From Treponema sp. (lineage in GTDB: Bacteria > Spirochaetota > Spirochaetia > Treponematales > Treponemataceae), in assembly GCA_016288205.1 (NCBI GenBank), contig JAEEYO010000007.1, forward strand, positions 62,001-126,000: a stretch of DNA of 64,000 bases. The letters are read 5' to 3'. Made by a program: the position numbers and the translations under genes. Position 1 is the first letter of the stretch; every line of letters begins with the position of its first letter. Under the pieces are notes generated by a model, which was not told the origin of the DNA, searched no databases, and saw nothing but the letters and a program-made list of their open reading frames with translations. Of the stretch, positions 1-64,000 are shown piece after piece.

Positions 1-1
1 G

Positions 2-184
2 CGCGAGCTCAAGGCCGGAAACTGGAACTATGACGGACAGTGCTCACCGTTCCAGGCAGCCGTAATCGAGAAGATGATCAAGAGCGGAAACGTTCCCTCA
101 AAGAAAATCATCTCCGACGAGAAGGGATTCGACGCAAAGACAATCACAGATTCTGACATTAGTACATACGGCTTGGGTGACTAA
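2..184 (+). CDS. ytfQ: Sugar ABC transporter substrate-binding protein, C-terminal end (partial)
   Basis: Open frame entering from the left edge and ending in TAA followed by a second TAA; 60 residues are visible. The text (RELKAGNWNYDG ... AAVIEKMIKSGNVPSK) resembles the C-terminal lobe of periplasmic sugar-binding proteins of the YtfQ/RbsB type. The main support is position: it directly precedes a YtfR-YtfT-YjfF set in the order of the E. coli galactofuranose importer. It would capture the sugar in the periplasm and deliver it to the two permeases. The N-terminus, signal peptide and most binding residues lie outside the window, so the ligand cannot be judged. The symbol is by synteny. Confidence 0.75.
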   Translation, partial: RELKAGNWNYDGQCSPFQAAVIEKMIKSGNVPSKKIISDEKGFDAKTITDSDISTYGLGD

Positions 185-206
185 TAACCGTCGCTTCATG
201 TAGCAT

Positions 207-250
207 AACGGCGTAAAGTGTGTGACAGCATATTTTACGCCGTTTTTTTT
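207..250 (+). terminator. Intrinsic terminator between binding-protein gene and ABC ATPase gene
   Basis: AACGGCGTAAA (207-217) pairs perfectly with TTTACGCCGTT (234-244), an 11-bp stem with a 16-nt loop, running into a T tract (243-250). It lies inside the operon, between the binding protein and the ATPase. Such partial terminators usually keep binding-protein mRNA in excess over the membrane components. Confidence 0.8.
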
Positions 251-263
251 AGGAATAATACAG

Positions 264-1784
264 ATGGAAAAAGATGTCGTTTTAACAATGCGCGGAATAT
301 ACAAGGAGTTCCCCGGTGTGAAGGCCCTGCAGAACGTAGACTTCACTTTGCGGCAGGGGGAGGTCCACGCGCTTATGGGTGAAAATGGAGCGGGAAAGTC
401 AACGCTTGTAAAAGTCCTCACCGGAGTGCATGAAAAGGATGCCGGAGAGATAAGAATCGCGGGTCGGGAAGGGCCCGTCTCTATACGTTCTCCGCAGGAT
501 GCGCAGAATCTCGGAATCAGCACCGTCTATCAGGAGATTACGCTTTGTCCGAATCTGACCGTGGCGGAGAACATGTACATCGGCCGCGGAAATTATAAAT
601 TTGTAAACCGTCGCGCGCAGGAAAAGAAGGCGTCGATTCTCCTTGAGAAACTGAACATCCCGGCAAAGGCAGGACAGCAGCTCGGAAACTGTTCGCTTGC
701 CATTCAGCAGATGGTCGCGATCGCACGTGCCGTTGACATGGACTGCAAGGTTCTCATCCTTGACGAACCGACATCATCCCTGGACGAGCACGAGGTGGAG
801 CTGCTTTTTACACTCATGCGTGACCTAAAGAGCCGCGGGGTCGGAATCATCTTCATCACGCACTTCCTTGAGCAGGTCTATGAGGTATGCGACAAGATTA
901 CCGTACTCAGAAACGGAGAGCTGGTGGGAGAATATACAGTGAGCGAGCTTCCGAGGGTAAAGCTGATTTCCGCGATGCTCGGAAAGGACATGGAGGACAT
1001 GACCAACCTCAAGAACCAGAAGCGTCCCTACTCTGCAAATGCGGATGTCGTCTACGAGGCCGAGAATCTTTCAAGCAGCGAGGGAGTGCGCCCCTTCAAT
1101 TTCCGAATCAACAAGGGTGAAGTGAACGGATTTACCGGCTTGCTCGGCTCAGGTCGAAGTGAGAGCGTGCGTGCCATTTTTGCGGCTGACCGTGTTACAG
1201 GCGGCAAGGTGAAAGTGAACGGCAAGGGCGTAAGAATCACAAGACCCAAGGAAGCGATGAAAAACGGAATCGGCTATCTGCCTGAGGACCGCAAGGGAGA
1301 CGGAATCATCCAGGATTTGTCCGTGCGCGAGAATCTGATTCTTGCACTCCAGGTCCTGAACGGATTCACCAAGCCCCTCTCACGCGCTGAGTCAGAAAAA
1401 CTCGCCGACGAGTACATCGCCCTGCTTGAGATAAAGACAGCCTCAAAGGAAACACCGATCAAATCGCTTTCGGGAGGAAACCAGCAGAAGGTCATCCTTG
1501 CTAGGTGGCTCCTCACCCACCCGCAGTATCTCATTTTGGACGAGCCCACCAGAGGTATTGACGTTGGAACCAAACTTGAGATCCAAAAGCAGGTGCTCAA
1601 GCTCGCGTCTGAGGGTGTGAGCGTCACGTTCATCTCATCCGAAATACAGGAGATGCTTTCCGTGTGCCAGCGTCTGATTGTCATGCGCGACCGGAAGATT
1701 GTCGGAGAGCTCATGGGAGATGACCTTGAGCAGGATAAAATCATGCAGACTATTGCGGGAGGCAAAGCAGAAAATGGCAAATAA
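264..1784 (+). CDS. ytfR: Sugar ABC transporter ATP-binding protein, two NBDs (YtfR-like)
   Basis: 506 residues with two fused nucleotide-binding domains, the normal build for pentose/galactofuranose importers. Domain 1 has Walker A GENGAGKST and Walker B LILDEPTSSLDE. Domain 2 has the degenerate Walker A typical of this family (GLLGSGRSES), signature LSGGNQQK and Walker B LILDEPTRGID. Stretches such as THFLEQVYEVCDKITVLRNG follow E. coli YtfR closely. The ATG at 264 is chosen because AGGA lies 9 nt upstream; an upstream in-frame start at 222 would sit inside the terminator hairpin. It overlaps the next gene by 11 nt. It powers sugar uptake at the cytoplasmic face. Substrate is inferred from homology only. 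Confidence 0.9.
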   Translation: MEKDVVLTMRGIYKEFPGVKALQNVDFTLRQGEVHALMGENGAGKSTLVKVLTGVHEKDAGEIRIAGREGPVSIRSPQDAQNLGISTVYQEITLCPNLTVAENMYIGRGNYKFVNRRAQEKKASILLEKLNIPAKAGQQLGNCSLAIQQMVAIARAVDMDCKVLILDEPTSSLDEHEVELLFTLMRDLKSRGVGIIFITHFLEQVYEVCDKITVLRNGELVGEYTVSELPRVKLISAMLGKDMEDMTNLKNQKRPYSANADVVYEAENLSSSEGVRPFNFRINKGEVNGFTGLLGSGRSESVRAIFAADRVTGGKVKVNGKGVRITRPKEAMKNGIGYLPEDRKGDGIIQDLSVRENLILALQVLNGFTKPLSRAESEKLADEYIALLEIKTASKETPIKSLSGGNQQKVILARWLLTHPQYLILDEPTRGIDVGTKLEIQKQVLKLASEGVSVTFISSEIQEMLSVCQRLIVMRDRKIVGELMGDDLEQDKIMQTIAGGKAENGK

Positions 1785-2859
1785 AATCGGCAAGCAGATA
1801 AAAAAATTATTTCAGTCGCAGCTCGCAATTCCAATCATTGCGCTTCTGATTCTCGTCATCTTCAATTTGATTCGCGACCCGAGCTTCTTTTCGATCGCAA
1901 TCAAAAAGAACAACATCGGGAACACGGTTCTCTCCGGAAACCTCATAAGCATCCTGAACGGAGCATCTGAGCTTGTGATTCTTTCCATCGGAATGACGCT
2001 GGTTACCTCGGCGACTAAAGGACAGGACATCTCTATCGGTGCGGCGGCTGCCATAGCGGGCTCGGTGTTCGTAAAAATCCTGCGTGCGGGAACAATCAAC
2101 GTGGGCACAATCATGCTGGGTCTTGTAGTCGCATGTATCGTCGCGATTATTTTCTGTCTCTTCAACGGAGTGCTCATCGCGAAGTTCAACATACAGCCGA
2201 TGATCGCATCCTTGATTCTGTACACGGCGGGACGACCCATCGCCTACTGGATTAACGGAGGAGCGACACCGAACGTTGAAAGTCCCCTGCTCACTTACCT
2301 CGGAGGATTCATTCCCCACATCGCGGTACCGACACCGATTATCATCGTCGTGATTTTCATCATCCTGATAAACCTGCTTCTTAAACGGACGACTCTCAGT
2401 CTTTACATTCAGTCTGTCGGAATCAACGAGCGCGCGGCCAAGCTCAACGGAATCAATCCTGTGGCGATGAAACTGATTGTCTTTGTGATTCTCGGAATCT
2501 GTGTCACCATCGCGGGTTCGGTCAACGTATGCCGCATCGGACTCATCAACCATGAGACCATCCTGCTGGACATTGAGATGGATGCCATTCTTGCGGTCGC
2601 CATCGGAGGAAACTCTTTGGGCGGAGGAAAGTTCAAGCTCTCAGGCTCCATACTCGGCGCATACATCATCCAGGCTCTGACAATCACGCTCTATGCTATG
2701 AAGGTTTCTTCCACCGCGGTCAAGGCATACAAGGCCATCGTCATCATCGTCATCGTCATCGCGGGCTCTCCGGTCTTCAAGAAGTGGTTCAAGCAGCTCA
2801 AGGACAAGATCGGGGCAAAGAAAGAAGTCGCGCAAGTTTCAAAAGTGGAGGCAAAGTAA
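1774..2859 (+). CDS. ytfT: Sugar ABC transporter permease (YtfT-like)
   Basis: 361-residue membrane protein of the RbsC/BPD_transp_2 family with about eight to ten hydrophobic segments. The conserved early motif LSIGMTLVTSATKGQDISIG and the later AILAVAIGGNSLGGGKF loop match family permeases, and the order after ytfR fits YtfT. The ATG at 1774 follows GGGAGG (1757-1762) and overlaps the ytfR end; the open frame reaches further upstream only through ytfR coding sequence. It is one half of a heterodimeric sugar channel in the inner membrane, the other half being the next gene. Confidence 0.88.
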   Translation: MANKIGKQIKKLFQSQLAIPIIALLILVIFNLIRDPSFFSIAIKKNNIGNTVLSGNLISILNGASELVILSIGMTLVTSATKGQDISIGAAAAIAGSVFVKILRAGTINVGTIMLGLVVACIVAIIFCLFNGVLIAKFNIQPMIASLILYTAGRPIAYWINGGATPNVESPLLTYLGGFIPHIAVPTPIIIVVIFIILINLLLKRTTLSLYIQSVGINERAAKLNGINPVAMKLIVFVILGICVTIAGSVNVCRIGLINHETILLDIEMDAILAVAIGGNSLGGGKFKLSGSILGAYIIQALTITLYAMKVSSTAVKAYKAIVIIVIVIAGSPVFKKWFKQLKDKIGAKKEVAQVSKVEAK

Positions 2860-3921
2860 ATGGCAAACATCATCACAAATCTGTTTTCAAAAAAGAAAGA
2901 CAGACAGCCGCTCTCGAACACAAGTCTGCTTCTCACAATCACAATCTGCACATTCATCGGAATGTATCTGCTCGCAATGATTATCTGGGGCGGAGGATTT
3001 TTGAATCCACAGCAGTTCCTCGACTTGTTCAACAACAACGCCTATCTGATTGTCGCGGCCTGTGGACTTACAATCGTCATGATTACCGGCGGCATAGACA
3101 TTTCGGTCGGAGGCTCCATCGCCCTGATTACAATGGCATCCGTAGTTTTCATGGAGGATCACGGTGGCGGCATCCTCAGCTCCATCCTGATTTCCCTCGG
3201 CATCGGTCTTGCGGTTGGCTTGATCCAGGGATTCTTCGTCGCATATTTGAAGATTCAGCCTTTCATCGTCACCCTCGCAGGAATGTTCTTCACCCGCGGA
3301 ATGACAACCATCGTGAGCAAGATTCCCCGCACTGCAAGCAACGAGGCGTTCATCAAGCTCAAGGAGTTCTACATTGACATTCCCTTCCTCGGAACACACG
3401 CACGCAACGGAACCTGGATCCCCTCATCCATAGAGCTGGGTGTGGTGATTGCGCTTCTTGTCGTGCTGATTCTCTGGGCCATGTTAAAGTGGACACGCTT
3501 CGGACGGAATCTTTATGCCGTGGGTGGAAACAGTGAGAGTGCCCTCATGCTCGGAATCAACGTGCGCAGGACCCAGTTCTTCGCTTACATTCTCTGCGGA
3601 CTTCTTGCCGGAATCGCGGGATTCGTCTATCTTCTCCACACTGGGGCGGGCAACTCGTCCAATGCGACTGGAGCGGAAATGCAGGCGATCGCATCATCAA
3701 TCATCGGAGGAACATTGCTTTCAGGAGGAGTCGGAAGCATAATAGGAACACTGTTCGGCGTGATGTCGCTCAAGACAATCAACAACATCGTGGTCGCATC
3801 AGGATTGCGTGAGCCGTACTGGCAGAGCATCACTACAGGACTCATGCTTTGTTTCTTCATCCTTCTCCAGAGCGTGATTCTCTCACAGAGAAAAAAGAAA
3901 CTCGGTTCGGTCGCAGGATAA
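2860..3921 (+). CDS. yjfF: Sugar ABC transporter permease (YjfF-like)
   Basis: 353-residue permease. The ATG abuts the stop of the previous gene and is preceded by GGAGG. Motifs ITGGIDISVGG, TLAGMFFTRG and GGTLLSGGVGSIIGTLFGV are those of YjfF. With the previous permease it would form the membrane channel of the importer. Having two different permease genes, not a homodimer, is itself a hallmark of the YtfQRT-YjfF system. It converges on the response-regulator gene after 11 nt; the likely terminator for this operon lies inside that gene. Confidence 0.88.
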   Translation: MANIITNLFSKKKDRQPLSNTSLLLTITICTFIGMYLLAMIIWGGGFLNPQQFLDLFNNNAYLIVAACGLTIVMITGGIDISVGGSIALITMASVVFMEDHGGGILSSILISLGIGLAVGLIQGFFVAYLKIQPFIVTLAGMFFTRGMTTIVSKIPRTASNEAFIKLKEFYIDIPFLGTHARNGTWIPSSIELGVVIALLVVLILWAMLKWTRFGRNLYAVGGNSESALMLGINVRRTQFFAYILCGLLAGIAGFVYLLHTGAGNSSNATGAEMQAIASSIIGGTLLSGGVGSIIGTLFGVMSLKTINNIVVASGLREPYWQSITTGLMLCFFILLQSVILSQRKKKLGSVAG

Positions 3922-3932
3922 AATCTGTCCGA

Positions 3933-5543
3933 TCAGACGTTAGTCTCCTTATATTCGCGGGGTGAAAGCCCCGTGTTTTTTTTGAAGATGTAGCTGAAAT
4001 AATGCGGGTCAGAAAATCCGCAGTCATAGGCAATGTCGTAGCCCTTCATGTCGGTTTCACGCAAAAGACGCTTCGCATTCTCAATTCTGACGTTCGTAAG
4101 ATACTCGATGAAAGTCATCTTGCATTCCTGAGAGAAAATCGTGCTGAAATGATTGGGACTCAGGGCAACGGCCTCCGCCACAGTTGTGAGGGTCGTGTTC
4201 TGATCCGCGTAATTTTCCTCGATGAATCTTTTTGCCTTCAAAATGATGCCGCCGTATTTTCCGGTCATCTTTGAGTCACGGTAGTCAAGCGCGAAGGAAA
4301 GAAGCTGCTCCATGTTGCGAGAGAAATTCTCCTCGTTCTGCACCGCCTCATCCACAAATTTTCTCTGGAGGATTTCCGGTTTAAGCTCCTTGATGTTGCC
4401 GCCGAGTTTTTCCACGAGCTTGGAGACCGCAAAAATCAAATCCACAAGCAGATAGGAGGCGAACACATTGAACTGTCCCGGATTTTTTTTGATGAGCTCC
4501 AGGGACTCCTCCTTGATTGCGGCGATGTCATTCCGGCTCGCATATTTCAATCTGTCCACCAGCGGGTCATTTTCCTTTAAATCAAGAAGGGCAGAATCGA
4601 AGGCCGCGCCGTTTTCCTCAGAGGACTCATCCGACTCCAAATCCTCCGAGCTTATGATCCGGTTTTGCGCTCCGTCATTTTCTATTTCCAAAATGTGTTT
4701 TGCATCGGCGTAGGAAAGACTCAGCTGCGAAAGATGCTCCACAGTTTTTCCGATTGCCGAGAGAACCGCGCAGTCATCATTTTTTGTCGCAATATGTGCG
4801 ATCGCCTCAGCCGCATGGAAAACGCTTTCGTCAAGTTCATCACGTGAGCTTCCCTTGAAAATGCACACAAGAAGATTTGAGTGATGAAAAAAACATTCCG
4901 CCTGCTGCCATGCCGCGGAGTACGAGTTGAGCAACGAGCATGCTTCCTGCTGATTCTGGGAATTTCCTGTCCGGCTTTGAATCCTGCTTATGAGCACTTT
5001 GTAAAAGCGTGAAATAAGATTCAGACCAAGGTCCTGACTTTTTTGCATCACGTCCGACATCGGCTCAGATCCATGCACGAGGTTGTTGAGGAATTCTTTT
5101 TTCTTGAGCATCTCAGAAGACTTCAGCTCTTCCTTCAGGCGTGAGATGTCCGAAAGCTGCTTTCTCTCCTTGTCAATCTGGAGGGCTGTTTTGCTCAGAC
5201 TTGAAATCAACTCATCGGGCGTAAAAGGCTTTAGAAGATAATCCTCAATTCCAATTGAAATTGCTTTTTTCGCATAATCAAATTCATCGTGGCCGGAAAG
5301 AATGATTATTTTAATCCAGGGCTGAATGCGTTTCACGGCGGCGGAAAGCTCAAGTCCGTCCATAAAAGGCATCTTGATGTCAGTAATCAGAATGTCGGGT
5401 TTGAGCTCCTGAATCATCGAAAGCGCAATCTCTCCGTCAGAAGCCTCACCGACAAAAGTAAAGCCCTGTGACTCCCAATCAATCTTGGACCTTATGCCCT
5501 CAAGCACAATAGGCTCGTCATCTACCGCAAACACGCTGTACAT
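3933..5543 (-). CDS. Response regulator with AraC-type DNA-binding domain (YesN-like)
   Basis: 536 residues. An N-terminal receiver domain carries acidic D8/D9, phospho-acceptor D55 (ILITDIKMP) and K105 (YLLKPF). A long middle region of unknown fold follows, then a C-terminal double helix-turn-helix of the AraC family from about residue 435 (YADQNTTLTTVAEAVALSPN ... GFSDPHYFSYIFKKNTGLSP). Its ATG overlaps the kinase stop by one base (TAATG), so the two are translationally coupled. Cytoplasmic. It probably activates the convergent importer operon when phosphorylated by the neighbouring kinase; this target is inferred from position and from the YtfQ-like sensor in the same operon. Confidence 0.9.
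   Translation of the reverse strand: MYSVFAVDDEPIVLEGIRSKIDWESQGFTFVGEASDGEIALSMIQELKPDILITDIKMPFMDGLELSAAVKRIQPWIKIIILSGHDEFDYAKKAISIGIEDYLLKPFTPDELISSLSKTALQIDKERKQLSDISRLKEELKSSEMLKKKEFLNNLVHGSEPMSDVMQKSQDLGLNLISRFYKVLISRIQSRTGNSQNQQEACSLLNSYSAAWQQAECFFHHSNLLVCIFKGSSRDELDESVFHAAEAIAHIATKNDDCAVLSAIGKTVEHLSQLSLSYADAKHILEIENDGAQNRIISSEDLESDESSEENGAAFDSALLDLKENDPLVDRLKYASRNDIAAIKEESLELIKKNPGQFNVFASYLLVDLIFAVSKLVEKLGGNIKELKPEILQRKFVDEAVQNEENFSRNMEQLLSFALDYRDSKMTGKYGGIILKAKRFIEENYADQNTTLTTVAEAVALSPNHFSTIFSQECKMTFIEYLTNVRIENAKRLLRETDMKGYDIAYDCGFSDPHYFSYIFKKNTGLSPREYKETNV
3956..3983 (+). terminator. Intrinsic terminator of the sugar-importer operon, inside the 3' end of the opposing gene
   Basis: CGCGGGG (3956-3962) and CCCCGTG (3969-3975) form a 7-bp stem with one G-U pair and a 6-nt loop, followed by eight T (3976-3983) on the plus strand. 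It ends the ytf operon while also encoding the last residues of the convergent response regulator. Confidence 0.65.
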
Positions 5544-7015
5544 TAGCTATCCCCCATTGAGACCGGAATCACAAACGAAATGCAGCTTCCTTTTCCCGGC
5601 TCCGATTCAATTATGAGTCCCTCTGTCTGAGCTCCATAATAAAGTTTCAATTTTTTATTCACGTTGTAGAGTCCGTACACCGAAGTCAATTTCTCCGAAT
5701 CATCCGAGCTCGTGGCAAGTTCCTCACGCACTTCGGCAAGACGCTCCTTCGTAAATCCCGCGCCGTTGTCCCGCACGACAAAGCTGACTTTTGTATGCGC
5801 CTCATCCGCATAATGGACGCTCACCTCAAGCACTCCCCTTCCACGCTTGTTTTTGATTCCGTGATAAATCGCATTTTCCACGAGGGGCTGCAGCATGAGC
5901 TTTATCATCTTCACGTCTTTGAGCGAGTCGTCAGCGTCTATCGTGTAATTTAAAATATCCGCGTACCTGATTTTTTGAATCGTGAGATAATTCCGGATGT
6001 GGTCAAGTTCCTGCTGTATCGTAATCCATTCGTGACCACGGCTCAGTGAGATGCGAAGAAAATCCGAGAATGCCTTTGTGATTTTTACGACCTCATCTTT
6101 TTTCTCTTCCTCGGCAAGCCATACAATCGTGTCAAAAGTGTTGTATAAAAAGTGCGGCGTGATTTGTGCCTGCAATGCCTTCATCTCTGCCTTCTGGAAT
6201 TTTTTCTGCTCCTCCATGTTCTTTTTAATCAGCACGTCAATCTGCCCGGTCATCGTGTTCAGGTTTTTCGCAAGTCCGTCAAGCTCCTCAACATTCGGAA
6301 TGTCAATCCGCGCCTCAAGGTCTCCGTTCGCAATTTTTGTCGAAAGCTTCTCCATGTCTGAAATCGGTTTTTCAATCGCGTCCGACACGGTGATAAAACT
6401 GTTTATGGAAATAAGAACGGCAAGAATCGTGATGATGAGCTGGAGAGCCGTAAGAATGATTGAAGTGTTTTTGATCGAGGCATTTGTTTTTGCAGCCGAC
6501 TCACTTTCGCTCACGATAAAATCCTGCATGATGTCCGAAAACAATGAGGTGATCGTGCGGATGTCATCAAGTGCAAGCTCATTCTCCGTCACGGAACTTC
6601 CCTGCGTAATCTGGCTCGTCAGATCATAGACATTTCTAAGGAGCGTGGTATTCGCACGGTTCGCGACCTCAAGTTTTGCCTGGCTTGTCGGAACATGGGC
6701 ATCGGAAAGCATCGTGCTGAGATCGGCCGTTATCGCATTCAGCATTTCATACTGCCGTCCTTCCGCGACATCTTTTTTACCGCAGATGATGTTCCAGAGC
6801 TCGGCGGGAATTTCCTTTTCCACGATTGTGTTTATCCGGTTTGCGGTGCTTACGTTCGAAATGATTTTGTTGTACTGCCGGATGTGAGTCTGAGAGACGA
6901 CGATGGAATAAATCGTGGGGACAATGGCGATAAGGAGCAAAAAAATGTACGTGCGCAAAAGGGTTTTTCTGAGGCTCTTGCTTTCTGCGGATTTCAGTTT
7001 AAGTCCAAGCTTCAC
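5543..7015 (-). CDS. Sensor histidine kinase (YesM-like)
   Basis: 490 residues. TM1 is at about 23-41, an extracytoplasmic helical region follows, TM2 is at about 183-205, then a HAMP domain. The His_kinase domain has H288 in QITPHFLYNTFD, followed by a HATPase_c with N box LQPLVENAIYHGI and G box DNGAGF. The start is GTG, placed directly after the TGA of the upstream gene, with a GGGGG stretch as ribosome site. Inner membrane. It lacks a known ligand-binding fold outside the membrane, so the upstream binding protein is the probable sugar sensor, as in three-component systems. Confidence 0.9.
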   Translation of the reverse strand: MKLGLKLKSAESKSLRKTLLRTYIFLLLIAIVPTIYSIVVSQTHIRQYNKIISNVSTANRINTIVEKEIPAELWNIICGKKDVAEGRQYEMLNAITADLSTMLSDAHVPTSQAKLEVANRANTTLLRNVYDLTSQITQGSSVTENELALDDIRTITSLFSDIMQDFIVSESESAAKTNASIKNTSIILTALQLIITILAVLISINSFITVSDAIEKPISDMEKLSTKIANGDLEARIDIPNVEELDGLAKNLNTMTGQIDVLIKKNMEEQKKFQKAEMKALQAQITPHFLYNTFDTIVWLAEEEKKDEVVKITKAFSDFLRISLSRGHEWITIQQELDHIRNYLTIQKIRYADILNYTIDADDSLKDVKMIKLMLQPLVENAIYHGIKNKRGRGVLEVSVHYADEAHTKVSFVVRDNGAGFTKERLAEVREELATSSDDSEKLTSVYGLYNVNKKLKLYYGAQTEGLIIESEPGKGSCISFVIPVSMGDS

Positions 7016-8071
7016 TCAATACCCCCTGGGAGTATAAAGGGAAAAATCATCGTCCTGAGTAAAAACTTTTCCGGTATTATACGTGAACCGGGGAATCTCA
7101 TTTCCACCCGCAACCTGCTTCACGAGCTCCATGAGCATTGGGCCGAGGTTCGGATTGCACTCCACTACGCAATCAATTTTTCCCTCAACAAGAGCGTCGA
7201 TGGATTTTTGCTCCGCGTCCACACTGATGATCGTAATCTCGGAAGGATTAATCTCATAATTCTCAAGAGAATCCAAAAGACCGAGCGTCATGGAATCATT
7301 GTGCGAATAGACCACATCAATTTTTCTTCCATTATAATAGAGCCCGTCGTTTTTAAATGTGTCCGAATCAATGCACGCCTGAATAAGTTTCTCCCCGATC
7401 TCCTTGCCGCGTGACCTCAGAAAATCTCCGTCAACTGAATGGATTATCTGGAACTTCGGAAAGCCCGTTATCTTCTCACGGAACCCGCTGGCTCTCTCAC
7501 GGACCACGGATGAATTTTTTGTTCCCGACATCTCAAAAATCAAGACCGGCTTTGTCTCCTCCTGATATTTGTCGAGCAAAAACTGTGCCGCGCTCCGTCC
7601 CTCCTCAAGTCCGTCCTCGCCGAGGAACCCAGCGTAAAGAGACTCGTCCGCCCTGATCTGCCTGTCCACCACGATTACAGGAATTCCCGCTTCCTTCGCT
7701 TCCCGGAGAACATTGTCCCAGCCGTACTCCACGATGGGAACGAAAGCAATCACGTCAACTTGATAGACGATGAACGAGCGGATTGCCTTTAGCTGATTTT
7801 CCTGCTTCTGCTGTGCGTCGTCAAAAAGAATCTGTATGCCGTTCTGCTCCGCCGCCTCGAAGATGGACTGGGTGTTGCGTGTCCTCCATGCGCTTTCCGA
7901 ACCAATCTGCGAAAAACCTAAAATCAGCTGCTCATGATTTTCCGACTCCTTTCCCCGGCTTCCGCTTTCATTCGGTCTCTGAATATGAATCAGAAAAAAG
8001 AGAAAAAAAATTACGGCGGCAAAAAAAATTGCCAGTGAAAAAATCTGTATTTTTTTATTGCTCGGTTTCAC
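7016..8071 (-). CDS. Membrane-anchored YtfQ-like sugar-binding protein, sensor partner of the kinase
   Basis: 351 residues: one N-terminal membrane anchor (about 10-29) with no lipobox, then a periplasmic-binding-protein type I domain. Runs such as LGFSQIGSES, DAQQKQENQLKA and EAGIPVIVVDRQI closely follow E. coli YtfQ. It heads the kinase/regulator operon and its TGA abuts the kinase GTG. The start is a GTG preceded by GAGG. It most likely binds the sugar imported by the convergent ABC system and signals through the YesM-like kinase. The anchor and the operon position separate it from the transport binding protein at the left edge. Confidence 0.85.
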   Translation of the reverse strand: MKPSNKKIQIFSLAIFFAAVIFFLFFLIHIQRPNESGSRGKESENHEQLILGFSQIGSESAWRTRNTQSIFEAAEQNGIQILFDDAQQKQENQLKAIRSFIVYQVDVIAFVPIVEYGWDNVLREAKEAGIPVIVVDRQIRADESLYAGFLGEDGLEEGRSAAQFLLDKYQEETKPVLIFEMSGTKNSSVVRERASGFREKITGFPKFQIIHSVDGDFLRSRGKEIGEKLIQACIDSDTFKNDGLYYNGRKIDVVYSHNDSMTLGLLDSLENYEINPSEITIISVDAEQKSIDALVEGKIDCVVECNPNLGPMLMELVKQVAGGNEIPRFTYNTGKVFTQDDDFSLYTPRGY

Positions 8072-8113
8072 GTCATCCTCACTTTCTGTAAAGGTCCCTT
8101 GGTTTCATTCCGC

Positions 8114-8683
8114 TTACTTCACAGGACTTATGGACTCACCAAGCTCAATCAGCTCACAGTTGGGAATGGCTGTCGTCCAAAAATCCTTTCTGGGAATTCC
8201 CCGCACCTGGGCAACGATGCTGTTGTTCATGGCTCCGTGCCCCACAATCAAAATGTCCTTCCCGGCATCAAGATCTTTTTTTACTACGCTTCTCAAAAAA
8301 TCACCGGTTCGCGCATAAAGCTCGTCCAGACTTTCCGCTCCCTTTTCCGCCACATAGTTTTCCGTGTCTTTGAAAAATTTATAGATTGCCCATTCCGGGT
8401 GAAGAAAACAATCCTTCGATCCCTCGAATTCCCCGAAGCACATCTCACGCAGTCTCTCGTCGGTGATTATCGGAACATCCCTGCCCTCAAGCAAAATTCT
8501 TGCGGTCTCCAGCGCGCGCACAAGAGGCGATGAATAGCACACGTCAAAATGAATCCCGGCATATTTTTTCGCAGCCTCACGAGCCATCTTTCTTCCCTCT
8601 TCGTTCAGCGGAATGTCGGTTCTTCCCTGCAATCTGTACTCGTTGTTCCAGTCAGTTTTTCCGTGGCGTATTATATAAAGCAT
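8114..8683 (-). CDS. Histidine phosphatase / phosphoglycerate mutase-like protein
   Basis: 189 residues of the histidine phosphatase superfamily, branch 1. R6-H7-G8 carries the phospho-accepting histidine, the second catalytic histidine is H149 (LIVGHGAMNN), and the acidic residue is E80 (LREMCFGEFEG). The size suits small broad-specificity phosphatases (GpmB/CobC-like) more than the roughly 250-residue glycolytic dPGM. GAGG precedes the ATG. It lies 42 nt upstream of the sugar sensor and may be co-transcribed with it. The substrate cannot be told from sequence. Confidence 0.85.
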   Translation of the reverse strand: MLYIIRHGKTDWNNEYRLQGRTDIPLNEEGRKMAREAAKKYAGIHFDVCYSSPLVRALETARILLEGRDVPIITDERLREMCFGEFEGSKDCFLHPEWAIYKFFKDTENYVAEKGAESLDELYARTGDFLRSVVKKDLDAGKDILIVGHGAMNNSIVAQVRGIPRKDFWTTAIPNCELIELGESISPVK

Positions 8684-8713
8684 TTTGCGTCCTCTGTTTT
8701 CTGTGATGTCTCA

Positions 8714-8743
8714 ATAATACCATGAACGCGGAATCTGTGTCTA
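8714..8743 (-). promoter_or_regulatory. Sigma-70-type promoter for the histidine phosphatase gene
   Basis: On the minus strand TAGACA (8738-8743), an 18-nt spacer and TATTAT (8714-8719), with the ATG at 8683. It is back to back with the ABC-F promoter. Confidence 0.55.
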
Positions 8744-8759
8744 GAATCATCAAAAGCCA

Positions 8760-8789
8760 TTGACATTCATCCACGAATCGCGGTAGAAT
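8760..8789 (+). promoter_or_regulatory. Sigma-70-type promoter of the ABC-F gene
   Basis: TTGACA (8760-8765), an 18-nt spacer and TAGAAT (8784-8789). Transcription would start near 8796, giving about 200 nt of leader before the ABC-F ATG at 8995. Confidence 0.7.
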
Positions 8790-8823
8790 AAATTTATAAT
8801 TCAATTCAGGAGACGCATTGCCG

Positions 8824-8835
8824 ATGAGACTGTAA
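8824..8835 (+). CDS. Candidate leader peptide (Met-Arg-Leu-stop) upstream of ABC-F
   Basis: ATG AGA CTG TAA, with AGGAG at 8808-8812; an in-frame TTG at 8818 would give five codons with tighter spacing. It sits about 28 nt into the predicted leader. The Met-Arg-Leu tripeptide recalls the macrolide-stalling core described for the ErmD leader peptide. This is an inference from a very short frame. Confidence 0.4.
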   Translation: MRL

Positions 8836-8890
8836 ACTTGATTTCCAAACAACAAAGAAATATCCCTTGATCCTTTGGGATTTTATTCTG

Positions 8891-8982
8891 GAAGTCAGTT
8901 GCAGTTTTAAATCTTTATTCATCCCGGTCAAAATGTCGGGATACGCTGTCGGTGAATGGCACTCTGCAACCGGCTTCTTTTT
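8891..8982 (+). promoter_or_regulatory. Attenuator-like leader structure in front of ABC-F
   Basis: 8891-8904 pairs with 8964-8977 in 13 of 14 positions (one G-U pair, one A/C mismatch) and is followed by five T (8978-8982), just before the GGAGG at 8985-8989: a large intrinsic terminator. Nested inside is ATCCCG/CGGGAT (8921-8926/8937-8942). Upstream ATCCC (8862-8866)/GGGAT (8877-8881) can form its own hairpin, and GGGAT can pair instead with 8921-8925, so the elements are mutually exclusive. Confidence 0.6.
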
Positions 8983-8994
8983 ACGGAGGCCAAA

Positions 8995-10557
8995 ATGTCC
9001 ATACAAATCACAAAACTCAATTTTTCCTATCCCTCGTCAAGCACAAATTTGTTCGAGGATTTTTCGCTCCAGATTTCCGATGGCTGGACCTGCATTGCCG
9101 GAAGCAACGGATGCGGAAAAAGTACTCTGCTCAAATTAATCGCGGGGATTCTTTCGCCCGACGGAGGAAAAATTGCGTCCGGGAAAAACACAATCTACTG
9201 CGAACAGGAAACTTCCCAGATGCCGGAAAATCTTTACGTCGCTTTCTGGTCCGATGAAAATGATGTGAGGCAATTTTTCTCAAGACTTCAAATCAGCGAG
9301 GAAATGCTTGAGCGCTACGACACGCTTTCAGGAGGAGAAAAAAAACGCATCCAGATTGCCTGTGCACTTGCGGAAAAACCGGATGTGCTTTTGCTTGACG
9401 AGCCGACGAATCATCTTGACTCAAAAACCGTCGCACTGATTTCTTCAACGCTTTCGGATTTTTCAGGCGTGGGAATTATGGTAAGCCATGACAGGAATTT
9501 TTCCGACTCACTCTGCACGCGCACGATTTATCTCTTCAACGAGGCACATTCTTTTGCCGGCGGAAGGGACTGCATTTTGTATGACTCGTATCCATGCGGA
9601 CTTACGAAAGCACTGGAGCTCAGAAATCAGAATGCGGAAAAATCTCGCGGGGACTGGGACAGACTCAACTCAAAAGCCGAGGGAGAAAAACAAAGGAGCG
9701 CGAAACTTGAGGCAGAGAACCAAAAATCAAAGGCACGGCTCTCAAAGAAAAATTTTGATCCGCACGACCATGACACCCAGCTGAAAATTGATGTGGCGAG
9801 AATCAGCGGAAAGGACAGGACCACCGGGGACGCGAAGGCAAGACTTGAGACGCAGATCCGGCAGACAGAAAACGCGAGGGACTCAATCAAAAAATCCCTG
9901 AGACGTAAGGAAGGATTCTCACTTTCCGAAACTGATTTCACAAAGCCCATTAATATAGAAGAAAATCTGCTGGAGGTCGGAACATACTCGCTCAAGATTC
10001 CGCACATTGAAATCAGACGCGGGATGAAACTTTCGCTTACGGGACAAAACGGTTCCGGGAAGACGGTTTTTATCCGCCATGTGACGGAGCTTTTGGAAAA
10101 GAGCGGACGTGGAGACGAGATGCTTTATTTGCCGCAGGAGATTTCTGAGGAGGAGACGCAATCTGTACTCGCGGATTTTTACGGACTGGAGGAAGCGGAG
10201 CGCGGGGAAGTACTTTCCACTTTGTTCAGACTTGGAAGCGAGCCCGAGAGACTGAACCAGCTGAGGGACGCGGATTTTTCCGGTGCAGAGAATTCACCGG
10301 GCACAAAACTAAGCCCCGGAGAATTACGCAAGCTGATGATTTCCTTAGCCGTACAGAAACCGCTCTCACTTTTGATTCTGGACGAGCCGACGAACCACAT
10401 GGACATTACAAGCGTGCTTGCGTTGGAAAATGCGTTGGCTTCACTTGACTGCGCGATGATTGTCGTAAGCCATGACAAAGCCTTCCTTGAAAAAACCACC
10501 AATGGCAGCCTAGTAGCGACCAGAGATGGAAATCAAGGAAGGATTGAAATGTTATAA
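8995..10557 (+). CDS. ABC-F family ATPase (possible ribosome-protection protein)
   Basis: 520 residues, two ABC domains and no membrane segment. NBD1 has GSNGCGKST (36-44), signature LSGGEKKR and LLLDEPTNHLDS; NBD2 has GQNGSGKT, LSPGELRK and LILDEPTNHMD. The domains are joined by a long charged helical linker (about residues 215-310), the part that reaches toward the peptidyl-transferase centre in antibiotic-resistance ABC-F proteins. ACGGAGG ahead of the ATG at 8995 decides the start over an upstream in-frame ATG (8956). The structured leader suggests antibiotic-inducible expression. Housekeeping ABC-F translation factors share the same domains, so the resistance role is inferred. Confidence 0.85.
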   Translation: MSIQITKLNFSYPSSSTNLFEDFSLQISDGWTCIAGSNGCGKSTLLKLIAGILSPDGGKIASGKNTIYCEQETSQMPENLYVAFWSDENDVRQFFSRLQISEEMLERYDTLSGGEKKRIQIACALAEKPDVLLLDEPTNHLDSKTVALISSTLSDFSGVGIMVSHDRNFSDSLCTRTIYLFNEAHSFAGGRDCILYDSYPCGLTKALELRNQNAEKSRGDWDRLNSKAEGEKQRSAKLEAENQKSKARLSKKNFDPHDHDTQLKIDVARISGKDRTTGDAKARLETQIRQTENARDSIKKSLRRKEGFSLSETDFTKPINIEENLLEVGTYSLKIPHIEIRRGMKLSLTGQNGSGKTVFIRHVTELLEKSGRGDEMLYLPQEISEEETQSVLADFYGLEEAERGEVLSTLFRLGSEPERLNQLRDADFSGAENSPGTKLSPGELRKLMISLAVQKPLSLLILDEPTNHMDITSVLALENALASLDCAMIVVSHDKAFLEKTTNGSLVATRDGNQGRIEML

Positions 10558-10573
10558 GGCAATCCCTAAAATC

Positions 10574-11662
10574 TTACCACCAGGTAAAGAAGAGTCCTGC
10601 GAGCGGCGAGAGTACAATCATCAGCACGGAGAAGGTGAACGACTCTATGGAGATGAGTGTGGCCCGCTGCTCCGACGGGAACATTCCCTGAAGGATTGTG
10701 TTGGTCCGAATCTGCAACGCGTCATCGGCAAAGGATGACAAGAATCCGCCGAGAGACATCACAAGATAAAGCCCCGTGTGCTCCATCGCAATCCCAGAGA
10801 GAATCACGAGGAACGAGAGAGCAAAAATCACGCGGTACCGTACATTCTTCAAGTGAAGGATTACACGCGCGCCAAGGATTCCTCCTCCCTGCATTGCAAG
10901 AAGAGAAATTCCCAATGCCCATTTCGGAATTCCCGCCATGGGAAGCTTTGCCTGGAGAAAGAACAAAAGCAGAATGTCCAGCGCACCGACAAAGGAATTC
11001 GTGAACATTAGGAGCATCGCCTTTTTCGCTTCCTTCAAAAACAAAAAGCTTTTCTTGAAGCACAAAAAAATTTCCTTCCAGACATTTTTCTTCTCCGCGG
11101 ATTGTGCCAGCCTTATTTCCGTAAGACCTGCAAGAAGTCCAAGCTGAACGAGCGCAAAAAGCACGCTTGCGGAATAGGAAATCCTGTAGCCCAAAACGAG
11201 CGAAAGCCCCGCCGTTAAAGTTGAGAGACCTTCGCACACCCGGTAGATTATCACCTGGTTGGACGAGTATTTTTCAAAGTAGCCCTGCTGCCCCACGGAC
11301 TTAAGGGAGTCGTAGGCAAGAGCGTCGCCGGAACCCGATGAAAAATTATAGTTGAGCGCCTGAAAAGCGATGGACACGCACACCAGAGCAAAATTGTTCG
11401 AGAAGACCATCACGATGTTTCCTATAATCCGCATGAAGCATGAGAGGATGAGAGTCTTTTTGCGGCCGAAAACATCCGCGATGACCCCGGAAGGAATCTC
11501 AAACAAAATGCTCACGATATGAAAGACCGTCTCCGCAAATCCAATCTGTGCGAGGGAAAATCCACGGGCTGCAAGAATCGCAACCCAGGCTCCCGAAAGA
11601 GAAAGCTGTGCAAAGATTGCCGACGAATACAATCGGCTTATTTGTTTCTTTATACTAAACAT
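10574..11662 (-). CDS. MFS transporter
   Basis: 362 residues with about 11-12 hydrophobic segments and the MFS motif GVIADVFGRKKTL after the second helix. It is short for a drug-efflux MFS (usually about 400) but has no obvious gap. AAGGGG lies 8 nt before the ATG. It converges on the ABC-F gene with 16 nt between stops. Inner membrane; probably an exporter or metabolite transporter. The substrate is unknown. Confidence 0.8.
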   Translation of the reverse strand: MFSIKKQISRLYSSAIFAQLSLSGAWVAILAARGFSLAQIGFAETVFHIVSILFEIPSGVIADVFGRKKTLILSCFMRIIGNIVMVFSNNFALVCVSIAFQALNYNFSSGSGDALAYDSLKSVGQQGYFEKYSSNQVIIYRVCEGLSTLTAGLSLVLGYRISYSASVLFALVQLGLLAGLTEIRLAQSAEKKNVWKEIFLCFKKSFLFLKEAKKAMLLMFTNSFVGALDILLLFFLQAKLPMAGIPKWALGISLLAMQGGGILGARVILHLKNVRYRVIFALSFLVILSGIAMEHTGLYLVMSLGGFLSSFADDALQIRTNTILQGMFPSEQRATLISIESFTFSVLMIVLSPLAGLFFTWW

Positions 11663-11983
11663 GATAATTACCCCTTTTGCAGTAAAATGAGAATAAATTG
11701 ATTTTCTAAAAGGGGATGGATATTCAGACGGTAACTTTTAAGTGAAAGAATCTAAAGATGTTTGTTGATTCTAAAAAGAGAAGCACCAGTCTACTGAATT
11801 GGACCCACTACCCCTATCGTGCGATAGAGAGAGATCCTTTTGCTAACAGTAAGACGGTTGTTTTCCACATAATACTTGAATTATATACCGGATGAAATAA
11901 ATTGTCAAGAGAATAAAACACACCCCGAAACCGTAGTCCCGGGGCATGAAGGTTCTGTCTGAATATGGAGGCTTTAATGCAGA
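11663..11983. other. Intergenic stretch without a gene
   Basis: About 320 bp between two genes on the minus strand. It contains a near-perfect 14-bp palindrome CTATCGTGCGATAG (11814-11827), the terminator of the ABC-2 operon at 11923-11944, and upstream sequence of the MFS gene. I see no ORF with a ribosome site, no tRNA and no clear insertion-sequence end. Confidence 0.6.
11912..11944 (-). terminator. Intrinsic terminator of the ABC-2 exporter operon
   Basis: On the minus strand CCCCG (11944-11940) and CGGGG (11927-11923) form a 5-bp GC stem with a 12-nt loop, followed by the T-rich TGTGTTTTATTC. The stem is short, so efficiency is uncertain. Confidence 0.5.
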
Positions 11984-12811
11984 TCAGGAACCTGTACCGT
12001 CATACTTTCTTGCACCGAGCATCCAGAACTTGTAGCTCAGGTAGAAGAAGAACATTCCTATCAGCGGAGAGAGCCAGGTCAGAAGCGGGACATTCTCCGG
12101 GCGCAGAAGTGCAAGCGAAGGATAGTAGGCAATGAACGCAATCGGAATCACGAAGGTGAAGATTATGCGGAAAAATCCGTTGAAGATGCTCGCAGGATAT
12201 TTCGCGTAATCCTTGAAACGGAACATGACCACCATGAAGTAACCTGAGTTGATAATCCAGAAACAGGTTGCCGCTGCGAAGTTCATTATCGCGATCATAA
12301 AAAGAGATGCCGCGAAAAGGAAAACCAAAAGTTCCACAATCACCAGGGGAGTGACCGGTATGGCAAGCTTTCCCCAGGCATACACCAAAGTTCCGATTCC
12401 GAACGCAAGCTGTCCCAGTCCCTTCACATCAAAAACTTCCGATATATAATAGAAGAAAATGTTGATGGGCCTGAAGCAGTATTTAATAAAATCCCCGGAC
12501 CTTACCATAAAGCGCAGGTTCCAGTTGTTGTCAAAGAAACACTGTACCGGAGTCAGCGCGATGAGTGAGAATCCGTAGAGGAAAAGCATCTCGTACACGG
12601 TCCATCCGTTGATTGACGAGAAGTTCCTGAACAGAATCGCAAAGCTCAAGAACCCGGTCAGATTTGAAATCACCATTCCGATTGTGGAGATAATGAAATC
12701 CGCGCGGTAGGACATCTTGCTCTTCAAGTCCTGCACCAAAATCTTTCCATAAATCCTGAGATAAAATCCCAGGCCTCTTTTCTTGCTTACCATGTTTGTA
12801 CAAGCGTTCAT
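11984..12811 (-). CDS. ABC-2 type exporter permease (viologen-exporter-like), second permease
   Basis: 275 residues with about six membrane segments, in the family of ABC-2 permeases once called DUF990 (ABC2_membrane_6). Together with the next two genes it matches the two-permease plus one-ATPase exporters annotated as viologen or daunorubicin-type exporters. GGAGG lies 7 nt before the ATG, and only 3 nt separate it from the upstream permease. Last gene of the operon. Inner membrane. The exported compound is unknown. Expression is predicted to depend on the AraC regulator upstream of the operon. Confidence 0.82.
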   Translation of the reverse strand: MNACTNMVSKKRGLGFYLRIYGKILVQDLKSKMSYRADFIISTIGMVISNLTGFLSFAILFRNFSSINGWTVYEMLFLYGFSLIALTPVQCFFDNNWNLRFMVRSGDFIKYCFRPINIFFYYISEVFDVKGLGQLAFGIGTLVYAWGKLAIPVTPLVIVELLVFLFAASLFMIAIMNFAAATCFWIINSGYFMVVMFRFKDYAKYPASIFNGFFRIIFTFVIPIAFIAYYPSLALLRPENVPLLTWLSPLIGMFFFYLSYKFWMLGARKYDGTGS

Positions 12812-12814
12812 TTT

Positions 12815-13624
12815 TCAGCCTCCGTTGATAGTAATCTTCCTCAGTGAAATCTTCCAGAAAAGCTTTCCGGCAATCCAGAGGATAATGCACCATACGAACT
12901 GCAATCCAAGCTGCCATCCGAGTCCGGTTGAAAGCGTGTAGCCCTCTTTCTGCAAAAGTATGTTCAGCGGCGTGTCGTAAATGCAGCGGAAGGGCATAAA
13001 CGAAATTACTTTCTTCAACGCGTCCGGGAAAAATGCCAGCGGAATTGTTGCACCCGAAAGCAAGAGCACCACACATTCCTTCACCATGTTGATTCCCCAT
13101 GTCGATTCAGTGTACAGGCAGATTGTGGCCACCAGCATGTCCACGCTGAAGTTGATGACCAGAGCCATGCCCGCGGCAAGAAGGAAGAACAGAAGGTTCA
13201 CCCCGAGCACAATGGCACCGTGTGTCAAAGCGGCGACGATCGCAAAGGTCGGAACAAAGGTCAAGAAGAATGCGATCACGTTGTGGCCGAAGTAGGACCA
13301 GAAACTGTAGCTCCTGAAGCTGATTGGCTTTAGAAGTTTCAGCACGATTGTTCCCGCCTGTATGTCACGGCTCATGTCCCAGACTATGTACATCTCAAGG
13401 AAATTGAAGAGTGCGGTCGCGAGCACCAGGTAAATCAGAGTGTCATTGAATGTCATTCCGTTCACGCAGTCCGTTCCCGAAGACGCATAAATCGATTTCC
13501 ACAGATAGTAAATCAAAACCAGATAGATGAGGTTTCCGATAATTGTAACGAAAGTTCCAAGACGGAAATGCAGCTCGTCCATCATGCCGACTCTTGTCAG
13601 CGAAAGATATTTTCTTCCTACCAT
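12815..13624 (-). CDS. ABC-2 type exporter permease (viologen-exporter-like), first permease
   Basis: 269 residues, about six membrane segments, a second ABC-2 permease distinct from its neighbour. The Gly/Ala-rich segment LLSGATIPLAFFPDALKK near residue 205 is typical of ABC-2 permeases. GAGGAG precedes the ATG. It would form a heterodimeric export channel with the following gene, energised by the ATPase upstream. Inner membrane. Confidence 0.82.
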   Translation of the reverse strand: MVGRKYLSLTRVGMMDELHFRLGTFVTIIGNLIYLVLIYYLWKSIYASSGTDCVNGMTFNDTLIYLVLATALFNFLEMYIVWDMSRDIQAGTIVLKLLKPISFRSYSFWSYFGHNVIAFFLTFVPTFAIVAALTHGAIVLGVNLLFFLLAAGMALVINFSVDMLVATICLYTESTWGINMVKECVVLLLSGATIPLAFFPDALKKVISFMPFRCIYDTPLNILLQKEGYTLSTGLGWQLGLQFVWCIILWIAGKLFWKISLRKITINGG

Positions 13625-13642
13625 AATTACTCCTCTTGCAAC

Positions 13643-14590
13643 TCAGGCTACCGCGCCCTCGTAAATCTTCTTGATGACTTCCTCGGTGGAAACATCCTCA
13701 AGCTTGATGTCCTTGACCGGCTCAGACTTCTGGTACTCGCTGATGATAGACATGACGTTGGTCTTTGACTCATCCACAAGTATTTCCTTCCATCCTGAAT
13801 TCGCAAGGCGCAGGTGCAGGGTCCTGTATGAACCGAAGTACTGCTTCAAGTGCGCGATGTCGTTGTCGTAAATCATCTTTCCATGATCGATTATAACAAT
13901 CCTTTGGCAGAGAGCGTCCACGTCTCCCATGTCGTGTGTGGTAAGAATCACGGTTGTGTTCTTCTCCTGATTCAGTCCCTTTATGAGATTGCGGATTTTC
14001 GCTTTCATGGAAACATCCAGTCCGATTGTCGGCTCGTCAAGGAACACGATTTTCGGATTGTGCAGGAACGCGGCGAGTATGTCGCTCAAGGTTCTCTGTC
14101 CAAGTGACATCTGCCTGACAGACTTATGCAGAAGCGGCTCAATGTCCACGAGGTTCTGATAAAGCTCAAGCATCTGATTGTAATCAGCGTCGGGAATCAT
14201 GTAGATGTCCTTCAGAAGCTTGAATGACTCAATCAGCGGAAGTGACCACCAGAGCTGGCTTCTCTGCCCGAAGACAACCCCGATGTTCTCCGCATTCTTC
14301 ACGCGGTTCTTATACGGTGTGTTTCCGTTGACAAGAATCTCTCCGCTGCTCGGCTCAAGAACACCGGTCATCATTTTTATGGTCGTGGATTTTCCGGCTC
14401 CGTTCGGTCCGAGGTATCCGACAATCTCACCGCTTTTGATTTTGATTGAAATGTCATCTACTGCACGGACAATCTTGTAATCGCGTGAAAACAAATCACG
14501 GATGCTGCCTTTAAGTCCCTCATGTCTGTTCAGCACCTTGAACTCCTTTGTCACAGCGCTCATCTCAATTGCAAACTTTTCTTCACTCAT
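13643..14590 (-). CDS. ABC exporter ATP-binding protein
   Basis: 315 residues, one ABC domain with Walker A GPNGAGKST, signature MSLGQRT and Walker B IVFLDEPTIGLD, plus a C-terminal extension as in exporter ATPases of COG4586 type. The start at 14590 (MSEEKF) is chosen because GGAGG lies 6 nt upstream; the open frame extends 19 codons further without a ribosome site. First gene of a three-gene exporter operon with a -10 TATACT at 14635-14640 (minus strand), 44 nt from the shared operator at 14685-14719. Confidence 0.87.
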   Translation of the reverse strand: MSEEKFAIEMSAVTKEFKVLNRHEGLKGSIRDLFSRDYKIVRAVDDISIKIKSGEIVGYLGPNGAGKSTTIKMMTGVLEPSSGEILVNGNTPYKNRVKNAENIGVVFGQRSQLWWSLPLIESFKLLKDIYMIPDADYNQMLELYQNLVDIEPLLHKSVRQMSLGQRTLSDILAAFLHNPKIVFLDEPTIGLDVSMKAKIRNLIKGLNQEKNTTVILTTHDMGDVDALCQRIVIIDHGKMIYDNDIAHLKQYFGSYRTLHLRLANSGWKEILVDESKTNVMSIISEYQKSEPVKDIKLEDVSTEEVIKKIYEGAVA

Positions 14591-14634
14591 AGAATCCTCC
14601 GTTATCTTTTTGCTTGATTTTTCAATCTGTATGC

Positions 14635-14719
14635 AGTATACTCGCAATAGGAATGTAAGAAAATCATTAAGTTTACATATTTTAATAACTATTTTACTTT
14701 GCTAATGTAAGATAGTTAT
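14635..14719 (-). promoter_or_regulatory. Operator A: inverted repeat between the exporter operon and araC, with exporter -10 box
   Basis: Half-sites ATAACTATTTTACTT (14685-14699) and ATGTAAGATAGTTAT (14705-14719) are inverted copies (13 of 15 match) with a 5-nt spacer. On the minus strand a -10 TATACT (14635-14640) lies 44 nt from the repeat, and a TTACAT box (14653-14658) lies 12 nt before the -10. No TTGACA-like -35 is present, which suggests an activated promoter. On the plus strand a weak TTTACT-18-TATAGA promoter for araC falls inside the repeat, consistent with autorepression. Confidence 0.65.
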
Positions 14720-14751
14720 AGAAAAAGAAACCGCTTTTACAGGAGATAAAA

Positions 14752-15654
14752 ATGATAGAGAAAAACAGAGGCCTTATAGTAAAGCGCAAGGACGGCTCCG
14801 AGGTCGTGAACTATGACGATGAAAATTTTCCGTCATACATTTACAACGGTTATATTTATATTGGATGCACTTGGGAAAGAATTCCACACTATCACGAGGA
14901 CGTTGAATTACTCAGCGTGTACAGCGGAGAAATGGAATACATGGTGGACGGAATCAACATACATTTGAAAAAGGGCGACACAATTTTCGTCAACTCAGGA
15001 CGCATACATTATTCCATCGCGACAGATCCAAGGGTCTCGCAGTATATAATCGCGGTCATGCATCCGAAAATCATCTGCTCATCCGAAGCCGTGGAAAAAA
15101 CAGCCGTGAATCCGATAATCACCGACAAGACGGTTCCCTTCGTTCATTTCAAGGCGGCGGATTTTGACGCACCCCTGATCCGGCAGTTTATGGTTGAGAT
15201 GGAGCGCGACGCAAAGAAAAATCCGTTTCAAATCACGAAGTATTTTTTTGAAATCTGGGACATCATCATGCACCGCTTCACCGACGCATACCGTGTCCAC
15301 ATACGAAGCATGGAAGAAATCGATGACCACAACGCAAAACTCAAGTCAATGATGTTTTTCATCGACGAACATTACAAGGAGCGAATCACCCTCAAGAAGA
15401 TTGCGGACGCGGGTGGAGTGAGCCAGACTTTGTGCAATCAGATTTTCAACAAGTTCACCGAAAAATCTCCCATAGAATATCTCATGCAGTTCCGGTGCAG
15501 GAAAGTCGCGGATCTCTTGCAGACGGGAACCATGCCCATGACGGAGATTGCGGATGTCACGGGCTTCTCTGGAGCAAGCTATATGGCGGAGACGTTCAAA
15601 AAATATTTCAACATGACGCCGAGCGAGTTCAAGAAAAAGTTCCGACGCGCTTAG
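14752..15654 (+). CDS. AraC-family transcriptional regulator with N-terminal cupin sensor
   Basis: 300 residues. The N-terminal cupin-like domain (about 30-110) has HYHEDVELL and GDTIFVNSGRIHY. The C-terminal AraC double HTH (about 200-298) has ITLKKIADAGGVSQTLCNQI and GFSGASYMAETFKKYFNMTP. AGGAG precedes the ATG. Divergent from the exporter operon, so the natural candidate for the protein that binds operator A and the matching repeats at 55091 and 58030. Its stop overlaps the convergent metI stop by 4 nt. The inducer is unknown. Confidence 0.88.
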   Translation: MIEKNRGLIVKRKDGSEVVNYDDENFPSYIYNGYIYIGCTWERIPHYHEDVELLSVYSGEMEYMVDGINIHLKKGDTIFVNSGRIHYSIATDPRVSQYIIAVMHPKIICSSEAVEKTAVNPIITDKTVPFVHFKAADFDAPLIRQFMVEMERDAKKNPFQITKYFFEIWDIIMHRFTDAYRVHIRSMEEIDDHNAKLKSMMFFIDEHYKERITLKKIADAGGVSQTLCNQIFNKFTEKSPIEYLMQFRCRKVADLLQTGTMPMTEIADVTGFSGASYMAETFKKYFNMTPSEFKKKFRRA

Positions 15655-16355
15655 TGCTTGAGCTTGCGGTTAAGCTTTATGGCAAGCCATGTGCCGATGC
15701 TCTGTAAAATCTGCACGAGAAGAATCAGAAGGATTACGGCCGCGATCATCACAAGGGTCTTGTAGCGGTAGTAGCCGTAGTTTATCGCAATCTTTCCGAG
15801 TCCTCCACCGCCGATTATTCCGCTCATCGCCGTGTAGCCGAGGATTGTCGTGGTCGCTATGGTCAGGTTCGAGACAAGGGAGGGAACGCTCTCCGGAATC
15901 AGGACCTTGGTGACAATCTGCATGGGAGACGCACCCAGACTCTGTGCCATCTCAATCGTGTTGGGATTCACCTCGCGGATGCTGCTTTCCACCAGACGTG
16001 CGATAAAAGGAAACGCCGCGATTACAAGAGGGACTACGGTCGGGAAAGTACCGACGACGGTTCCGCAGATAAGTCTTGTGAGAGGGAAGACGAGAATCAT
16101 CAGAATCAAAAACGGGATGGAGCGCAGGATGTTGATCACGAGGTTCAGAATCTTCATCAGGAACTTCGGCAGGGGTCGGATTCCTTTTTCCTCACCGGTC
16201 ACAAGAATCACTCCGAGGGGCATACCGATTACGGTCGCGAAAAATGTTGCGAGCAGCGTCACGTAGACGGTCTCCCATGTTGAAATCAAAAACTGGGACT
16301 TGATTATTTCCCAGGCCTCAAGTGCTTTTTCCGCATCAAAAATAGAGCTTCCCAT
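15651..16355 (-). CDS. metI: Methionine ABC transporter permease MetI
   Basis: 234 residues, about five membrane segments, with the BPD_transp_1 loop (EMAQSLGASPMQIVTKVLIP) that contacts the ATPase. N-terminal and overall length match MetI (about 217). The ATG overlaps the metN stop by one base (TAATG), giving translational coupling. Forms the inner-membrane channel of the D/L-methionine importer with MetN and the permuted MetQ encoded just upstream. Confidence 0.93.
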   Translation of the reverse strand: MGSSIFDAEKALEAWEIIKSQFLISTWETVYVTLLATFFATVIGMPLGVILVTGEEKGIRPLPKFLMKILNLVINILRSIPFLILMILVFPLTRLICGTVVGTFPTVVPLVIAAFPFIARLVESSIREVNPNTIEMAQSLGASPMQIVTKVLIPESVPSLVSNLTIATTTILGYTAMSGIIGGGGLGKIAINYGYYRYKTLVMIAAVILLILLVQILQSIGTWLAIKLNRKLKH

Positions 16356-17359
16356 TACAGTTCCTCCACGCCAATCTCAGGTATTCTCTTGAAAAATTCA
16401 ATGGCGATGTCTCTGTCCGCCACGCTCTCAAAACTCAGGAAAAGGGAGCCGTAAGCCTGATCGCCGACCGACCTTGTTGCCGCATGCGCGATGTTCGCCT
16501 TGATTCCTTTTTCCAGGGCAAGCTGTGCGACCAAGGGAGTGTTAGCAGCCTCGGCACCGTTGAACACCACGCGGATTGAATTTCTCTGCTTTTCGGTAAG
16601 CACGCCCTCAGTCTGATCTCCGTCCGGGTACACGAGGTTTTTCGCCGCCTGTGATTTCGGTCTGCTGAAAATCTCCGACACTTTTCCCATCTCTACGACG
16701 GAGCCTTCCTCAAGAATCGCAACCCTGTCACAGATTTTTTCAACCACGCTCATCTGGTGAGTTATGACAAGCACGGTAATTCCTGTGTTCTTGTTGATTT
16801 CCTTAATCAGATCAAGGATTGAGGCCGTGGTCTTCGGATCCAGTGCGCTTGTAGCCTCATCACACAAAAGGAAATGCGGCTCGGTGGCAAGGGCTCTCGC
16901 AATGGCTACTCTCTGCTGCTGGCCTCCGCTGAGCTGGGAAGGATAGACGTTCGCCTTGTCCTCAAGACCGACCATCTTAAGAAGCTCAAGGGCTTTTGTC
17001 TTTGCCTCGGCCTTGGGTGTTCCCGCAAGCTCAAGTGGGAAACAGACATTTCTCAGGCAGGTTCTCTGTGCGAGCAAATTGAAGCTCTGGAAAATCATCG
17101 TCACCTCACGGCGGAATTTCCTCAGCTCCTTTTCGCTCAGGACAGACAAATCGCGTCCGTCCACAAAAACACGTCCCTGGGTGGGGCGCTCCAGCATGTT
17201 GATTGAGCGTACCAGAGTGCTTTTTCCCGCTCCCGACATTCCGATGATGCCGAAGATTTCCCCTTTGTTGATTTCAAGATTGATATCTTTCAGTGAATGA
17301 ACCGGACCGTCGGCGGTCTGAAATGTCTTTGAAAGATTTTCTATTCTAATGGCTTCCAA
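16355..17359 (-). CDS. metN: Methionine ABC transporter ATP-binding protein MetN
   Basis: 334 residues from a TTG start. Walker A GMSGAGKST, signature LSGGQQQR, Walker B LLCDEATSALDP, then a C-terminal NIL domain (about residues 255-334) that in MetN binds methionine and inhibits transport. The TTG at 17359 follows AAAGGAG at good spacing and gives the usual MetN N-terminus (EAIRIENLSKTF). An in-frame ATG at 17383 and a GTG at 17404 are alternatives, but the GTG lies inside the upstream hairpin. Cytoplasmic. Confidence 0.92.
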   Translation of the reverse strand: MEAIRIENLSKTFQTADGPVHSLKDINLEINKGEIFGIIGMSGAGKSTLVRSINMLERPTQGRVFVDGRDLSVLSEKELRKFRREVTMIFQSFNLLAQRTCLRNVCFPLELAGTPKAEAKTKALELLKMVGLEDKANVYPSQLSGGQQQRVAIARALATEPHFLLCDEATSALDPKTTASILDLIKEINKNTGITVLVITHQMSVVEKICDRVAILEEGSVVEMGKVSEIFSRPKSQAAKNLVYPDGDQTEGVLTEKQRNSIRVVFNGAEAANTPLVAQLALEKGIKANIAHAATRSVGDQAYGSLFLSFESVADRDIAIEFFKRIPEIGVEEL

Positions 17360-17391
17360 GTGATGAATCTCCTTTTGCTCCATATTAGCAC

Positions 17392-17426
17392 AAAAGCCCC
17401 TCACATCGCAAGGACATGAGAGGCTT
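17392..17426 (-). terminator. Hairpin between metQ and metN (weak terminator)
   Basis: A 10-position stem with one mismatch (17394-17403 with 17417-17426) followed on the minus strand by a short T run. It lies downstream of the binding-protein gene and upstream of the ATPase, the same placement as the stronger hairpin after the sugar-binding gene at the left edge. Confidence 0.5.
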
Positions 17427-17454
17427 CTATCCTCTATACAATTTTTACAATGTC

Positions 17455-18324
17455 TTATTTTACTTTTTTCAAATCCTTGAGTGTCTTTGTCTTTCCGGCA
17501 TAGAGACCGAAAGGCTCAACGTGCACACCGGCTACAGAAACCAGGTGGGTTCCGTTCTCCTTGTTGAAGTCATTAAGATAGGGGATGTGCTGGAAGTAGT
17601 TTGCGTCAACCTCACCGCTCTCGACCACGTTGTTGGGCTGAACGTAATCGTTGAACTCGATGATCTTCAATGTGATTCCCTTTGCGGCAAGAATCTCCTT
17701 TGCAATCTGGAGAATCTCGGCGTGGGGAGTTGGGCTTGCTGCCACAGAGATTGTCTTTCCCTTGAGAGCGGCATAATCAACTGAAGGATCGTATCCGTCA
17801 TTCGGTGTCTTCACGACAGAGATGACTCCGCCCTTGTATGTCTTGGCAATATAATCCTTGACCTTTGCGCTCTGAACTGCTGCGGCAAGAGCCTTGATCT
17901 CGGGCTTGTTCTCATTACCAGCTTTTACGGCGATGATGTTCACGTAAGCGGAGGATGAGCCCTCAATGGCAAGAGCGTCAGTTGAAGGATTCAGTCCCGA
18001 GCCGATGGCATAGTTTGCGTTGATCAGGGCAAAGTTCACGTCACGGCGAACGTTCGGAATCTGGGCGGCCTCAACCTCCTTGAACTGGAAGTTGTTGGGA
18101 TTGTCCTTTACATCAAGAGGAGTGGCTGTGATTCCTGCTCCCGGCTTAAGAGTGATGTATCCGGCTTCCTGAAGGAGCAAAAGAGCGCGTGCCTCGTTGG
18201 TCGTGTCATTGGGGATGGCGACCGTAATCGGCTTTGCTTTCTTTTCCTTCGGCTTAGCAGACAAGGGACTCAGTACAGAAACTGCAAGAAGCAGTCCGGC
18301 GAAAATCTTAAAACTCTTTTTCAT
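17455..18324 (-). CDS. metQ: Methionine-binding protein MetQ, circularly permuted
   Basis: 289 residues: signal peptide (about 1-24, no lipobox cysteine), then the two halves of the NLPA/MetQ fold in reversed order. The half that is normally C-terminal comes first (TVAIPNDTTNEARALLLL ... SAYVNIIAV ... YKGGVISV). The normally N-terminal half follows (ISVAASPTPHAEIL ... NDYVQPNN ... DANYFQHIPYL ... VEPFGLYAGKTKTLKDLKKVK) and ends exactly where the usual protein continues into AIPND. Every canonical block is present once, in one open frame. The second ATG (18324) is preferred because GGAGG lies 7 nt upstream. Periplasmic partner of MetNI. Confidence 0.9.
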   Translation of the reverse strand: MKKSFKIFAGLLLAVSVLSPLSAKPKEKKAKPITVAIPNDTTNEARALLLLQEAGYITLKPGAGITATPLDVKDNPNNFQFKEVEAAQIPNVRRDVNFALINANYAIGSGLNPSTDALAIEGSSSAYVNIIAVKAGNENKPEIKALAAAVQSAKVKDYIAKTYKGGVISVVKTPNDGYDPSVDYAALKGKTISVAASPTPHAEILQIAKEILAAKGITLKIIEFNDYVQPNNVVESGEVDANYFQHIPYLNDFNKENGTHLVSVAGVHVEPFGLYAGKTKTLKDLKKVK

Positions 18325-18414
18325 ATTCATACCTCCAAATGGTTTGATTTGCTATTTGATGTTTGTAATCTATCATTTTTTTTAAATCGTGCCTAATACT
18401 AGTTTTTTATCATC

Positions 18415-18437
18415 GGCTATAGGAAAAACCTATAACC
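18415..18437. promoter_or_regulatory. Inverted repeat in the metQ/acetyltransferase divergent region
   Basis: GGCTATAGG (18415-18423), AAAAA, CCTATAACC (18429-18437): a 9-bp inverted repeat with one mismatch, directly upstream of the -35 box of the plus-strand gene. Possible operator; the regulator is unknown. Confidence 0.35.
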
Positions 18438-18466
18438 TTGACGTCTGGGGAAACCCGTGTTATAAT
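18438..18466 (+). promoter_or_regulatory. Sigma-70 promoter of the acetyltransferase gene at 18499
   Basis: TTGACG (18438-18443), a 17-nt spacer and TATAAT (18461-18466). Near-consensus, 32 nt ahead of the ATG, with AGAGG as ribosome site. Confidence 0.75.
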
Positions 18467-18498
18467 AATAGAAAAAGATTTGAGAATAGAGGCATAAA

Positions 18499-18957
18499 AT
18501 GGAAATTCGTGTCGTTGAAAGCGATGAAGAGAAAAAAGCCGTGTCAAGAAAAATCCTCGAGGCCCTTACGGATTGGTTTGCCGTGGAGGAAAACCGCGAG
18601 GCGTACATAATGAAAAGCCCCGGAAAGAAATTCATCGCGGCCTATGAGGGAGATTCCGCAGTTGGATTTTTATATCTGTCACAGACCGGACGCGAGACAG
18701 TGGAGATTGCCGTCATGGGAGTCCTGCAGGAATTCCACCGCCATGGAGTCGGAAAAAAGCTCGTGGAAAAGGCGAAGGAAGTCGCGAAGGACGCCGGCTA
18801 CTCTTTCATGCAGGTAAAGACCGTAAAGCTCGGAATGTACGAGGATTACGACAGGACGAACTATTTTTACCAGTCGCTGGGCTTCAAGGAGTTTGAGATG
18901 ATGCCCCTGCTCTGGGACGAGGCGAACCCCTGTCAGATTTACGTCATGGCATTGTGA
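18499..18957 (+). CDS. GNAT family N-acetyltransferase
   Basis: 152 residues, single GNAT fold. The acetyl-CoA binding motif is VLQEFHRHGVGKKLVEKAKE (about residues 75-94), preceded by VEIAVMGV and followed by a C-terminal YFYQSLGFKEFE strand-helix typical of the family. Strong promoter and AGAGG ribosome site. Followed after 34 nt by another GNAT gene, probably the same operon. The acceptor substrate cannot be predicted. Confidence 0.85.
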   Translation: MEIRVVESDEEKKAVSRKILEALTDWFAVEENREAYIMKSPGKKFIAAYEGDSAVGFLYLSQTGRETVEIAVMGVLQEFHRHGVGKKLVEKAKEVAKDAGYSFMQVKTVKLGMYEDYDRTNYFYQSLGFKEFEMMPLLWDEANPCQIYVMAL

Positions 18958-18991
18958 GAATCCAGAGTTCCGGAGCTTTGAGGAGAGGAAG

Positions 18992-19552
18992 ATGATATGC
19001 GACTTCTTCAAGAAAAATCTTGTAATTGAATCTCCCAGGCTGATTCTGAGGCCCATCAGCAAAAAAGATGTCGGCGATTTGTTTCAGATATACTCCGACA
19101 CCGAGATGATGCAGAACCGTGCCCTTCTTCCCTTCAAGTCCATTGAGGAAGCCCAGAACCTCGCAGATTTTTTCATTCGCGGGATGAAGGAAAAGACCAT
19201 GCTCCGGTGGGGAATGGAACTCAAGGAAAACGGACAGCTCATAGGAACATGCGGATTCACGTCTTTTTCCGAGCAGGACAGAAAGGCTGATCTTGGATTC
19301 GAGATGATCGGGACTCCAAAAGGACGCGGCCTTATGAGGGAGACCATTCTCGTGCTTTTAAATTTCGCCTTCACCAATACGGACATAAACCGCGTGGAAG
19401 CCTTAATTGAAACCCAGGACATGAAAGCCCCGGAGCTGCTGAAAAAAGTCGGATTTAAAAAAGAAGGCGATCTGCGCGAATACAAAATGCGGCGGGGAAA
19501 ACTCACCGACATGACCCTGTGGTCCATGCTCCGAAGCGACTTCCCCCTCTGA
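18992..19552 (+). CDS. GNAT family N-acetyltransferase, RimJ/RimL-like
   Basis: 186 residues with the RimJ/RimL pattern: IESPRLILRPISKKDV at the start, GTCGFTSFSEQDRKADLGFE in the middle and LLKKVGFKKEGDLREYK near the end. The acetyl-CoA loop reads GTPKGRGLM, a variant of the usual Q/RxxGxG/A. AGGAG precedes the ATG. It is a clear paralogue of the gene at 61297-61863 (same length and shared blocks such as LLPFKS, FTNTDIN/FSTTDIN and DLREY). Confidence 0.85.
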   Translation: MICDFFKKNLVIESPRLILRPISKKDVGDLFQIYSDTEMMQNRALLPFKSIEEAQNLADFFIRGMKEKTMLRWGMELKENGQLIGTCGFTSFSEQDRKADLGFEMIGTPKGRGLMRETILVLLNFAFTNTDINRVEALIETQDMKAPELLKKVGFKKEGDLREYKMRRGKLTDMTLWSMLRSDFPL

Positions 19553-19563
19553 AAAAAATGATA

Positions 19564-19592
19564 TTGACTTAGCGTAAATTTAATATTAGTAT
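19564..19592 (+). promoter_or_regulatory. Promoter giving a predicted leaderless mRNA (SGNH-Cdd gene)
   Basis: TTGACT (19564-19569), 17 nt, TAGTAT (19587-19592), then 6 nt to the ATG at 19599. No ribosome binding site fits between, so +1 would fall at or near the start codon. Confidence 0.6.
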
Positions 19593-19598
19593 TTTAGT

Positions 19599-21110
19599 AT
19601 GAAAATCGAAAATCTGAAATCCGTAAAGGCCGACTCTTCGGCTGTAAAAATATTGGGACGCACGCTGAGCGACAACTCGGTGCTTTGGCTTATCCTTTCT
19701 GCAAGCGGCGTTGAATTCGAAGTGTCCGCGAAATGCCTTTACTTCAATCTTGTCGGCGACGCTACGGCACATCCCCCGGCAGATGGAAAGACCAGCGAAA
19801 TGAACTGGGCACGCTATGAGATTTTTGTCGACGGAAAATCGGTGCATCTTGGAAGCATGGACGAGGCGGAAAAATCAGTATGCGTGTTCGAGGGAAGCGA
19901 GACCCGAAAAGCCAGGGTACGTCTCTTGAAACTCACGGAGGGCACACAATCCTTCATGGGAATCAAGGACATAATGATTGACGGCGACGGAACCATTTCT
20001 CCCACGGCGAGAAAAAATCTCCTGATTGAATTCATCGGCGACAGCATCACCTGCGGATACGGGGTGGAGGGGAAATCAGCCGAGGAACTTTTCACGACCC
20101 AGACCGAAAACGCGCTCAAGGCCTATGCGTACATGACGGCGGAAAATCTGGGAGCGGACTGCAATCTCACGAGCTTCAGCGGATTCGGAATAGTCTCAGG
20201 GTGGACCGACAGCGGAGACCTGAACCCCATCCAGCTTGTTCCCGACCACTACAAAAAATTTGCCTTCTCATGGAACACAAAGATGTTCGAAAACCGCGAG
20301 TGGGATTTCTCGACCTACCGCCCCAACCTGATTGTGATAAACCTCGGAACCAACGACGACAGCTACACTCAGGACAAAGAGGAAAGACAGGCCCAGTACG
20401 CTAGCGAGTACGTGAAATTCTTGAAGGAAGTGCGTAAGGAAAATCCAGCCTCGTATATCATTCTTTCAATGGGAATCATGCTCGGGGGAAACCGTCTCTT
20501 TCCGTGGATTGAAAAGGCAGCGGCAGAGTACACGAAACAGACCGGGGACACAAGGCTCTCCACATTGCATTTCGTTCCTCAGACTGAAGAAGAGGGATTC
20601 GGAAGCGATTATCATCCGTCGGAGGCAACCCAAATCAGGTGCGCGGGCGTGCTTACGGATTTCATAAAGTCTCTTATTGCCAAGGGAAAAATCAGCACGG
20701 GCATTTCGGAGGATGAGAAAAAGAGACTTGTGGATGTGGCATACAGGATGCAGGACTTCTCCTACTCACCCTATTCAAATTTCCGCGTGGGTGCCGCACT
20801 TTTGACGAGGGAAGGAAAAATCTACACGGGATGCAATATTGAGAACGCGGCTTACGGTCCGAGCAACTGTGCCGAGAGAACCGCATTTTTCAAGGCAGTG
20901 AGTGAGGGCGAGCGAAATTTCAGGGCGATTGCGATTGTCGGAAGCCCCAAGGGAAAAAGCGATGACTTCTGCGCTCCGTGCGGTGTGTGCCGTCAGGTGA
21001 TGGCGGAATTCTGCTCTCCGGATTTTGAAATCATCCTGTCGAAAAACGGAGGAGAAGAAATCAAGAGCCATACCCTTGCCGAGCTCCTCCCCCTGAGTTT
21101 CAGTCTCTGA
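19599..21110 (+). CDS. Fusion of SGNH/CE2-like esterase and cytidine deaminase
   Basis: 503 residues in one frame. Residues 1-135 form a beta-rich N-terminal domain as in CE2 esterases. Residues 140-362 form an SGNH hydrolase: nucleophile S149 in FIGDSITCGYG, INLGTND (247-253), and SDYHPSE with D337/H339. Residues 370-503 are a complete homotetrameric-type cytidine deaminase: N-terminal YSPYSNFRVGAA, CAE (424-426) and PCGVC (460-464), i.e. zinc ligands C424, C461, C464 and proton shuttle E426. No internal ATG with a ribosome site precedes the deaminase part. Cytoplasmic by lack of a signal peptide, which is odd for a carbohydrate esterase. Confidence 0.88.
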   Translation: MKIENLKSVKADSSAVKILGRTLSDNSVLWLILSASGVEFEVSAKCLYFNLVGDATAHPPADGKTSEMNWARYEIFVDGKSVHLGSMDEAEKSVCVFEGSETRKARVRLLKLTEGTQSFMGIKDIMIDGDGTISPTARKNLLIEFIGDSITCGYGVEGKSAEELFTTQTENALKAYAYMTAENLGADCNLTSFSGFGIVSGWTDSGDLNPIQLVPDHYKKFAFSWNTKMFENREWDFSTYRPNLIVINLGTNDDSYTQDKEERQAQYASEYVKFLKEVRKENPASYIILSMGIMLGGNRLFPWIEKAAAEYTKQTGDTRLSTLHFVPQTEEEGFGSDYHPSEATQIRCAGVLTDFIKSLIAKGKISTGISEDEKKRLVDVAYRMQDFSYSPYSNFRVGAALLTREGKIYTGCNIENAAYGPSNCAERTAFFKAVSEGERNFRAIAIVGSPKGKSDDFCAPCGVCRQVMAEFCSPDFEIILSKNGGEEIKSHTLAELLPLSFSL

Positions 21111-21118
21111 ATCCGGGA

Positions 21119-21580
21119 CTAGAACTTGTAGATTGCGTAGACGTTCGTGTAGCCGTATACAGCCATCGTCATAAGGGACGTGATTGAGGCTGCCGTGGAG
21201 GAGAAGTCAAGTACGGTTCCCTTTCCGTCAGCCTGGGTGTTGAAGGACAGCTTGCAGTTTCCGTATGCGCTGGTGAGTGCGATCTTGATTGACTCGCAGT
21301 ATCCGTAGTAGGTCAGTACGGGTCCCACATTGCTGGCTGTCGGCGTTCCCTTGTATGAGAAGGAAGAGACACCGTTGTAGTTCGGATTTGCAACCTGCAG
21401 CGCAAGCTCGGCGGCCTTTGCGTTCAAGTCATCGGGAGCATTCACATACATTTTTACCGTGACGCTTGGTGATGAAACTGTTGTCGTTCCGTTTGCCCTT
21501 GTCGCGGAGATGCATCCTGAGAGACAGAGAACCAGAGAAGCGACGAAAACCAAAGGAAATATTATAGAAGATCTTTTCAT
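21119..21580 (-). CDS. Putative lipoprotein, unknown function
   Basis: 153 residues. The signal sequence ends in lipobox LSGC with C23 as the lipid site, so it should be envelope-anchored. The rest (SVTVKMYVNAPDD ... AYGNCKLSFNTQADGKGT ... MTMAVYGYTNVYAIYKF) matches no family I recognise. AAGGAG precedes the ATG. Convergent with the fusion gene, 8 nt between stops. Single-gene unit with its own promoter. Confidence 0.75.
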   Translation of the reverse strand: MKRSSIIFPLVFVASLVLCLSGCISATRANGTTTVSSPSVTVKMYVNAPDDLNAKAAELALQVANPNYNGVSSFSYKGTPTASNVGPVLTYYGYCESIKIALTSAYGNCKLSFNTQADGKGTVLDFSSTAASITSLMTMAVYGYTNVYAIYKF

Positions 21581-21600
21581 AGTTTAACTCCTTAAAATAC

Positions 21601-21629
21601 ATTATAACCCTTTATTCAATTTGAAACAA
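21601..21629 (-). promoter_or_regulatory. Sigma-70 promoter of the lipoprotein gene
   Basis: On the minus strand TTGTTT (21624-21629), 17 nt, TATAAT (21601-21606), 20 nt ahead of the ATG at 21580 with an AAGGAG ribosome site. Confidence 0.65.
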
Positions 21630-21706
21630 TAGGGATATCTCAATATTCTTAGGACATCTCGACAAGCTGAAGTTTATCGAGGTTTTCTTAAATCTCCAAA
21701 ATGTGC

Positions 21707-21735
21707 TTTACAAGTTATCAGTTTTGAAGTATCAT
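21707..21735 (+). promoter_or_regulatory. Promoter giving a predicted leaderless mRNA (PilZ gene)
   Basis: TTTACA (21707-21712), 17 nt, TATCAT (21730-21735), then 7 nt to the ATG at 21743; no ribosome binding site. Confidence 0.55.
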
Positions 21736-21742
21736 AATAGAT

Positions 21743-22765
21743 ATGGCTATTGTTACCAGTCAGCAACTGACGCATTATTATGATTATTATCGCACGACAG
21801 AAATCATATTCACCAAGGACATCATAAAAGTCCTGTCGATGGATCCAAGGCAGATTTATGTGAAATGCACGGGTTCCCAGTGGCCCTGCATTTTAAACTC
21901 CACATCATTTCAGGCGGCCAGAATCATCGTGGGCACAAAGGGTGACGCTTTCAAGCAGCTGGCACAAAGGGACGCACCTGCCGTAAACATCCGCTATTAT
22001 TTCCGAAAGCAGGACGGACAGGAGCTTGCTTTTTTCGTCGCCGGAAAGGTCGTAGCAATAAGCTCATACATGAACAGCCGGGATCTGGCCATAATCACCA
22101 TTCAGTACACTCAGCGTCCGCCGGATGCATTCATCGAGATGCTCGGACATTTGATTGACGCAAACGAGAACGCCATACGCCGCAAGGAAGAGAGAATCCT
22201 CGTAAACCAGGAAACATGCCGCCGCCTCAGGATGAAGCAGGAGGAGTCCGTAATTCTTGTCGAGGGAGTTCCGCGCCGCTGCATCATCCGAGACCTTTCT
22301 TTCGGAGGAGCGAAGGTAATGGTTCTTGGTCTGGCTCAGTTCCTCGTGGGAAAAACCGTCCAGCTGAATCTTGAGTTCACCGACCCGTCCGAAGTCCTGA
22401 ACATGGAAGGAACAATCATAAAGGCCATTCCTGTCGAGGGGCGCAAGGACATTTTCGCCGTGAGCATAAAATTCGGGGAAACCGCCGCCGCACTTTCATA
22501 CAAAATCCACATAAACGCATATCTTTCCTCACTGCGCAAGGATGAGCTTGAAAACAAGGTCAAGCAGGAGGAGCTCGCACAGCAGAGAGCCCTGGAAGAG
22601 CAGAAAATCAAGGAGCAGAGGGCACTTGCCATACAGAAGTCCCAGGAAGAGGAAGCCAAGCGCATGGAAGAGGCTAAACGCCTTGAGGAAGCGAGAAGAC
22701 AGGAAGAGGCAAAACGTCTTGAAGAGGCCGCGAAAAATTCCCAGACTGCACCTGGTGGAGCGTGA
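21743..22765 (+). CDS. PilZ-domain c-di-GMP receptor with charged helical tail
   Basis: 340 residues. The first 140 form a separate domain, possibly PilZN-like as in spirochaete PilZ proteins. A PilZ domain follows (about 145-260) with the c-di-GMP motif RKEER (147-151) and DLSFGG. The last 75 residues are a Glu/Lys/Arg/Gln-rich helix with repeating EEAKRLEEA units, probably a coiled coil. It lies 3 nt from the TPR gene, so the two are co-expressed and may act together in c-di-GMP signalling. Cytoplasmic. The output is not apparent. Confidence 0.85.
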   Translation: MAIVTSQQLTHYYDYYRTTEIIFTKDIIKVLSMDPRQIYVKCTGSQWPCILNSTSFQAARIIVGTKGDAFKQLAQRDAPAVNIRYYFRKQDGQELAFFVAGKVVAISSYMNSRDLAIITIQYTQRPPDAFIEMLGHLIDANENAIRRKEERILVNQETCRRLRMKQEESVILVEGVPRRCIIRDLSFGGAKVMVLGLAQFLVGKTVQLNLEFTDPSEVLNMEGTIIKAIPVEGRKDIFAVSIKFGETAAALSYKIHINAYLSSLRKDELENKVKQEELAQQRALEEQKIKEQRALAIQKSQEEEAKRMEEAKRLEEARRQEEAKRLEEAAKNSQTAPGGA

Positions 22766-22767
22766 TT

Positions 22768-23922
22768 ATGAACCCTGCAAATCCATTGGATTCAATTTAT
22801 TTCATAAAACTGCCGGCTGATTTTAAATTCTCAGCCCCGAACATACAGATTGACCCGGCCATTCCTCTGCCTGCGCAAAAAAAACAGGCCGACGACCCCG
22901 GAAATTTCAACATGAAGGAGCTTACCGAGGAGCAGCTTCTCGCAGGAATTCTCACGGTGCTCGCTTACGACAAGCAGAACGAAAATCTTCCATATTACAG
23001 AAAACTTTTGGAAGGCGCCCGTCCCAACATCAAGAAGGAACTCCAGGAAGCGGCCATACTCAAGGGACGCAACGAAGACTGGGAGCTTGCCGAGGAAATC
23101 TGGAGGGGACTGCAAGGCTTGGATCCCGAGAATCCCGCGATTATCCTGAACATGGCCATCTTCTATGACCAGAGGGCGGACGCATACAGACGCAACGGAC
23201 TGATTGAGGATGCCGACGCATACGACGACCTTTCCCTCCGCTATTACAAGGATTCCATGGACGTGGAGCCGGAGATGCCCGACGCATTTTTCAACGCCGG
23301 ATATTTTTATCTCAAAAAACGAAACTTCCTTGATGCGCGCTGGTGCTTCGACACATTCCTTGCTCTCACTTCCGACACTCCCGACGAGGAGATGGGAGAG
23401 ATGGGCCTTGAGAAAAAGAGAGTCGCACAGGAAAACCTGAACAAAATTTCTTCCCGCAACCTTGAGGACGAGCATTTCCACAACGCATACGAGCTAATCA
23501 ACCGCGGTGAAGAGGAAAAGGGAATCGTCGAAATCCGCAAATTCATACAGGACAATCCCGCCGTCTGGAACGCATGGTTCATGCTCGGATGGGGACTCCG
23601 CCGCCTTGAACGATTTGCCGACGCAAAAAAGGCATTCGAAAAGGCCCGTGAATGCGAGGGAGGAGATGAGAACGCGGACACTCTTAACGAGCTTGCGATC
23701 TGCCAGATGGAGACAGGAGACTTGAAAGCCGCTCTGGAGACTCTGACCCAGGCCCTTGAGATGGACTGCGACAACACGAAAATCATCTGCAATCTGGGCT
23801 ACCTCTACCTCCGCATGGGAAATGAAGCCGAGGCACGCAAGTTCTTTATGACCGCCCTCGAAATCTCCCCCGATGACAAAATCGCATCCGCCGCATTGAA
23901 GAGTCTGGAGCAGGAAATTTAA
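22768..23922 (+). CDS. TPR-repeat protein
   Basis: 384 residues, rich in tetratricopeptide repeats, clearest in the C-terminal half (AWFMLGWGLRRLERFADAKKAFEKA, cited in part; NTDLKAALETLTQALEM-like units; ICNLGYLYLRMGNEAEARKF). No signal peptide or membrane segment. The ATG at 22768 follows GGTGGAG; an overlapping GTG at 22762 is the alternative. Operon with the PilZ gene. Likely a scaffold protein; no catalytic motif seen. Confidence 0.82.
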   Translation: MNPANPLDSIYFIKLPADFKFSAPNIQIDPAIPLPAQKKQADDPGNFNMKELTEEQLLAGILTVLAYDKQNENLPYYRKLLEGARPNIKKELQEAAILKGRNEDWELAEEIWRGLQGLDPENPAIILNMAIFYDQRADAYRRNGLIEDADAYDDLSLRYYKDSMDVEPEMPDAFFNAGYFYLKKRNFLDARWCFDTFLALTSDTPDEEMGEMGLEKKRVAQENLNKISSRNLEDEHFHNAYELINRGEEEKGIVEIRKFIQDNPAVWNAWFMLGWGLRRLERFADAKKAFEKARECEGGDENADTLNELAICQMETGDLKAALETLTQALEMDCDNTKIICNLGYLYLRMGNEAEARKFFMTALEISPDDKIASAALKSLEQEI

Positions 23923-23942
23923 CGCATTTTGAAAATCTCCCC

Positions 23943-23971
23943 TTGCAAGTCCTCAAATTTTATTCTACAAT
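23943..23971 (+). promoter_or_regulatory. Promoter giving a predicted leaderless mRNA (purD)
   Basis: TTGCAA (23943-23948), 17 nt, TACAAT (23966-23971), then 6 nt to the ATG at 23978; no ribosome binding site. Confidence 0.6.
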
Positions 23972-23977
23972 AAAGAC

Positions 23978-25342
23978 ATGAAAGTTATTGTTGTAGGAAA
24001 TGGTGGCCGCGAGCACGCCATAGCATGGAAACTGGCACAGAGCATGTCGGTTTCGGAAGTGATTTGTGTCCCCGGAAACGGAGGAACCGCCCAGGAAGCG
24101 AAATGCAGGAACATCCATCCAGATGAATGTGATTATATTGAGGAAGGCACATCTGAAAATGACATCTACGTGCAGATTGCCAGACACGAGGGATGTACCC
24201 TTGCGGTAATCGGGCCGGAGAATCCCTTGGCGGCAGGTCTTGCCGATTCGTTCTGGAAAGAGGACATTCCCGCCGTGGGACCGAAATTTGATGCCGCGAG
24301 ACTTGAGGCCAGCAAGGATTTCGCAAAATCATTCATGAAAAAATACGGAGTGGCAAGCGCAAAAAGCGAGACCTTCACCGACAAGGACAAGGCTCTTGAC
24401 TACATCGAAAGCCATGGCGCTCCAATCGTCATAAAAGCGGACGGACTTGCAGCAGGAAAAGGCGTTGTTGTCGCAAAGACTCTACAGGAAGCACGTGAGG
24501 CCGTCAAAGAAATGATGGAGGACGGAAAGCTGGGTGCCGCCGGAGACAAGCTCGTAATTGAGGAATACCTCTGTGGTACGGAGATTTCGGTTCTTGCGGC
24601 TGTATCCGTCACCCCTGACTATGCGAAAAAAGGAAAGGCAGCGATCATTCCGTTCATCCCCGCCCGTGACCACAAGAGACTTTGCGAGGGAGCGAAGGGA
24701 CCGAACACCGGAGGAATGGGAGCCGTTGCCCCTGTTGACGACGCGACGCAGGACATCATGAAAAAATTTGAGGCTAACATCCTGAAGCCGACTCTTGACG
24801 GACTCATCGCCGAGGGATTCGACTACCGCGGATTCATTTTCTTCGGAGTCATGCTCACATCCGAAGGACCGAAGTGTCTTGAGTTCAACGTGCGTCTCGG
24901 AGATCCTGAGACCCAGGCCGTATTCCCTCTCATGGATTTTGACTTCGAGCATCTGTGCGAGGCCATTTTGAACGGAGAGCTCAAAGACTTCAACCTGAAA
25001 TGGAAGCCCGGTTACGTGGTCGCACCCGTAGTTGTAAGCGGAGGATATCCGCGCGAGTACAGGAAGGGAGTCCCGATTTTCGCCGAAAAAGATGAGATGG
25101 ACAGGGCCGGAGCAAAGGTATTCATCGCAGGTGCCATTGCGGACAGACGCGAGGACCACACAACCAAGGCAGACTACACGGGTCTTGTCACATCGGGCGG
25201 ACGCGTGCTTGCATGTGCGGGATACGGAGAGACCTTTGACGCCGCATGGAACTGCGCCTACAACACAATGCACACCCTGAGCTTCGACGGAATGTTCTAC
25301 AGAAAGGACATCGGTTTGCCGGGTGCGGCTGACTCGGTGTAA
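23978..25342 (+). CDS. purD: Phosphoribosylamine-glycine ligase PurD
   Basis: 454 residues, an ATP-grasp enzyme joining phosphoribosylamine and glycine to GAR in purine synthesis. N-terminal VIVVGNGGREHAIAWKL is the PurD Rossmann start. The ATP-grasp region has APIVIKADGLAAGKGVVVA, and PNTGGMGAV, LEFNVRLGDPETQ are family signatures. Slightly longer than E. coli PurD (429). Monocistronic, with a terminator at 25380-25415 and a predicted leaderless promoter. Confidence 0.96.
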   Translation: MKVIVVGNGGREHAIAWKLAQSMSVSEVICVPGNGGTAQEAKCRNIHPDECDYIEEGTSENDIYVQIARHEGCTLAVIGPENPLAAGLADSFWKEDIPAVGPKFDAARLEASKDFAKSFMKKYGVASAKSETFTDKDKALDYIESHGAPIVIKADGLAAGKGVVVAKTLQEAREAVKEMMEDGKLGAAGDKLVIEEYLCGTEISVLAAVSVTPDYAKKGKAAIIPFIPARDHKRLCEGAKGPNTGGMGAVAPVDDATQDIMKKFEANILKPTLDGLIAEGFDYRGFIFFGVMLTSEGPKCLEFNVRLGDPETQAVFPLMDFDFEHLCEAILNGELKDFNLKWKPGYVVAPVVVSGGYPREYRKGVPIFAEKDEMDRAGAKVFIAGAIADRREDHTTKADYTGLVTSGGRVLACAGYGETFDAAWNCAYNTMHTLSFDGMFYRKDIGLPGAADSV

Positions 25343-25379
25343 TGGAAAGAGCTCGTCTAGTTCGTATATAAATGAAAAA

Positions 25380-25415
25380 GGGAGAATCCTGCGAGGGGTT
25401 CTCCCAATTTTTTTT
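25380..25415. terminator. Bidirectional intrinsic terminator between purD and proB
   Basis: GGGAGAA (25380-25386) pairs with TTCTCCC (25399-25405), extended by three further pairs around a 6-nt loop, followed by a T run on the plus strand (25408-25415) and TTTTT on the minus strand. Serves the convergent purD and proB genes. Confidence 0.85.
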
Positions 25416-25445
25416 CCATGCGATATTTTTTAAGTGACCCTGCCC

Positions 25446-26261
25446 TTACTGGTCGGAAGGTTTTTTCTCATCCGCGATGAAGAGAGTCCCGGATTTTGTT
25501 CCGTCCATGAGAGATGCGAGGGGCTTTTCATTTTTGCTGTTCGCGAGAATCATCGGTATGCCGGATGAGGTAACTTTCTCAGCCGCCTGAATCTTCGTCC
25601 TGATTCCGCCCGTGCCGAAGCTGTTCGTATTTCCGATCTTGATGGAATTAAGAAGCTCGGGGATGTTCCTTACTTCCTCCACAAGCCTTGCATCCGGATT
25701 CGTCTTCGGATTGTCGGTGAAAATTCCGTCAATGTCACTGAAAAGGATCAGCAGGTCCGCGCTCCACAAAATTGCGGTCAGGGCCGAAAGGTTGTCGTTG
25801 TCGCCAATGCTGTTCTCCTCGAAGGAAACGCTGTCATTCTCGTTGATGATCGGAACCACGCCCTCGTCAACCAGAGTGAAAAGAGTGTTCCGCATGTTGA
25901 GCGTGTGGTGGTAGTCCTCAAAATCTTCCTTGATGAAAAGAAGCTGGGCCACATGGACGTTCTGCTTGGCAAAGGCCGCCCTCCATTTGTCCATCAGCTC
26001 CACCTGTCCGATCGCGCAGAGAGCCTGCCTGTAATGCATGTCCTTTTTGTGCGCCCATCCGTCAATGGCCGAAAGACCAGCGACCTGTGCTCCCGAGGAC
26101 ACGATTATAATCTGCTTGCCCATTGAAATCAGCTTGGAGCAGCTTACGGCGAGGGTGTTCAGAAAATCAATGTTGATTGTGCCGTCATCCTTCGCGAGGG
26201 AGTTGCTTCCGAATTTCACTACGATTTTTTTTGCGCTCTGTATGGTTTCCTGTATGGTCAT
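25446..26261 (-). CDS. proB: Glutamate 5-kinase ProB, short form without PUA domain
   Basis: 271 residues, the amino-acid-kinase domain only. IVVKFGSNSLA, IIIVSSGAQVAG, INENDSVS, GDNDNLSALTA and FGTGGIRTKI are the substrate and ATP-binding blocks. E. coli ProB (367) carries a C-terminal PUA domain that is absent here. The ATG overlaps the proA stop by 4 nt (ATGA). Catalyses the first step of proline synthesis. The window's ProC gene lies far away at 55577. Confidence 0.94.
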   Translation of the reverse strand: MTIQETIQSAKKIVVKFGSNSLAKDDGTINIDFLNTLAVSCSKLISMGKQIIIVSSGAQVAGLSAIDGWAHKKDMHYRQALCAIGQVELMDKWRAAFAKQNVHVAQLLFIKEDFEDYHHTLNMRNTLFTLVDEGVVPIINENDSVSFEENSIGDNDNLSALTAILWSADLLILFSDIDGIFTDNPKTNPDARLVEEVRNIPELLNSIKIGNTNSFGTGGIRTKIQAAEKVTSSGIPMILANSKNEKPLASLMDGTKSGTLFIADEKKPSDQ

Positions 26262-27520
26262 CTGATTTGTCCGTCCCCGTCAATTAAAAACTTGGTTGTT
26301 GTAAGCGCCTTGATTCCCATCGGGCCCCTTGCATGGAGCTTCTGCGTGCTGATTCCGAGCTCCGCGCCGAAACCGAATTCTCCTCCGTCGGTAAAGCGTG
26401 TGCTTGCGTTCACGTAGACACAGGCTGCGTCAACCCTGCTCTGGAATGTGCGTGCCGAACTTCTGTTGTTCGTGACGATACATTCGCTGTGCTTGGTGTT
26501 GTATGTGTTGATATGAGTGATTGCCTCATCCACCGAGCCCACGGTCTTGACAGCGACAATGAAATCAAGGAACTCAAATCCAAAATCCTCAGGGACAGCT
26601 TTTTTAAGTTTTTCACCGGCCATGCAGGATTTCAAAATCTCGTAGCAGTCATCGGATGCCCTGACCTCTACCCTTCCGTCAAAAGCCTTTGCCATGAGGG
26701 GAAGAAAATCCGCGGCGACCTTTTTGTTCACGAGGATTGTCTCAACCGCATTGCAGGCACCGGGTCTCTGTATCTTAGCATTCTCCGAAATCCGTGCGGC
26801 CATTTCCAAATCAGCGTCCGAATCAACATAGAGATGGCACACACCGGCTCCAGTCTGAATCACCGGGATGCGGGCATTTTCCACGACCCTGTTTATGAGC
26901 TTTGCTCCTCCGCGGGGAAGAACCACGTCAATCAGTCCCACGGCATTAAGAATCTCGTCCACGTCGGAATGGTCCGTGCTCTCACAAAGATGAATCGCCT
27001 GGGGAACACCGTCTCCCTTCGCATTCTCAAGTCCCTCTTTGATTGCGGCGACAAGCACACGGTTTGAGTCAAGGGCAGATGATGAGCCCCGGAGAAGGAT
27101 TGCGTTTCCACTTTTGTATGCGAGCGAAAATGCGTCCACCGTGACATTGGGACGGCTTTCGTAAATGATTGCGACGACACCGAGAGGCACGCGCGTCTGC
27201 TTGATTTCCATGCCGCCCGGAGTTTTCCATCCCGCAATCTCCTCGCCGATGGGATCCGTCTGCTGGATGATGATTTCAAGTCCGTTTATGATGGAGTCAA
27301 ACTTTTTGTCGTTCAGGGCAAGTCTTTCCACAAGAGCCTCGCTGGTTCCTGCCTTTCTCGCCTTGTCCACGTCACTTGCGTTTGCCTCAAGAATTTCCTT
27401 TTTGTGCTGCTTTATGGATTCACTGACGCATCTCAAAGCATGATTTTTTTTCGCCTCATTATGCAGAGCAAGAATCTCGGCACCCTTTCTTAATTCCGTG
27501 CAGATTGATTTTATATCCAT
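26258..27520 (-). CDS. proA: Gamma-glutamyl phosphate reductase ProA
   Basis: 420 residues, aldehyde-dehydrogenase fold. PLGVVAIIYESRPNVTVDAF and the RPGACNAVET region, with the nucleophilic cysteine, are ProA signatures, as is FGFGAELGISTQKLHARGPMG (in part) near the end. GGAG lies 9 nt upstream of the ATG. Order proA-proB with a 4-nt overlap, downstream of an unknown gene after 24 nt. Converts glutamyl-5-phosphate to the semialdehyde. Confidence 0.95.
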   Translation of the reverse strand: MDIKSICTELRKGAEILALHNEAKKNHALRCVSESIKQHKKEILEANASDVDKARKAGTSEALVERLALNDKKFDSIINGLEIIIQQTDPIGEEIAGWKTPGGMEIKQTRVPLGVVAIIYESRPNVTVDAFSLAYKSGNAILLRGSSSALDSNRVLVAAIKEGLENAKGDGVPQAIHLCESTDHSDVDEILNAVGLIDVVLPRGGAKLINRVVENARIPVIQTGAGVCHLYVDSDADLEMAARISENAKIQRPGACNAVETILVNKKVAADFLPLMAKAFDGRVEVRASDDCYEILKSCMAGEKLKKAVPEDFGFEFLDFIVAVKTVGSVDEAITHINTYNTKHSECIVTNNRSSARTFQSRVDAACVYVNASTRFTDGGEFGFGAELGISTQKLHARGPMGIKALTTTKFLIDGDGQIR

Positions 27521-27544
27521 GAGCGCAGTCTCCGATTTTATGGA

Positions 27545-28084
27545 TTAGTAGTTTGCCAAAAAATACATTCCCAAAAGAATTGCGATGCGTTTTTTTTCTG
27601 GGGACCATGCGGCGTCGCTTGGCAGGGATTTTATGTACCACCAGAAGAGTCCGAACTCAGGATCAATGCGCAGGGCATAGTCGTTGAAATCCTTGGCCTT
27701 TGTCTGTGAGCCGAACATGAGATATACGGTTGTGTTTACGATTTCCAAAAAGAGTTTGAATGAGTCCGCGTATGCTTTTTTTGAAAGCTGCGAAAGAAAA
27801 TCCTGGACCTGGTTCAGAACCTCCGTCTTCAAATCCTCGTCGGCCTTTTCAACCCAGGTTTTTTGGATGAGAAGAATTATGTTGTGCTTGAAGCTGGAGA
27901 TGAGTTTTTCCTCAGCGTTGTCGCAATCTCCTGCAATGGGTTTGAATCCCTCGCCGAGTCCGTTAAATGTATTTGCAAGCTGTACCGCGGCCCCGGAGAC
28001 CTTATTGATTTCATCAGTGTTGAGCATCGTGCTCATTGCATCCAGAGATTCTTTTTCAACAAATTCTTCTATTAAATTACTCAT
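27545..28084 (-). CDS. Hypothetical protein upstream of proAB
   Basis: 179 residues, not recognised. Mostly helical, no signal peptide or membrane segment; contains FLEIVNTTVYLMFGSQTKAKDF and ends SPEKKRIAILLGMYFLANY. It is the first gene of the apparent operon with proA and proB (24-nt gap), behind a predicted leaderless promoter. The position does not by itself say it acts in proline metabolism. Confidence 0.65.
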   Translation of the reverse strand: MSNLIEEFVEKESLDAMSTMLNTDEINKVSGAAVQLANTFNGLGEGFKPIAGDCDNAEEKLISSFKHNIILLIQKTWVEKADEDLKTEVLNQVQDFLSQLSKKAYADSFKLFLEIVNTTVYLMFGSQTKAKDFNDYALRIDPEFGLFWWYIKSLPSDAAWSPEKKRIAILLGMYFLANY

Positions 28085-28090
28085 GCCTAC

Positions 28091-28119
28091 ATTCTAGTTT
28101 TTTACATGATTTTTTTCAA
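28091..28119 (-). promoter_or_regulatory. Promoter giving a predicted leaderless mRNA (gene at 28084, proAB)
   Basis: On the minus strand TTGAAA (28114-28119), 17 nt, TAGAAT (28091-28096), 6 nt, ATG at 28084; no ribosome binding site. Confidence 0.6.
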
Positions 28120-28136
28120 GTGGGTGTAAGATTTTT

Positions 28137-28595
28137 TTAATCATCCCCATCGTCGTCCTTTCCCTCTTCCGGCGCATGACCCTGCTGGGAATTTCCGCTC
28201 TCAATGTCCCTCGCCCATTCGTCGTCAACCGCCACGGGAGATTTCGGAATGTTGGTCTTCGGTCTCTTGGGCTCATCCGCAGGGACTGCACCCTTTGTTC
28301 CGTTAGGCAGATAGCGTCCGAGAACCTTTGGATCAAGCTTTGACGCAAGATGGAATTTCTCAATGACCCATCCGCAGATTTTTCCGAACAGCATCATGGA
28401 AACGATGAGTCCGCCGAAGAAACAGATTGCCCATGCGACCAAAAGCGCGGAGGATGCCTGCTCACCGGCGTTCAAAACCTTGAAGTAGACGAAAGCGACC
28501 AGAATCATCAGCGCGACAATGATTCCCAAAGTCATTATAATATTGAATATAGTCGAGATTATTGTGAATAATACCGTGTATGTCTTTTTGTTCAT
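28137..28595 (-). CDS. Small membrane protein downstream of lspA
   Basis: 152 residues. Two hydrophobic segments (about 8-40 and 48-72), then a polar Pro/Lys/Asp-rich tail ending GKDDDGDD, probably cytoplasmic and disordered. AAGGA precedes the ATG, and the lspA stop lies 3 nt away. No known family. Probably a spirochaete-specific protein in the lspA operon. Confidence 0.65.
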   Translation of the reverse strand: MNKKTYTVLFTIISTIFNIIMTLGIIVALMILVAFVYFKVLNAGEQASSALLVAWAICFFGGLIVSMMLFGKICGWVIEKFHLASKLDPKVLGRYLPNGTKGAVPADEPKRPKTNIPKSPVAVDDEWARDIESGNSQQGHAPEEGKDDDGDD

Positions 28596-28598
28596 TTT

Positions 28599-29192
28599 CT
28601 ATTCCTTGTCCTTGTTCTTTGATTTTTTTGCGTCGCTCACAATCTGCATTATGAACGTGATGACGAAAAGCGCGCCGCACACGACCACGAAGGAATCCGC
28701 AACGTTGAATGTGGGCCACCTCTTGCTCTTGAAGTAAATGGGGAAATAGCAGTCAATGAAATCAACCACGCCCGCCGGTCTGAAAAAACGATCAATCAGA
28801 TTGCCGAGTCCGCCGCCAAGAATTCCGCAGATGGACCATCGCTGGAGTTTTGTGAAATCTGAGTTGCGGAAATAAATGATGAAAACGGCGACAACAAAAA
28901 TCAGCGGCATGAATGAGAACAGAACCGTGCGCCAGTTTGTGGGAAGTCCCGAGCCTATGCTGAATGCGACGGCATTGTTCCTCACGTGGATGAGACGGAC
29001 CAAATCGCCGATTATGGGAATGACAGCGTTCTCCGCATCCTGACCATAGAAAGGCGGGACGTCGCTCCTTGGGATATAATTTACCACGAGGCATTTTGTA
29101 ATTTGATCCAGAATGATTGCAATCAGCGTAAGAAGTATCGGAAGCAGTTTTCCGGGCAACGCAGATTTTTTCTTTGAGTCTATTTCTTCCAT
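28599..29192 (-). CDS. lspA: Lipoprotein signal peptidase (signal peptidase II)
   Basis: 197 residues, four membrane segments. Catalytic aspartates sit in GNLIDR and VVDFIDCYF (about D134 and D144). Cleaves prolipoproteins in the inner membrane. Two in-frame ATGs exist: 29198 and 29192. The second is preferred because a TAGACT-17-TATACT promoter ends exactly 6 nt before it, the same geometry as other predicted leaderless genes here. Longer than E. coli LspA (164) by an insert between the first two segments, as is common in spirochaetes. Confidence 0.93.
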   Translation of the reverse strand: MEEIDSKKKSALPGKLLPILLTLIAIILDQITKCLVVNYIPRSDVPPFYGQDAENAVIPIIGDLVRLIHVRNNAVAFSIGSGLPTNWRTVLFSFMPLIFVVAVFIIYFRNSDFTKLQRWSICGILGGGLGNLIDRFFRPAGVVDFIDCYFPIYFKSKRWPTFNVADSFVVVCGALFVITFIMQIVSDAKKSKNKDKE

Positions 29193-29198
29193 AATCAT

Positions 29199-29227
29199 AG
29201 TATACTAAAGTCCTGTCGGAAAGTCTA
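29199..29227 (-). promoter_or_regulatory. Promoter inside the operon giving a predicted leaderless lspA mRNA
   Basis: On the minus strand TAGACT (29222-29227), 17 nt, TATACT (29199-29204), 6 nt, ATG at 29192. It overlaps the 3' end of the Nif3-like gene. Confidence 0.45.
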
Positions 29228-29969
29228 TAAAAATCGTTTCAATGCCGGTCTCTTTTTTGACTTTTTCAGCCACGAGCCTGACACCGACTGTCTCCGTCTG
29301 ATAGTGACCTCCCTCAATCACCGTAATGCCAAGCTCCTTGATTGTGTGAAAATCCTGATGCTGCACCTCGCCCGTAATGTACGCGTCGATTCCCTGGCCG
29401 AAAGTCTGCGCAACGTCGTCACCGGCACCCCCTGAAATGATTGCGACGCTTTTTATCTCGTCCTTTCCCCACTCGTAGATTCTCTTGACCGACTCTCCCT
29501 CGGGGAAAAGTCTCAGGGCAACCTCATGCAACGGAAGCGCTTCCTTGAGCTCACCTCTCACTCCTATGCTCATCCCCTTCCAAAAACCGAACGTCCGAAG
29601 ATTCTCAAGCCCCATACGCCGGGCAAGTCCGAAATTATTTCCGACCTCCTCATTTGCATCAAGGGGAATATGGCTCGCGTAAAGTGCGACGTCATTTTTT
29701 ATGAAAGCGGAAATCCTTTTGTAAAGGGATCCGCAGACAGGCTCCGAATGTCCCCAGAAAAGACCGTGATGGACGAAGAGCATCTGAGCTCCGTTTTCAG
29801 AGGCTTTTCTTGCCGTATACTCACAAGCGTCCGTCGCGAATGCAATTTTTGTAATCGGCTTTGTCGGATCCTCGTTCTGAATCTGGATTCCGTTCTGTGA
29901 AGGGTCCGACCTGTAGCGCTCAGGATGAAGGAATGACGCGAAATATTCATCGAGCTCAAAAAGATTCAT
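29205..29969 (-). CDS. Nif3-like dinuclear metal centre protein
   Basis: 254 residues of the NIF3/YbgI/YqfO family. Metal-binding residues are visible in MLFVHHGLFWG (double His), YASHIPLD and IEGGHYQTETVGV (His/Glu). Length matches short bacterial members such as YbgI (247). Its start overlaps the upstream gene by 4 nt. The biochemical role of the family is unsettled; GTP cyclohydrolase and hydrolase roles have been proposed. Confidence 0.9.
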   Translation of the reverse strand: MNLFELDEYFASFLHPERYRSDPSQNGIQIQNEDPTKPITKIAFATDACEYTARKASENGAQMLFVHHGLFWGHSEPVCGSLYKRISAFIKNDVALYASHIPLDANEEVGNNFGLARRMGLENLRTFGFWKGMSIGVRGELKEALPLHEVALRLFPEGESVKRIYEWGKDEIKSVAIISGGAGDDVAQTFGQGIDAYITGEVQHQDFHTIKELGITVIEGGHYQTETVGVRLVAEKVKKETGIETIFIDFPTGL

Positions 29970-31111
29970 AGTGCCTCCACAGCGTCCGACTCATCGCCGG
30001 CGTCAGTCGTAAGATTCTCTGTCTCATCGCTTTCAGTTTCGATCTCATGCGGGTGCATCTCAGTCTTCACACTCAGAGACTCCTGGATATAACTCTCAAG
30101 CTTACCCGCAATATGGCTTGCCATATAAAAAGTTCCGTCCCTCTCATAACCGAGCAGCTTCGCGAACACAGGATATCCTGACTCAACAGGACCGTAGCCC
30201 GCCGTGTAATATCCCGGAATGGTGCCTAGGTCGAAGGAGCCCTTTACGACCTTATTTGTTGTGTTAAGAGTCGCCGAAAGATATGCGGTATGAGGAACCG
30301 TGTCGCCCACCAAAAAAATGGAATCCTGAGGTCCCGTCGGAATCAGCTTCAGGAGAGCGGTGAACTCGCGGACTAGATTTTTCTCCTTGTTTTCCATCGC
30401 CTTGTCATAGTTCTTGTGTCCGAGATATTTGTACTTAGTTAAGATGGATGAGCGGAAAGGCTCCACGTCCAGCACAGAGTTGAAGTAATGAACGTCCGTC
30501 GTGGGAAAGGAAGCCGCATAGACAGTGTATCCGTCGCGGGCAAGCTTGGCGAAAAAAGGCTCGTAGAACTCAAGTCTGGATGACTCGCTCGGGATGAACG
30601 CGATGATTTTTTTCGGCTCATCAGGCTCGGCATTTTTGGACTCATATTTTTTAACGCTCGCGGATTTCGGCCTCACGGGATTCTCATACTCAGAGTATGC
30701 CTCGTCAAGACTTCCGCTGTAACTTTTGGTCGTGATATCCACGTTGAATTTTTTCATGTCAATTCTCACGGGGCGGTAAAGGACGGCGAAAACTCCCACG
30801 ATGATTATCAGAATCAGATTGAGGATTGAAATCAGGACGAAGAGGATGCCGTAGTGGTCAACAACGAGCTTTGCCTTGAATCTTGCCAATGCGCGCACGT
30901 TCCAGATTGTGAGCGAGAAAGCGAGGAAGAAAATAAGAACCTCGAAAATGGAAAGGCCGAATGCAAAAAACTGAAGCATGGAAAAAATCAGCGTGATGAG
31001 AGGCACAGCCGAGAGCGGGTCAAGGCGTGCGTTCTTTATGAAAAAAATGCGTCCTGCGGAAATTGCCAGCAAAAGCAATAAAATCAATTCGCTTAAAGTC
31101 TGATAAGTCAT
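29966..31111 (-). CDS. Membrane protein with soluble alpha/beta domain, unknown function
   Basis: 381 residues. Four hydrophobic segments fill about 1-140. A soluble domain follows, with a hydrolase-like run (KKIIAFIPSESSRLEFYEP ... LARDGYTVYAASFPTTD), and an acidic tail. The start at 31111 (MTYQTL) is preferred over 31192: a TTGATT-17-TATAAT promoter ends 7 nt before it and the extra upstream residues look non-coding. Operon with the Nif3-like gene. No catalytic triad can be assigned. Confidence 0.7.
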   Translation of the reverse strand: MTYQTLSELILLLLLAISAGRIFFIKNARLDPLSAVPLITLIFSMLQFFAFGLSIFEVLIFFLAFSLTIWNVRALARFKAKLVVDHYGILFVLISILNLILIIIVGVFAVLYRPVRIDMKKFNVDITTKSYSGSLDEAYSEYENPVRPKSASVKKYESKNAEPDEPKKIIAFIPSESSRLEFYEPFFAKLARDGYTVYAASFPTTDVHYFNSVLDVEPFRSSILTKYKYLGHKNYDKAMENKEKNLVREFTALLKLIPTGPQDSIFLVGDTVPHTAYLSATLNTTNKVVKGSFDLGTIPGYYTAGYGPVESGYPVFAKLLGYERDGTFYMASHIAGKLESYIQESLSVKTEMHPHEIETESDETENLTTDAGDESDAVEAL

Positions 31112-31118
31112 GCGGTAT

Positions 31119-31147
31119 ATTATAGAAGAGATTCGAAAAAAAATCAA
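31119..31147 (-). promoter_or_regulatory. Promoter giving a predicted leaderless mRNA (gene at 31111)
   Basis: On the minus strand TTGATT (31142-31147), 17 nt, TATAAT (31119-31124), 7 nt, ATG at 31111; no ribosome binding site. Confidence 0.65.
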
Positions 31148-31236
31148 TTCATGCCGCAAGCCTCCGCTTTCCATTCCACTTTTTTCTCCCACCCCCTAGA
31201 ATAATTTTGCATTTTGTGATAAAGTAGATTTTCGAT

Positions 31237-31329
31237 ATGAACGCGTGGACGAATAAAGACAAATGCAGGCTCTCAGTATGTACGGTTAAAAATGTCTTTA
31301 TTTATTTGCGTTTCTTTTTTGGAAGCTGA
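31237..31329 (+). CDS. Candidate carB leader peptide (30 codons)
   Basis: ATG to TGA, 30 residues ending VFIYLRFFFGS. Its last ten codons lie in a strikingly T-rich run (31297-31320) and the stop codon falls inside the left arm of the terminator hairpin. This is the design of the E. coli pyrBI leader, where slow transcription through a U-rich tract couples to translation. No ribosome site; a -10-like TAGATT (31225-31230) ends 6 nt before the ATG. Confidence 0.5.
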   Translation: MNAWTNKDKCRLSVCTVKNVFIYLRFFFGS

Positions 31330-31356
31330 ATTCATTATTGGATTCAGTTTTTTTTT
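31326..31356 (+). terminator. Intrinsic terminator (attenuator) in the carB leader
   Basis: CTGAATTC (31326-31333) pairs with GGATTCAG (31340-31347), with one G-U pair, a 6-nt loop and nine T (31348-31356). It stands 37 nt upstream of the carB ATG, so it must be bypassed for carB expression. Confidence 0.8.
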
Positions 31357-31392
31357 GCCCTTTGTATTTTTTTATTGTAAGGAGAAATAGAT

Positions 31393-34300
31393 ATGAAGCG
31401 AACGGACATCAACAAGGTTCTTATAATCGGCTCAGGTCCGATTGTAATCGGTCAGGCATGTGAGTTTGACTATTCGGGAACGCAGGCATGCAAGGCTTTG
31501 CGCGAGCAGGGATACAAGATTGTGCTGGTGAACTCAAACCCGGCGACCATTATGACCGACCCGGTGATGGCCGACGCGACATATATTGAGCCGTTGAACG
31601 TGGAGCGGCTTTCCCAGATTATTGACAAGGAGAGGCCCGACGCCCTGCTTCCGAACCTTGGTGGACAGACCGGACTTAACCTTGCGTGTGAGCTCAACAA
31701 GGCTGGTGTCCTTGATAAATACGGCGTAAAAGTAATCGGCGTAAACCTTGATGCCATTGAGCGCGGTGAGGACCGAGAGATTTTCAAGGAGACCATGCAG
31801 AAGCTCGGAATCGCAACTCCGAAAAGCGACATCTGCCACACGGTCGAGGGTGCCGAAAAGATTGCCGCCGACATCGGATTCCCGGTTGTTGTACGTCCCG
31901 CTTACACCATGGGAGGCCAGGGAGGAGGATTCTGCTACAACGTGGAGGAGCTCCGCAACATCGTCTCAAACGGTCTTGATTTGTCCATGACCCGCCAGTG
32001 TCTGATCGAGCAGAGCATTTTGGGCTGGGAGGAGCTTGAGGTAGAGGTTGTCCGCGACTCAAAGAACCAGATGGTCGCAATCTGTTTTATCGAGAACATT
32101 GACGCAGTCGGAGTGCACACGGGTGACTCATTCTGCTCCGCTCCATTCATGACCATAGACAAGGCCCTTGAGGAAAGACTCAAGGAAATGGCGTTCAAGA
32201 TTGTAGAGTCCATCGGAGTCATCGGCGGAACCAACGTGCAGTTCGCACACAATCCGAAGACGGGCGAAGTTGTGATTATCGAAATCAACCCGAGGACAAG
32301 CCGCTCATCAGCACTCGCATCAAAGGCAACAGGATTCCCGATCGCATTGATTTCAGCAAAGCTCGCATCCGGTCTTACCCTGGACGAGATTCCGTATTGG
32401 CGCGACGGAACATTGGAAAAGTATACGCCGGGTGGAGCACCTGACGGAGATTATGTTGTCTTGAAATTCGCACGCTGGGCATTTGAGAAATTCCGCGGCA
32501 CAGAGGATTCCCTTGGAACGAGCATGAAGGCTGTCGGTGAAGTGATGGCTATCGGAAAGACATTCAAGGAGACATTCCAGAAAGCGATCCGTGGTCTGGA
32601 GAACGGAAGAAGCGGACTTGGATTCGCAAAGGACTTCAACAAGAAATCCGCCGACGAGCTTTGTGAGATGCTCAAGACAGCGTCAAGCGAAAGATACTTC
32701 CAGCTGTATGAGGCAATCCGAAAGGGTGTCCCAATCAAGAAACTGCATGAAATCACCTACGTGAAGGAATACTTTTTGGAGCAGATGAAGGAGCTCGTTG
32801 ATTTGGAGGAGGAGATGCTCAAGACTCCGGGAAGGCTCCCTGCGGATGAGCTTTTGATCAAGGCGAAGAAAGACGGATTTAGCGACAAGTATCTTTCAAA
32901 GATTCTCAAGGTCAGCGAGAAGTCAGTACGCGACAGAAGGAAGGAGCTCGGTGTGCGTGAGGCATGGCTTGCGGTTCCGGTAAGCGGCGTTGAGAATGCG
33001 AACTACTATTATTCGACATACAACAGCGAGGACAAATCCACTGCGAGCGACAACAAGAAAAAGATTATGATTTTGGGCGGCGGTCCGAACAGAATCGGTC
33101 AGGGAATTGAGTTTGACTACTGCTGCTGTCACGCGGCAATGCAGCTCAAGGAAATGGGTTACGAGACAATCATCGTGAACTGCAACCCGGAGACTGTCTC
33201 CACCGACTATGACACATCCGACAAGCTTTACTTCGAACCTGTCACAACCGAGGACGTGCTCCAGATTTACGAGAAGGAAAAACCGTTCGGCGTTATCGTT
33301 CAGTTCGGAGGACAGACACCTCTCAACATCGCGCGCGAGCTTCAGGAAAACGGCGTGAACATTCTGGGAACAAGCATTGACTCAATCGACATCGCTGAGG
33401 ACCGTGACCTGTTCCGCAAGATGATGGACAACCTGAACATCCCCATGCCCGAGAGCGGAATGGCTGTGGACTTCGACGAGGCAAAGGCAATCGCAGAGAA
33501 AATCGGATTCCCGATCATGATCCGTCCGAGCTTCGTTCTTGGCGGACGCGGAATGGAAGTCATCTACGACGAAAAGAATCTCCGCGAGTATGTGGAGAAG
33601 GCAGTCGGTGTAACCCCGGATAGACCTCTTCTGATTGACCGCTTCCTGAAAAACGCGCTTGAGTGTGAGGCGGATGCTTTGGCGGACTCAACCCACGTTT
33701 ACATCCCTGCCGTCATGGAGCACGTCGAGCTTGCGGGAATCCACTCAGGTGACAGCGCGTGTGTGCTTCCTCCCGTGAACATCCCACAGAACAATCTGGA
33801 CACAATCAAGGAATACACGAAGAAGATTGCGGAAAACCTCCACGTGTGCGGTCTCATGAACATGCAGTACGCGATTGAGGACGGAAAGGTCTATGTGATT
33901 GAGGCAAATCCGCGCGCTTCAAGAACGGTTCCTCTTGTCTCCAAAGTCTGCGACACACAGATGGCACGTCTTGCAACCCGCATGATGCTCGGCGAGTCAC
34001 TTGAGAGCCTGGGATTGAAAGACAAAGTGATTCCGTATCATGGCGCGAAAGAGGCTGTCCTTCCTTGGGCAAGGTTCCCCGGAGTAGACCCGATTCTTGG
34101 ACCCGAGATGCGTTCCACAGGTGAGGTGCTCGGACTGGCTGAGTCATTCCCGCTCGCTTTTTACAAGGCACAGGAGGCATCGGGCTCACCGCTCCCGCAC
34201 GCACCCGCAGCATGGGAAAACAAAAAGGTTCTTATCAGCCTGAGCAACAAGGAAAACTTGAAGGACCAGGTTCTGACCGTCGGAAAGACACTCAAGGATT

Positions 34301-34641
34301 TGGGATTCACTTTGGTCGCCACACAGGGAACCGCAGACTTCTACAACAAGAACGGAATCAAGTGCGATGTCGTGAACAAGCTCGGTGAGGGTCGCCCCGA
34401 CGTAATCGACATGATTATGAACAAGGAGGTCTGTCTTGTAATCAACACGCCCAAGGCACAGAGAAATTATGCCGAGGACAGAAAGACAATCCGAAAGGCA
34501 TGTCTCAAGTACAAGGTGAGCTACATCACGACTCTGGCCGGTGCATTGGCTGCGGTTCAGGGAATTGCTGCGGTGAAAAATGGCCTTGGCGGCGAGGGCG
34601 GCGTTAAGTCCCTGCAGGAATACCACAGCTTGATTAAATAA
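31393..34641 (+). CDS. carB: Carbamoyl-phosphate synthase large subunit CarB
   Basis: 1082 residues, the full length of the family. Two tandem ATP-grasp halves: KVLIIGSGPIVIGQACEFDY opens the first and KIMILGGGPNRIGQGIEFDY (about 555) the second, with a C-terminal MGS-like allosteric domain (about 945-1075). PAYTMGGQGGG and RPSFVLGGRGM are the ATP loops. Makes carbamoyl phosphate for pyrimidines and arginine. carA is not in the window. AAGGAG precedes the ATG; expression is probably attenuated in the leader. Confidence 0.97.
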   Translation: MKRTDINKVLIIGSGPIVIGQACEFDYSGTQACKALREQGYKIVLVNSNPATIMTDPVMADATYIEPLNVERLSQIIDKERPDALLPNLGGQTGLNLACELNKAGVLDKYGVKVIGVNLDAIERGEDREIFKETMQKLGIATPKSDICHTVEGAEKIAADIGFPVVVRPAYTMGGQGGGFCYNVEELRNIVSNGLDLSMTRQCLIEQSILGWEELEVEVVRDSKNQMVAICFIENIDAVGVHTGDSFCSAPFMTIDKALEERLKEMAFKIVESIGVIGGTNVQFAHNPKTGEVVIIEINPRTSRSSALASKATGFPIALISAKLASGLTLDEIPYWRDGTLEKYTPGGAPDGDYVVLKFARWAFEKFRGTEDSLGTSMKAVGEVMAIGKTFKETFQKAIRGLENGRSGLGFAKDFNKKSADELCEMLKTASSERYFQLYEAIRKGVPIKKLHEITYVKEYFLEQMKELVDLEEEMLKTPGRLPADELLIKAKKDGFSDKYLSKILKVSEKSVRDRRKELGVREAWLAVPVSGVENANYYYSTYNSEDKSTASDNKKKIMILGGGPNRIGQGIEFDYCCCHAAMQLKEMGYETIIVNCNPETVSTDYDTSDKLYFEPVTTEDVLQIYEKEKPFGVIVQFGGQTPLNIARELQENGVNILGTSIDSIDIAEDRDLFRKMMDNLNIPMPESGMAVDFDEAKAIAEKIGFPIMIRPSFVLGGRGMEVIYDEKNLREYVEKAVGVTPDRPLLIDRFLKNALECEADALADSTHVYIPAVMEHVELAGIHSGDSACVLPPVNIPQNNLDTIKEYTKKIAENLHVCGLMNMQYAIEDGKVYVIEANPRASRTVPLVSKVCDTQMARLATRMMLGESLESLGLKDKVIPYHGAKEAVLPWARFPGVDPILGPEMRSTGEVLGLAESFPLAFYKAQEASGSPLPHAPAAWENKKVLISLSNKENLKDQVLTVGKTLKDLGFTLVATQGTADFYNKNGIKCDVVNKLGEGRPDVIDMIMNKEVCLVINTPKAQRNYAEDRKTIRKACLKYKVSYITTLAGALAAVQGIAAVKNGLGGEGGVKSLQEYHSLIK

Positions 34642-34666
34642 ACTGTAGAAAAAAGCAAAGCAATGA

Positions 34667-34699
34667 AGCCAATCTGATTTATTTCAGGTTGGCTTTTTA
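34667..34699. terminator. Intrinsic terminator between carB and the restriction operon
   Basis: AGCCAATCTGA (34667-34677) and TCAGGTTGGCT (34684-34694) form an 11-bp stem with one G-U pair and a 6-nt loop, followed by TTTTTAT on the plus strand. The minus side is T-rich too, so it may serve both convergent units. Confidence 0.85.
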
Positions 34700-34703
34700 T
34701 ATG

Positions 34704-37478
34704 TTATGAGATGATTTCAAAAGATTTTTCAAATCGCTTTTTTATAAGCTCATCTTCTGAATTAAAGAAAGGAAGTCCAATAAGAATATAGCCGTCCGTT
34801 TTTTCCATAACTATATGATCCAATCCGTATTTCTCTGTAATTTTTGCAAGAAATTCTTGTTTCCAACCATCATTGTCGTTTCCTGCAAGATGTTTTCCTT
34901 TTGGTTCTATAAAAACTTGGTAATATGCATTTTGTTTATTCAGCTTTCCATGCAAGAGTAAAAGAAAATCTGGCTGGAAACCACGACCTGTATCAAAATC
35001 GAAAATCTTATAAACCTCTTCATTCCTAAAAAGTTGAAATGAATCATATTTCTCATTTAAATTGCTTTCATGGCTCTTTATGAATTCTATCAGTTTCCGC
35101 TCTTCGCTTGTTCCCCAAAATGAATCAAGCATATACCATTCTGTGTTTCTTAATTCGACTTCAAGATTTTTGTTTTCCTGAGTTTCTTGATTCGAGTCAT
35201 CCATCAAAATCATTTTTTCTTTCACAAAATTGACCTTGCCTTTTTCTCCGTCCAAAGTGAAAATGTCGGAAAATTTAACAAGATGAAAATCACTTCCGAC
35301 AAAAGGTCTGTCATAAGTCTCAAGCTCCTTTTGTATATACAAAAGAAAATCTTCACATAAGGACAACAGCCTTTTGTTTGGAATCTCTTCAAATTTAGTA
35401 TCACTTGTAATAGAGATTTTTACATCTTTAATAAAATTAAAAAAATCATCAGCACTTTCTACAGAAAAACGTTTTCTTAAATTTTCAAAACAGAAATAGC
35501 TTTCAGGATTTGTATTGAGCCTATGAAACGCCTTTTGGCGTATATGGAGTGGTATTTCAAAAAAACTTTTTATCACTGTAGCCAAAGCTCCAGATTCTGC
35601 AACATACAGTTCATCTTCTTTCTTTGAAAAATCTACTGACTGCACTTCGGAATAAACACTTGTAAGAATCCTTGATTCAAATGTCGGAAGATTTTTAAAA
35701 TCTTCGGGAAGTGTTTTTAATCGCCGTTCAGGATTTTCTTTCTGTTCGTTCACAAAAAGATACATTCCTTTAATATTGTCTTTTTTATCTTCTTTTATGC
35801 GAAATATTTTCTGCGTTCTCTTTTCCTGAATAAGCCCCCGATTTTTTAGCTCTGCTGAAAGTTCAGAAATATACCTGTGGTCTTCATCGGAATGAAAATA
35901 AAATTCTTCCAAAACTCTAAGTTCATTTTGTAAATCAGCATCAAACTTACGGCGATTTTTCTCTTTATCCTTATATGAGAACGGATAGTAACGCACACCG
36001 CGGCCAATTAACTGAACTTCACTTGTCGTGCTGCTTCCAGCTTTCTTGTTGTGAAAGTCCATATCGCGTCCTTCATAAAGTCGGACAATATCGTAAAGGT
36101 TCAAAACATCCCAACCTTCTGTAAGACGCTGCACAGTAAAGATTGCACGGATATGATTGTTTGAGTCTTCAAGGTTGTTTAAGAGCCTGTCCTGTTCAGA
36201 AGACGTTCTTTCTTTTGTTTTGGTTCCATCCTTGCTGTTTGTGATTATGAGATTTCGCTCTTTAAAGTTTTCACGGATATACTGGACGACGGTTTCAAAA
36301 GAGATGTTATTTTCTTTCAGATAAAGTGTTATGCGTTCAAAAATTCGTCCGTCAAGATTGTAAGGATCCTGGTCAGCAGATTTGATTTTTGCCAATTTTT
36401 TTGTAAAATAAAAATCCTTAGCCTTTATATTTTTGCACAGTTCCAAGAACTTTTGATAATCTGCCTTGGACTCTTCAATTGTTTTGCTTCGGAACAAAAT
36501 CACCGGTTTAAAATTTGCAATTCCATATTTTGTTGCAATGGCATAACGGTACCAGTTTAAAAGAAGTGCCTGCAAAATTCGCTCGCGCAATTCAAGGTTA
36601 CTTCGCACAAGACGAATGTGTTTTGTACATCCCGCCTCGACAAAATCCTTCAGCTCGAACTTTGAAATGATTTTATCTTCATATTTTTCTTTTACTTCGT
36701 CCATGCTTGGAATTGTAGCGGTAAATTCAAGTAGTACATTTTTATTTATGCCGGTTGTTTTTCCATCTTTTTCTAGAATACATTGTCTTACAGTATGTTC
36801 CCACGAACGCTCAATATCCTCTTCTTTTGCGTTATCCTTAAGTTCGCCAATAAAAGAAATATCCTCTGAAAGTTCATTTGCAGCAGATTTCTTTTTTGAA
36901 GTAGATGCGTTTAAGTGATGAGCCTCATCACCGAATAAAACTACATCGCGTTTTTGCAAGTCCGAAAGGAGCAGTGCGTTTTCCCCCTCCCTATAAATAT
37001 CATTATGAAGTTTTTGAATGGTTGTAAACTTTATTTGAATGTCATCACAAGAATTCGAGAACAGTTCAACTTCACGGATATTTACATGGACACCATCAAT
37101 TACGATATTTTCTGCAAACAGATATTTATTGTGCGAGGAATCTATAAAGTTTGCCTGAGTTTTTCCAAGGATTGCATTTTGGTTTACAAAGAAAATAAAA
37201 TTTCTGTAACCCTGCTTGTAATAATACAAAATGAGGGCTGCCATAACAAGAGTTTTACCGCTTCCAGTCGCCATATTGAACATAAGATGGTTTGGGGAAA
37301 CAGCCTCACCTTTTAATATTTTCTTCTGACGCAAGCGTTCGTTAATCAAAAAGTTTTCCAAAGCAACACGCTGCCAGTCATATAAAGAATAACGGAGATT
37401 GTTTGTAATATATTCAGGAACGGCAAAGTTTTCTTCGTCTAAAACTTCTTTCTGATTCTCAATTTTATCGCAGAGCAT
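34704..37478 (-). CDS. res: Type III restriction enzyme, Res subunit
   Basis: 924 residues. The SF2 helicase core has Walker A TGSGKT (71-76), DEAH (184-187), and later VQRLTEGWDVLNL and LIGRGVRYYPF. A C-terminal PD-(D/E)xK nuclease shows GRGFQPDFLLLL followed by FIEPKGKHL. With Mod it cuts unmodified DNA after ATP-dependent communication between sites. The ATG overlaps the mod stop (TAATG). AT-rich relative to the flanking housekeeping genes, in line with acquisition. Intact, so probably active. Confidence 0.92.
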   Translation of the reverse strand: MLCDKIENQKEVLDEENFAVPEYITNNLRYSLYDWQRVALENFLINERLRQKKILKGEAVSPNHLMFNMATGSGKTLVMAALILYYYKQGYRNFIFFVNQNAILGKTQANFIDSSHNKYLFAENIVIDGVHVNIREVELFSNSCDDIQIKFTTIQKLHNDIYREGENALLLSDLQKRDVVLFGDEAHHLNASTSKKKSAANELSEDISFIGELKDNAKEEDIERSWEHTVRQCILEKDGKTTGINKNVLLEFTATIPSMDEVKEKYEDKIISKFELKDFVEAGCTKHIRLVRSNLELRERILQALLLNWYRYAIATKYGIANFKPVILFRSKTIEESKADYQKFLELCKNIKAKDFYFTKKLAKIKSADQDPYNLDGRIFERITLYLKENNISFETVVQYIRENFKERNLIITNSKDGTKTKERTSSEQDRLLNNLEDSNNHIRAIFTVQRLTEGWDVLNLYDIVRLYEGRDMDFHNKKAGSSTTSEVQLIGRGVRYYPFSYKDKEKNRRKFDADLQNELRVLEEFYFHSDEDHRYISELSAELKNRGLIQEKRTQKIFRIKEDKKDNIKGMYLFVNEQKENPERRLKTLPEDFKNLPTFESRILTSVYSEVQSVDFSKKEDELYVAESGALATVIKSFFEIPLHIRQKAFHRLNTNPESYFCFENLRKRFSVESADDFFNFIKDVKISITSDTKFEEIPNKRLLSLCEDFLLYIQKELETYDRPFVGSDFHLVKFSDIFTLDGEKGKVNFVKEKMILMDDSNQETQENKNLEVELRNTEWYMLDSFWGTSEERKLIEFIKSHESNLNEKYDSFQLFRNEEVYKIFDFDTGRGFQPDFLLLLHGKLNKQNAYYQVFIEPKGKHLAGNDNDGWKQEFLAKITEKYGLDHIVMEKTDGYILIGLPFFNSEDELIKKRFEKSFEIIS

Positions 37479-39538
37479 TATTCGCTGTCCTTTTTGAGCT
37501 GATAAAAATCCTCAGTAATGGCAATATCATTTTTCATAAGCCCGGTGTTTTTATCATGCCGGTCATCCACATTTACGTACAATTGATTTAAATCCAGCAT
37601 ACGGGAGAACATTTCCTTTTGTTGTTTAAGACTTAACTGTTTGAAACGCTCGGATTCAATTTCCTCGCGAAACTCTTTTACACGAACATTATAGTGAAGG
37701 AAATATTTTTGGCAGAGTTCATCAAACAACACCACAAGTTCTTCAAGGGATTTGCAAGCAGAAATCTGTTCCAATGCCTTTTCATTTTTCTTTGCAAGCT
37801 CCAGATAAACAAACGAGCCACCGCCTTGCCAGTCTACGAATTTTGAAATACCCGATTGGTCCCCGTTTATAACATTTTGTAAACGCACAACACTGTCATT
37901 TTCACCATAATCAAGTTGTTCAATTCCGATATATTGACGATTCATTTTATGAGCTACGGCAGCGGTAGTACCCGATCCAAGATGATAATCGAGAACTATA
38001 TCAGATTCTTCTGTTGCCATTTCTATAACTCTACTCAATAAGACTTCTGGCTTTTTCCCGTTTTTGAGTTTCACACCACCTTCCGGTGCAATTCCTGTTG
38101 TTTTTATGTCGGACCAAAGCGAACCTAGTTCTTTTTGTATTTCTCGATTACCTTTTGCATCATATCCAATATTTTTAATATAAAATCTGACCATTCCTCC
38201 CTTATACGTTAGAATGTCATCCTTTTCTTCTCTTTTGTATATATCCCATGAATTCGATTTTTTTGAACGCTCCATGGCATCATTTAAGCCTTTTCCACAG
38301 CCCTTTGGTGAAATTAACCTAAAAATTCTTTCCGCATTGTCTGTTATGAATTTGTTTATTTTTTCTTCTGCAATCATATTTTTTTCTAGAGCACTTTTTA
38401 AAGTGATAACTTTCCATTTCTTAAAATCTTTTTCTTCAAAATTTTCCACATACAAATTATAGGCCTTGTCATAATTTGATTTTATCCACAAAGGTTTATA
38501 TTTTCTTGCAAAATATTTTTTTGCATAATACAAACCATATTCGCAATTCTTTGGCATAAAAGGATTTTGAAATTCGTTAGCAGCGCCTTCATTCATTTTA
38601 ATTTCTACAATCTGAATAAAATCAAAAATCTCATTCATTAAAACTTGAAGATAAGCCATCTCATTGTCATCGCATTGTATAAATATGGTTCCATCCTCTC
38701 TTAATAGTTCATGAGCAATTTCTAACCTATTTTTCATAAAAGTAAGCCAACTTGAATGATTAAAATTATCATTATATGAAAAACTATCACTACCTGTGTT
38801 ATAAGGGACGTCAATGTAAATGAGTTTTACTTTTCCCGCAAATTCCTTTTTCAAAGAATGAAGTGCAAGTAAATTGTTTCCTTTTATAATCAGGTTGTCG
38901 GTCACAGTGTCCTCGGGCAAACCTCGACTTTTGTTTATTTCTGAATCCCGCTTTATATCTTTACAAGAAGTGTTTTTTCCTTTTTCATATCTTTTCGCAT
39001 TGCAGAATGCCTTTGGAGAAAACAGACTGTCTATTTCATCCTGTGCCAAAACCTCATTATAAAAAACTTCACGACGCTTGCCCTGTTTTTCAATGTATTC
39101 ACCCTTTTTTTCATCATATTCAAAATAAGTGTCTAGACCGTCTTCTTTTCTTTGTCCGCCTTCCAGAACACAATCCTTGAATGGAAAATTCAACACAACT
39201 TCATTTCTATCAAGCAAAGACGAATCACCCATATAAAGCCCGATTTTCTGCCCTAAGTATTTTGAATAAGAATTGCAAGCAGAAGAGTATTCCAAAAATT
39301 CCTTGAATCGTGCGGTGTTAAAGACATAACTGTCTAGTACGGGCGTAAAAAATGCTTTTTTGGTCTTGGAATTTTTAAGCAAAGGTTCCAGTAATTTTAC
39401 ATTTCCATTATCCGCACAATCTTTTATCACATTTATTTTCAAGTTTTTGTTTTCATCTATAAAATCTGGTATTTTTGAAAGAATATTCTCAACCTTTAAT
39501 TTAAGCGCGTTTGTTTCTGGTGTGTCGATGTAAGGCAT
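37478..39538 (-). CDS. mod: Type III restriction-modification methyltransferase, Mod subunit
   Basis: 686 residues, beta-class N6-adenine methyltransferase order. The catalytic tetrapeptide reads D243-V-P-Y246 where DPPY is usual (YIDVPYNTGSDSFSYND). The AdoMet motif is LGSGTT (520-525). The recognition domain lies between them, about 300-500. No long simple-sequence repeat of the kind that phase-varies mod genes was seen. A GGAG lies 8 nt before the ATG. The N-terminal 200 residues are long for this family. Divergent from the Xre regulator. Confidence 0.92.
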   Translation of the reverse strand: MPYIDTPETNALKLKVENILSKIPDFIDENKNLKINVIKDCADNGNVKLLEPLLKNSKTKKAFFTPVLDSYVFNTARFKEFLEYSSACNSYSKYLGQKIGLYMGDSSLLDRNEVVLNFPFKDCVLEGGQRKEDGLDTYFEYDEKKGEYIEKQGKRREVFYNEVLAQDEIDSLFSPKAFCNAKRYEKGKNTSCKDIKRDSEINKSRGLPEDTVTDNLIIKGNNLLALHSLKKEFAGKVKLIYIDVPYNTGSDSFSYNDNFNHSSWLTFMKNRLEIAHELLREDGTIFIQCDDNEMAYLQVLMNEIFDFIQIVEIKMNEGAANEFQNPFMPKNCEYGLYYAKKYFARKYKPLWIKSNYDKAYNLYVENFEEKDFKKWKVITLKSALEKNMIAEEKINKFITDNAERIFRLISPKGCGKGLNDAMERSKKSNSWDIYKREEKDDILTYKGGMVRFYIKNIGYDAKGNREIQKELGSLWSDIKTTGIAPEGGVKLKNGKKPEVLLSRVIEMATEESDIVLDYHLGSGTTAAVAHKMNRQYIGIEQLDYGENDSVVRLQNVINGDQSGISKFVDWQGGGSFVYLELAKKNEKALEQISACKSLEELVVLFDELCQKYFLHYNVRVKEFREEIESERFKQLSLKQQKEMFSRMLDLNQLYVNVDDRHDKNTGLMKNDIAITEDFYQLKKDSE

Positions 39539-39666
39539 TATTTGCTCTCCACAGATATTTCAAATAGACGGTTTTCTACTTCATATTGTCGGTAGAAAAT
39601 AACAAAAGAATATCACAAAGTTATTACAAAGTATCAAAAAGTAATTGTATAGTTACAAAAAGAGTG

Positions 39667-39696
39667 TTAAAAACTGACAAATAGACACGGTATTCT
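39667..39696 (+). promoter_or_regulatory. Promoter giving a predicted leaderless mRNA (Xre gene)
   Basis: TTAAAA (39667-39672), 18 nt, TATTCT (39691-39696), 6 nt, ATG at 39703; no ribosome binding site. Upstream, 39620-39660 holds repeated TTACAA motifs that could be operators for the Xre protein. Confidence 0.45.
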
Positions 39697-39702
39697 TAAA
39701 TA

Positions 39703-40026
39703 ATGAATATTCAAGAGTTAAAAGCGGTCTACACGGGAAATTTAAAGGCCTTACGGACTCAAAAAAATCTCAGTCAGGCTGAAATTTCAGAGAAGATCCA
39801 CATTTCGGAGAAATTTTATAGTGACCTTGAAACTGGCCGAAAATGGGGTAGTTTTGAGACTATCGTAGACCTTGCGAATGCATTTGGAGTTGAGCCTTAT
39901 GAGCTGTTCCTTCCTACAGGGAGCGTAATCAGTCATAACGAGCGACGCACAAAAGATTTGATGAAACGCCTACGAACGAATTTCAATGAACTTGTAGACA
40001 CCATGGAAGAATTTTTGAAGGATTAA
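39703..40026 (+). CDS. Xre-family DNA-binding protein (possible R-M controller)
   Basis: 107 residues. An HTH_3 domain at about 10-65 (LRTQKNLSQAEISEKIHISEKFYSDLETGRKW, cited in parts) and a short helical tail. Size and divergent position beside the mod-res operon fit a C-protein-like controller, which would delay restriction until DNA is methylated. C-proteins are best known for type II systems, so this role is inferred. Confidence 0.8.
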   Translation: MNIQELKAVYTGNLKALRTQKNLSQAEISEKIHISEKFYSDLETGRKWGSFETIVDLANAFGVEPYELFLPTGSVISHNERRTKDLMKRLRTNFNELVDTMEEFLKD

Positions 40027-40063
40027 ATAAAATCAAGATACTTCTTAGAATTTATCTAGATAT

Positions 40064-40384
40064 TTAATACTCGGAGCAATACAAAAGCACTCCTTCCTTT
40101 GCAACTATTTTTTCAATGGAGTTGATGTTTTTTCTGCGCTCAAAGAGAGACTTGTTTCCAATTACGATGTCCACAGGCTTACGCTTCATTCCTATGAGAG
40201 AACAATATGCCGTGTTCGTCTGCTCTATGTTGTCATAGTTTTCGTCTGGAACGATGATGTAAAAATCGTAGTCGCTCTTTTCGTTGTAGTCACCACGGGC
40301 ATACGAGCCAAAAAGATATATCCGCAATGGATTTAGAGATTCCTTGAACTTTTCCGCAATCGTGGTAATTTCTCCGTTAACCAT
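40064..40384 (-). CDS. MNT-type nucleotidyltransferase
   Basis: 106 residues from the ATG at 40384. The nucleotidyltransferase core motif GSYARGDYNEKSDYDFY carries the GS and D-x-D. Such MNT proteins usually pair with a HEPN protein as toxin-antitoxin modules, AMPylating or silencing the partner; no HEPN gene lies next to this one. The start follows a TTGCAA-18-TATAAT promoter by 6 nt; an earlier in-frame start would lie inside the -10 box. Confidence 0.8.
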   Translation of the reverse strand: MVNGEITTIAEKFKESLNPLRIYLFGSYARGDYNEKSDYDFYIIVPDENYDNIEQTNTAYCSLIGMKRKPVDIVIGNKSLFERRKNINSIEKIVAKEGVLLYCSEY

Positions 40385-40390
40385 AATTTC

Positions 40391-40420
40391 ATTATAACAC
40401 AATTGTCATTTCCCTTGCAA
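40391..40420 (-). promoter_or_regulatory. Promoter giving a predicted leaderless mRNA (MNT gene)
   Basis: On the minus strand TTGCAA (40415-40420), 18 nt, TATAAT (40391-40396), 6 nt, ATG at 40384; no ribosome binding site. Confidence 0.55.
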
Positions 40421-40505
40421 TCATATTGTAAAAATAGCAAAAACCATAATGCCGCTATCTTTTAAATGAAACCTATGGTATACTATGACTGAAGGAGGTA
40501 TGAAA

Positions 40506-40781
40506 ATGCTGGCATTAAAAGCGTATTACGACGGAAAAATGATCGTGCCATTTCAGGCATATTCTTTCAAGCCCAGTCAGAAGCTTTTGATTGTGGTTGA
40601 CGACGATGATGACGAAAAAGAGCCCGAACTCAAAAAATACTCACAATCTCTTTCTGCATTTCGCGCTAAATATGCGGATTTTCTTAGCGACAAATCCTCT
40701 GTAAGTGATTTAGACACAGTTTTCGAAAATGTACGTGACAAAACAGAACCGCTTCGAGGCTCACAGGAGACAGAATGGTAA
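40506..40781 (+). CDS. VapB-like antitoxin candidate
   Basis: 91 residues. An N-terminal strand (LALKAYYDGKMIVPF) resembles the start of many short antitoxins, followed by an acidic DDDDDE stretch and a helical tail. AAGGAGG lies 7 nt before the ATG at 40506. Overlaps the PIN-domain gene by 7 nt, the usual antitoxin-toxin coupling. It would neutralise the toxin and repress the operon. No clear named DNA-binding fold, so the antitoxin role rests mainly on position. Confidence 0.7.
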   Translation: MLALKAYYDGKMIVPFQAYSFKPSQKLLIVVDDDDDEKEPELKKYSQSLSAFRAKYADFLSDKSSVSDLDTVFENVRDKTEPLRGSQETEW

Positions 40782-41206
40782 AGGCAATTTATTTGCTTGA
40801 CACAAACATAATTTCCGAGGGTGCGAAAATATCATCGAATCCGAAAATCGCTGAAAAGCTGGATCTTTTTGCGCCTTATTGCCGTATATCCACAATTTCG
40901 TGGTACGAGATACAAAAAGGGATAAAACGTCTTCCAGACGGTAAAAAGAAAGATTTTTTGAAAGCATACGCACAAGAGCAAATTGCAGATATATTTGATT
41001 TTCTACCATTTTCAAAAGAGTGTGCGGACATTCAGTCGGATATGTATGCTCGTCTTGAGGCCGCTGGCAAAACAGCACCTTATCAGGATTCTCAAATTGC
41101 GGCGACAGCTCTTGCAAACAATCTTATACTTGTAACTCGCAATGTAAATGATTTTGAGGGGATTACTTCTCTGTTTCCTCTGAAAATCGAAAACTGGTTT
41201 GAATAG
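40775..41206 (+). CDS. PIN-domain toxin (VapC-like)
   Basis: 143 residues. PIN-domain acidic residues: D9 in YLLDTNIIS, E in WYEIQKGI, D in PYQDSQIAATA and D in VTRNVNDFEG, placed as in VapC ribonucleases. AGGAG precedes the ATG, which overlaps the antitoxin stop. Would cleave tRNA or other RNA when the antitoxin is lost. Sits at the right edge of the AT-rich island with the R-M genes. Confidence 0.88.
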   Translation: MVKAIYLLDTNIISEGAKISSNPKIAEKLDLFAPYCRISTISWYEIQKGIKRLPDGKKKDFLKAYAQEQIADIFDFLPFSKECADIQSDMYARLEAAGKTAPYQDSQIAATALANNLILVTRNVNDFEGITSLFPLKIENWFE

Positions 41207-41235
41207 GATTAAAGATTATTGGAGGGAGATAATTT

Positions 41236-42138
41236 ATGGAAAACAAAGTGCTGCCGCCTTGGGCCAATGAGATTCCTGAGGGTGATTTTATTTCATATGA
41301 GCCTACCTACAAAGTCGGTGAGTATTTTTCACGCTTTCACAAGGATTTTTTTGAGTCTGAGGATTTTGAGAGGCTGGGGTATTATTTTTATGATCCGACC
41401 GAGCACGGCTTTGAGAAGGGACGTGAGTATCCCGTGCTGATTTTCTTCCACGGATACACGAACGCGCTTGCAGGGGATGTGTGCATAAATTATGCCGGGG
41501 CGGAGTTCTACGCGAAGGATGAGTATCAGAAAGCGTTGGGCGGCGCATACATTCTGATTCCGCTTGCGAATGAGATTCGTGCCTCAGATGGAAACGTGAC
41601 TGGAAGCTGGGACGAGACTTATTGCAAACCCGTGCATGACCTGATCTGCAATTTCATGGAAAAACATGCGGCGCAAAATGGAGGGGTGAGCAAGAAAATT
41701 ATCTTCGGAAACTCACGTGGCTCCTCAATGTGCTTTATGATTGTGGATGCCTACACGGATTTTTTTGACGCCCTCGTTCCAATCGCCACCTCGGACATTT
41801 CCACGGATGAAGCCCTCGACCGCTATGACCAAAATGATGTGTGGCTCTTTTTCGCAATCTGCAAGCACGATGAGTTCAATGATTATGAGACAAAAATTGT
41901 CCCCCGGCTTCCTCGTCTTAAGCGCATGAAGCACTGCTTTATCTTTACGCCGGAGTGGGCACGCAACGGAGATCACAGAATCGCGTCTTTGAATTTCGGA
42001 GTGGAGATGGGCCAGCACTGTCTCATAAATCCCATGCACTGCAACATGATGTTCGACGACGGAACCCCGATGGAGGAGTCCCTGCCCGAAGGTGTGACCG
42101 GATGGCTTTCAAAAATGATCTTGAGCAAATCAAAGTAA
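41236..42138 (+). CDS. Alpha/beta hydrolase (esterase-like)
   Basis: 300 residues without a signal peptide. The nucleophile elbow GNSRGSS and oxyanion motif FFHGYTN fit an alpha/beta hydrolase; a likely acid and histidine lie in CKHDEFNDYE and MHCNMMFDDG but cannot be assigned. GGAGGGAG precedes the ATG. Monocistronic. Probably a carboxylesterase or feruloyl-esterase-type enzyme acting inside the cell on a small substrate; the substrate is not predictable. Confidence 0.75.
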   Translation: MENKVLPPWANEIPEGDFISYEPTYKVGEYFSRFHKDFFESEDFERLGYYFYDPTEHGFEKGREYPVLIFFHGYTNALAGDVCINYAGAEFYAKDEYQKALGGAYILIPLANEIRASDGNVTGSWDETYCKPVHDLICNFMEKHAAQNGGVSKKIIFGNSRGSSMCFMIVDAYTDFFDALVPIATSDISTDEALDRYDQNDVWLFFAICKHDEFNDYETKIVPRLPRLKRMKHCFIFTPEWARNGDHRIASLNFGVEMGQHCLINPMHCNMMFDDGTPMEESLPEGVTGWLSKMILSKSK

Positions 42139-42174
42139 AGGATGAAAAAGTCCGTTTGTGCCCGCGGCCATAAA

Positions 42175-43044
42175 TCAATGCAGCGTGACTTCCCCTGAGT
42201 ATAGGATCTTTTCGGTGCCGTCATCCAGTTTTACCAAGAGTCCCGCATCGTCGCTGATGTCCATTACCCTTGCCCGATATGCCTCGTCCGACTCACCCGC
42301 CAAGGGTCTCACCATTACAAGCTGGTTTTTCAGCATGGATTTTTTTCTGTATTCGTCCACCACGTTCCCGCCGCTTTCGAGGATAGAAAAAATCTCGTGA
42401 AGGGACGAGGCCAAAAGCTTGGAGCGCAAATCAAAAGCAGGCTTCTCATCCTCCGAAAAGATTCCTCCGGCCTTTCCAATCAGTTCGCGGGAAACACCCT
42501 CAAAACCCATCGTTAGGTTTATTCCGATTCCCACAACAAGGGCCTCCAACTTTCCGCTCTCAGCCCTGCAAAATCCCTCGGTCAAAATGCCGCAGACCTT
42601 TTTCTCTCCCACGTAAATGTCGTTTACCCATTTGATTTTTGACTCCTTGGCGCAAACAGCATCTATCGCACGGCTCACTCCCACGGCAGCGGAGACAGTG
42701 TACATGGCAGGGTCAATGACATCGCTTTCTGGAATCCACACGAAGGAAAAATAAATGCCGGATTTTTCAGGCGAGTAAAAGACACGCCCCGAACGACCGC
42801 GCCCCGAAGTCTGATGTGCTGACGCAAGAACCGTTTTATGCACAAGGCGGCCCGCATCAGTCAGCGAGTGAGAATCATCGACAAGAACGGGAGACAGTGC
42901 AAGCTCCCTGAGCAAGGCTGCGTTGGTGGAATCGACGGACTCAAGCACACGGAGCTTTTCTTTTTGGAAAGCCGCATCGGGATTTTTTCCCGCAAGCGAC
43001 ACAAAATCAGCCCAGACAGAATCCGCACAAAAAGTCTCTTCCAT
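42175..43044 (-). CDS. birA: Biotin-protein ligase BirA (without HTH)
   Basis: 289 residues. ESVDSTNAALLRE at about 30, the biotinoyl-AMP loop GRGRSGR, KWVNDIYVGEKKVCGIL and GIGINL are the catalytic signatures. No N-terminal winged helix, so it ligates biotin but should not repress. The region between STNAALLRE and the GRGRSGR loop has an insert of about 20 residues. ATG overlaps the stop of the PII-like gene (TAATG). Last gene of the luxS operon. Confidence 0.92.
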   Translation of the reverse strand: MEETFCADSVWADFVSLAGKNPDAAFQKEKLRVLESVDSTNAALLRELALSPVLVDDSHSLTDAGRLVHKTVLASAHQTSGRGRSGRVFYSPEKSGIYFSFVWIPESDVIDPAMYTVSAAVGVSRAIDAVCAKESKIKWVNDIYVGEKKVCGILTEGFCRAESGKLEALVVGIGINLTMGFEGVSRELIGKAGGIFSEDEKPAFDLRSKLLASSLHEIFSILESGGNVVDEYRKKSMLKNQLVMVRPLAGESDEAYRARVMDISDDAGLLVKLDDGTEKILYSGEVTLH

Positions 43045-43682
43045 TATTTTTTTCCGAGCAACACGAATTCATTTACGGGAGAGCAATAGGCTATTCCGCT
43101 TCCGGGCTGGGAAAGGCACTCCAGATTTTTTATGGCATCCAGGACGGCATCTTTTTTTTCATGCGGTACCACAATCAGCAAGGTCTCTTTTTCAGGCACA
43201 ATGTGCATTCCAAAAAACTGCGGGTCATCGGGTCGGGCGGTTCCTCGTGCCTTGATTACGGTTCCTCCACCGGCACCAGCTCTTCTTGCGGCGTCCATCG
43301 CGTCATCGGCGTAACCTGAGTTCAAAATAACGGTGATTAAATCCTGTGAGTTATTTTCCGGCATAAGCATCTCCTCTCCTGTGACGGTTCCGTTTTTAAT
43401 CAGCTGACCTGCCGGGGACGTGAACATACATCCGAGGTGGGCGCGCTCCTTTTTTGTCGCATCCAAAATCGCATTATATATAGAAGACTTTGATTCATTT
43501 TCGGCAAGGATAAAAACAATGTCCTTCGTACTCTCAATCCCGAGTGCGGCGGCTATGGCATTCGGACTGATTCCACGCCCATGCAGGACCGTACCACCAG
43601 AGCTCCCGGCCTTTACCGCGGCATCCATAATCTTGTCGCCTTTTCCATGTGAAACGATTGTCGTAATCAGAGTGAAGCTCAT
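43044..43682 (-). CDS. Tandem PII-like regulator
   Basis: 212 residues made of two PII-like (GlnB-type ferredoxin-like) repeats. The first half has SGGTVLHGRG and the second AGGGTVIKARG at equivalent positions, each followed by an E-x-hydrophobic strand (DIVFILAENESK; ETLLIVVPHEKK). A normal PII subunit is about 112 residues. Overlaps the DUF1538 gene by 4 nt. It probably binds a nucleotide and controls the neighbouring membrane protein, as AmtB-GlnK pairs do; this is inference. Confidence 0.82.
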   Translation of the reverse strand: MSFTLITTIVSHGKGDKIMDAAVKAGSSGGTVLHGRGISPNAIAAALGIESTKDIVFILAENESKSSIYNAILDATKKERAHLGCMFTSPAGQLIKNGTVTGEEMLMPENNSQDLITVILNSGYADDAMDAARRAGAGGGTVIKARGTARPDDPQFFGMHIVPEKETLLIVVPHEKKDAVLDAIKNLECLSQPGSGIAYCSPVNEFVLLGKK

Positions 43683-45244
43683 TTTTTTACCTCCCCTTTC
43701 GGCACGGATTTTCCGCTCTTCTTCCTGCTGTATATGATTCCAAGAATCTGTATGGCAATCAGGGGTGTCATGGCAACAAGGGCAATCACACCGAATGCGT
43801 CCGTAACAGTGTTTCCGCCTCCGCCCGTAGCTCCCGCAGCCCCCAGGGTGAACGAAAGGATGAACGTGCTTGTCATGGGACCCGACGCGACTCCTCCCGA
43901 GTCAAAGGCGATTCCTGTAAAAAGCGGGGGACAGAAAAAAGTCAGGATGAGGGCAAGGGCATATCCGGGAACCAGAATGTACCATAGGCTGAATCCGTAG
44001 AATACACGGAGCATACTCAGTCCCACCGAAAGTGCCACGCCGAACGAGAGAGCCACAAGCATGATTTTTCTCTTGATGTTTCCGCCCGACGCTTCCTCAA
44101 CCTGCTCGGTCAAAACCCACACGGCAGGCTCAGCGGACACGACGATCGCGCCGAAAATCAGCCCGACAAAAATCAGGATGAAAATCCAGATTCCGCCGCC
44201 CATCTCCGCACGCATACCGAGAATCTCCCCAAGCTTTTCCCCGGCAGGCATGAATCCACCGTTCACTCCGTTCAGAAAAAAAGTGAGTCCGATAAAGCTG
44301 TAGATGATTCCGACAATCATACGCTTAATCTGGGCACGCGGCATCTTGAGCAGGGTGATTTGAAAGACGGCGAACATTATGACAAGGGGAAGAAGTGCAA
44401 GAAAGACCTCCCTCAAAACCTCGGGAAGTCCGTCGGCGAAAATACCGAGCCCGAAAAATTTCTCGGAAAGAGGAACTGTGCCGCTCGCGTCCCGGAGGAT
44501 TTCATCAACGTCGATCAATGCGGCGGTCGCGGAGGATGCTGTTCCTGAATTCAATGCCCTCAGGATGATTCCATATACGCACACAGCCATGATGGGTCCC
44601 ACCGAAGAGATTCCCGTAAGACCGAAGGACTCATTCTGCCCGGATTTCCCCGAAGTGCGCACGGAAGAGACTCCCACGCCCAGGGCAAGGATGAAGGGTA
44701 CAGTCATGGGGCCGGTTGTGGCTCCGCCCGCATCAAACGCGACTCCCTGAAATGCCGGCGGACAGATGAAAGCAAGCGCGAACAAAATCAAGTAGGAAAA
44801 AATCAGAACCCAGCGCAGACTGAAACCGACTATGGTTCTGAGCAAACCAAGCATCACGAAAAGTCCCACGCCCACCGCAATCATCAGGATGAGAGCCCAT
44901 TTGTTCACGGACTGCGAAACATTCCTTATCTGATTGGCAAGCACCTGCACGTCAGGCTCCGCGATCGTCACCATGAACCCGATTATGAATGCGGCTGAAA
45001 GAAGGATCGGAAGGCTGCGTTTTGAAGTGAGGGCCGCACCGCATCTCTGACCCGTCGGCAGGATTCCAAGGTCCACGCCCATCAGGAAAACCGTGAGTCC
45101 GAAAATCAGCAGCACTCCTCCCGCGATGAATCTGACTATCGTTGTCTTTCCAAGTGGGGCGACAGTCAGGCCGAGAAGCAGCACGATGACCATGATCGGA
45201 AGCACGGATGTAAGTGTCTCTTTGAATTTCTGAGCCGCGTTCAT
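43679..45244 (-). CDS. DUF1538 membrane protein, two repeats
   Basis: 521 residues, about 12-14 hydrophobic segments in two homologous halves. Matching blocks are FMVTIAEPDVQVLANQI and AIVVSAEPAVWVLTEQV, and VAFDAGGATTGPMTVPF and IAFDSGGVASGPMTSTF. The buried SAEP and FDxGG motifs look like a transport path. DUF1538 genes are often next to PII-like genes, as here, which supports a regulated transporter. Substrate unknown. Inner membrane. Confidence 0.88.
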   Translation of the reverse strand: MNAAQKFKETLTSVLPIMVIVLLLGLTVAPLGKTTIVRFIAGGVLLIFGLTVFLMGVDLGILPTGQRCGAALTSKRSLPILLSAAFIIGFMVTIAEPDVQVLANQIRNVSQSVNKWALILMIAVGVGLFVMLGLLRTIVGFSLRWVLIFSYLILFALAFICPPAFQGVAFDAGGATTGPMTVPFILALGVGVSSVRTSGKSGQNESFGLTGISSVGPIMAVCVYGIILRALNSGTASSATAALIDVDEILRDASGTVPLSEKFFGLGIFADGLPEVLREVFLALLPLVIMFAVFQITLLKMPRAQIKRMIVGIIYSFIGLTFFLNGVNGGFMPAGEKLGEILGMRAEMGGGIWIFILIFVGLIFGAIVVSAEPAVWVLTEQVEEASGGNIKRKIMLVALSFGVALSVGLSMLRVFYGFSLWYILVPGYALALILTFFCPPLFTGIAFDSGGVASGPMTSTFILSFTLGAAGATGGGGNTVTDAFGVIALVAMTPLIAIQILGIIYSRKKSGKSVPKGEVKK

Positions 45245-45268
45245 AAGCCGTATGTCCTAGAGAAAAAT

Positions 45269-45745
45269 TTATTTGTAGCAGTTCCAACCTTTGGCGCGGA
45301 TTCCGTCAGTCCATTTTTTCGCGAGGGTCTTCGCTCCCTCCAAATCGTGGTCACGGTAATTTCCACATTCCTTTTCGGTTGCGGCGGGAACTTCCTTATT
45401 CCACACGGCAACTTTGTCAAGCACGTTCAAAAGATGGGGTGTGATGTACGCCTCGTCCAAATCGCCCCAGAGAGTAAAATAAAATCCTGTGCGGCATCCC
45501 ATCGGGCTGAAATCAATAACGCCGGGAATCTCGTCACGGATGTACTCCGCCACAAGATGCTCAAGAGTATGGATAGCTCCGGTGGACATGAACTCCTTGT
45601 TGGGCTGACAGAAACGCACGTCGAATTTCGTAACCACATCTCCCTTCTCGCCGACCTTCTTTGAGGCGACCCTGACAAAAGGAGCCGTCACCTTCGTATG
45701 ATCCAAATTGAAACTTTCCACATTGTAATGTTTTTCTTCCGCCAT
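45269..45745 (-). CDS. luxS: S-ribosylhomocysteine lyase LuxS
   Basis: 158 residues, full length. Metal-binding HTLEH and the C-terminal CGNYRDHDL cysteine/histidine region, with MGCRTGFY, are LuxS signatures. Cleaves S-ribosylhomocysteine to homocysteine and the AI-2 precursor, so it recycles the methyl cycle. GAGG precedes the ATG. First gene of a unit with DUF1538, PII-like and birA (gap of 24 nt). The homocysteine made here links it to the methionine importer elsewhere in the window. Confidence 0.97.
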   Translation of the reverse strand: MAEEKHYNVESFNLDHTKVTAPFVRVASKKVGEKGDVVTKFDVRFCQPNKEFMSTGAIHTLEHLVAEYIRDEIPGVIDFSPMGCRTGFYFTLWGDLDEAYITPHLLNVLDKVAVWNKEVPAATEKECGNYRDHDLEGAKTLAKKWTDGIRAKGWNCYK

Positions 45746-45800
45746 GATTTTACCTCGCTCTGATTTTCCGATTATTTTCCTAGGTTTTATCTTTTTTCAA

Positions 45801-45829
45801 AGTCTACAATATTTTCCTCTTTTACACAA
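45801..45829 (-). promoter_or_regulatory. Sigma-70-type promoter of luxS
   Basis: On the minus strand TTGTGT (45824-45829), 17 nt, TAGACT (45801-45806), 55 nt ahead of the ATG. Confidence 0.5.
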
Positions 45830-45863
45830 GTACGAAAGAATAATTAAAAACGCTTAAAGGGAC

Positions 45864-45892
45864 TTGAACTTTAACTGTAATTTTGTTAAACT
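45864..45892 (+). promoter_or_regulatory. Candidate promoter of the chemoreceptor gene
   Basis: TTGAAC (45864-45869), 17 nt, TAAACT (45887-45892). No flagellar sigma-28-type motif was recognised in the region. Confidence 0.4.
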
Positions 45893-45953
45893 TGATAAAC
45901 AATGTTAAAAAGTATACCGAAGTTCCTTAAATGAAACCTAGGGAGGTTTTAAC

Positions 45954-48113
45954 ATGGCTAAAAGGCATTCGCTGGCGAGCAAGTTTTCCATAGGCGTAGT
46001 GCTCATCATTCTTGTTGTGGTCGCAATCTCTTCTGTCACCACAGGCATCTTCTTTTCCCGCAACTGTCGGGAGAGTTTTTCCGCAAGCGCGCTCGGATCC
46101 ATCGCCGAGTTCTCCGAATCAATCTCAGTGTTTTTCAACTCAAAGGAAACCGAGCTGAACGTTTTCTCCGAATGTGACGAGGTAATGGCAGCGGACGAGA
46201 CAATTCACTCTTTCGTGAACGAGACCGGGGAAATCAAAATCCTAGATTATGAGAAAAGTCCCACGGAGGAGGCAATCAGAAAAGTCTGCAAGCTCTTCGC
46301 AAAAAATGACAAGGACATCGCGGAAATTTATATAGGAACAAAATGGGGAGGATATGCCACCAACTTCGACAACACGATGAGCGGCGGATATGACCCCCGC
46401 AAGAGGGGCTGGTACGAGACCGCGACCAAAGGAAACGGAGACGTTATGATTACGGACGCATTCGCATCGACTGTCGGCGCGACGGTTGTGGGAATCACCA
46501 GAAGCGTCTATGACAAAAGAAAGAATTTCATCGGAAACGCATCCATTGAGGTTTCGCTTGAGACACTCACGACCATGCTGCATCAGATGAACCTTGGCGA
46601 GGGTTCCTTTTTCATGATGATTCAGAACAACGGAGTCATTCTTGCGGACACGGGAATCAGGAAATGCAACTTCAAGCATGTATCCGAAATCGGCATACCG
46701 GATCTTGAGTCCTTCCTTTCCACACCGCAGCCCATGGGCTCCATCACGGTTCCGGGCGGCAACTACAGCAAGTACTTCGTGCAGAAGCTCACGAACCAGA
46801 TGACAGGCTATCAGCTTGTTGCGTTCATCCCATATAAGACGGTATACGCAAGTTTCTATCAGACGCTCAGCACCACGATTCTTGTCTGCCTGATTTTCAC
46901 ACTCATAGTCGGACTGGCGACGGCGTTCCTCACGAGAAAAATCATGGTCCCGCTCAAGATAATCCGCAACAGCATTCACAACAACGCGGATCAGATCGCA
47001 CAGGGCAAGGCGGACCTCACACAGAGAATCAGCGTCAAGTCAAAGAACGAAATCGGCGACGTGGCAGAAAGCTTCAACGTGTTCTCAGGAACCCTGCAGG
47101 ACATAATCAAGACGATGAAGCAGGCAAAGACTTCGCTAAACAACGCGGGTGAAAAACTCAGCGGAAGCACGAGCGAGACAATGGCCGCAATCACACAGAT
47201 CGGCGCGAACATCGGAACTCTGAGCGGAAAACTTGTGAGCCAGTCATTGAGCGTGGAGCAGACTACGGGAAGCCTTGAGAAAATCTTTGAAAGCATACGC
47301 TCACTTGAAAAACTTGTGACTAGCCAGGCGGAATCCGTGCAGGGAGCGTCAAGCGCGGTCGAAGAGATGATTGGAAACATTTCAGAAGTGAACCGCAGCG
47401 TGGACAAAATGGCAGTCTCTTTCGGAGTTCTTGCAAACGACGCGGAGGACGGAGCCAAAACACAGGAGGCGCTGCAGTCCCAGATTGCGGAGATTGAGAA
47501 TCAGTCCCAGCTTTTGAGCGAGGCAAATACGGTAATCGCAAGCATCGCGGAACAGACGAACCTCCTTGCCATGAACGCGGCCATTGAGGCGGCACACGCG
47601 GGAGAAGCCGGAAAAGGATTTGCGGTCGTCGCAGATGAAATACGAAAGCTCTCGGAAACATCGTCCTCTCAGTCAAAGACAATCGGAGAGCAGCTCAACC
47701 AGATTCAGACTACGATCGGAACCGTCGTCGAGGCGACACAGCGCGGCGTACAGGGCTACACTCACCTTGCGAAAGAAATCAACGAGACCGACACCCTTGT
47801 GCAGCAGATAAAGGCGGCAATGACAGAACAGCAGGAAGGTTCGGCACAGATTACCAACGCCCTGCATGAGATGAACGACAGCACATACCTCGTTCAGAAA
47901 GCGTCGCAGGAAATGGCTGAGGGCGGAAGAAAAATCATGGAGGAAGTCTCAACCTTGCAGAGCGAGACCGAAAGCATGAAACTGAGCATGGATGAGATGG
48001 GAATGAGCACCGGAAAAATCAACGACTCCGGCAAGGCACTTTCAGAAATCTCCTCGCTCATGGAGGACTCAATCAGCGAGATTGGAAAGCAGGTGGACCA
48101 GTTCACGGTTTAG
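45954..48113 (+). CDS. Methyl-accepting chemotaxis protein
   Basis: 719 residues. TM1 at about 14-36, an extracytoplasmic dCache-like sensor (about 37-300; [22 protein letters not shown] is typical), TM2 at about 302-325, HAMP, then the signalling domain with the hairpin tip [26 protein letters not shown] lies 7 nt before the ATG. Gene stands alone with a strong terminator. It would steer the flagella through CheA/CheW. The ligand is unknown; dCache receptors often bind amino acids. Confidence 0.94.
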
Positions 48114-48132
48114 GTTTAACTTGCGACGAGAG

Positions 48133-48163
48133 GCTCCCTTGTCTTTGACGAGGGAGCTTTTTT
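48133..48163 (+). terminator. Intrinsic terminator of the chemoreceptor gene
   Basis: An 11-bp stem with one G-U pair (48133-48143 with 48147-48157) and a 3-nt loop, followed by six T (48158-48163). Confidence 0.85.
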
Positions 48164-48250
48164 ATGGACAGGAAATTATTGAGGGGGTCACACGGATTGG
48201 AAATTGCTACGCAATTTCTTTAAATGATTTTTGAATTGTATTGGTAAATT

Positions 48251-48670
48251 TTAATACGGAATCCAAATGACCGCGTACCACCAGTCTCCATCGTTCGCAG
48301 CATAGGCTTTCATGGCGTCGTAACTAGATGCTTTGCGAGTAACAATGTCATAAGCATTCTTTAACTCATCACAGTAACTGTAGAATTTTCCAAGTTTACC
48401 ATCTATCGCATCCATAAGATTGCCCATGACATCCAAATCCACCCCGGAAAAGCGTTTCACAGCAAATTTTACAGTGTCCCATGAGCCAAATAAAACATAA
48501 TGCCCGCTGTCATACTTGCTGTAAGTGTCAACTCCAGATTCAAATCTGGAAACCGAATTGCCACCCGCGACATGATACCACCATGTGTTGCCATAGGTTT
48601 CTGCGGATGCATGTGCGATTGCAAATAATATGCAGGGAACCAAAGCTATTAGAAATTTCTTTGATTTCAT
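48251..48670 (-). CDS. Small secreted protein, unknown
   Basis: 139 residues. Signal peptide to about residue 22 (AHASA cleavage region), then an aromatic-rich mature part (TWWYHVAGGNSVSRFESG ... NDGDWWYAVIWIPY). AAGGAG lies 8 nt before the ATG at 48670. No family recognised. First of a row of minus-strand secreted proteins in an AT-rich stretch. Confidence 0.65.
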   Translation of the reverse strand: MKSKKFLIALVPCILFAIAHASAETYGNTWWYHVAGGNSVSRFESGVDTYSKYDSGHYVLFGSWDTVKFAVKRFSGVDLDVMGNLMDAIDGKLGKFYSYCDELKNAYDIVTRKASSYDAMKAYAANDGDWWYAVIWIPY

Positions 48671-48762
48671 GATCAATACTCCTTGATAAGCAATTCTACA
48701 TAAACTCCGCGTGCATAATCTTGTAAAAAGTGCAAACACGGAGTAAAATTAGTAGCGTTATA

Positions 48763-49092
48763 TTATTGAATCTTCACAGTACAGCTATCAGAAGAACAGG
48801 CGGTCGCATTAATTCCATATTTATAGTCAGGAAACTTGATTTTAAATTTCTCTATCGCTCTTTTTTCCGCATCTAAACCAGATGGAGCACAAATTTTTAA
48901 CGTCATGGCCTTGTGGTACCTACCATCTAGATTTTCCTTTGAATATCCTTCAACCTCTACTGTATATTCCTGCTCCGTGGTATCTGCAATCTCTCCATAG
49001 CTTTTTAGTTTGTAAGATGATGCTGTTCCCGCAAACGCCATTCCTACAACCGTTGCCAGCACAGCCAGCACCACAATCAATCTCTTTTTCAT
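48763..49092 (-). CDS. Small secreted protein, unknown
   Basis: 109 residues. Signal peptide (MKKRLIVVLAVLATVVGMAFAG), then a charged mature domain of 85 residues with three cysteines (CAPSG, ACSSDSC) that could form one disulphide. AAGGAG precedes the ATG within a 28-nt leader that is repeated before the gene at 49782. No family recognised. Periplasmic or outer-surface location expected. Confidence 0.65.
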   Translation of the reverse strand: MKKRLIVVLAVLATVVGMAFAGTASSYKLKSYGEIADTTEQEYTVEVEGYSKENLDGRYHKAMTLKICAPSGLDAEKRAIEKFKIKFPDYKYGINATACSSDSCTVKIQ

Positions 49093-49203
49093 AATGATTC
49101 TCCTTGGTCAGTTTCAGTTCTTGCCGGAACATTATTTATTTTTTCCAGACAGTAAATCTTATGGACTTGCCATCTGGAAGAATCCAAATATATAAATATG
49201 TTC

Positions 49204-49782
49204 TCAAAAATCCTCGTTTGCCAATGCACTTTGTATTTCAGCAAAACTAATTCCCTTGGATGCCATAAACTCCCATAAGCCCGAGCAGTTGAAACGGAAG
49301 ATTGCTCCCGTAGACTTATTGCGGATTGTAAGCAGATTGTTGTTTGTAAACATATTCAGGAAATCGCGTGTATCACCGGGATTTGTGTTGGTATAATACC
49401 AGCATATAGAATTTGACGTGCTTTTATTTGTTTGATAACCAGTTTCTGTTGACCATTTATAAGAATTATATTTTTTAGAAATCACATCGCCGCTATCAAT
49501 CTTTATATCAAGAGTATCCGAACAGCCTGCTCTTCCGCCCCAAATCACTCCTGCACGTACAGTCGAATTCAAAGAATTATCGTATTTGTCATAACCAACA
49601 AACAACCATGCACTATTCTGACTTACACCAGAGCCTTTTACGAAAAATGAATACGTTGTGTAGCCGTCAAAATCGTTAATATGCTCTTGAACATACCATG
49701 TTCCTCCAGAATTTTGTGCCGCTATCGTTATTGGCATGAGAAGCACTGAGAGTAAAAATAAAATGAACGTCTTTCGTCGCAT
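49204..49782 (-). CDS. Secreted protein, unknown, probably frameshifted at the C-terminus
   Basis: 192 residues as read. Signal peptide to about 22 (ITIAAQ), then a beta-rich mature domain (GTWYVQEHINDFDGYTTYSF). As read it ends ANEDF, just where a run of five A (49206-49210 on the plus strand) occurs; a one-base shift there continues for about 23 residues (IWILPDGKSIRFTVWKK) to a TAA at 49136-49138. That extension looks protein-like. Either a recent frameshift or a sequencing slip. Overlaps the end of the upstream gene by 55 nt. Confidence 0.6.
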   Translation of the reverse strand: MRRKTFILFLLSVLLMPITIAAQNSGGTWYVQEHINDFDGYTTYSFFVKGSGVSQNSAWLFVGYDKYDNSLNSTVRAGVIWGGRAGCSDTLDIKIDSGDVISKKYNSYKWSTETGYQTNKSTSNSICWYYTNTNPGDTRDFLNMFTNNNLLTIRNKSTGAIFRFNCSGLWEFMASKGISFAEIQSALANEDF

Positions 49783-50189
49783 GGTATATTCTCCTTGGTC
49801 AGTTTTAGTTCTTGCACATAATCTTGATAAAGTATTCTTAAAAATTTCCAGGAAAAATGACCGCCAAGAACAAGTCCAGTACTGGTTACGTCAAGCCGGA
49901 CATGCTTCAAGACAGGATCAGTCTCAACCATTGCAAGCTCATCAGAAAGCATAAAGAATCCCCATATGACAGATCCAATTCCAAGTCCTAAAAATGGAAG
50001 TCCTAGTCCATATTTTAGAAGTGGTTCGTCATCGTCAAAAAATATTAAAGCAGCCGCTCCACCACCAATTAATGCAACTCCGCTGGAAAACATGATAGCA
50101 GAGGGAGGCTCATCCGCATGAGCCTTCGGAACTGCGATTCCAAATCCCAATACAAATGCAAGGGCCAAGGCAATAAGTCTCTTCGTCAT
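49728..50189 (-). CDS. Small membrane or exported protein, unknown
   Basis: 153 residues. Signal peptide (about 1-25, KAHADEPPS), then two hydrophobic segments (about 30-50 and 60-82) and a polar end. The last 18 codons run into the next gene, overlapping its start by 55 nt and including its ribosome site. This unusual overlap suggests the present stop is not the ancestral one. No known family. AGGAGAAAC precedes the ATG. Confidence 0.55.
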   Translation of the reverse strand: MTKRLIALALAFVLGFGIAVPKAHADEPPSAIMFSSGVALIGGGAAALIFFDDDEPLLKYGLGLPFLGLGIGSVIWGFFMLSDELAMVETDPVLKHVRLDVTSTGLVLGGHFSWKFLRILYQDYVQELKLTKENIPCDERRSFYFYSQCFSCQ

Positions 50190-50291
50190 AGTGTTTCTCC
50201 TCTATTTAGTATTTATTTGAACAATCTTTCATAAATATGTAAGATTGTCTTGACCGTTAATTACTTTTCCACATACACCCACAGGTCTCCG

Positions 50292-51170
50292 TTATCGAAC
50301 TTTGTTTCGTCTACTATAGTAGCCGTTATATTTTTCCCCCTTTACTACAGATTGACCATCAGATGTCAGAGAAGTCCATGTAATTGAGAGTCGATTTCCA
50401 TTCATCTCGTATGTACCAACTCCCAGATTTTTACTACCTCGCTTTAATGAGACAGTCCCTAATATAGTCAATTTTATTCTTAAATCGTTGGAACTGCTGC
50501 ACACATATTCACCTAGTTTTAAAGTTATGGTTGAACTTGAAGATTTCTTTTTTGAAGATGATTTTCCTTCCCTCTTTTCATCACTTGGCTTTTTTTCAGA
50601 AATTTTTTGTTCCTGCTTTGTCTTTTCCACTGGCTCAGTTTCAGTTACTTTTTTTTCTCTAGATTCCACTTTGTCAACTGTTTTTTCGGCCTCTTTTTTT
50701 CCTGATTTTCTTGAGCCATAACCTGTAACATAAATATACAAGTCAGAGCGCTTTTCTTTTAAGTCAGTGATGCTGAACTCAAAATTTTTAGGTTCTTCGA
50801 CATAAAGGATTAAGTATCGAAATTTCTTTGCAAGATTTACATGGTATTTTTTGCTAAAGTCCATCTTCTGAGATTTCCCTGCTCTCAATCCCCTAAAAGT
50901 TAAAATCATTTCAGCTTTAGGACTTATGGTATACGAACCGTCATCATTTTTTGAAATGAACTCGTTGAGGACAAATCCTTTGGGGCAATCATCACTACTA
51001 ACACCATATAAAGTCGCAACATCTATATTGTCTTTGGATTTATTTACCAGCACAATATTGTCTTCTACATCTTCTCCGTCATCAATATCAAGAATATCAA
51101 ACGATCTCACTTGCGCAAAACAAAAACTTGTCGCAATCATAAGCATTATAAGTATAAATATTCTTTTCAT
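50292..51170 (-). CDS. Secreted protein with Lys/Glu-rich linker, probably frameshifted near its end
   Basis: 292 residues as read. Signal peptide to about 19, a folded N-terminal part to about 150, a Lys/Glu/Ser-rich low-complexity linker (about 155-215), then a lipocalin-like C-terminal repeat (GTYEMNGNRLSITWTSL). As read it ends YSRRNKVR. A one-base shift in the T5C5 run at 50331-50340 (G5A5 on the coding strand) instead gives NITATIVDETKFDNGDLWVY and a stop at 50261-50263, a far more natural ending. Function unknown. Confidence 0.6.
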   Translation of the reverse strand: MKRIFILIMLMIATSFCFAQVRSFDILDIDDGEDVEDNIVLVNKSKDNIDVATLYGVSSDDCPKGFVLNEFISKNDDGSYTISPKAEMILTFRGLRAGKSQKMDFSKKYHVNLAKKFRYLILYVEEPKNFEFSITDLKEKRSDLYIYVTGYGSRKSGKKEAEKTVDKVESREKKVTETEPVEKTKQEQKISEKKPSDEKREGKSSSKKKSSSSTITLKLGEYVCSSSNDLRIKLTILGTVSLKRGSKNLGVGTYEMNGNRLSITWTSLTSDGQSVVKGEKYNGYYSRRNKVR

Positions 51171-51196
51171 AACACAGTCCCCATGAATCTAAAAAT

Positions 51197-52030
51197 TTAG
51201 AAATCCGATTCTTTCAAAAGACGAAACAAATAAACTACGTTGTTCCAGTTTTTATTTCCATGAAATTCTTCATCAAAAGTATACCACCCTTCGTCCCAGC
51301 ATGAAACAAAGAAAGATTTATTCTCTAACGCCCAATCACTAGTAAGAAGAATTTGAATACATCTAAAAGCATTCTCACTAAAGCCAGTTCCATTCATAAA
51401 CTGTTTTAAAATAATACTTTGTATCATCTGCACGATGCATCCACATCTTTCATCATAGTCATAATGGAACTCAAAGTATTTCTCTTCTGCTCGCCAACAG
51501 GGCTCTGGCAAACATGCCATTCCTATAAGTGTAAAATCAGCTGGAACAATCTCGTCAACTTCATCAATCAGAAAAGAAAGGAAATCACTAGAAAAATTGT
51601 CTGGATACGTGAAAGCGGCTCGAAGTATTGTATTGGTACTTTTTGATCCATCGTAAATTAAAACAAACGTTTTGTTTACGTCAGCACCATACTCTATCAA
51701 TTTTCTTGCAATTTTTTCCTGCCCTTTTTCAATTGCCTTATACAAAAGGGTTTCTTCCATCATTGCATTTCCAATAGTAATATAAACAGAACTATTTATT
51801 CCTATCCCCGAATCAATTTCTTCCTTTACAGCATTCCAATCACCATCTTCTATTGCATCGAATATTCTAATTCTTGAAGCATCTTCCGCTGAAAGAACAT
51901 CTCCGTCCTTGAACTTTTTATCCCCCCAAACCTGATATATATTGCCTGCGCTATCAAAAGCATGTTTTTTGGCAAAAGTCCCAAATGAGACAAAACATAT
52001 CATGAAAAAAAATAACACGACCTTTTTCAT
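51197..52030 (-). CDS. Secreted ankyrin-repeat-like protein
   Basis: 277 residues from the ATG at 52030, preceded by GGAGG; an earlier ATG at 52045 is unlikely. Signal peptide to about 20. Ankyrin-like units at about 50-160 (DASRIRIFDAIEDGDWNAVK ... ETLLYKAIEKGQEKIARKLI ... YGADVNKTF). A cysteine-containing second half is unassigned. Presumably binds a protein partner in the periplasm or outside. Last upstream gene of the secreted-protein row. Confidence 0.72.
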   Translation of the reverse strand: MKKVVLFFFMICFVSFGTFAKKHAFDSAGNIYQVWGDKKFKDGDVLSAEDASRIRIFDAIEDGDWNAVKEEIDSGIGINSSVYITIGNAMMEETLLYKAIEKGQEKIARKLIEYGADVNKTFVLIYDGSKSTNTILRAAFTYPDNFSSDFLSFLIDEVDEIVPADFTLIGMACLPEPCWRAEEKYFEFHYDYDERCGCIVQMIQSIILKQFMNGTGFSENAFRCIQILLTSDWALENKSFFVSCWDEGWYTFDEEFHGNKNWNNVVYLFRLLKESDF

Positions 52031-52163
52031 TTTTCCTCCAAGCAATTTTCAGGCAATGAAAATCTTTTAATTTATTATCTATTTTACCCCCCACCCCGTC
52101 ACCCACGCCATCATCCAATTCAGTATCTCTCCATAGACTATTTATGTAATTTATTTTATATTG

Positions 52164-52192
52164 ATGACTTTTACCGCCATTTCCTGTATACT
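52164..52192 (+). promoter_or_regulatory. Promoter giving a predicted leaderless mRNA (sensor gene)
   Basis: ATGACT (52164-52169), 17 nt, TATACT (52187-52192), 7 nt, ATG at 52200; no ribosome binding site. Confidence 0.5.
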
Positions 52193-52199
52193 CGCATGT

Positions 52200-52760
52200 A
52201 TGAAACGACTCATCTCCCCCATCGCGCAATCTTTCGCAATCAGTCTGCTGATCAGCGTGCTCATTCCTATTTTTCTCATCGTACTGCGGATCTGCGACAG
52301 AGGCACAACCATACAATCAGCTCACGTCGTCTATGATGAGGGCGAAGAAATGACGGTGCAGGACGCATGGTCGCTTTTTCAGGAAGGACTCTCAAAGGAA
52401 TTCGGGGACTACCATCTTGACCTCGGATTCTTCACAGGCTCCTGCTTCGTGATTTTGGATTCCCTGCCGCCGCACGCAAGCGAGATTATTGACCTCGGAC
52501 CTGAGACCATAGACTCGGCAAAACTTTTTGCACAGGACGAGAACGAAACTTGGCAAGAGGAGGACAGCACTGGCCGCATGGTCAAATCGGAGGACAAGAA
52601 GATTATCTCATGGCAATGCAGCCTGAAAATGCCGGAGCCACTTCACACTGTCCGTCAATCATCTAATACCCCCCCCCACGTATGTATAGTACTACAAAAC
52701 AGTGACTTCACGTCCCTCACAGTCCGCACATACTCATCAAGACTTTTTTCTCAAGGCTGA
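52200..52760 (+). CDS. N-terminal sensor part of a split hybrid kinase
   Basis: 186 residues as read. One membrane segment (about 9-30, AISLLISVLIPIFLIVL) and an extracytoplasmic domain of about 140 residues. The ORF closes at a TGA just before the next frame's membrane region. The minus-one frame, open after 52705, reads SRLIFYSALHTILILF into the next gene. A slip at the T6 run (52744-52749) would join the two as one sensor of about 915 residues. A run of nine C (52669-52677) also lies in this frame. No catalytic motif. Confidence 0.65.
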   Translation: MKRLISPIAQSFAISLLISVLIPIFLIVLRICDRGTTIQSAHVVYDEGEEMTVQDAWSLFQEGLSKEFGDYHLDLGFFTGSCFVILDSLPPHASEIIDLGPETIDSAKLFAQDENETWQEEDSTGRMVKSEDKKIISWQCSLKMPEPLHTVRQSSNTPPHVCIVLQNSDFTSLTVRTYSSRLFSQG

Positions 52761-52798
52761 TATTCTACTCGGCCCTGCACACGATTCTCATTCTATTT

Positions 52799-54952
52799 AT
52801 GACGATCACCGTAATCGCACTTCTCATCGCAGGAATACAGCTTAAAAACATGCAGATGATTTTCCTTACGCTGATGAACTTCAGTCTGCTCATGTACACA
52901 ATCGCAATGACGGGAATCGGAAGCGCCTATCTCTGGAACTCAATCTGCACGGCTCACATCACAAGCAGGATAGGTTACACTTTCAGCGCACTGGGATTCT
53001 GCTTCCTTGAAATCTTTTACCTGCGTTTCTTCAATTTCAGAAAATCTCTCTCTTCACTTACAATAATTATGCTCTTCGCGTTCAGCCTGATTTTCTCCGT
53101 ACTTATACTGCTTATTCCAAATGCCAGAACACTAATGGCCGTCACAATCTGTGTCCTGATTTTCGGACTCACCTTCATCACCATAGTCAACATGAGCGAG
53201 CTTGCGAAAAACCGTGAGCCAATCCTTTTCCTTGTGAGCGCATGGCTTCCGCTTTTCTGCTACGTCATTTTCCGTCAGACAATCCACCTGCTGAGAATAT
53301 ACATACACATAGAAACCCTTGAGCAGATTTTCGACTGCGACTATTATTTCGGCTACCAGATCTGTTTTATATCAAACTTTGTCACCTACGGAATCTACAT
53401 ACTGAAAAAATCAATCGCATCCCGCAGAGAGTTCGCACAGTACCGTGAGTCTGTCTATTTTCTAAGGTCTACGGCACACGAGCTTCTTTCGCCAATCACA
53501 CTCATTGAAAATGCTGTGGAGCGGCTTGAGTCCAACGAAAACGAAAGACATATCGCTATCATCAAAAAGAACTGCGAGCGAATAAAGGACATGACGGTTC
53601 TCGCAAACTCACTTGAAATCCATGAGCAGAATTTAGACACCCTCATGCTTGAAAACTGCCCGCTGAATTTAAATTCCGAGCTGAGAAAAAGCCTGGAAAG
53701 TTTTGAGTTTTACTCCTCGGCGAAACAAATAAAAATCGAAAGCGACATCCGAAGTGACGACTCGCTCCTTTTGATGGCACATCCTGTTTACCTTGAGACA
53801 GTCTTCATTAACCTGATTGACAACGCAATCAAATACTCAGGGAGCGAAAACATCATCCGCATATCGCTCGACTACGAGAGCGAAGGGCACATGATGATTT
53901 TCCAGGTTGAAAGTCCTCGCGGAAAACTCGGAACAGAAAATCTTGAGGAGATATTTGAATTCGGAAAACGCATTACAAAAAGCGGAACACAGGCAGACGG
54001 TTCGCAGGAAACCAAGACCAACGGATTACAAATCCAAGGATTCGGAATAGGACTTCATCTTACGCGGCGCATTTGCAGGCTTTACAAGGGAGACTGTACC
54101 GCCAGACTAAATGATGAGCGCGTAATCTTCTCCGCAACGATGCAAATGGACTCTTCTACTCAACAGGTTATTCCGGACAAAACCGAGACGCAGGAAAAAC
54201 GCACGAACATCGCTATCAGCCGTAATCCAGACGCATACGAAAAAAACATTCGCGGCATGCTTGCACAAGTCAAGATTCTTTTGGTAGAAGACAATCTCGC
54301 CCTTCTTGAATCCATGAAAGATTTTCTTTCCGACTACTGCATCATCCGGACAGCGTCCAACGCAGAAGACGCACTTGTACAGCTTTCCGAGACCACACCT
54401 CGTCTCATAATATCTGACATTCTGCTTCCCGGGATGGACGGGGAAAGTCTCTACCATGAATGCCGAAAATCACCAGCACTCTCACACATCCCGTTCATTT
54501 TCCTTACAGGAATACGTGATAACAAAATCCAAAAAAGAGTGATTGCAAACGGAGCCACAGATTATCTTCTAAAGCCTTTCAGCAACGAAAATCTTCTTCT
54601 AAAAATCTATGCAACGCTGAATCGTGAGCTTGAGTCGGAGAAAAAACTACAGTCAGATTTCACAGACTTCTTGAACAATCGTCTTAAACCACAGGATTCT
54701 GTTTCTCCAGTCAAGAATAAAATACAAAGCGATGAGGACAAAAAACTTTTCTTCCTGAACCGAGGACTTTCGGAAAGGGAAATTGAGATTGCGTTCCTCC
54801 TTGCGAAAAACAAAACCAACAAGGAAATCGGAGAGACTCTTTTCATCTCCGTCTCCACAGTCGCAACCCATGTGCAGCATATATACAATAAGTGCAGGGT
54901 AAAAAGCCGCACAGAATTCATATCCCTGCTTCTGGAGAACACGCTGGGTTAA
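52799..54952 (+). CDS. Hybrid sensor kinase with receiver and LuxR-type HTH
   Basis: 717 residues from the first ATG. Seven or so membrane segments (about 1-205), a HisKA domain with H227 (RSTAHELLSPI), HATPase (NLIDNAIKYSG, GFGIGLHLTRRI), a receiver domain (about 493-610; IISDILLPGMDG) and a C-terminal LuxR HTH (about 650-715; LSEREIEIAFLLAKNKTNKEI). Sensor, kinase, receiver and DNA-binding output in one chain. No good ribosome site precedes the ATG, which supports it being the 3' part of a longer gene starting at 52200. Confidence 0.85.
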   Translation: MTITVIALLIAGIQLKNMQMIFLTLMNFSLLMYTIAMTGIGSAYLWNSICTAHITSRIGYTFSALGFCFLEIFYLRFFNFRKSLSSLTIIMLFAFSLIFSVLILLIPNARTLMAVTICVLIFGLTFITIVNMSELAKNREPILFLVSAWLPLFCYVIFRQTIHLLRIYIHIETLEQIFDCDYYFGYQICFISNFVTYGIYILKKSIASRREFAQYRESVYFLRSTAHELLSPITLIENAVERLESNENERHIAIIKKNCERIKDMTVLANSLEIHEQNLDTLMLENCPLNLNSELRKSLESFEFYSSAKQIKIESDIRSDDSLLLMAHPVYLETVFINLIDNAIKYSGSENIIRISLDYESEGHMMIFQVESPRGKLGTENLEEIFEFGKRITKSGTQADGSQETKTNGLQIQGFGIGLHLTRRICRLYKGDCTARLNDERVIFSATMQMDSSTQQVIPDKTETQEKRTNIAISRNPDAYEKNIRGMLAQVKILLVEDNLALLESMKDFLSDYCIIRTASNAEDALVQLSETTPRLIISDILLPGMDGESLYHECRKSPALSHIPFIFLTGIRDNKIQKRVIANGATDYLLKPFSNENLLLKIYATLNRELESEKKLQSDFTDFLNNRLKPQDSVSPVKNKIQSDEDKKLFFLNRGLSEREIEIAFLLAKNKTNKEIGETLFISVSTVATHVQHIYNKCRVKSRTEFISLLLENTLG

Positions 54953-55043
54953 TTCAAAGTGCTTCTGTAAAAACAAAATTGACCACTTTTTTATTTCCGC
55001 AATCTGTATTATAATCAGCTCAAAATGCAGACCCACAAGATCA

Positions 55044-55076
55044 ATGAATATCACATTCTCAAAGCAGTCTCAGTAA
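55044..55076 (+). pseudogene. Remnant of the 3' end of an acetyltransferase gene
   Basis: ATGAATATCACATTC and the following codons to TAA match the last 11 codons of the GNAT gene ending at 58015. The similarity continues downstream through operator B/C. It marks the left edge of a duplicated segment; the rest of this gene copy is missing. Confidence 0.6.
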
Positions 55077-55090
55077 AAGCCGCAAATTTT

Positions 55091-55175
55091 ATAACAAAAT
55101 TACATTTCAAATATAAGATTGTTATAAAAAAAAGTAATAAACATCATTTTCTTACACAAAAAAATGCTGTATAAT
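55091..55175 (+). promoter_or_regulatory. Operator B and promoter of the cupin-proC operon
   Basis: Half-sites ATAACAAAATTACAT (55091-55105) and ATATAAGATTGTTAT (55111-55125), spacer 5. Then TTACAC (55152-55157) and, 12 nt later, -10 TATAAT (55170-55175), which lies 44 nt from the repeat. No TTGACA-like -35. Same architecture as operator A next to the AraC gene. Confidence 0.65.
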
Positions 55176-55204
55176 TAAAGATATAAATCAAAGCGGAGGC
55201 AAAT

Positions 55205-55570
55205 ATGGAATTCATCAACGCAAGCGACATCAAAGAACTGTCAAATCCGGGCGTAGTCTCACGACAGCTTTTGAATCCGGAAAACTCAACGAGCGAGCGC
55301 GTTACCATTACCGAAGTTCATCTTGTTCCCGGTGCGATACAACCCCGCCACACCCACGACGCATCCGAGCAGATTTGGTACGCCACCAAAGGTTCCGGCA
55401 AACTTCTTCTTGCCGACGACAAGGAAAAGGAATTCAAAGCGGGTGACGTTGCACGGTTCGCTGACAAGGATGTTCACGGACTTTTGAATGACGGCGATGG
55501 GGAATTTATTTACGTTTCCGTTACGGCTCCTCCGATTAACTTTGGCTACGCATACAAGGACAAAAGGTAG
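55205..55570 (+). CDS. Cupin-domain protein
   Basis: 121 residues, single small cupin barrel. RHTHDASEQIWYATKGSG carries the metal-binding H-x-H...E pattern and GDVARFADKDVHG the second motif with a histidine. GGAGG lies 5 nt before the ATG. First gene of the operon behind operator B. Could be a metal-dependent enzyme or a small-molecule binding protein; no substrate is predicted. Confidence 0.82.
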   Translation: MEFINASDIKELSNPGVVSRQLLNPENSTSERVTITEVHLVPGAIQPRHTHDASEQIWYATKGSGKLLLADDKEKEFKAGDVARFADKDVHGLLNDGDGEFIYVSVTAPPINFGYAYKDKR

Positions 55571-55576
55571 GAAAAA

Positions 55577-56389
55577 ATGAACATAGGAATAATCGGTTAC
55601 GGAAGCATGGGAAAAATGCTCGCTCAAAAATTTCTTGAATCCGGGCGAGTGAACAAAAATATATTGTTTGTTTCAAACAGGACAAAAGAGCGAACGCAAG
55701 AAATTACGGATAAGGCGACGGTTTGCGACTCAAATTCCGAAGCGGCAGAAAAATCCGACATTCTTTTTGTATGCGTCAGGCCTTGTGACATAAGAGGGGT
55801 CGTGACAGAAATCAACGGCTCGCTAAAAAAAGATTCGCTTCTTGTTTCGTTGAACGGAAACATCACGTTTGAAATGCTTGAGAAAATCGCGCCGCGAAAA
55901 ATTGCAAAGGTAATTCCAAGCGTTACGGCAGAAATAAACCGCTCGCAGACTCTTGTTTGCTGGAACAGTTTTGTTCTGGATTCGGACAAAGAAAATTTGC
56001 GCAACCTGCTTGGATGCATGGGCGAAGTCATAGACCTCCCCGAAAATGAAATGGGCATGGGTTCCGAGCTTGTCAGTTGCATGCCGGGCTTAATCGCGTC
56101 GATGTTCGATGTAGTCTGTCAGGCGGCGGAAAAACACACGAGCATTCCAAAGGAACAGATAACGCGGATGGTTTTGAAGACAGTCTCCGCAACGGCTGAT
56201 TTGATGGAGCAAAAGCAAATGACTTTTCAGGACGTGGTTTCCAGAGTCGCAACAAAAGGCGGCATAACGGAGGAAGGATCGAAAGTCATTTACGACATGT
56301 TCCCAAAGACAGCGGAAGAAATGTTCGTGAAAACTTTGGAAAAAAGAAGGTTGACCGCAGAAAAGGCGAAAGAGTCATTTCAAGCATAG
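55577..56389 (+). CDS. proC: Pyrroline-5-carboxylate reductase family protein
   Basis: 270 residues, full length. Rossmann start NIGIIGYGSMGKMLAQKFLE, FVCVRPCDIRGVV, and the C-terminal helical region with GLIASMFDVV and VATKGGITEEGS, all typical of ProC. Reduces P5C to proline with NAD(P)H. It lies away from proAB in a stress-type operon with cupins and acetyltransferases, so it may serve a special role. A truncated second copy lies at 58697. Separated from the cupin by 6 nt. Confidence 0.88.
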   Translation: MNIGIIGYGSMGKMLAQKFLESGRVNKNILFVSNRTKERTQEITDKATVCDSNSEAAEKSDILFVCVRPCDIRGVVTEINGSLKKDSLLVSLNGNITFEMLEKIAPRKIAKVIPSVTAEINRSQTLVCWNSFVLDSDKENLRNLLGCMGEVIDLPENEMGMGSELVSCMPGLIASMFDVVCQAAEKHTSIPKEQITRMVLKTVSATADLMEQKQMTFQDVVSRVATKGGITEEGSKVIYDMFPKTAEEMFVKTLEKRRLTAEKAKESFQA

Positions 56390-56397
56390 GAGCGTTT

Positions 56398-56748
56398 ATG
56401 ACTTTTCCTGATTTTATGTTCCGCAATCAAAACAAGATTCCTTCGTCCCAGCAGAACACGCCGGACATTGAAGGCTATTATTACACCGCGGACGACGGAA
56501 GCCAGATGGCATTTTGGATATACAAGGCTGACCGCGTTTCAAAAGAGCACACCCACGACTACGACGAATGGATGCTTTGCATTGAGGGTGAATATCTTGT
56601 TACGATTGACGGAGAAGAACACTTGCTACATGCAGGCGATGAGCTTTTCATTCCAAAAGGCAGCTTGCAGGGTGGCAGGGTAAAGGCCGGAACCCGTTCA
56701 ATCCACGCATTTGGCGGAAAAAGAATTTCGGAGGAAAAAAATGAGTGA
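56398..56748 (+). CDS. Cupin-domain protein
   Basis: 116 residues. EHTHDYDEWMLCIEGEYLVTI and HAGDELFIPKGSLQGGRVKAG form the two cupin motifs with histidine and glutamate metal ligands. Follows proC by 8 nt and overlaps the next gene by 8 nt. The same gene, missing its first 38 codons, recurs at 59032. Function unknown; probably binds a metal or small ligand. Confidence 0.8.
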   Translation: MTFPDFMFRNQNKIPSSQQNTPDIEGYYYTADDGSQMAFWIYKADRVSKEHTHDYDEWMLCIEGEYLVTIDGEEHLLHAGDELFIPKGSLQGGRVKAGTRSIHAFGGKRISEEKNE

Positions 56749-57106
56749 CGATGAAATGATGAATCACATAGGAACGCAAATGATTGAGACAGAGCGATTG
56801 ATTCTCCGCCGTTTTGAATACGCGGACATTGATTCAATGCTCAGGAATTGGATTTCCGATGAAAAGACGCAATATGATTACGGCGAGCTATACTACACGA
56901 CTCCTGAGGCGGTGCGGAATTTATTTGACACGAAGTATATCGTTTCGTATACAAAGGATGATTACTACCGGTGGGCGGTTATAGAAAAATGCGGTCTGAC
57001 TTGTGAGGGATGCTTTCGAGATTTTTTCTGGCGCAAAGACCACTATGAAGGAAGAATGGTGTTTTCTATACTAAAAGAAGAATATGAGGAAAAGGGGAGA
57101 AACTGA
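56741..57106 (+). CDS. GNAT acetyltransferase with internal deletion
   Basis: 121 residues. It starts like RimJ/RimL-type GNATs (MIETERLILRRFEYADIDSM) and ends like them (EKCGLTCEGCFRDFFWRKDH), but the two parts join at YYRWAVIEKCGLTCEG. About 70 residues that hold the acetyl-CoA-binding motif A are missing, in frame. GGAGG precedes the ATG. Probably inactive as an acetyltransferase. Confidence 0.75.
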   Translation: MSDDEMMNHIGTQMIETERLILRRFEYADIDSMLRNWISDEKTQYDYGELYYTTPEAVRNLFDTKYIVSYTKDDYYRWAVIEKCGLTCEGCFRDFFWRKDHYEGRMVFSILKEEYEEKGRN

Positions 57107-57525
57107 TGGAAGGATTTACTGTAAAATACAACGAGCTTACGGCTGAGCAATTCATAGAGCTTTGGCAGGCTGTACACTGGGGCGAGGGACCTACACTGGA
57201 GCAGACACGGCTTGCGATGGAGCATACTCTTTTCAGGGTTTCGATATTTGACGGAGAGAAAATAATTGCAATGGCCCGCACAAACGGAGACATGGGACTT
57301 GATTATTACATAAAGGATGTCGTTGTGCGCCCGGAGTATCAGGGAAAGGGAGTGGGACGTATGCTCATAAACGAGATTTTGAAATTCATCAACGACAAGG
57401 GAATAAAAGGTACGGAAATTTTTGTTGAGCTTTGTGCCATGCCGGATAAAATTCCCTTCTACAAAAAATTCGGCTTTGACTCCAACGAGGCACAGAGGCT
57501 AAGGCAATTCCTGAAGGTAAAATGA
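57106..57525 (+). CDS. GNAT family N-acetyltransferase
   Basis: 139 residues, complete. Motif A reads VVVRPEYQGKGVGRMLINEI with the Q-x-x-G-x-G loop, and the end KIPFYKKFGFDSNE is the usual GNAT tail. The ATG overlaps the previous stop by one base (TGATG). Fifth gene of the operon behind operator B. Substrate unknown. Confidence 0.87.
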   Translation: MEGFTVKYNELTAEQFIELWQAVHWGEGPTLEQTRLAMEHTLFRVSIFDGEKIIAMARTNGDMGLDYYIKDVVVRPEYQGKGVGRMLINEILKFINDKGIKGTEIFVELCAMPDKIPFYKKFGFDSNEAQRLRQFLKVK

Positions 57526-57550
57526 CAAATCATGCGGAAGGGATGAAAAA

Positions 57551-58015
57551 ATGCAGATACGGAAAACAAATCAGAACGACATTGAGACCTTGATGGAAAT
57601 CCGACTTGAGATGCTTCGGATTGTAAACGGCATGGATGAAAACGAGGCCTTTGACAAAACTCTTGTGGACTGTTCGCGCGAATATTTTCTGAAAGGGGAC
57701 CAGACGACGGTTTTCGCGATGGAAGGCGACAAGATTGCAGGATGCGCAAGTCTCAGCTACATCAACGTCATGCCGACCTTTGACCATCCCACGGGAAAGC
57801 GCGCTCATCTGATGAACGTATACACCCGCAAGGAATTCCGCAGGATGGGAGCCGGGCAGCTGATGGTCAACTTTCTGATTGATGAGGCAAAGTCAAAGGG
57901 AGTCACAGAAATCAGCCTCGACGCTACCGAGATGGGGCGGCATCTTTACAAGAGCCTGAACTTCAACGAAAACACATCTGCGATGAATATCACATTCTTA
58001 AATCATCCACAGTAA
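57551..58015 (+). CDS. GNAT family N-acetyltransferase
   Basis: 154 residues, complete. Motif A is MNVYTRKEFRRMGAGQLMVN and the C-terminal part MGRHLYKSLNFNENTSAM is normal for the family. Follows the previous gene by 25 nt. The last 11 codons and the following operator are repeated upstream at 55044, so this gene marks one end of the duplicated segment. Confidence 0.87.
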   Translation: MQIRKTNQNDIETLMEIRLEMLRIVNGMDENEAFDKTLVDCSREYFLKGDQTTVFAMEGDKIAGCASLSYINVMPTFDHPTGKRAHLMNVYTRKEFRRMGAGQLMVNFLIDEAKSKGVTEISLDATEMGRHLYKSLNFNENTSAMNITFLNHPQ

Positions 58016-58029
58016 AAGCCCTAAATTCA

Positions 58030-58113
58030 ATAACAAAATTACATTTTGGATGTAAGATTGTTATTAAAAAATGTTGCCATCACAGTTTTTTTACACCAGA
58101 AAAAGAGTATAAT
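58030..58113 (+). promoter_or_regulatory. Operator C and promoter of the isochorismatase operon
   Basis: Half-sites ATAACAAAATTACAT (58030-58044) and ATGTAAGATTGTTAT (58050-58064), spacer 5; 13 of 15 positions match as inverted repeat. TTACAC (58091-58096) and, 11 nt later, -10 TATAAT (58108-58113), 43 nt from the repeat. No -35 consensus. Confidence 0.65.
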
Positions 58114-58140
58114 TAAACTGCTTATAAGAGGGAGCAAAAA

Positions 58141-58680
58141 ATGATTTTATTGGTTGTTGACACTCAAAGGGGTTGTTTTAACGAAACACTTTTTGCCTTT
58201 GAGACTGTAAGAGAAAATATCAAGCGTCTGATTTCGGAGGCCCGTAAAAACGGCATTGAGGTATGCTATGTCCAGCATGATGACGGTCCCGGCACAGACC
58301 TTGACAAAGAAAGCTCAAATTATGAAATCTTCGATGAATTTGCTCCTCAGGCCGGCGAAAAGCGGTTCGAAAAAAACGTGAACAGCGCGTTCCATCCGAT
58401 GACCGGGCTTTCTGAATATCTGAGATCAAAGAATGAAAGGGATATTATTACGATAGGAGTTTCCACGGACTATTGCATGGACGCAACCGTAAAATGCGGC
58501 TTTGAGCAGGGCTTTAACATCATAATTCCGGCCTATGCGAATTCAACTTACGACAATCCGTACTTTGACAAGGAAACCGCATACAGATACTTCAACGAGT
58601 TCATGTGGCCAAAAAGATATGCAAAAGCGGTCAGCGTCGAAGATGCGATTGAAATGATGAAAAACTCTGCTCAAAAATAA
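58141..58680 (+). CDS. Isochorismatase-family cysteine hydrolase
   Basis: 179 residues. Catalytic triad of the family is visible: D7 (VVDTQRG), K78 (FEKNVNSAF) and C112 (STDYCMDATV). Family members hydrolyse isochorismate, nicotinamide or N-carbamoyl compounds; here the exact substrate is not clear. GGGAG precedes the ATG. First gene behind operator C. Confidence 0.87.
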   Translation: MILLVVDTQRGCFNETLFAFETVRENIKRLISEARKNGIEVCYVQHDDGPGTDLDKESSNYEIFDEFAPQAGEKRFEKNVNSAFHPMTGLSEYLRSKNERDIITIGVSTDYCMDATVKCGFEQGFNIIIPAYANSTYDNPYFDKETAYRYFNEFMWPKRYAKAVSVEDAIEMMKNSAQK

Positions 58681-58696
58681 AAGGAGGCTTCATAAA

Positions 58697-59016
58697 ATGA
58701 ACATAGGAATTATAGGCTACGGCAGCATGGGAAAAATGCTCGCACAAAAATTTTTGGAATCCGGGTGCGTGGACAAAAACACTTTGCTCGTCTCAAACAG
58801 GACAAAAGAGCGACTGCAAGAAATCGCGGATAAGGCGAGCGTGTGTGCTTCAAATTCCGAGGCCGCTAAAAACGCCGACATTCTTTTCGTATGTGTCCGC
58901 CCCTGTGACATAAAAGAGGTCGTGACAGAAATCAACGGCTCGCTAAAAAAAGATTCGCTTCTTGTTTCGTTGAACGGAAACATCACGTTTGAAATGCTTG
59001 AGAAAATCGCGCCGCG
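58697..59016 (+). pseudogene. Truncated ProC copy
   Basis: Encodes the first 106-107 residues of ProC (to FEMLEKIAPR) and then breaks off at CCGCG (59012-59016) into cupin-gene sequence in a different frame; the resulting ORF runs to 59209. The ATG has a good GGAGG-like site, so a hybrid protein may still be made. The intact copy is at 55577. The last 97 bases before the junction are identical to the intact copy. Confidence 0.85.
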
Positions 59017-59031
59017 AACGACGGAAGTCAG

Positions 59032-59262
59032 ATGGCGTTTTGGATCTACAAGGCAGACCGCGTTTCAAAGGAGTACACTCACGACTACGACGAATGGATG
59101 CTTTGTGTCGAGGGCGAATACACAGTTACTGTTGACGGAAAAGAACATGCACTTCACTCAGGCGACGAGCTTTTCATTCCGAAAGGCAGCCTGCAGGGAG
59201 GAAGAGTAAAAGCCGGGACCCGCACAATCCATGCATTTGGCGGACAGAGAGTTGCAAGATAA
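59032..59262 (+). pseudogene. 5'-truncated cupin gene copy
   Basis: 76 residues starting MAFWIYKADRVSKEYTHDYD, equivalent to residues 39-116 of the cupin at 56398. It lost its first 38 codons in the same deletion that removed the 3' part of the proC copy. The core barrel motifs remain, so a product could fold if translated, but only a weak GGAAG precedes the ATG. Confidence 0.75.
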
Positions 59263-59275
59263 GGAGGAACAAATA

Positions 59276-59806
59276 ATGGAAGAAATAATTCAGCAGATAA
59301 AAAATCAGCAGGACATCAACTTCATCAACATAAGGGATCAGATTCTCATGGCTGATTTAGAAACCGTTTTTGACGCGGAGAACAATTCGCGATACATTTT
59401 CCACTACCTTCATTCCCTGGACAGATTTTTCATCAATCCCATGGACTACGTTTACGAGGGCGAAAGGCTTTTTGGTATCCCGGAAAATCTCAGCGTGATT
59501 GATCCAAAACGCGAGGGTTACGAAAGCGACTCTTCCAAAGTGATTTCACGCGAGCAGCTCCTTAGCTATCTTGATTACATAAAGGACAAGGTGGACGCAT
59601 ATTTTGAAAGACTCACCCCGGCGGATCTCATCCAAAAACCAGACGGCTGTGAATACACAAGGCTTGAGCTGATTCTGGCACAGTTCCGTCACATGATGTG
59701 GCACGTGGGTGTCTCAAGCGCGATTACTTTCAGCTCAAAGAAAGAATGGAACGACTTCACCGGGCTTAAGGCACTGAACAAAAAATTTTTCGGGGAAAAC
59801 AAATGA
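59276..59806 (+). CDS. DinB-like protein
   Basis: 176 residues. A helical protein with LELILAQFRHMMWHVGVSSA near the end, which resembles the last metal-binding histidines of DinB/YfiT four-helix proteins; an earlier histidine pair may lie in YIFHYLHSLDRF. AAGGAGG precedes the ATG at 59276; longer in-frame starts lie in the cupin remnant. The DinB superfamily includes thiol transferases (bacillithiol-, mycothiol-type) often tied to drug or stress resistance. Assignment is tentative. Confidence 0.65.
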   Translation: MEEIIQQIKNQQDINFINIRDQILMADLETVFDAENNSRYIFHYLHSLDRFFINPMDYVYEGERLFGIPENLSVIDPKREGYESDSSKVISREQLLSYLDYIKDKVDAYFERLTPADLIQKPDGCEYTRLELILAQFRHMMWHVGVSSAITFSSKKEWNDFTGLKALNKKFFGENK

Positions 59807-59860
59807 TGCGGAAAAACCATCACTGTTTTTGAGTGACAGATAAAATGACAAGGCGGTAAT

Positions 59861-60787
59861 ATGGATTGGAGAACACCAGCTCTTTCGGATTTAGAGACTC
59901 TTCAAAAATGTGCCCTCAACAATAATTTTTTTGCCAACAATTATGGAGCCGTAAACTCAATCTTGTATGAGAAGAAATTTCATTCACTGATTGCGTTTGA
60001 CGGCGAGTGGATTTTTGAGAAATTCTTTGAGGGTGAAAAAACATGCTTTAGTTTTCCTCACAATCTTCTTGGAAAAAGCGACGGCGCAAAGGAAGCCCTT
60101 GAAATCTTGGCCGGTGACGCACGCTCAAAAAATGAGAGACTGATTTTTGAAAACATCACGGCAGAAGAAAAGGACATCCTCCAGGAATTTTGGCCGTCCG
60201 TAAAAATCACTCCCACACCGGAGTCCGGGGATTACATTTACCGCACGGAAAATCTTTCAAGTCTCGCAGGAAAAAAGCTGAGCCGGAAGAGAAACCACAT
60301 CCATCAGTTCGACAGCAAATATCCTGATTTTTCCTTTGAGCTTTTGAGGCCGGAAAATCTCTCTTTCGTCCGTGAGGTCGAGGAAAAATGGCTTGAGGAA
60401 AATTCTGATTTCGCAAAAACAAACGGCACACTTTCCGATTTGGAAATTGAAAGGGAAATCATTTTTTATGCGCTGGACAATTTCGAGTCCTTTTCGCAAT
60501 CCTGCGGGATGAGCGGAGGAATACTTTTTGCATCGGGAAATCCTGTGGCGTTTTGCATCGCAAGCATTTTGAGCGAGAGAGTGACAGACGTGCACTTTGA
60601 AAAAAGTCTATACAGCTTTGGACGCGACGGAGCCTACGCAAAGATAAACAACGAATTTTCCAAAACTGTGAGAACAGAATTCCTTAACCGTGAGGAAGAC
60701 TTGGGAATAGAGGGCCTTCGAAAAGCAAAACTTTCCTACTATCCGGAAAAGGTTCTTGAAAAATTTTTAGTTGAGACGGAGGATTAA
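59861..60787 (+). CDS. DUF2156 protein (phosphatidylglycerol lysyltransferase-like fold)
   Basis: 308 residues, soluble. The central run YIYRTENLSSLAGKKLSRKR followed by NHIHQF and the later LSERVTDVHFEKS are typical of the DUF2156/LPG-synthase C-terminal domain with a double GNAT fold. No membrane part, unlike full MprF. May acylate or aminoacylate a small molecule or lipid. Overlaps nothing; the next gene starts 1 nt after its stop. Confidence 0.82.
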   Translation: MDWRTPALSDLETLQKCALNNNFFANNYGAVNSILYEKKFHSLIAFDGEWIFEKFFEGEKTCFSFPHNLLGKSDGAKEALEILAGDARSKNERLIFENITAEEKDILQEFWPSVKITPTPESGDYIYRTENLSSLAGKKLSRKRNHIHQFDSKYPDFSFELLRPENLSFVREVEEKWLEENSDFAKTNGTLSDLEIEREIIFYALDNFESFSQSCGMSGGILFASGNPVAFCIASILSERVTDVHFEKSLYSFGRDGAYAKINNEFSKTVRTEFLNREEDLGIEGLRKAKLSYYPEKVLEKFLVETED

Positions 60788-60788
60788 A

Positions 60789-61247
60789 ATGGAAAACGCA
60801 ATCACTTACAGGACACTGCTCATCTCGGATTACAACGAGCTTTACGGAATGTGGATTCAGGTGGAGCAGACCAAGCGCGCATTGAACCCGGTGGACGACA
60901 GCCGCGAGGGAATCACACGCTACATACAGAGAAATCCGAACACGTGCATTGCCGCAATCAGCGAAGGAAAAATTGTCGGTGCGATTCTTACAGGACACGA
61001 CGGACGCCGCGGACTCATCCATCATCTTTGCGTGCATCCAGATTTCCAGAGACGTGGGATTGCTAGGACTCTTGTGACAAAAGCGGAGGAGGCAATCAAA
61101 AAAGAGGGCATCCAGAAAATCTTCTGTCTCGTTTTCAAGGACAACGACACGGCCAACTCATTCTGGGAAAACATGGGCTACAGCATCCGCACAAACCTGA
61201 ACTACAGAAACAAGAGTTTGAACGACGCGATTCCGACCGGAGAATAA
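60789..61247 (+). CDS. GNAT family N-acetyltransferase
   Basis: 152 residues from the ATG at 60789; GGAGG lies 6 nt upstream. Motif A is LCVHPDFQRRGIARTLVTKA (Q-R-R-G-I-A). The end DTANSFWENMGYSIRTN is usual for the family. Last gene of the operon behind operator C. Substrate unknown. Confidence 0.87.
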   Translation: MENAITYRTLLISDYNELYGMWIQVEQTKRALNPVDDSREGITRYIQRNPNTCIAAISEGKIVGAILTGHDGRRGLIHHLCVHPDFQRRGIARTLVTKAEEAIKKEGIQKIFCLVFKDNDTANSFWENMGYSIRTNLNYRNKSLNDAIPTGE

Positions 61248-61260
61248 AGGGGCAGAAATC

Positions 61261-61289
61261 TTGTTCTTTTTCTGAATATCCGCTATCAT
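61261..61289 (+). promoter_or_regulatory. Promoter giving a predicted leaderless mRNA (GNAT at 61297)
   Basis: TTGTTC (61261-61266), 17 nt, TATCAT (61284-61289), 7 nt, ATG at 61297; no ribosome binding site. Confidence 0.6.
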
Positions 61290-61296
61290 AAAGAAA

Positions 61297-61863
61297 ATGA
61301 TAAAAGAACTTTTTGGAAAAAAATTATCAATTGAATCCGAGCGGCTTTATTTGAGGCCCATAAAAAAAAGCGACGCCGAAGATTTGTATGAAATCTTTTC
61401 AGACAGCGACGTGATGAGATATTATGACCTTCTGCCTTTTAAAAGCATGGATGAAGCCAAGCGTCAGGCAGACTTTTTCATGCAGGGCCTTAAAAACAAA
61501 ACAATGGTCCGCTGGGGAATCGAACTGAAGGAAACTAAAAAGCTCGTGGGCACATGCGGATTTTTTTCTTTTTCCAAAGATGACAAAAAAGCGGAGATGG
61601 GATACGAGCTCAATAAAAATTTCCAGGGTCAGGGAATCATGAGCGAGGCCATCCGCCTGATTCTGGACTTTATTTTTTCCACCACCGACATAAACCGAAT
61701 CGAGGCCTTTATAGAGCCGCCGAATCTTGCCTCACAAAATCTCGTGAAAAAAATCGGATTCGTAAAAGAGGCGGACCTGAGGGAATACGAACTTTGCCGA
61801 GGCTCCCTGATTGACATAAGTCTGTGGGCCCTGCTCCGTGCTGACTGGAACAAAAGGCTTTAG
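61297..61863 (+). CDS. GNAT family N-acetyltransferase, RimJ/RimL-like
   Basis: 188 residues, complete. IESERLYLRPIKKSDAEDLY at the start, GTCGFFSFSKDDKKAEMGYE, acetyl-CoA loop NFQGQGIMSEAI and LVKKIGFVKEADLREYEL. A paralogue of the gene at 18992. It has a regular Q-G-Q-G-I loop where the other has GTPKGRGLM. Single gene with its own leaderless promoter; its end is 4 nt from the convergent AraC gene. Confidence 0.87.
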   Translation: MIKELFGKKLSIESERLYLRPIKKSDAEDLYEIFSDSDVMRYYDLLPFKSMDEAKRQADFFMQGLKNKTMVRWGIELKETKKLVGTCGFFSFSKDDKKAEMGYELNKNFQGQGIMSEAIRLILDFIFSTTDINRIEAFIEPPNLASQNLVKKIGFVKEADLREYELCRGSLIDISLWALLRADWNKRL

Positions 61864-61867
61864 TCCC

Positions 61868-62722
61868 CTACTCCTGCCGATGATTGCGGGAGTGCATCTT
61901 TCTGTATTCGCGTGGAGTGCATCCGGTAATCTCATGGAAGATTTTGTTGAAAGTCGTCGTGGACTGGAATCCTGACTCAAATGCACAGTCGGTGACGGAG
62001 AGACTTTCATTTTCCAAAAGATTGATCGCGCTCTGCACACGGATTTGGGCAAGGAAGGTCGGAAAGCTCATCTTCGTGTACTCATTGAAAAGCTTGGAAA
62101 AATAAAACTGACTTAAGCCCGTTTTCTCAGCCACCTCCGCCTGGGTTATGTTCTCCGCTGAATGTTCCGTAATGTAGCTGCAGGCAAAACGGATGTAGCC
62201 CAGAAGTTTGTCCGTAAACCCCTCGTCCCTAAGGTTCTCGCGCCGCTCGCTCAGTATGCAGTCACCTATGGCAAGAAGAATCTCGTAAATCAGGAGCTTG
62301 CATCTTGTCTCCGAAAAATATTTGTTCTGCTCGTGCATGTCCCGGATTTTAAAAATCAGGTCGGAGATTTTTTCCGTGAGCGCAGGATTATCCTTTTTCC
62401 GAATCAGATGGCACTCGGTCAGAAAATGTGACGCCGCCGCAAAATCAGAATTGCTTTCTATTAAATATGAAGAGAACTGTATGAAATCCACGCCGTCCTT
62501 AGGGCAATAGACGACCTCATGAAGCTCCCTCGGCCAAATCAGGAGAATGTCCCCCTCCTCCGTCCTGTAAGTGGAGCCGTCGATTTTATATGTCGCGCCG
62601 TCCTTTAGCGCAAGATGAAATTCCGCCGCGTTGTGCCAGTGTTGGGGAAAAGACCCCAGTGTTCCGCCCTGTGTGAATGAGACTCCCTGTATTCGCGGGT
62701 ATCTTACAATTTCCTTTTCCAT
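61868..62722 (-). CDS. AraC-family transcriptional regulator with cupin sensor
   Basis: 284 residues from the ATG at 62722. N-terminal cupin (HWHNAAEFHLALKDG; EGDILLIWPRELHEV) and C-terminal double HTH (about 185-280; ITQAEVAEKTGLSQFYFSKL and GFQSTTTFNKIFHEITGCTP). An upstream in-frame TTG (62749) would extend it by nine residues, but a TATCAT sits 7 nt before the ATG. Divergent from the alcohol dehydrogenase gene, which it may control. The sensed molecule is unknown. Confidence 0.85.
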   Translation of the reverse strand: MEKEIVRYPRIQGVSFTQGGTLGSFPQHWHNAAEFHLALKDGATYKIDGSTYRTEEGDILLIWPRELHEVVYCPKDGVDFIQFSSYLIESNSDFAAASHFLTECHLIRKKDNPALTEKISDLIFKIRDMHEQNKYFSETRCKLLIYEILLAIGDCILSERRENLRDEGFTDKLLGYIRFACSYITEHSAENITQAEVAEKTGLSQFYFSKLFNEYTKMSFPTFLAQIRVQSAINLLENESLSVTDCAFESGFQSTTTFNKIFHEITGCTPREYRKMHSRNHRQE

Positions 62723-62829
62723 TCCATATATGATAGCACAAAATAACAAAAAATGGGCAGTTTTCAGAAAAAATCTTCTTTATTTTTTTAAAATCCTGAT
62801 TTATCATTTTATTAGGAGAAATTACATAG

Positions 62830-64000
62830 ATGGAAAACTTTACATTTTATTCACCGACATTTTTTGCGTTCGGAAAGGGCACGGAAAATCAGGCTGGAGA
62901 ATACGTCAAGAGATTCGGAGGCAGCAAGGTACTGATTCACTTCGGCGGAAAGAGCGCGAAAAGCTCTGGACTTCTGGACAGGGTTGAATCCTCCCTGAAA
63001 AAATCCGGAATCCCATTCGTGAGTCTTGGAGGCGTAAAACCGAATCCGAGAAGCGGACTTGTCTACGAGGGAATCGATCTCTGCAAAAAGGAAAAGGTTG
63101 ATTTTATCCTTGCCGTCGGTGGAGGAAGCGTGATTGACTCAGCCAAGGCGATTGCAGCCGGTGTCGTCTATGACGGTGACTTCTGGGATTTCTACATGGG
63201 AAAGCCGATTGAAAACGCGCTCCCGGTCGGAACAGTCCTTACCATTGCCGCGGCAGGAAGCGAGGGAAGTCCCGACTCCGTAATCACAAAGGAAGAAGGA
63301 ATGTTCAAGCGTGGTGCAAGCGGAAACGCAATCAGGCCAAAGTTCAGCATTCTGAATCCGGCGCTCACACAGACTCTTCCGCCATATCAGTCCGCTGCGG
63401 GAATCACCGACATCATGGCGCATCTTTACGAGCGGTATCTAACGAACACAAAGGAAGTCGAAGTAACCGACCGTCTGATCGAGGCTCTCCTTCTGACCAT
63501 GAAGCACGAGGGACCAAGGGTGATTGCGGACCCGAACAATTACGAGGCAAGGGCAAACATCATGTGGGCAGGAATGATGGCTCACAACAACTCATGCGGT
63601 GTCGGTCGAAGTCAGGACTGGAACAGCCACAACATTGAGCACGAGCTTTCCGCACTTTACGATTGCGCTCACGGTGCTGGACTTGCCGTAACCATGCCTG
63701 CCGTTTTCAAATATGTGATGAAGCACGACGTAAATCGCTTTGCGAAGGTTGCCGTCCGCGTGTGGGGCTGCCAGATGGATTTTGATCATCCCGAAGTTAC
63801 AGCTCTTGAGGGAATCAATGCATTCCAGTCTTTCCTTGTCAGCATCGGCATGCCAAAGAATTTCGCAGAGCTTGGCGCGAAGGAAGAGGACATTCCAAAA
63901 CTGGTTGACGTTCTCTGCAACGGGGACGGACGTTCTGGCTCAATCGCAGGTTTTGTGGAACTCAGCAAAGAGGACTGCACGAAAATATACAAGATGATGG
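62830..64000 (+). CDS. Iron-containing alcohol dehydrogenase (YqhD/BdhA-like), partial
   Basis: 390 residues, open at the right edge. GGGSVIDSAKAIAAG is the NAD(P)-binding signature, and metal ligands appear in GITDIMAHLYE and in HNIEHELSALYDCAHGAGLA (three histidines and an aspartate). Butanol-dehydrogenase branch, usually NADPH-dependent and acting on aldehydes. AGGAG precedes the ATG at 62830. Only the last residues should be missing. Divergent from the AraC regulator. Confidence 0.92.
   Translation, partial: MENFTFYSPTFFAFGKGTENQAGEYVKRFGGSKVLIHFGGKSAKSSGLLDRVESSLKKSGIPFVSLGGVKPNPRSGLVYEGIDLCKKEKVDFILAVGGGSVIDSAKAIAAGVVYDGDFWDFYMGKPIENALPVGTVLTIAAAGSEGSPDSVITKEEGMFKRGASGNAIRPKFSILNPALTQTLPPYQSAAGITDIMAHLYERYLTNTKEVEVTDRLIEALLLTMKHEGPRVIADPNNYEARANIMWAGMMAHNNSCGVGRSQDWNSHNIEHELSALYDCAHGAGLAVTMPAVFKYVMKHDVNRFAKVAVRVWGCQMDFDHPEVTALEGINAFQSFLVSIGMPKNFAELGAKEEDIPKLVDVLCNGDGRSGSIAGFVELSKEDCTKIYKMM

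Follow-up and report, generated by a model that had tools for sequence, protein, structure and literature searches.

The window analysed here, a 64-kb stretch of a Treponema contig, contains the carbamoyl-phosphate synthase gene carB1, preceded by a promoter, a short leader ORF, a U-rich tract and an intrinsic terminator (Table 1). Since the gene upstream of the leader lies on the opposite strand, the carB transcript most likely begins in the gap and must cross the terminator. Direct reading of the sequence confirmed the anatomy described by the initial annotation and its coordinates. The 30-codon ORF was correctly placed and encodes the peptide MNAWTNKDKCRLSVCTVKNVFIYLRFFFGS from its ATG at 31237 to the TGA at 31327 to 31329; its T-rich 3' part contains 18 T in 24 positions (31297 to 31320); and the terminator, reported as strong with an 8-bp stem and T9, is formed by CTGAATTC (31326 to 31333) and GGATTCAG (31340 to 31347), with 8 pairs including one G-U, so that the stop codon lies within its left arm. 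T9 (31348 to 31356) is followed by 36 nt up to the carB ATG. The folded terminator has 10 pairs and a free energy of -11.8 kcal/mol (z -6.9). Four strong terminators, all on the plus strand, were found by a scan of the window, and the carB terminator is the only one of them with an ORF of 13 to 40 codons ending at the stem; it was absent from the output of a simple consensus terminator scan of the same window.

Table 1. Features of the carB1 leader region (positions in the window)
Feature	Position	Strand	Basis
Sigma-70-type promoter, TAGAAT-17-TAAAGT	31197..31225	+	Sequence; 46 dereplicated leaders
Leader ORF, 30 codons, no Shine-Dalgarno, predicted leaderless	31237..31329	+	Sequence; stop position in relatives
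5' arm of predicted long-range hairpin, beginning in the leader start codon	31239..31261	+	Window fold; relatives
3' arm of predicted long-range hairpin, immediately 5' of U6	31293..31314	+	Window fold
U-rich tract ending in U6 (31315-31320), predicted UTP-sensitive pause region	31297..31320	+	Sequence; 46 leaders
Intrinsic terminator (attenuator): 8-10 bp stem, loop, U9	31326..31356	+	Sequence; fold; covariation
carB Shine-Dalgarno, AAGGAG	31379..31384	+	Sequence
carB1, carbamoyl-phosphate synthase large subunit	31393..34641	+	Sequence; homologues

More than 20 genomes of the genus encode orthologues of carB1 at 83 to 99% identity, and nearly all of these carry the promoter, the short ORF, the U tract and the terminator upstream. 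Of 146 genomes of the genus, 106 gave a match to a covariance model of the element at an E value of at most 0.01, the weakest matches consisting of little beyond the terminator and not being trusted, and the position before a car gene was confirmed in 77 genomes. At 83 of the 92 loci checked the downstream gene is a car gene: about 70 times carB1, 8 times carB2, a paralogue 42% identical to carB1 (leaders L177, L178, L192, L194, L198, L200, L202 and L208), and 5 times carA, within a carA-carB2 operon (L183, L185, L187, L196 and L206); the two carB paralogues were separated by identity, the automatic 'best' label confusing them when both E values are zero. In a wider sample of the order the element was present in 3 of 83 genera, all within one family. 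The conservation across the genus removes chance as an explanation of the layout; moreover, the ORF and the U tract are kept in related treponemes, and the lack of conservation that the initial annotation had named as the outcome that would defeat its proposal did not occur.

The surroundings of the leader vary. Outside the spirochaetes, close relatives of CarB1 are encoded in Fibrobacter, Kiritimatiellae and Lachnospiraceae genomes, which suggests that carB1 has been horizontally transferred; the carB loci of these relatives were looked over for the leader motif, which was not seen there, with terminators near some of them. The leader occurs two or three times in some genomes, with the copies lying a few kilobases apart or at different loci and sometimes accompanied by a carB remnant (L181 and L184 in G063, L164 and L173 in G107, L159 and L170 in G109, L294 to L296 in G210), and these multiple copies suggest duplication or insertion at the leader. 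Mutually related ORFs that by sequence appearance resemble the KilA-N type lie between leader and carB1 or directly 3' of an orphan leader (L139, L150, L161, L163 and L184). Before a second carB (L293, G000:C63), as well as in L028, the promoter is followed almost immediately by a strong hairpin and a U run with no separate leader ORF, perhaps another type of attenuator, and L022, L202 and L295 combine the leader ORF with a GGGGAC-type hairpin.

The arrangement of the leader was examined in 46 dereplicated sequences. In 44 of these the first in-frame stop falls within -10 to +16 nt of the terminator stem, where shuffled sequences would give 4.6 (nominal P = 7e-49, a value that overstates independence because the leaders share descent), while in the other two frames a stop occurs at the stem in 0 and 1 of the 46. 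The U fraction before the stem is 0.56, compared to 0.30 elsewhere in the leader and 0.40 in shuffles, and A drops from 0.38 to 0.21; since U rises while A falls, the enrichment is strand specific and does not reflect AT richness. A run of at least 5 U is present in 40 of the 46 leaders. The terminator hairpin has a mean free energy of -15.3 kcal/mol and, in an alignment of 22 leaders, is the sole consensus structure returned by RNAalifold, with compensatory changes at 6 of its 10 pairs. The leader peptides are highly variable in both sequence and length, most having 20 to 38 codons. Substitutions favour the third codon position (379, versus 196 and 167 at the others), which is weak evidence of coding because synonymous changes barely exceed the neutral expectation (0.23 versus 0.19); from such comparisons, it seems that the translation of the leader matters more than the peptide encoded. 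Some 30 nt downstream of the ATG, most leaders also share a conserved motif of Ile-Leu-Lys codons, GATTCTCAA, which reads GGCTCTCAG at 31268 to 31276 of the window and for which neither a pairing partner nor a role was found.

In 37 of the 46 leaders the -10 box lies exactly 11 nt before the ATG, with a promoter spacer of 17, and an SD-like motif precedes the ORF in only 2; this spacing, together with the absence of a Shine-Dalgarno sequence, predicts a 5' UTR of 3 to 5 nt and a leaderless start, the transcript of the window leader being predicted from the promoter to begin at about 31232 to 31234. Leaderless starts look normal in this genome, as the -10 boxes of its carA (L292) and pyrF (L307) lie 7 nt before the start codon, and leaderless messages may be common in the genus. 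In CADCCO010000080.1 (L042, near position 3999) the leader is missing and carB begins at the position of the leader's ATG (TTTTTTTAGT-ATGAAACG), with a promoter of the same type before it. An ATG-to-ATG deletion would have this result, and the locus may represent a natural loss of the leader.

A second structural element, which the initial annotation had not noticed, involves the start codon itself. The 5'-terminal AGTATGAA of many leaders is able to pair with TTCATACT directly before ATTTTTATTT, and in others different sequences still pair (AGTATGGA/TCCATACT, ATGAAAACTG/CGGTTTTCAT, TAATATGAGTG/CACTTGTATTG and AGTATGAAGA/TCTTCATGCT). The mean probability that the AUG is paired with the region before the U tract is 0.78, versus 0.32 in shuffles, and exceeds 0.5 in 38 of the 46 leaders; the combined duplex P across leaders is 5e-18 (nominal), and a cruder earlier test on 25 leaders was suggestive only. 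The window departs from this pattern: its AUG remains largely unpaired (0.30), the predicted stem starts only at the final base of that codon, and in the fold of the window leader the helix is no better than shuffles, so that its significance in the window itself was rejected and the claim rests on the relatives. The hairpin could act as a pause stabiliser, as a start-codon trap or as a limit on late ribosome loading. According to PMC9291695, results at E. coli pyrL argue against stabilisation of the pause by a hairpin; thus, if the spirochaete hairpin acts on pausing, it would differ from E. coli.

We judge it reasonably probable that the element attenuates transcription in a ribosome-dependent way, in the manner of pyrBI, and so sets carB expression by pyrimidine supply. 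Transcription would begin 3 to 5 nt before the leaderless 30-codon ORF, which would be translated. When UTP is plentiful, the polymerase would outrun the ribosome across the U tract, the terminator would form and carB would be off; when UTP is scarce, the polymerase would wait in the U tract and the ribosome would catch up and reach the stop at the base of the stem, where, by covering the 5' arm, it would block the stem and allow carB to be transcribed. Termination would in this way respond to UTP, by analogy with pyrBI. In a test for segments complementary to the 5' arm of the terminator, the leaders paired no better than shuffled sequences (mean z 0.41, 0 of 46 significant, combined P about 1), which excludes an antiterminator switch; with Arg codons scarce as well, the only means left for control is the ribosome footprint, as it is in pyrBI. 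The occurrence of the element before three different car genes also counts in favour of a pyrBI-kind attenuator. On the other side, a ribosome released early would free the hairpin, since the ORF ends at the stem base and not beyond it.

Of the UTP-controlled carB expression proposed by the initial annotation, the attenuator and its link to car genes were borne out by comparison of the leaders, which supports the promoter position, the leader ORF, the stop at the stem, the U tract and the terminator. UTP itself is a likely signal, being the best inference from the U tract, the near absence of Arg codons and the lack of an antiterminator and of PyrR or Rfam motifs; factors other than UTP can also shift the spacing between ribosome and polymerase, which counts against the UTP reading. 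A general pyrimidine regulon was considered and rejected: the pyrBI-type leader was not found at the genome's own OTCace-family (pyrB/argF) genes or its own pyrF, and most carA loci are also without the layout.

It is possible to hypothesize, tentatively, that the decision is instead a race on a leaderless message, in which the 5'-terminal start codon is captured by the segment emerging just before the U tract. At high UTP, a fast polymerase would let the trap form while no ribosome had yet loaded, so that the leader ORF would be closed and termination assured; at low UTP, a slow polymerase would let the ribosome enter first. The decision would then fall at initiation of leader translation and not at ribosome catch-up alone.

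A rival reading that we consider rather unlikely keeps the anatomy and the coupling to translation, with an attenuator that senses a signal other than UTP, such as the capacity for leaderless initiation or the general growth rate. All the anatomical evidence fits it equally, and the lack of a Shine-Dalgarno sequence with a sequesterable start codon makes initiation an obvious control point; however, the strand-specific U tract is present in nearly every leader, including the G+C-richer L181, L189 and L191, and the use of the element before carbamoyl-phosphate synthase genes points to pyrimidines. We regard as improbable that the terminator is simply leaky, or serves as a source of a small RNA or peptide, without regulated readthrough: termination would yield a leader RNA of about 120 nt regardless, but the stop stays at the stem, in a single frame, despite large sequence change, and the element precedes each of carB1, carB2 and carA.

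The two remaining alternatives fare worse. A protein- or ligand-binding leader, either a PyrR site or a riboswitch, is very unlikely: parts of the leader are strongly conserved, including the unexplained GATTCTCAA motif, but a PyrR binding loop, sought by its consensus, was found in 0 of 85 leaders, Rfam gave no match at gathering score in the window, and the consensus structure is the terminator alone. Arginine synthesis is also fed by carbamoyl phosphate and argG is present in the window genome, yet an attenuator of the trp/his type for arginine or another amino acid, with control codons and antiterminator, is the least credible reading, as Arg codons are absent from 37 of 44 leaders, which speaks against arginine control, the leaders share no run of one amino acid and antiterminator complementarity does not exceed shuffles.

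UTP attenuation through coupling of translation and polymerase is known mainly from enterobacterial pyrBI, and a search of a limited literature collection on attenuation of car genes in spirochaetes found no paper. The treponeme element is real and the first interpretation was right in kind, with UTP the likely signal. If the pyrBI-kind reading is true, a lineage-wide spirochaete version, with three car genes, a leaderless ORF and a start-codon hairpin, would indicate more than one origin, or more than one spread, of the principle, and the approximately 85 natural leader variants would provide a series for testing how ribosome and polymerase timing decides termination.

Among known systems, the Bacillus pyr operon likewise controls pathway genes by leader termination, but PyrR attenuation there depends on an antiterminator together with a PyrR binding loop, and a search of the spirochaete leaders found neither. 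The trp/his attenuators share with them a leader ORF, a possible pause hairpin and an intrinsic terminator, and differ in their control codons and antiterminator hairpin. E. coli carAB P1 concerns the same enzyme and a pyrimidine signal through UTP; its control lies at the promoters, by UTP-dependent reiterative initiation and regulators (review PMC6245113), and not at a leader terminator. The closest likeness is to E. coli pyrBI, whose principle of a UTP-dependent polymerase wait in the U tract is attributed, in PMC4824070 and PMC5021804, to Roland, Liu and Turnbough (1988). Both have a short leader ORF with a U-rich stretch shortly before an intrinsic terminator, which precedes a gene of the carbamoyl phosphate/pyrimidine pathway (carB or carA in spirochaetes, pyrB in E. 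coli), and neither needs an antiterminator or control codons; sequence comparison found in the spirochaete leaders a positioned ORF that contains the U-rich tract and reaches the stem of an intrinsic terminator. The layout is thus pyrBI-like in kind, as the initial annotation had proposed, but not exactly that of pyrBI, as it had also stated. The pyrL ORF (L306) has 44 codons and a Shine-Dalgarno sequence and reads through the terminator to a stop 47 nt past the stem start, whereas three departures from it are apparent from the sequences of the spirochaete leaders: a stop at the stem base, a predicted leaderless AUG with no Shine-Dalgarno sequence and, in most of them, pairing of that AUG with the segment before the U tract.
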